Assembly (NCBI GenBank): GCA_030622125.1 | Contig: JAUXGM010000040.1 | Location: 1 to 15,930 of the forward strand | Source: a bacterium | Lineage (GTDB): Bacteria; AUK180 | Length of the DNA: 15,930 nt | Reading direction: 5' to 3' | Part shown: positions 1-15,930 of the stretch, piece by piece | Numbering within the stretch: position 1 is the stretch's first letter | Layout of the letters: each line of letters begins with the position of its first letter | Translations under genes and position numbers: made by a program | Notes under the pieces: model-generated | The model's database searches: none | The model's input: the letters and a program-made list of their open reading frames with translations, nothing else | Told to the model about the DNA's origin: nothing

Positions 1-22
1 ATCGTTATCTAAGGAAGAATCC

Positions 23-67
23 GGGACACACCTCAACAAAAAAAATCAGTTTGATGAGGTATGTCCC
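23..67. repeat. Imperfect inverted repeat (hairpin), REP-like
   Basis: GGGACACACCTCAACA at 23-38 pairs with TGATGAGGTATGTCCC at 52-67, with 14 of 16 positions complementary and a 13-nt A-rich loop. The GGGACA..ACCTC arms resemble palindromes found around REP-associated (RAYT/Y1) transposases in other genomes, but no transposase lies in this window. It could equally be the terminator region of a gene to the left. The hairpin is seen directly; its class is inferred. Confidence 0.5.
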
Positions 68-105
68 TCTTTTATGGGGGAACGGAGATTAATATTGTTT
101 TTCAC

Positions 106-133
106 TAACCTCTAACCTCCAACCTCCAACCTC
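106..133. repeat. Tandem 7-bp repeat, four units of YAACCTC
   Basis: Four contiguous units read TAACCTC, TAACCTC, CAACCTC, CAACCTC. They are followed by a T-run at 134-140. The tract lies in the gene-free spacer (1-259) upstream of the C11 peptidase and outside its promoter. No function is evident; it is a simple-sequence tract whose copy number may vary. Confidence 0.75.
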
Positions 134-142
134 TTTTTTTGT

Positions 143-179
143 GGTGCTCGGTGGTATATCCAGCACCTTCTTGGTGCTG
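143..179 (+). other. Pair of mutually exclusive hairpins
   Basis: CAGCACC (161-167) and GGTGCTG (173-179) form a perfect 7-bp stem with loop TTCTT. AGCACC (162-167) can instead pair with GGTGCT at 143-148. No T-tract follows directly, so this is not a standard terminator. It lies upstream of the promoter of the C11 gene and would not be in that mRNA. It could be a 3' structure of a transcript entering from the left, or chance. Confidence 0.35.
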
Positions 180-225
180 TGGTTATTCTATTATAAAAAT
201 TTTATTTCGCAAAAAGTTTTTTTTA

Positions 226-254
226 TTGATTTATTTCCAAAAATTGTTTATAAT
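226..254 (+). promoter_or_regulatory. Sigma70-type promoter of the C11 peptidase gene, leaderless geometry
   Basis: -35 TTGATT at 226-231 and a perfect -10 TATAAT at 249-254 are separated by 17 bp. Only 5 nt separate the -10 box from the ATG at 260, so the expected transcription start falls on or beside the start codon. No purine-rich ribosome-binding sequence precedes the ATG (AATACAAT). The boxes are seen; leaderless translation is inferred. Confidence 0.7.
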
Positions 255-259
255 ACAAT

Positions 260-2761
260 ATGAAGAAGATTTTTTATTTAATGATCCTTGGTATTTTTTT
301 ACTTACTATTCTTCCCATAAATGCTATTGATTCATGGACAATTATGGTTTATTTGGATGCCGATAACAGTTTGGAATCTTGTGGAATTGATGATTTTATT
401 GAAATGTCAATGGTTGGTTCAGATACAGATGTAAATATTATCGTTCAGTTTGATAGGATAGACGGCGGTGACAGTTCCTACGGTGATTGGAAGGATACGA
501 GAAGATTCTATGTTTTCAAAAATTCAACTCCTATTGATGTGAATAGTAGTGACACGCTAACCTATAATATGTCTATTGGTGAAAAAAATATGGGCGATCC
601 GCAAACACTGATAGATTTTTTCAAATGGGGGGTTGATAACTATCCCGCTGAACATTATTTACTTGTGTTATGGGACCACGGCAGCGGGTGGAGAAAAAAG
701 AGTGCAAAAATAATAAGTTCTTCAGATAATAAAAGTGTCTGTGTAGATGATACGGATAAAGATAGATTATACTATACATCAGGAGAAATAGAACTTGCTT
801 TCAATGAAATGTCAAGTTATATTGGCAAAAAAATAGATATTACCGGGGCTGATGTTTGTGTGAATCAAATGTTTGAGAATGCACTTTATCTCTATCCATA
901 CATTGATTATCTGGTCGGCTCGGAAGATAATGAATGGGGTGAAGGTTGGTCTTATTGGTATTTTTTACAAAAATTGGTTGATGTAAATGGTAATCTAACC
1001 CCGGAAGAACTTGCGGGTTTTATTGTTGAAGCTTACGCAAATGGAGATGATAATTATTGTGGTGGAAATAACAATGTTTCAAACCCAAATTGTACGGGTA
1101 GCACACAATCGGCATTGGATCTTAATGACACAGAAAAAATCGAGGGACTTCTTCACAGATTTTCAGTTTTTTCCGCTTATTACTATCATAATGGTTATAA
1201 AGATCAATTTGATAGTGTATATAGCAATTCACAAAAATTTCCTGTTTATTCTCCTGATTATATGGATCTGATCGATTATATTGATAACTTAACCTCTTAT
1301 TCCCTTCCTGATGGTCTTTACAATTCTGCAATTGATCTAAAAAATTCCATTTTAAATAGCGTTGTAAGCAATTTTTCTCTTCCGGCAATAAATGCCAATG
1401 GAATTACTATATATTTTCCGGACCCGACAAATTATGATCCGTATTACAATGAAAATAAACTCGCAAAGGAAACATTCTGGGACAGTTTTGTAAATCAAGT
1501 ATATGTTTATCAGAATTATTATGCAACCTCCGATTACACCGATTACGATCTGAACGGAATAGTTGATAAAGGAGAAACATTTAATTATACCGTCTATGTC
1601 CATAATGTTTCCAATTTTAAACTTGACACGGTTACCGTTACGATCTCACAGATCGGAGATTTTTGTAATTACTCTCCGCAGACTTATATTTTAAGCGATA
1701 TACTTGTTGACAAATACGGACAAATTTCCTTTGAAGCAGTTGCAAACAGTGATTATGTCGGGCTTGGTTCCGAAAGATTTAATATTAATATTATAACCGA
1801 TTATTTTGGTTACGATCGGAATTTTACTACTCATCTAAAAATTGGCGATGCCACTATACTTTTAGTTGACGATGATAATGGAGATACAACAGATGAAATA
1901 ATAGTGTCATCGCTTAATGATAATTATTTAAATTACACTATCTATCAGATAAAAGAAAATGGAAATACCTTTCCAAATACCTTACTTGATAATTATTCTA
2001 TTGTGATATGGAACACGGGAAGAAAAGAGGGATACGATCTTTTTAAAAACGGTGAGATACAACTTATAGAATATTTCCTGGACAAAAGTGGAAATCTTCT
2101 TTTCTCAAGTCAGAATTTTTTGGCTACCGTTCCACCGACTTCATCCGATACATATACAATTTTTTTGCAAAATTATTTAGGTATTTCCGGATATGAAAAA
2201 GAGACATTTAAACTTGAAAAATCTCTTTTTGGACTTTTTGCCGATCCAATTACGGAAGGTTTAAATATCGATGTTCAAGATAACAATACAATCTCAATAT
2301 GGGATACCGAACCAATGGGTAATGCTATTCAGCTTTTTAAGGATGATCTTGATAGACATATTGGAATCAGAAATCCTAGATATTCCAAAAGCACGAATTT
2401 TAAGACGGTTTTTTGTCCATTTCCAATGGATAAAGCAAAAAAAAGCCAGCTGAATATATTTATAGCGAAGACAATAGAGTGGTTTTTATATGGGCAGGAA
2501 AGAAAATTTGATAAAAAAAAGATACTTGCATATCCGAATCCCGCTACCAAAGAAGTAAGATTTACAGAACTTGATGATCAAAATACGATCAATATCTATA
2601 ATATTTCAGGAAATCTTGTAAGAACACTACCGAAAGGGACACATATATGGTATTTGAAAAATCAAGACGGTGAAAAAATTACAAATGGTATTTATATTTA
2701 TGTTGTGGAAAAAAGTGCCGATAATATTTTATATACCGGAAAAATTGCAGTAGTAAAATGA
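260..2761 (+). CDS. Secreted clostripain-family (C11) cysteine peptidase with C-terminal sorting-type domain
   Basis: This 833-residue exported protease should cleave peptide bonds with a Cys/His dyad. Residues 1-22 are a signal peptide. SWTIMVYLDADNSLE (25-39) is the usual opening of the family. The catalytic His is H140 in LVLWDHGSGW, and the catalytic Cys is C200 in DITGADVC, followed by YLVGSEDNEWGEGW (217-230). An Ig-like stretch follows (about 430-525). Next comes a segment starting ATILLVDDDNGD (531-542), with IVIWNTG and GNLLFSSQ, as seen in other large secreted FCB peptidases. Residues 753-833 form a T9SS/FlgD-Ig-like tail (YPNPA, ISGNLVRTL, NGIYIYVV) for secretion, sorting or anchoring. 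The gene is convergent with the 31-codon gene, 13 bp away. Its substrate is unknown. The ATG at 260 follows a promoter without a Shine-Dalgarno. Confidence 0.9.
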   Translation: MKKIFYLMILGIFLLTILPINAIDSWTIMVYLDADNSLESCGIDDFIEMSMVGSDTDVNIIVQFDRIDGGDSSYGDWKDTRRFYVFKNSTPIDVNSSDTLTYNMSIGEKNMGDPQTLIDFFKWGVDNYPAEHYLLVLWDHGSGWRKKSAKIISSSDNKSVCVDDTDKDRLYYTSGEIELAFNEMSSYIGKKIDITGADVCVNQMFENALYLYPYIDYLVGSEDNEWGEGWSYWYFLQKLVDVNGNLTPEELAGFIVEAYANGDDNYCGGNNNVSNPNCTGSTQSALDLNDTEKIEGLLHRFSVFSAYYYHNGYKDQFDSVYSNSQKFPVYSPDYMDLIDYIDNLTSYSLPDGLYNSAIDLKNSILNSVVSNFSLPAINANGITIYFPDPTNYDPYYNENKLAKETFWDSFVNQVYVYQNYYATSDYTDYDLNGIVDKGETFNYTVYVHNVSNFKLDTVTVTISQIGDFCNYSPQTYILSDILVDKYGQISFEAVANSDYVGLGSERFNINIITDYFGYDRNFTTHLKIGDATILLVDDDNGDTTDEIIVSSLNDNYLNYTIYQIKENGNTFPNTLLDNYSIVIWNTGRKEGYDLFKNGEIQLIEYFLDKSGNLLFSSQNFLATVPPTSSDTYTIFLQNYLGISGYEKETFKLEKSLFGLFADPITEGLNIDVQDNNTISIWDTEPMGNAIQLFKDDLDRHIGIRNPRYSKSTNFKTVFCPFPMDKAKKSQLNIFIAKTIEWFLYGQERKFDKKKILAYPNPATKEVRFTELDDQNTINIYNISGNLVRTLPKGTHIWYLKNQDGEKITNGIYIYVVEKSADNILYTGKIAVVK

Positions 2762-2774
2762 TAGAAATAAACGA

Positions 2775-2870
2775 TTAGTATGCTTTTTTCTTATGTCTAT
2801 TCGCTCGCCTTTGTTTTTTTCTTTTATGTTTTTTAACTTTCAATAATTTTCTTCGTCGTCCAGATGGCAT
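2775..2870 (-). CDS. Very small basic ribosomal protein of the AURKAIP1/COX24 (mS38/bS22-like) type
   Basis: A 31-codon gene on the minus strand runs from ATG (2868-2870) to TAA (2775-2777). It starts MPSGRRRKLLKVKKHK and ends NRHKKKAY, with 18 Lys/Arg residues and no acidic residue. The MPSG opening followed by K/R-rich blocks and a terminal RHKKK is the signature of small bacterial proteins annotated as AURKAIP1/COX24-domain. These are related to mitochondrial mS38 and mycobacterial bS22, small-subunit proteins that bind rRNA. A strong Shine-Dalgarno, GGAGG at 2877-2881, sits 6 nt before the ATG. Its own promoter lies just upstream, so it need not depend on the M14 gene. The family assignment comes from remembered sequence pattern; assembly into the ribosome is inferred. 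Confidence 0.82.
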   Translation of the reverse strand: MPSGRRRKLLKVKKHKRKKQRRANRHKKKAY

Positions 2871-2900
2871 ATATTACCTCCAAAAATTTTTTATTAGATC

Positions 2901-2929
2901 ATTATACATTTTTTTTCTTTAAATATCAA
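2901..2929 (-). promoter_or_regulatory. Promoter of the 31-codon ribosomal-protein gene
   Basis: Read on the minus strand, -35 TTGATA (2924-2929) and -10 TATAAT (2901-2906) are 17 bp apart. Transcription should begin near 2894, giving a leader of about 24 nt that contains the GGAGG at 2877-2881. The -35 box overlaps the TGA stop codon of the M14 gene (2926-2928). Both boxes are near consensus, fitting strong expression of a ribosomal protein. Confidence 0.72.
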
Positions 2930-4644
2930 TGAATAAAAGCGAATTTTATTATTTTTTCAAAAACTTTTTCTTCTTTTTCTAATTTTATATGAGCGAAATA
3001 AATGCCTGACGCCAAGCTTTTCCCATTATCAAAGGTTTTAGATATGATAAACGAATCATTGGTAATATCTTCTGTTGATATTTTTTCGGAAAATTTATAA
3101 ACTAATCCTCCACTTGCCGAGTAAATTGAGCAGTTTTCCCTATACCCGCTGTCATCGGGAATGATAATAAGCATCATATTTTTGTCAATTGAAGGATTTG
3201 GGAATATGTAGGCAGATATATTTGGTGTATTTAACGAGGTTAAATAAAAATCCTTTTCAATTATATCGTTGTTCATATCAAAATTAAATATTTTGTAGTT
3301 ATATCCCGCTTTTGATACAATAATCGTATAGTTACCGTTTTTCAAGTTCCAATAATATCTACTATTATTATTGTTCTTTCTTGTCCGGATCATATCATAA
3401 TCATTGAGTTCCAATATCTTGATATTGACATTCGTTAACGGTAATCCCGTTTCATTATCGTAGATATAACCGTTAATATAATTTGTATCTAAATTCCTGA
3501 AAAATTCCTTTAAGCCGTCATAATTTTTTTGAGATAATCCGGCTATCTCACTAAACGGAGGATGAAATTCCGTTCCCACCTCAATCGTAAATGAGAATGT
3601 CCCGAGTTTACCATAGAGGTAATCGTCGCTATCGCCGGATGCCGGATATAAAGTCGAACTTTTCATCGGGTCATAGTATCCTGAACTATTTTTCGGAATT
3701 TTGCGGGAAATATTGTAAGAGATCTCATACAATCGATATCTATCGGGAGCATTATCAGAACCGTAACCATAAGGATAGAGTATCATTTCACCATAAGAAT
3801 GATATGAAATCGAACCGATCGGTCTTAACAGACCGAAAAAATCTTTTATTGCGATCGTTTCATATTCGGAAAAAGCCCCTGTACCCGGATAGACATCACT
3901 GAAGAAATTAAAATCAACTCCACTCTCTCCCCAGTGCCAATCATAATTCCTATTCGGGTCAACGCCGTCTGTATCTTCCGCATAAGAATGATTACCGTTG
4001 TTATCCCTGTTATTTTTTCTCCAGTTTGTATCGTATTCCGTATAAACGATCTCTTTGCCGTCGGGATTTACCATCGGAACGAACCATAACTGATAATTAT
4101 TTACGATATTTTGAATAAAAGTATCACCGTTATTATAATCATTGATAAGGTATTTTATCTCATTCATTGCAATCTCAGTCGTTTCAAGTTCCCTTGCATG
4201 ATGTTCAGCCATCACAAGGATATTGAATTCATCCTCATCAAAATCTACATTGTCTGAGATCTTTAATGCCCAGATATCTTTTGCAGTATAGGAATCATTG
4301 TAGGAATCGGTCATTACCTTTTCCCAGGAATCTCCGATATCGTAGAGTTTCACGGTTGCAGGATATGAATTCGCAAGTGTCAGAAGTTCCGCTGTAACCT
4401 CCGAGTATGAATGATAACCGGAAAGGTTTTTATTAACACTTAATATCTCATAATTTTCCGAGAACACCCCTCTTGCTCTTGATAATTTATCTTTATCTAT
4501 TACAACATCAACATAGTTCTTTCCCATTGATGCGATATCATAAGAGGTGTCTATTTGCGCAGGGTTATAAAATCTAACAAGAACTTTTTCCGGATAGATA
4601 AATAAAGATGTGATTATTAGAATTACAATACCTATTCGTTTCAT
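2926..4644 (-). CDS. Secreted M14-family zinc carboxypeptidase with carboxypeptidase-regulatory-like and C-terminal sorting domains
   Basis: This 572-residue metallocarboxypeptidase should remove C-terminal residues from peptides outside the cytoplasm. Residues 1-17 form a signal peptide. The M14 active site is complete: zinc ligands H149 and E152 in EHHARELE, third ligand H282 in ISYHSYGEM, substrate-binding N231-R232 in DPNRNYDWHWG, and catalytic E355 in FTIEVG. Residues about 391-470 (NGYIYDNETGLPLTNVNI...) are a carboxypeptidase-regulatory-like beta domain. The end (about 475-572: FPNPS, IYSASGGLVYKF, ASGIYFAHI) is a diverged T9SS-like tail, matching the type on the C11 peptidase. Together the two suggest use of extracellular protein. 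Its promoter is leaderless in geometry. Specificity cannot be read from the sequence. Confidence 0.9.
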   Translation of the reverse strand: MKRIGIVILIITSLFIYPEKVLVRFYNPAQIDTSYDIASMGKNYVDVVIDKDKLSRARGVFSENYEILSVNKNLSGYHSYSEVTAELLTLANSYPATVKLYDIGDSWEKVMTDSYNDSYTAKDIWALKISDNVDFDEDEFNILVMAEHHARELETTEIAMNEIKYLINDYNNGDTFIQNIVNNYQLWFVPMVNPDGKEIVYTEYDTNWRKNNRDNNGNHSYAEDTDGVDPNRNYDWHWGESGVDFNFFSDVYPGTGAFSEYETIAIKDFFGLLRPIGSISYHSYGEMILYPYGYGSDNAPDRYRLYEISYNISRKIPKNSSGYYDPMKSSTLYPASGDSDDYLYGKLGTFSFTIEVGTEFHPPFSEIAGLSQKNYDGLKEFFRNLDTNYINGYIYDNETGLPLTNVNIKILELNDYDMIRTRKNNNNSRYYWNLKNGNYTIIVSKAGYNYKIFNFDMNNDIIEKDFYLTSLNTPNISAYIFPNPSIDKNMMLIIIPDDSGYRENCSIYSASGGLVYKFSEKISTEDITNDSFIISKTFDNGKSLASGIYFAHIKLEKEEKVFEKIIKFAFIH

Positions 4645-4649
4645 ACTTT

Positions 4650-4678
4650 ATTTTACCAAAATATTTCTTTCTTTGCAA
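4650..4678 (-). promoter_or_regulatory. Promoter of the M14 carboxypeptidase gene, leaderless geometry
   Basis: On the minus strand, -35 TTGCAA (4673-4678) and -10 TAAAAT (4650-4655) are 17 bp apart. Only 5 nt (AAAGT) lie between the -10 box and the ATG at 4644. The expected start of transcription is therefore at the start codon and no ribosome-binding site can be present. The layout matches the C11 gene's promoter. Confidence 0.65.
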
Positions 4679-4694
4679 ATTCACTTGCCCATTT

Positions 4695-4969
4695 CGTCAT
4701 TCTGATTGAGCCCCGAATCAAGTGCGGGATAAACTGCACGATTGAAAAATCTATCTTTGACCTTTGAAAAATGAGATTATCACGGATTTTTTTAAAATCT
4801 TTATAATGACAAGGGAATATAAATGAATAATGAAGAATAATAAAAAAAGATGGATTCCTGCCTTCGCAGGAATGACCCCGTATCAACGGGGTAAACTCCG
4901 AGGGAAGGGGTTCAGAATAACTCCGTATCGAGTACGGGGTAAACTCCAAGAAAGGGGCTCTGAATGACG
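4695..4969. repeat. Non-coding repeat island with terminal inverted repeats
   Basis: The spacer between two divergent promoters holds about 275 bp of repeat-type sequence. Its left edge (4695-4714) reads CGTCATTCTGATTGAGCCCC; its right edge (4954-4969) reads GGGGCTCTGAATGACG, the reverse complement apart from small gaps and a substitution. Inside are three related direct units: 4711-4737, 4876-4902 and 4921-4947. The first and third agree at 21 of 27 positions, and each carries CCG.ATC near its start and GGG.TAAACT near its end. The unit pattern resembles palindromic repeats scattered through many environmental genomes. It may be a small non-autonomous element or a cluster of REP-like repeats. 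No credible gene is present in 4679-4992. Confidence 0.6.
4854..4873. repeat. Perfect 8-bp palindromic hairpin inside the repeat island
   Basis: ATTCCTGC (4854-4861) pairs with GCAGGAAT (4866-4873) around a CTTC loop, and GAC follows. This is the widespread 'ATTCC-TGC-CTTCG-CAGGAATGAC' type of dispersed palindrome. A second stem, ACCCCG/CGGGGT (4875-4880 with 4887-4892), follows immediately. There is no T-tract, so a terminator role is doubtful. Confidence 0.65.
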
Positions 4970-4992
4970 GAAATGTTTTTTTTGAAAAATAT

Positions 4993-5021
4993 TTGAAAAA
5001 TATTAAAAAATTTGTTATAAT
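4993..5021 (+). promoter_or_regulatory. Promoter of the nine-gene operon, leaderless geometry
   Basis: -35 TTGAAA (4993-4998) and -10 TATAAT (5016-5021) are 17 bp apart. Seven nucleotides separate the -10 box from the ATG at 5029, so the expected +1 is at the start codon. An 11-bp direct repeat, TTGAAAAATAT at 4982-4992 and again at 4993-5003, doubles the -35 region. The surrounding A/T tracts could act like an UP element. Confidence 0.7.
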
Positions 5022-5028
5022 AAAAAAT

Positions 5029-6066
5029 ATGAATAAAAGGCAATTAACGATTATTATTGTAGAGGTAATTTTGATTTTGCTTGGTGGGATATTTTATTTT
5101 ATGGGTGACCGGTTTTTTCAAAAAAAACAAGACCTTAGTAATGAGGTTCTGAAAGAAAAGATCGTTGCCATTAATTCAAAGATTACTTTATATGAGAAAA
5201 AAGATCCTACCCAAAAATTTACACCGAATTTTCTTCGGATCAGAAAAGAGTATAATGATCTTAATCTTTTATTTGTTGACAAGAAGTATCCGGAAGCACT
5301 TGAAAAATATACTATCCTTTTGGGAAAAGTTGAAGAGATAAATACAAAGATTGAAAATTATTATGCTAAATTAAAAACGGATGAAGAAAAGAAAGTATTA
5401 GAAAAAAAATTATTGGCGGAAAAGAAAAAAACTGCTGCTGCACAGGCTAAAAAAATTAAAACGAGCTATCCGAAACCAGCCCCAAAAACCGTTTTGTCTT
5501 CATATACACCGTTAAAAAAAGTTTCTTCCACACCAACGCAACCAAAACCGGAACCGGTGAAAGAAATCACAACAGCTACTACTTCGACACCGCTGCCCGT
5601 TGATACAAAGGGAAAGATTGACATCAATAATGCATCATTTGAAGAATTACAAAAACTCCCGAGAATTGGTCCGGTCAAATCGAAAAGTATTATTGATTAT
5701 AGAAATTCACATAACGGATTTAAAAATGTAGCTGATCTTGAAAATGTTAGCGGGATCGGTCCCAAAACAATGGCTTCTTTGAGACCTTTAATCTATTGCG
5801 GAAACTATGGCGGTACAACATCGAATACCTCGGATACATCCGCAGCAATAACAAATGTTAAAGAAAAAATCAATATAAACACGGCTTCTCAAACCGAACT
5901 TGAAACAATTCCAAAAATTGGACCTAAAACCGCCCAGAATATTATAAATTACAGAAATGAATTCGGAAGTTTCAAGAGCTACGAAGATATTCTTAATGTG
6001 CCGCGAATCGGTGAAAAAACTTTGGAAGCAATAAAACCTTATATAACATTAGGAGAAGAGAAATGA
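5029..6066 (+). CDS. Membrane-anchored ComEA-like protein with two helix-hairpin-helix DNA-binding domains
   Basis: This 345-residue protein probably binds double-stranded DNA outside the membrane, as ComEA does in natural transformation. Residues 6-25 are one hydrophobic N-terminal segment (anchor). Residues 30-145 are charged and helical, likely coiled coil, ending in a K/A-rich stretch. Residues 146-192 form a Pro/Thr/Ser-rich linker. Two ComEA-type HhH units follow: 196-256 (DINNAS, LPRIGPVKS, VSGIGPKT) and 279-340 (NINTAS, IPKIGPKTAQNIINYR, VPRIGEKT). Classic ComEA has one such unit on a shorter stalk. The ATG at 5029 is chosen over the in-frame TTG at 4993 because that TTG is the -35 box. 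The last codon overlaps the next ATG by 4 bp (ATGA). A role in DNA uptake is inferred; envelope binding of nucleoid or extracellular DNA is also possible. Confidence 0.78.
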   Translation: MNKRQLTIIIVEVILILLGGIFYFMGDRFFQKKQDLSNEVLKEKIVAINSKITLYEKKDPTQKFTPNFLRIRKEYNDLNLLFVDKKYPEALEKYTILLGKVEEINTKIENYYAKLKTDEEKKVLEKKLLAEKKKTAAAQAKKIKTSYPKPAPKTVLSSYTPLKKVSSTPTQPKPEPVKEITTATTSTPLPVDTKGKIDINNASFEELQKLPRIGPVKSKSIIDYRNSHNGFKNVADLENVSGIGPKTMASLRPLIYCGNYGGTTSNTSDTSAAITNVKEKININTASQTELETIPKIGPKTAQNIINYRNEFGSFKSYEDILNVPRIGEKTLEAIKPYITLGEEK

Positions 6067-8027
6067 AGATCAGTAACCTGATAGAAAAATTACCGGAAAA
6101 GGAACAGAAGTATTTTATTTATCTCATAAAGGATTTTAATGATGAGGAAAAGGAAAAATTCCTTAGTGAGATTTATGAACTTACCGAAGTAGAACAGAAT
6201 CTGATATTAAATATGCTTTTACGGATCTCACCCGAGCAGGTAAAATCAATTATTTACAATTCTAATGAAAATGGACCATTGATGATCGTCGGAGATGAGA
6301 TCTCCTCCAAAAGGACGATACTTGCCCATAGAATTGCATATCATCTAATTGTAAGGGGCTTAAAGGTTGATGAGATACTTGGATTTACCTTCTCAAATGT
6401 AAGTTCAGGTAATATTATTGATCTTATTGCGAGCTCACTTCCTGAAAAAATGATCTTTAAAATGGATATTGATACATTCAATACAATGGCATTGAAATTT
6501 CTTACCGATTATGTTTTAGGAAGCATAAATATTGAAAAAATCGGATATAAGATTACTCCCAAATTTCGGGTTCTTATAGCAAGAGAACAGTTACTTCTTT
6601 TGAAGAGAGCGCTTGAAGAATCGAAAATTCCATCGGCAGAGCTCGGCTTTTCATCACTCGTTAGTGATATTATTTCTTTAAAAAGAGGACTGATCGATCC
6701 TGATACTGCGGCAAAAAATGCAAAAACAGATAGGGAAAAGAAGATTGCTACTGTTTATAGAATATATCAGGAAAAACTTGTAAAAAATAATACCTGTGAC
6801 ATAAATGATCTTGTTCGCTTGACCATAAAACTATTTAAAAAATCACCGCAAGTATTGGATTACTACCGAAATAAATATAAAATGATCATAATAGATGCTT
6901 ATCATTATTCAAATTTTGCTCAATACCAATTGATAAAAACGCTTGCAGAGGGTAAAAAAGATATAACTATTACTGCCGGATACAAGATCAATACCTTTCA
7001 ATGGAGTCCAAATGAAACAAATTATGCGAATAAGTTCAAAGAGGATTTTGCAAATGGAGCCATTGTGGAATACGAAAGAAGTCCAATAGATGTTGAAGAA
7101 ATATTAAAACGTGAAATTTTTATTAACACAGGTGAAATTCCGGAGGATATTGAACCGGCGGAAACTGCAGATTTTAATGATTATATTGATGGCAAAGCAC
7201 TTATTCGTTTAGAAAAAGAAACAGAGGTGAATGAAGCATCATTCGTTGTAAATTCCCTGGTTAAGAAAAATCAAGAGGGAATTGTTTTTGGCAAGATGGC
7301 AGTAGTTGTCCGACAAAATCAACAGTTAGAGACATTAAAAAAAGTCTTAAAAGGAGCGAACATTCCTTACTTTATAGTAGGAGATAAGTTATTGACACGA
7401 GATGAGATCAGAAATGTAATGTCTCTTCTTAAGGTTGTATATTATATTTCACAGAAAAAAAAATTAGAACAAAAAGAATTACTTGAACTTAACACAGCGA
7501 TCAAAGATATCTTTCTAAATATCATACCGTTGCAACTTGAATTTAATAGCTATATCCAATTGGAAAAAATTGCTTTAGAAGAAAATAAAGATATCTTTAC
7601 TGTTCTTAAAGAAGAAAAAAAAGAAAAAGATCGTTTTAAAACGAGATTTCCGTTAAAAGATAGAGAAATTATGGGATTTTTTAGAGATCTCTTGGAAACC
7701 GTTTCAAAGGATATAAATGAGTTTGATGTAGCAATTCTAATTGAACTTTTAACAAATGAAACAAAATTTTTAGACTCTCTGGCAAGTGAAGGAAAGATGA
7801 TTGGAAAAATCAAGGCGGAGAATATTAAATATCTTTACCTGTATGCAACAGAGTTCGTCAAAAATAACAAAAAAAGAGGTATCGAAAATCTCAAGGATTT
7901 TATCAATGATATAGATAACAAGAGAAAAAAACAAGAGGAAGAAGCAAAACTACATCAGGATGATGTAAAATTGATCACATTAAATAGCATGGAAGATATA
8001 TCGTATCAGATATATTATTTAATTTAG
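6063..8027 (+). CDS. Catalytically dead UvrD/Rep-like (SF1A) pseudo-helicase
   Basis: This intact 654-residue frame keeps the UvrD/PcrA layout but has lost its catalytic residues. After an extra helical N-terminus (1-53) come a Q-motif-like SPEQV (Q59) and a Walker A position with K83 kept, but SSKRT (81-85) in place of GxGKT. Then follow AHRIAYHLI, TFSN (109-112) instead of TFTN, and DTFNTMALKFL. The Walker B position reads IIIDAYHYSNFAQYQL: D278 is kept, the catalytic Glu is A279. Motif III GDxxQSIY has become AGYKINTF (305-312). Domain 2A is well kept (414-460: VVVRQNQ, IPYFIVGDKLL, EIRNVMSLLKVVY). Motif V reads ITLNSMEDIS and the protein stops 8 residues later, lacking motif VI. ATP hydrolysis is unlikely; a structural or DNA-binding role, as for the helicase-like domains of AddB and RecC, is plausible. 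A GGAG precedes the ATG. Confidence 0.82.
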   Translation: MKISNLIEKLPEKEQKYFIYLIKDFNDEEKEKFLSEIYELTEVEQNLILNMLLRISPEQVKSIIYNSNENGPLMIVGDEISSKRTILAHRIAYHLIVRGLKVDEILGFTFSNVSSGNIIDLIASSLPEKMIFKMDIDTFNTMALKFLTDYVLGSINIEKIGYKITPKFRVLIAREQLLLLKRALEESKIPSAELGFSSLVSDIISLKRGLIDPDTAAKNAKTDREKKIATVYRIYQEKLVKNNTCDINDLVRLTIKLFKKSPQVLDYYRNKYKMIIIDAYHYSNFAQYQLIKTLAEGKKDITITAGYKINTFQWSPNETNYANKFKEDFANGAIVEYERSPIDVEEILKREIFINTGEIPEDIEPAETADFNDYIDGKALIRLEKETEVNEASFVVNSLVKKNQEGIVFGKMAVVVRQNQQLETLKKVLKGANIPYFIVGDKLLTRDEIRNVMSLLKVVYYISQKKKLEQKELLELNTAIKDIFLNIIPLQLEFNSYIQLEKIALEENKDIFTVLKEEKKEKDRFKTRFPLKDREIMGFFRDLLETVSKDINEFDVAILIELLTNETKFLDSLASEGKMIGKIKAENIKYLYLYATEFVKNNKKRGIENLKDFINDIDNKRKKQEEEAKLHQDDVKLITLNSMEDISYQIYYLI

Positions 8028-8036
8028 GAGGACTAT

Positions 8037-8264
8037 ATGGGAAAGTTTGATAAGTACAAAAAAACGACTGAAAAAACAGATCTTGATAAGTACAAGAAAA
8101 AAAGCGGCAGTTCCTTTGATGAAATTGAAAAAAAACTTGAGGAAAAAGATCAGCAAACAATTACTAAAATTGAAGAAGGTTCTATGGGCGGAACAATTTT
8201 GATTATTATTTTAGGTTTAATTACTGTTGTTGTCTGGGTTCTTGCAATAGGGAAATTGGTTTAA
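8037..8264 (+). CDS. Small tail-anchored membrane protein, unknown function
   Basis: A 75-residue protein I do not recognise. Its N-terminal 48 residues are highly charged and contain a short duplicated motif, FDKYKK (4-9) and LDKYKKK (16-22), then a probable helix (FDEIEKKLEEKDQQTITKIEE). Residues about 51-73 (GGTILIIILGLITVVVWVLAIGK) form one C-terminal membrane span, so the charged part probably faces the cytoplasm. A perfect AGGAGG (8026-8031), overlapping the stop codon of the pseudo-helicase, lies 5 nt before the ATG. Placed between the pseudo-helicase and the secreted MBL protein, it could be a membrane adaptor, but nothing in the sequence proves this. Confidence 0.75.
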   Translation: MGKFDKYKKTTEKTDLDKYKKKSGSSFDEIEKKLEEKDQQTITKIEEGSMGGTILIIILGLITVVVWVLAIGKLV

Positions 8265-8274
8265 CATAAGAACA

Positions 8275-10290
8275 ATGAAAAGAATAATTTTTTGTATTTT
8301 TCTAATATTAACTGTTTTTGTTTGTGCATCTGATTTAGAGATCACATTTCTCAATATCCATCAAGGTGATAGTATTTTATTATCAATGCCGAATGGAAAG
8401 CATTATCTTATTGATGGCGGGCAGCCAACTTATTATGACCCTGTAAAGGATATTTACTATTCACATTTTGATGCGGGGAAGGATGTAATACTACCGTATT
8501 TAAAAGCTCATAATATAAAAAAACTTGATGGTATTTTAGGAACACATCCGGATGCAGATCATATCGGCGGTTTGATTTATGTAATAAATCATTTTCCGGT
8601 GGACACCGTATATTACAACGGTAAAACACATACAACCCTAACCTTCAAAAATTTTATGAAAGCAATTAAGGATAATCATTTAAAATATGTTGAACTCAGA
8701 GATGGGGATGTTTTAAATTGGGACAAGAATGTTTTAGTTAATGTTATTGCCCCGACTGAAAATGAGGTTAAATATCCGAAAAACAATAATGATACCTCTA
8801 TTGTTCTATACATTAAATATGTGGATGTCAGTTGTATATTGACGGGAGATGCGGAGTATGGCGAGGAAGGAAGGATGGTATCCGACTATGGAAATAATTT
8901 AAAAGCAGATATTTTAAAATTGGGACATCACGGCTCAAAATCCGCTTCAAGCCCGAGTTTTTTAAAAGCGGTAAATCCTATTTATGGTATTATTTCCGCC
9001 GGTAAAAATAATAAATTCGGATTCCCTCATAAAGAAACACTTTTAAGAATTTATAATCAAAATCCAAAAATGAAGATTGTAAGGACCGATTATAATGGAC
9101 ATATTTCTTTTATTACGGATGGTAAAACTATAAAAGTTGAACCTCAAAAAGAGAAGATCTTTACAATTTCAGAGGTTTTAAAACAAGAAAATATTAATCC
9201 GGAATCCGGGAAAAAAGATTATAGTATAAATGTTCCAGCAGATATAAAAAAAATCGATATCAACAAAGCATCAAGAAAAGAATTGATCACCCTGCCGCGG
9301 ATCGGTCCGAAAACAGCAGATAATATTATCAATTATAGAAATGAAAGCGGTCCGTTTAAGACAATTTATGACATTACCAATGTTCCGAGAATCGGTGAGA
9401 AAACCTTTGAAAAATTGCAACCATATATTATGGTTGAAGGTGAAATTGTCGCTGTTAAAAACAGTAGTGAGCAAAATAATATTGTTAATAATTCAAATAA
9501 TGAAAAAATAAACATTAATACCGCATCACAGAAGGAACTTGAAACTTTACCGAGAGTGGGTCCCAAAACCGCACAAAATATTATTAATTACAGAACAGAG
9601 AACGGTCCATTTAAGACAATTCATGACATTACCAATGTACCGAGGATCGGAGAGAAAACCTTTGAAAATCTAAGACCATATATTATGGTTGAAGGTGAAA
9701 CTTACAAAGATAATAATGCCTCAAATAAAATAGAGGATTTATCAAATACATCTGATAAGAAAAAGATCAATATCAATACCGCATCACAAAAAGAACTCGA
9801 AACCCTGCCTCGTGTCGGTCCGAAAACAGCACAGAATATTATAAATTATAGAAATGAACATGGACCATTTAAGACAATTCATGATATTACCAATGTATCA
9901 AGGATCGGTGAGAAAACCTTTGAAAATTTAAGACCCTATATAACCGTTGCAAACGATAATGACAAAACAAAAAACGAACATAAATCAATAGATAATCCCG
10001 CAAAAAAAAAAAATGAATTAAAGGTAGAAGATACTGCAACAGATAAGGAAGAAACAATAACGATCAAGGGCGGATGCAGTAAAGACCTGAGTATTAAAAA
10101 GATCAATATCAATACTGCATCACAAAAGGAACTTGAAGCATTACCTTATGTAAATAGAAGAAAAGCACTGGAAATCATAAACTATCGTAAGGAAAACGGA
10201 CAATTTAAGTCTGTTGACGAGATCAGAGATGCTATAAAAATCAAGCAAAAAACATTGGAAAAATTGAGACCGTATATTGTGGTGGAGTAA
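8275..10290 (+). CDS. Secreted ComEC-type metallo-beta-lactamase-fold hydrolase fused to four ComEA-type HhH domains
   Basis: Residues 1-18 are a signal peptide. Residues about 20-290 are an MBL domain of the ComEC/Rec2 C-terminal type: NIHQGDSILL and HYLIDGG, metal motif H91-P-D93-A-D95-H96, ILTGDAE (D192), LKLGHHGS (H218, H219) and FPHKE (H252). All expected metal ligands are present, so phosphodiesterase or nuclease activity is likely. Four HhH units follow at about 326-386, 411-472, 497-558 and 609-671, joined by Asn/Lys-rich linkers. Units 1-3 keep the hairpins RIGPKT or RVGPKT and RIGEKT; unit 4 reads YVNRRK and KIKQKT and has lost the hairpin glycines. The ComEC membrane channel is absent. 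The protein thus combines a DNA grip and a probable nuclease outside the membrane: uptake processing or scavenging of extracellular DNA are both possible. No clear Shine-Dalgarno is seen. Confidence 0.83.
   Translation: MKRIIFCIFLILTVFVCASDLEITFLNIHQGDSILLSMPNGKHYLIDGGQPTYYDPVKDIYYSHFDAGKDVILPYLKAHNIKKLDGILGTHPDADHIGGLIYVINHFPVDTVYYNGKTHTTLTFKNFMKAIKDNHLKYVELRDGDVLNWDKNVLVNVIAPTENEVKYPKNNNDTSIVLYIKYVDVSCILTGDAEYGEEGRMVSDYGNNLKADILKLGHHGSKSASSPSFLKAVNPIYGIISAGKNNKFGFPHKETLLRIYNQNPKMKIVRTDYNGHISFITDGKTIKVEPQKEKIFTISEVLKQENINPESGKKDYSINVPADIKKIDINKASRKELITLPRIGPKTADNIINYRNESGPFKTIYDITNVPRIGEKTFEKLQPYIMVEGEIVAVKNSSEQNNIVNNSNNEKININTASQKELETLPRVGPKTAQNIINYRTENGPFKTIHDITNVPRIGEKTFENLRPYIMVEGETYKDNNASNKIEDLSNTSDKKKININTASQKELETLPRVGPKTAQNIINYRNEHGPFKTIHDITNVSRIGEKTFENLRPYITVANDNDKTKNEHKSIDNPAKKKNELKVEDTATDKEETITIKGGCSKDLSIKKININTASQKELEALPYVNRRKALEIINYRKENGQFKSVDEIRDAIKIKQKTLEKLRPYIVVE
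9250..10287 (+). repeat. Four diverging coding repeats (HhH units) within the MBL fusion gene
   Basis: Units lie at about 9250-9432, 9505-9690, 9763-9948 and 10099-10287. Units 2 and 3 are near-copies, sharing runs such as ATTTAAGACAATTCATGA and GAGAAAACCTTTGAAAAT. Unit 1 is close behind and unit 4 most diverged. This indicates recent internal duplication. The second HhH unit of the gene at 5029 has the same NINTAS...GPKTAQNIINYRNE core, so both genes drew on one ancestral unit. Confidence 0.8.
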
Positions 10291-10291
10291 T

Positions 10292-11299
10292 ATGGAAGAG
10301 ATTGAAAAATTAAAAAAAGAAACAATTAAAAAACTTTCAAAGATCAATGATTTGAGAAAATATGAAAATTTAAGAGCACTTATACTTGGAAGAAAAGGTA
10401 AGGTAGCCGAATTGTTTTCAAAGATACGAGTAGTAGCAAAAGAAAAACGAGGTGAATTCGGTGCTGCACTGAACGAGTTGAAAAATGAACTTACAACTAA
10501 ATTTGAAAAAAAATATAATGATATAAAAAAGGCAAATATTAAATTCGATAAGTATGATCTTACAAGGGATAGCTTTCCATCTTTCATCGGGGCAATTCAC
10601 CCATTGAATAAAACATATATTGAAATTGTAAATATTTTTCGAAATTTGGGTTTTACAGTAGTAGAAGGTCCGGAGATTGAGGATGAATTTCACAATTTTG
10701 AGGGGTTGAATTTTCCCAAAGATCATCCGGCAAGGGACGCACAGGATTCATTCTTTCTTGAAGACGGAAATTTATTAAGAACCCATACTACTCCTGTTCA
10801 AATAAGAATATTAAAAAAATGGACACCGCCATTCGCAGTGATCTCACCGGGCAAATGTTACAGAAGAGACACAATAGATGCATCGCATTCGTCTATGTTC
10901 AATCAGATTGATGGTTTTTTGGTTGATGAAAATGTTTCCGTCGCTGATCTAAAAGGTACATTGAACAACTTTATTCGGGAGATATTCGGCAGTAATACCA
11001 AATCACGGTTTAGACCTCATTTTTTCCCTTTTACGGAACCAAGTATGGAAGTTGATATAGAATGTATCTTTTGTCAGGGAAAAGGATGTAATGTTTGTAA
11101 GCATACGGGATGGATAGAGATTCTTGGCTCCGGAATGATCGATCCAGAGGTTTTTAAAAAATGCAGGATCGACCCTAAAAGGTACACCGGTTTTGCCTTC
11201 GGCATGGGAATTGAACGAATCACAATGTTGAGGCAAAGCATTGATGATATGAGATATTTTTTTGAAAATGATGTTAAATTTTTAAGACAGTTCAGGTAA
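10292..11299 (+). CDS. pheS: Phenylalanine-tRNA ligase alpha subunit
   Basis: This 335-residue catalytic subunit of the (alpha-beta)2 class II enzyme charges tRNA-Phe in the cytoplasm. An N-terminal helical arm (1-90) for tRNA contact is followed by the class II core: EGPEIEDEFHNFEGLNFPKDHPARD, RTHTTPVQIR, CYRRDTIDASHSSMFNQIDG, motif 2 region RFRPHFFPFTEPSMEVDI and motif 3 GFAFGMGIER. A four-Cys insert CIFCQGKGCNVC (about 258-269) is the form found in many non-proteobacterial PheS. The ATG at 10292 is preferred over an in-frame TTG at 10277, since it has GGTGGAG just upstream and gives the normal N-terminus. Only one base separates it from the previous stop. Length is as expected. Confidence 0.96.
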   Translation: MEEIEKLKKETIKKLSKINDLRKYENLRALILGRKGKVAELFSKIRVVAKEKRGEFGAALNELKNELTTKFEKKYNDIKKANIKFDKYDLTRDSFPSFIGAIHPLNKTYIEIVNIFRNLGFTVVEGPEIEDEFHNFEGLNFPKDHPARDAQDSFFLEDGNLLRTHTTPVQIRILKKWTPPFAVISPGKCYRRDTIDASHSSMFNQIDGFLVDENVSVADLKGTLNNFIREIFGSNTKSRFRPHFFPFTEPSMEVDIECIFCQGKGCNVCKHTGWIEILGSGMIDPEVFKKCRIDPKRYTGFAFGMGIERITMLRQSIDDMRYFFENDVKFLRQFR

Positions 11300-11303
11300 T
11301 ATT

Positions 11304-13649
11304 ATGAAATACAGTTTAAATTGGATAAAAAGATATATAGATATAGACATTGATTGCACAACTTTGTTTGAAAAATTATCGATGTGTGGTGATGAGGTTG
11401 AAGGTTACGAGGAAAAGTTAAGCGAGATAAGCAACATAGTAATTGCAAAAATAGTAAAAATAGAAAAACACCCCAGTGCCGATAAATTACATTATTGTGA
11501 TGTTACGGATGGTAAGATCAATTACAAGATCGTTTGTGGTGCACAAAATATAGAGAAAGGTAATATCATTCCGCTGGCAAAGATCGGTGCGACTTTACCA
11601 AAAGGGATTAAAATAAAAAAAAGTAAGATCAGAGGTATTGAGTCGGAAGGAATGCTTTGTTCTCAAAAGGAACTTGGATTTGGAAGTGATCATAGCGGGA
11701 TCTTTATTTTAAATGATCAATACAAAATCGGGACTGATTTTAAAAAGTATTTTGATGATATAATATTTGAGATAGAGGTTACTCCGAATAGACCGGATCT
11801 TCTTTCACATTACGGCTTATCCCGTGAAATTGGTGTCATTTTATTTAAAGATGCAAAACCTCTTGAAATTGAAGAGGAGATCGCGGGTAAATTTGAATCA
11901 CCGATAAAGGTAGAGATCAGAGACAATAGTATATGTTCTTTCTATTCATTACTTTTTGTAAAAAACATTGAAAATAACAAAACACCCGATTATATTAAAC
12001 AACCGCTTGAATCACTTGGGTTGAGCTCTAAAAATTTATTGGTTGATATCTCAAATTATAATCTTCTTGAAACCGGACATCCCACACATTTCTTCGATGC
12101 CGATAAGATTGAAGGCAATATCATTGTCAGATTTGCAAAAAAAGGTGAAAAATGTATCACTATCGATGAAAGAGAGAGAGAATTGATAAAGAGTGATCTT
12201 GTTATTGCCGATGAGAAAAAGATAGTCGCAATTGCCGGCATTATGGGATGTAAAAACAGTGAGGTTGATGAAAATACCAAAAATATGGCGATAGAAAGTG
12301 CTATTTTCAATCCCGTAATGATCAGGAGAACAAAGAGGAGATTGGAAATAAATTCCGATGCTGCATACAGATTTGAGCGAGGTATAGATACAGGCTCTCC
12401 GAATATTAGTTTAAAAAGAATCTTATATCTTTTAAAAAAATATACAAGTTATGAAGGTATTAGTTTTCCGGTTACCGTCTCGGAAAAAATACCGGCAAAA
12501 ACCGAGATCGTATTGAAAAAAGAAAATGTTGATAAAGTACTCGGAACAAATATAAAACTTGATGTAATTACGAAGATACTCCGCTTTCTTGGTTTTAGGA
12601 TCGAAAAATTATTAAATAATTCTTTTAAGGTCATAGTTCCGAGATACAGAGAACTTGATGTAAAAAGAGAAATTGATCTCATAGAAGAAGTCGGAAGGAT
12701 CTATTCTTATGATAATATTGAAGAAAAAAGACCGTATATAAACGGCAAGATTAGAAGAAACAAATTTTATGATTTTAAAAATCTGATAAGGAATTTTTGG
12801 GCGGCAAGATCCGCTTATAATGTTATGACATTAACGGTTTCAGAGGAGGAACTTTATAGGAATTACGGCTATGATGGTCAATTTATGAAGATAAAAAATC
12901 CATTGAATATTAATCAGAATGTCTTTGCCCCTTTGATCTTTCCCCGTCTTGTTCGGGTATTGATAAGAAATTTAAAATATAAACCGGAAAGGCTTAATCT
13001 TTTTGAGATCGGACGGGTTTTTGACGAAAGAGAACAGGAAAAATTATCTCTCTTGATGTATGGCAATCAATTTCAAGCAAATTGGCTGACAACGGATAAT
13101 AATAATACCATCAATGTTCAATTATTAAAAGGTGAACTGGTTGCATTTTTTGATTATATCGGTATTGAAAATGTGAAATTTGTTAATTGCGATCTCCCAT
13201 ATTTCCTATCGGGAAATAGCGGTAAAATACTTATTGATAATGAAGAGATCGGCTATCTCGGCAGATTGGTTCCGGAAAAGGTGCCTTCCAATAGAGTTGA
13301 ATATCCTATTTTAATTGCAGAACTTTCCATAAAACCACTTTTTAAAGATGAGTTAAAAGCATTCAGACCATTTTCACCTTATCCGGTTGTTGAAAGAGAC
13401 ATATCAATTGTTTTTAAAAAGGGGATAGAAACGGGAAAAATTATTGAAAATATCAAGCAAAGCGGAACGATAAATCTCAAAAATGTATTCTTATTAAATG
13501 TTTACAATCTATCTGATGAAGAGGAATCATTAACATTCCATTTAAAATTTCAATCATTCAAAAAAACATTAAATGATAAAAATGTTGACTTTTTTGTTGA
13601 TAAGATAATAAAAACAATCGGGGAAAAATTAAATGGTAGGCTCAGATAA
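11304..13649 (+). CDS. pheT: Phenylalanine-tRNA ligase beta subunit
   Basis: This 781-residue partner of PheS provides tRNA recognition and editing. The start MKYSLNWIKRYIDID is typical. Residues about 41-150 are the OB-fold tRNA-binding domain (KHPSADKLHYCDV, GAQNI, GIESEGMLCSQKELG). The B3/4 editing region (about 205-370) contains DISNYNLLETGHPTHFFD and SDAAYRFERGID. B5 lies at about 398-470, the catalytic-like core follows, and the C-terminal FDX-ACB anticodon-binding domain at about 687-781 (FSPYPVVERDISIVF). The gene begins 4 bp after pheS, and its last 17 bp overlap the next gene. No truncation or frameshift is seen, and length is normal for the family. Confidence 0.96.
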   Translation: MKYSLNWIKRYIDIDIDCTTLFEKLSMCGDEVEGYEEKLSEISNIVIAKIVKIEKHPSADKLHYCDVTDGKINYKIVCGAQNIEKGNIIPLAKIGATLPKGIKIKKSKIRGIESEGMLCSQKELGFGSDHSGIFILNDQYKIGTDFKKYFDDIIFEIEVTPNRPDLLSHYGLSREIGVILFKDAKPLEIEEEIAGKFESPIKVEIRDNSICSFYSLLFVKNIENNKTPDYIKQPLESLGLSSKNLLVDISNYNLLETGHPTHFFDADKIEGNIIVRFAKKGEKCITIDERERELIKSDLVIADEKKIVAIAGIMGCKNSEVDENTKNMAIESAIFNPVMIRRTKRRLEINSDAAYRFERGIDTGSPNISLKRILYLLKKYTSYEGISFPVTVSEKIPAKTEIVLKKENVDKVLGTNIKLDVITKILRFLGFRIEKLLNNSFKVIVPRYRELDVKREIDLIEEVGRIYSYDNIEEKRPYINGKIRRNKFYDFKNLIRNFWAARSAYNVMTLTVSEEELYRNYGYDGQFMKIKNPLNINQNVFAPLIFPRLVRVLIRNLKYKPERLNLFEIGRVFDEREQEKLSLLMYGNQFQANWLTTDNNNTINVQLLKGELVAFFDYIGIENVKFVNCDLPYFLSGNSGKILIDNEEIGYLGRLVPEKVPSNRVEYPILIAELSIKPLFKDELKAFRPFSPYPVVERDISIVFKKGIETGKIIENIKQSGTINLKNVFLLNVYNLSDEEESLTFHLKFQSFKKTLNDKNVDFFVDKIIKTIGEKLNGRLR

Positions 13650-13839
13650 ATCGGAACTTGAATTAGAAGTTGGAAGGCTTGTAAAAAATCTTTACAAATA
13701 TTTTAAAGTGGTATCGGTAGTATCAAAAAAAAATCAGAAACTTACAAATGTTCTTATCGGCATTAAAAAGGAACTATTGGAAATAAAAGAAGAATTAAAC
13801 GAATATAAAAAGAGGCAAAATGGAAAAAATAAAGATTAA
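13633..13839 (+). CDS. Small coiled-coil protein, ZapB-like, upstream of zapA
   Basis: A 68-residue charged helical protein with hydrophobic residues in heptad spacing (LELEVGRLVKNLYKYFKVV, LIGIKKELLEIKEEL) and a basic tail. It overlaps pheT by 17 bp and zapA by 20 bp, implying coupled translation. In FCB genomes a short coiled-coil gene often lies between pheT and zapA, and ZapA's partner ZapB in other bacteria is a similarly small coiled coil linking the Z-ring to the chromosome. The link to ZapB rests on context and shape, not on a recognised motif. Confidence 0.68.
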   Translation: MVGSDKSELELEVGRLVKNLYKYFKVVSVVSKKNQKLTNVLIGIKKELLEIKEELNEYKKRQNGKNKD

Positions 13840-14128
13840 CATTGCCGGTGAGTCCTTTTCATTAGAAAGTGATAATCTCGAGAAGGTGAAAATGTTTCAG
13901 GAATTTATTGATAATAATCTTGAAAAAGCAAAGGCAATAACCCATCTGAACGATTCTAAAACGAACTTGGCGTATGCCTATCTTTCACTTACCATTGAAA
14001 TGTGGGAAAATATCAAAAATGCCTTCAACATTGATGATGATCAGCCGAGTGCGAAGAGCAAAATTGAACTTTTGAATAATAAATTACAATCAAAAATAGA
14101 GGAGTTAAATAATGAATTGGGGAAATAA
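13820..14128 (+). CDS. zapA: Cell division protein ZapA
   Basis: This 102-residue FtsZ-associated protein bundles FtsZ filaments at the division site. The N-terminal part (KIKINIAGESFSLES) is the short beta/alpha head seen in ZapA; the rest is a long helix ending in coiled coil (KSKIELLNNKLQSKIEELNNELGK) used for dimer and tetramer formation. AGAGG (13811-13815) lies 4 nt before the ATG. Its end overlaps the nuclease gene by 17 bp. The location after pheT and a small coiled-coil gene is the conserved FCB arrangement. Length is normal. Confidence 0.87.
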   Translation: MEKIKINIAGESFSLESDNLEKVKMFQEFIDNNLEKAKAITHLNDSKTNLAYAYLSLTIEMWENIKNAFNIDDDQPSAKSKIELLNNKLQSKIEELNNELGK

Positions 14129-15578
14129 TAACAAAAAAAAGGTGTGGATAACAACAGGAAAAATCGGTATTTTTAAAACCTGCCCATATAGATATCGTAA
14201 GCTTTACATATCAATGGACACGCCGAAAAAAGAATGGAAACCAAACCCAAACTATGAGAATCTTTCAAAGAACATTAAGAAAAAAATTGAAGAAAGCAGC
14301 AAGATATTTAGAGGGCGAATTCCAACAATAATAGAGAATATTGATCCTAAGGATGAAAGATTCGATGAAAAGACGCTTTTGGATTTTGAAAGGGAATTAA
14401 ATGAATTTATAAGTGAAAATAAATTTTCAGAATACAAGCAATATGAAAAACCTAAGTTTATTGAATACAGTGATAATTTCGGATTGCTTGCGAAACCTGA
14501 TTTTACGATCAATATCAACAAGATACCAACAGCTGCTTTTATCTCGAACAGTAAATATGTTAAGATAAAAGAAAATTTAGAATATGATATGGAGCATCTT
14601 TTAAATGTATGGACATTGAGAAAAAAATTCTCTGAAATTAAAAGAATTCTTTATATCTTTCCACTCGGTAAAAAATTACTTTGGGCGGATATAGATGAGG
14701 GCGATTTCGAGAATGGCGAAGAAGAGATCAGAAAATTTATCAATGATCTTTCAAAATCCAATTTTCAATCGGGAAGAAATCCTTTTTGTGATTGGTGTGA
14801 TTTTCAAGACAATTGTCCTGCATGGAAGGGGTATCCGTTCACGATCAAAAAGGAAAAAAGAAAAGTCATACCCAGATTGAGTTATTCCAAACTTGATCTA
14901 TATAAAAGGTGTCCTTTTGCCTACAAAAAGGTCTATGTAGATAAGATACCGCAAAAGGCAAGGGATTTTTTCAGCACCGGAACAACGGTCCATAATGTGA
15001 TGGAGGAGATTGAACAGCTTGACATCCCGTTAAGTGTAAATGATATACATAATATATATTTAAAAAAATGGGAATCCCCGGGTTTTATTTCAAAAGAGGA
15101 TGAGGCGGAACAAAAAAAAGCGGTGTGGGCATGGTTTGAAAAATATTTAAAAGAAATCGCATTAAATCCATTTAAAAAAGCGAAATGGACAGAGTTATAT
15201 TTTCAATTTCCAATAAAGAACAAGGTAATGGTTAATGGATTTATAGATAGGATCGATAAAAATGAAAATGGTAAATATGAGATCATTGATTATAAAACAG
15301 AGAATATGATCAGAAGTCAGGAGGATGTGGATAGTGATATGCAGTTAACGGCATATTCTTGGGCGGCAAAAAAACTCGGAATGGAGGTTGAACGCCTTTC
15401 ACTGCATTTTGTCCGATTTCAAAAAAACATTTATACAACAAGAACCGATGCTGATATTGAAAGATTTGAAAAAGAGGTTTCAGAATGGTTTGATAAAATA
15501 GAGACGGAAAAAGAATTTCCACCGAAAAAGAACAAATACTGTGATCATTGTGATTTCAAGGAGATTTGTGGAATATAA
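14112..15578 (+). CDS. Tandem PD-(D/E)XK (RecB/AddB/Cas4-type) iron-sulfur nuclease: dead first copy, intact second copy
   Basis: This 488-residue protein contains two copies of a RecB-like nuclease fold. Copy 2 (about 252-488) is complete: SYSKLDLYKRCPFAYK, H294 in GTTVHN, D379 in NGFIDRID, D393 and K395 in EIIDYKT, Q411 and Y415 in QLTAYSW, and Cys C267, C477, C480, C486. Copy 1 (about 10-240) has the matching KIGIFKTCPYRYRK, KPDF (D130) and DMEHLLNVW, but FISNSK (143-148) replaces IIDYKT, so the catalytic Asp and Lys are lost. It still keeps C24, C226, C229 and C235. Both copies share the CX2CX5C spacing of the AddB/Cas4 cluster-binding staple. The expected action is Mg-dependent cutting of DNA ends in repair, recombination or defence. 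GAGGAG (14099-14104) lies 7 nt before the ATG; the gene is last in the operon. Confidence 0.86.
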   Translation: MNWGNNNKKKVWITTGKIGIFKTCPYRYRKLYISMDTPKKEWKPNPNYENLSKNIKKKIEESSKIFRGRIPTIIENIDPKDERFDEKTLLDFERELNEFISENKFSEYKQYEKPKFIEYSDNFGLLAKPDFTININKIPTAAFISNSKYVKIKENLEYDMEHLLNVWTLRKKFSEIKRILYIFPLGKKLLWADIDEGDFENGEEEIRKFINDLSKSNFQSGRNPFCDWCDFQDNCPAWKGYPFTIKKEKRKVIPRLSYSKLDLYKRCPFAYKKVYVDKIPQKARDFFSTGTTVHNVMEEIEQLDIPLSVNDIHNIYLKKWESPGFISKEDEAEQKKAVWAWFEKYLKEIALNPFKKAKWTELYFQFPIKNKVMVNGFIDRIDKNENGKYEIIDYKTENMIRSQEDVDSDMQLTAYSWAAKKLGMEVERLSLHFVRFQKNIYTTRTDADIERFEKEVSEWFDKIETEKEFPPKKNKYCDHCDFKEICGI

Positions 15579-15610
15579 AAACAAGTCAAAAGTGACGAAG
15601 TCATTATGAG

Positions 15611-15650
15611 CCTTTGATTCACATCAAAGGTGTAATAATCTCATTTTTTA
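15611..15650 (+). terminator. Possible rho-independent terminator after the operon
   Basis: CCTTTGAT (15611-15618) and ATCAAAGG (15623-15630) form a perfect 8-bp stem with a TCAC loop, 33 bp after the nuclease stop. The outer ATGAG (15606-15610) and CTCAT (15640-15644) can extend it with a one-sided 9-nt bulge that brings TTTTTTA (15644-15650) next to the stem. The low-GC stem and the bulge make it a weak example. Confidence 0.5.
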
Positions 15651-15664
15651 TTTGATTGGTGCAA

Positions 15665-15712
15665 GCGTATATGTGTATATGCGAATATGCGAATATGCGA
15701 ATATGTGCATAC
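15665..15712. repeat. Tandem 8-bp repeat, six units, three identical
   Basis: The units are GCGTATAT, GTGTATAT, then GCGAATAT three times, then GTGCATAC. The period is exact at 8 bp over 48 bp, and the outer units are diverged. The tract lies between the operon terminator and a promoter. It is a simple-sequence tract prone to copy-number change, with no obvious function. Confidence 0.8.
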
Positions 15713-15732
15713 GGGAAATTTACACAATTCCC

Positions 15733-15761
15733 TTGAATTAAATTCAAAAAAAGTTTATAAT
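15733..15761 (+). promoter_or_regulatory. Sigma70-type promoter before the right-edge frame
   Basis: -35 TTGAAT (15733-15738) and -10 TATAAT (15756-15761) are 17 bp apart. Transcription would begin near 15768, giving a leader of about 54 nt that contains AGGAG at 15812-15816. Unlike the three leaderless promoters of this window, this one leaves room for a ribosome-binding site. Confidence 0.6.
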
Positions 15762-15821
15762 TCAAATACATATTTTACGGGATATTGGAGTTCATTGATA
15801 AGGGATGGAAAAGGAGTAGTG

Positions 15822-15930
15822 ATGATCAGGAATTATCAAGTTTCAGAAAAATGGTTAAAAAGCCGAAAAGGGAAATATCTCACCACTGACGAGATCAAAA
15901 CCTACTGCCACATCATCACCGCCCTCTCCC
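15822..15930 (+). CDS. Partial frame resembling the C-terminal tail of type ISP restriction-modification / adenine methyltransferase proteins (cut by window end)
   Basis: Thirty-six codons are visible from ATG 15822, preceded by AGGAG (15812-15816) at 5 nt. The peptide includes RNYQVSEKWLKSRKGK, LTTDEIKTYCHIITALS. The pattern YQV..KWLK.RKG..L....I..Y..I..AL is the usual C-terminal end of large type ISP R-M proteins and related DNA methyltransferases, where it follows more than a thousand residues that are absent here. So this is either a detached C-terminal fragment that acquired a promoter and start, or a decayed gene remnant. Base use changes within it: the last 50 bases hold 28 G or C with many C-ending codons (ACC, CAC, ATC, CTC), unlike the rest of the window, suggesting recent transfer. 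The 3' end lies outside the window. Confidence 0.5.
   Translation, partial: MIRNYQVSEKWLKSRKGKYLTTDEIKTYCHIITALS

Follow-up and report, generated by a model that had tools for sequence, protein, structure and literature searches.

In this study, we analysed a bacterial DNA stretch of 15,930 nucleotides (contig JAUXGM010000040.1; hereafter the window), in which one gene encodes a protein made of two Fe-S PD-(D/E)XK domains in tandem (Table 1). The gene order is ComEA, a UvrD-like pseudo-helicase, a gene of 75 aa, a metallo-beta-lactamase (MBL)–ComEA fusion, pheS, pheT, a zapA-like gene, and the nuclease gene, the last two sharing 17 bases. Promoter and terminator scans around the nuclease gene gave matches at chance level only. 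The MBL–ComEA protein, with four ComEA-like helix-hairpin-helix repeats, is a fusion of two competence modules. The window also holds genes for a C11 clostripain-family protease (260–2761) and an M14 carboxypeptidase (2926–4644), which lie on opposite strands and both carry a type IX-like C-terminal sorting tail. A 24-base repeat occurs in two copies (ACGGGGTAAACTCC...) in the intergenic region before the ComEA-like gene (4886–4957), and an 8-base tandem repeat (GCGAATAT-like, with overlapping copies) lies just 3′ of the nuclease gene (15665–15712).

Table 1. Features of the nuclease gene and its neighbours, in window coordinates
Feature	Position	Strand	Basis
ComEA-like protein with helix-hairpin-helix repeats	4993..6066	+	TIGR01259 E 5e-41
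UvrD/PcrA-like pseudo-helicase, possible partner	6063..8027	+	UvrD-helicase E 6e-34
Secreted ComEC-type MBL fused to ComEA helix-hairpin-helix repeats	8275..10290	+	TIGR00361 E 7e-45, TIGR01259 E 2e-87
ZapA-like gene directly upstream of the nuclease gene	13820..14128	+	PF05164 E 4e-4, just under its cut-off
Tandem Fe-S PD-(D/E)XK nuclease gene, 488 aa, ATG start	14112..15578	+	ORF, profile matches, model
N-half (residues 1–252), predicted catalytically degenerate Fe-S PD-(D/E)XK domain	14112..14867	+	hhalign, model, PDB matches
C24, first cluster cysteine of the dead half	14181..14183	+	invariant in 20/20 N-halves
F143-I144-S145, degenerate counterpart of D393-Y394-K395 (DYK)	14538..14546	+	hhalign columns; residues vary among family members
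C226-X2-C229-X5-C235, dead half	14787..14816	+	invariant in 20/20 N-halves; CX2CX5C in 74/74 upstream domains
C-half (residues 253–488), predicted intact Fe-S PD-(D/E)XK nuclease domain	14868..15575	+	PDDEXK_1, Cas_Cas4, PDB matches
C267, first cluster cysteine of the live half	14910..14912	+	four-cysteine set
D379 ... D393-Y394-K395, catalytic residues of the C-half	15246..15296	+	invariant in 45/45 last domains
C477-X2-C480-X5-C486, live half	15540..15569	+	four-cysteine set

Two homologous domains in one chain

The original prediction aligned the two halves of the protein by eye. The motif pairs on which it relied, KTCPYRY (with C24) and KRCPFAY (with C267), and DMEHLLNVW and DMQLTAYSW, are all present, and the CX2CX5C motif at 226/229/235 pairs with that at 477/480/486. 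Direct BLASTP of residues 1–252 against 253–488 gave an E value of 6e-10 (22% identity over 255 columns), and hhalign comparison of N-halves with C-halves gave a probability of 96.8 (E 2.5e-10) for the window family alone and of 99.9 (E 5.9e-36) when distant members were added. Judged from these alignments, the likeness of the two halves is homology and not chance.

The C-half retains the core fold and all six catalytic residues (H, D, D-x-K, and QxxxY) of the AddB/Cas4-type PD-(D/E)XK nucleases, together with the characteristic arrangement of one N-terminal cysteine (C267) and a C-terminal CX2CX5C (C477, C480, and C486). The four cysteines of the N-half likewise stand in the spacing of the AddB/Cas4 Fe-S staple; the full catalytic set of D, D-x-K, and QxxxY is missing from this half. 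In the hhalign alignment with distant members, F143 and S145 of copy 1 stand opposite D393 and K395, indicating that the Asp and Lys of the DYK motif were lost from this copy while its cysteines were retained, as had been proposed. D379 pairs with D130, which is kept in the window protein and lost in some relatives, and Q411 faces a Glu. Given the residues opposite D393, K395, and Q411, the N-half is not predicted to be a nuclease, although it is related to the AddB/Cas4-type nucleases by fold and, on the sequence evidence, by descent. Its cysteine site may hold a 4Fe-4S cluster; zinc is an alternative, since a zinc version of the AddB-type site exists (PMC3466216).

Searching each half separately against nuclease profiles, a check that came with the prediction, succeeded for the C-half, which matched Pfam PDDEXK_1 (E 3e-36) and Cas_Cas4 (E 9e-10), and succeeded for the N-half over its tail only (PDDEXK_1, residues 193–236, E 0.033). 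Pfam and NCBIfam run on the N-half alone gave a weak tail match or none, and phmmer against the PDB sequences gave nothing useful. As Pfam by itself would have missed the N-half, profile–profile and structure comparison were used. The model of the whole protein has a pLDDT of 91.4 and a pTM of 0.84, and the order of its secondary-structure elements repeats in both halves, with the exception of a helix at 309–319 that is found in the C-half only. Modelled alone, the N-half gave a pLDDT of 83.8 and a pTM of 0.80; its best PDB matches were AdnA (Z 11.9 over 221 residues, 4.4 Å), ACE1 (Z 11.2), and AddB (Z 10.1), and its residues 1–243 superpose on AddB 777–1138. The C-half matched the same three structures with Z scores of 19.7, 17.1, and 16.2, respectively. 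Both halves match AddB/AdnA/Cas4/Dna2 folds, and the PD-(D/E)XK fold on which the prediction had been staked was found over the whole length of the N-half. The clustering of the N-half cysteines, on which the prediction had also been staked, was judged indirectly, from their spacing and from the structural alignment with AddB 777–1138. According to the models, both halves are AddB/Cas4-type PD-(D/E)XK domains, and the profile and structure matches bear out the proposal of a dead and a live domain in one chain.

Conservation and descent of the tandem family

A scan of 84,980 species genomes yielded 49 loci, about 44 of which belong to the tandem nuclease family. Lineage names given here are the titles of metagenome-assembled records, and single cases may be wrong. 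Because the scan pattern included the cysteines of the last domain, their retention in last domains partly reflects the search itself; neither the upstream cysteines nor any catalytic residue formed part of the pattern. Chains contain two, three, or five domains. The majority have two, comprising the window family, Elusimicrobia, Endomicrobia, Lindowbacteria, CSSED10-310, Euphemobacter/Tritonobacter, and one Dependentiae bin. Three domains (about 770 aa) occur in rumen Riflebacteria, and five (about 1290 aa) in the eight records L046, L048, L049, L055, L062, L064, L067, and L071, most of which are Riflebacteria or Ozemobacter. The third domain of the five-domain chains is always without the DYK Asp.

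The two kinds of domain differ sharply in their catalytic residues. H294, D379, D393, K395, Q411, and Y415 are kept in 45 out of 45 last domains, whereas D-D-K is kept in 37 of the 72 scorable upstream domains and the complete set of six in only three (L044 and L050, of the Lindowbacteria type, and L059, from Elusimicrobia). The idea that upstream domains are dead without exception was rejected on account of these three and of the many Riflebacteria upstream domains that have D-D-K and lack QxxxY. The residues found instead also vary with lineage: I, V, Q, S, N, A, F, E, or Y at the position of D393, and A, M, V, N, or Y at that of K395. The cysteines show no such variation. CX2CX5C is present throughout the upstream domains, and the N-terminal cysteine in 73 out of 74, the exception being a fragment truncated where its contig stops; assigned by alignment column, this first cysteine is present in all 69 placeable upstream domains. 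Among 20 aligned N-halves (mean column identity 35%), no position other than the four cysteines is invariant.

A maximum likelihood tree of the domains splits into a clade of last domains (UFBoot 100) and one of upstream domains, the latter with a weak value of 63. Domains 1 to 4 of the Riflebacteria chains all fall on the upstream side, indicating one old duplication followed by amplification of the upstream type. By this tree, the duplication is old and common to several phyla and not private to the window protein, and a recent lineage-specific duplication was rejected. By parsimony, the metal triad was lost five or more times. For the only close pair (L039/L041), dN/dS was 0.032 in the N-half and 0.035 in the C-half; as the value of the dead half is as low as that of the live half, the dead half is not decaying, and a decaying pseudo-domain was rejected. 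At larger distances the N-half changes faster, with identities between members of 31–43% versus 49–69% for the C-half. Taken together, the residue counts across the family and the dN/dS values agree with the original prediction that selection holds the cysteines and the fold, not catalysis. With last domains that are always catalytic, upstream copies in the same chain that have lost catalysis repeatedly and in different ways, and none that has lost a cysteine, the family constitutes a natural experiment that separates the purpose of the Fe-S site from the purpose of the active site.

Competence genes beside the nuclease

A gene for ComEC, a ComEC-type MBL, or ComEA lies near the nuclease gene in 23 loci, the window included, from six lineages (linkage was defined by BLAST and identity by NCBIfam on representatives). 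The gene orders differ among the six. In Elusimicrobia the run is ComEC, pseudo-UvrD, MBL, nuclease, a small gene, an SLBB/ComEA-like gene, and ComEC; in CSSED10-310 it is ComEC, ComEA, MBL, nuclease, and a DHH gene, each gene abutting the next. In both lineages com genes abut or overlap the nuclease gene. ComEC proper and DprA of the window genome are encoded elsewhere in the genome. Within the stretch read, no com linkage was found in Riflebacteria, in the nearest outgroup (L047), or in a few others.

Based on the gene neighbourhood, we infer a competence role for the tandem nuclease. The occurrence of the gene in com clusters of several phyla, and beside recJ in part of the window family, suggests that its substrate is probably single-stranded DNA, incoming or broken, of the kind that arises in natural transformation or recombination. 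Against a com role stand the loci without com linkage and, in the window, the position of pheS, pheT, and zapA between the com genes and the nuclease gene. A less probable but substantial alternative is that the protein serves DNA repair or recombination in general, as an exonuclease with no part in uptake, its com linkage being an accident of shared operons. The direct succession of recJ in two genomes of the window family (L040 and L042), the DHH gene that follows in CSSED10-310, the position of the Riflebacteria arrays outside com clusters, and the AddA/AddB candidate genes elsewhere in the window genome, by which such repair enzymes are already there, are all consistent with repair. However, an accident would have to account for com genes adjoining the nuclease gene in six lineages in differing orders, in two of which (Elusimicrobia and CSSED10-310) the genes abut or overlap.

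It is very improbable that the MBL protein, the UvrD-like protein, and the Cas4-like nuclease make up an anti-phage defence system. The PADLOC models Cas4, GajB/RTasHel, and LmuA/RTasMBL do match the three window proteins, but at the superfamily level only; moreover, the MBL protein is a secreted ComEC/ComEA-type fusion, and the cluster is kept beside pheST-zapA across the window family, unlike mobile defence islands.

Relation to known systems and possible roles

The tandem nuclease resembles several known proteins. With AddB (of AddAB) and AdnA (of AdnAB) it shares the PD-(D/E)XK fold, one N-terminal and three C-terminal cysteines, and the CX2CX5C spacing; it differs from them in having no helicase part in its 488 aa and two to five nuclease domains, the upstream ones mostly degenerate, and the window genome has separate AddA/AddB-like genes. 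Cas4, solo Cas4, and the Argonaute-associated Cas4-like ACE1 have the same Fe-S exonuclease fold as the C-half, but these are single-domain proteins, and the recurrent neighbours of the tandem nuclease are com genes, not cas genes. The NCBIfam scores fall short for both AddB (23.5 bits against a cut-off of 486.5) and the Cas4 equivalog of CRISPR systems (54.2 bits against 65). The tandem nuclease belongs to the AddB/Cas4 branch by fold and descent and is, by these scores, neither AddB nor Cas4. A literature search for tandem, dead, or com-linked Fe-S PD-(D/E)XK nucleases, in which the PD-(D/E)XK notation searches poorly and subscription journals are thinly covered, returned no description of the family, and Fe-S nucleases with two to five domains in tandem are apparently new to the literature.

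The closest parallel for the dead half is the C-terminal nuclease-like domain of RecC, a PD-(D/E)XK domain without catalysis that serves DNA handling and forms a hoop for single-stranded DNA (PMC1185551). RecC is a separate subunit of RecBCD, whereas the tandem nuclease joins dead and live domains in one chain and its dead copy keeps the four cysteines. We consider it somewhat better than an even chance that the protein is a two-domain AddB/Cas4-type exonuclease for single-stranded DNA from transformation or recombination, in which the dead domain guides the strand. The C-terminal Fe-S domain would cut DNA; the N-terminal domain, with the same fold and four-cysteine staple and, at the level of sequence and model, no active site, would bind a DNA strand or end and guide it into the live domain, as in RecC. 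The domain tree shows an old duplication and several losses of catalysis; on this account, the upstream domain or domains would have been retained for a non-catalytic job. By analogy, DNA guidance is the most likely function of the dead domain. The original prediction had suggested a DNA-end recognition or regulatory module, a role that the dead half may have. Its net charge in the window protein speaks against guidance, being barely above that of the C-half (+1 versus -1 over aligned columns).

A purely structural role is a serious rival, because the AddB cluster is a staple needed for structural integrity (PMC3466216) and the cluster role in human DNA2 is structural (PMC7311471). The dead domain would then be a scaffold for oligomerisation or for holding the live domain, its Fe-S or zinc site stapling the fold without contacting DNA; the cluster may indeed be kept solely as a fold staple. 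The drift of N-half residues around cysteines that alone are invariant family-wide is consistent with such a scaffold, and the pTM of the whole-protein model suggests a fixed packing of the halves. On the other hand, 37 of 40 chains, not all independent since some are related, have upstream domains more basic than their last domain, which also favours DNA guidance, and some upstream domains keep D-D-K, which a pure scaffold would not need. On balance, we regard the scaffold as rather unlikely, a shade below the repair alternative. The retention of cysteines without catalysis would also suit a redox or metal-sensing switch by which the dead half regulates the live one. This is improbable, however, as redox control of human DNA2 is independent of its cluster (PMC7311471) and the AddB-type site exists in the zinc version mentioned above.

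Strand guidance by the dead domain may involve the pseudo-helicase as a partner. AddB itself has an N-terminal helicase-like domain that is dead and acts as the Chi scanner (PMC4824097), and the window pseudo-helicase likewise has a UvrD fold that lacks working motifs and is accompanied by an Fe-S nuclease; it differs in being a separate gene in the com cluster and in ending after motif V. Pseudo-helicase and nuclease together could represent an AddB split into two genes. A more elaborate and doubtful version is a motor-less, AddB/RecC-like transformation machine in which the pseudo-UvrD and the mostly dead Fe-S array would take over the incoming strand beneath ComEC for threading or scanning and for trimming, the array length (two, three, or five) setting the grip. 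Should the com link prove functional, the DNA-uptake machinery of several little-studied phyla would gain a cytoplasmic nuclease and perhaps also the pseudo-helicase.

Only the window family and some Elusimicrobia have the pseudo-helicase in the cluster, and a true PcrA is encoded elsewhere in the window genome. In the window protein the Walker A motif reads GDEISSKR, and although predicted to be inactive, the pseudo-helicase is better kept than the nuclease across the window family (63–72% identity). The Elusimicrobia gene encodes a full-length dead UvrD that has lost its Walker A. By hhalign, true PcrA is matched well by both the window protein (E 4e-37) and the Elusimicrobia protein (E 8.8e-19), whereas their direct comparison is weak (probability 49.6), suggesting that the two may have died independently.
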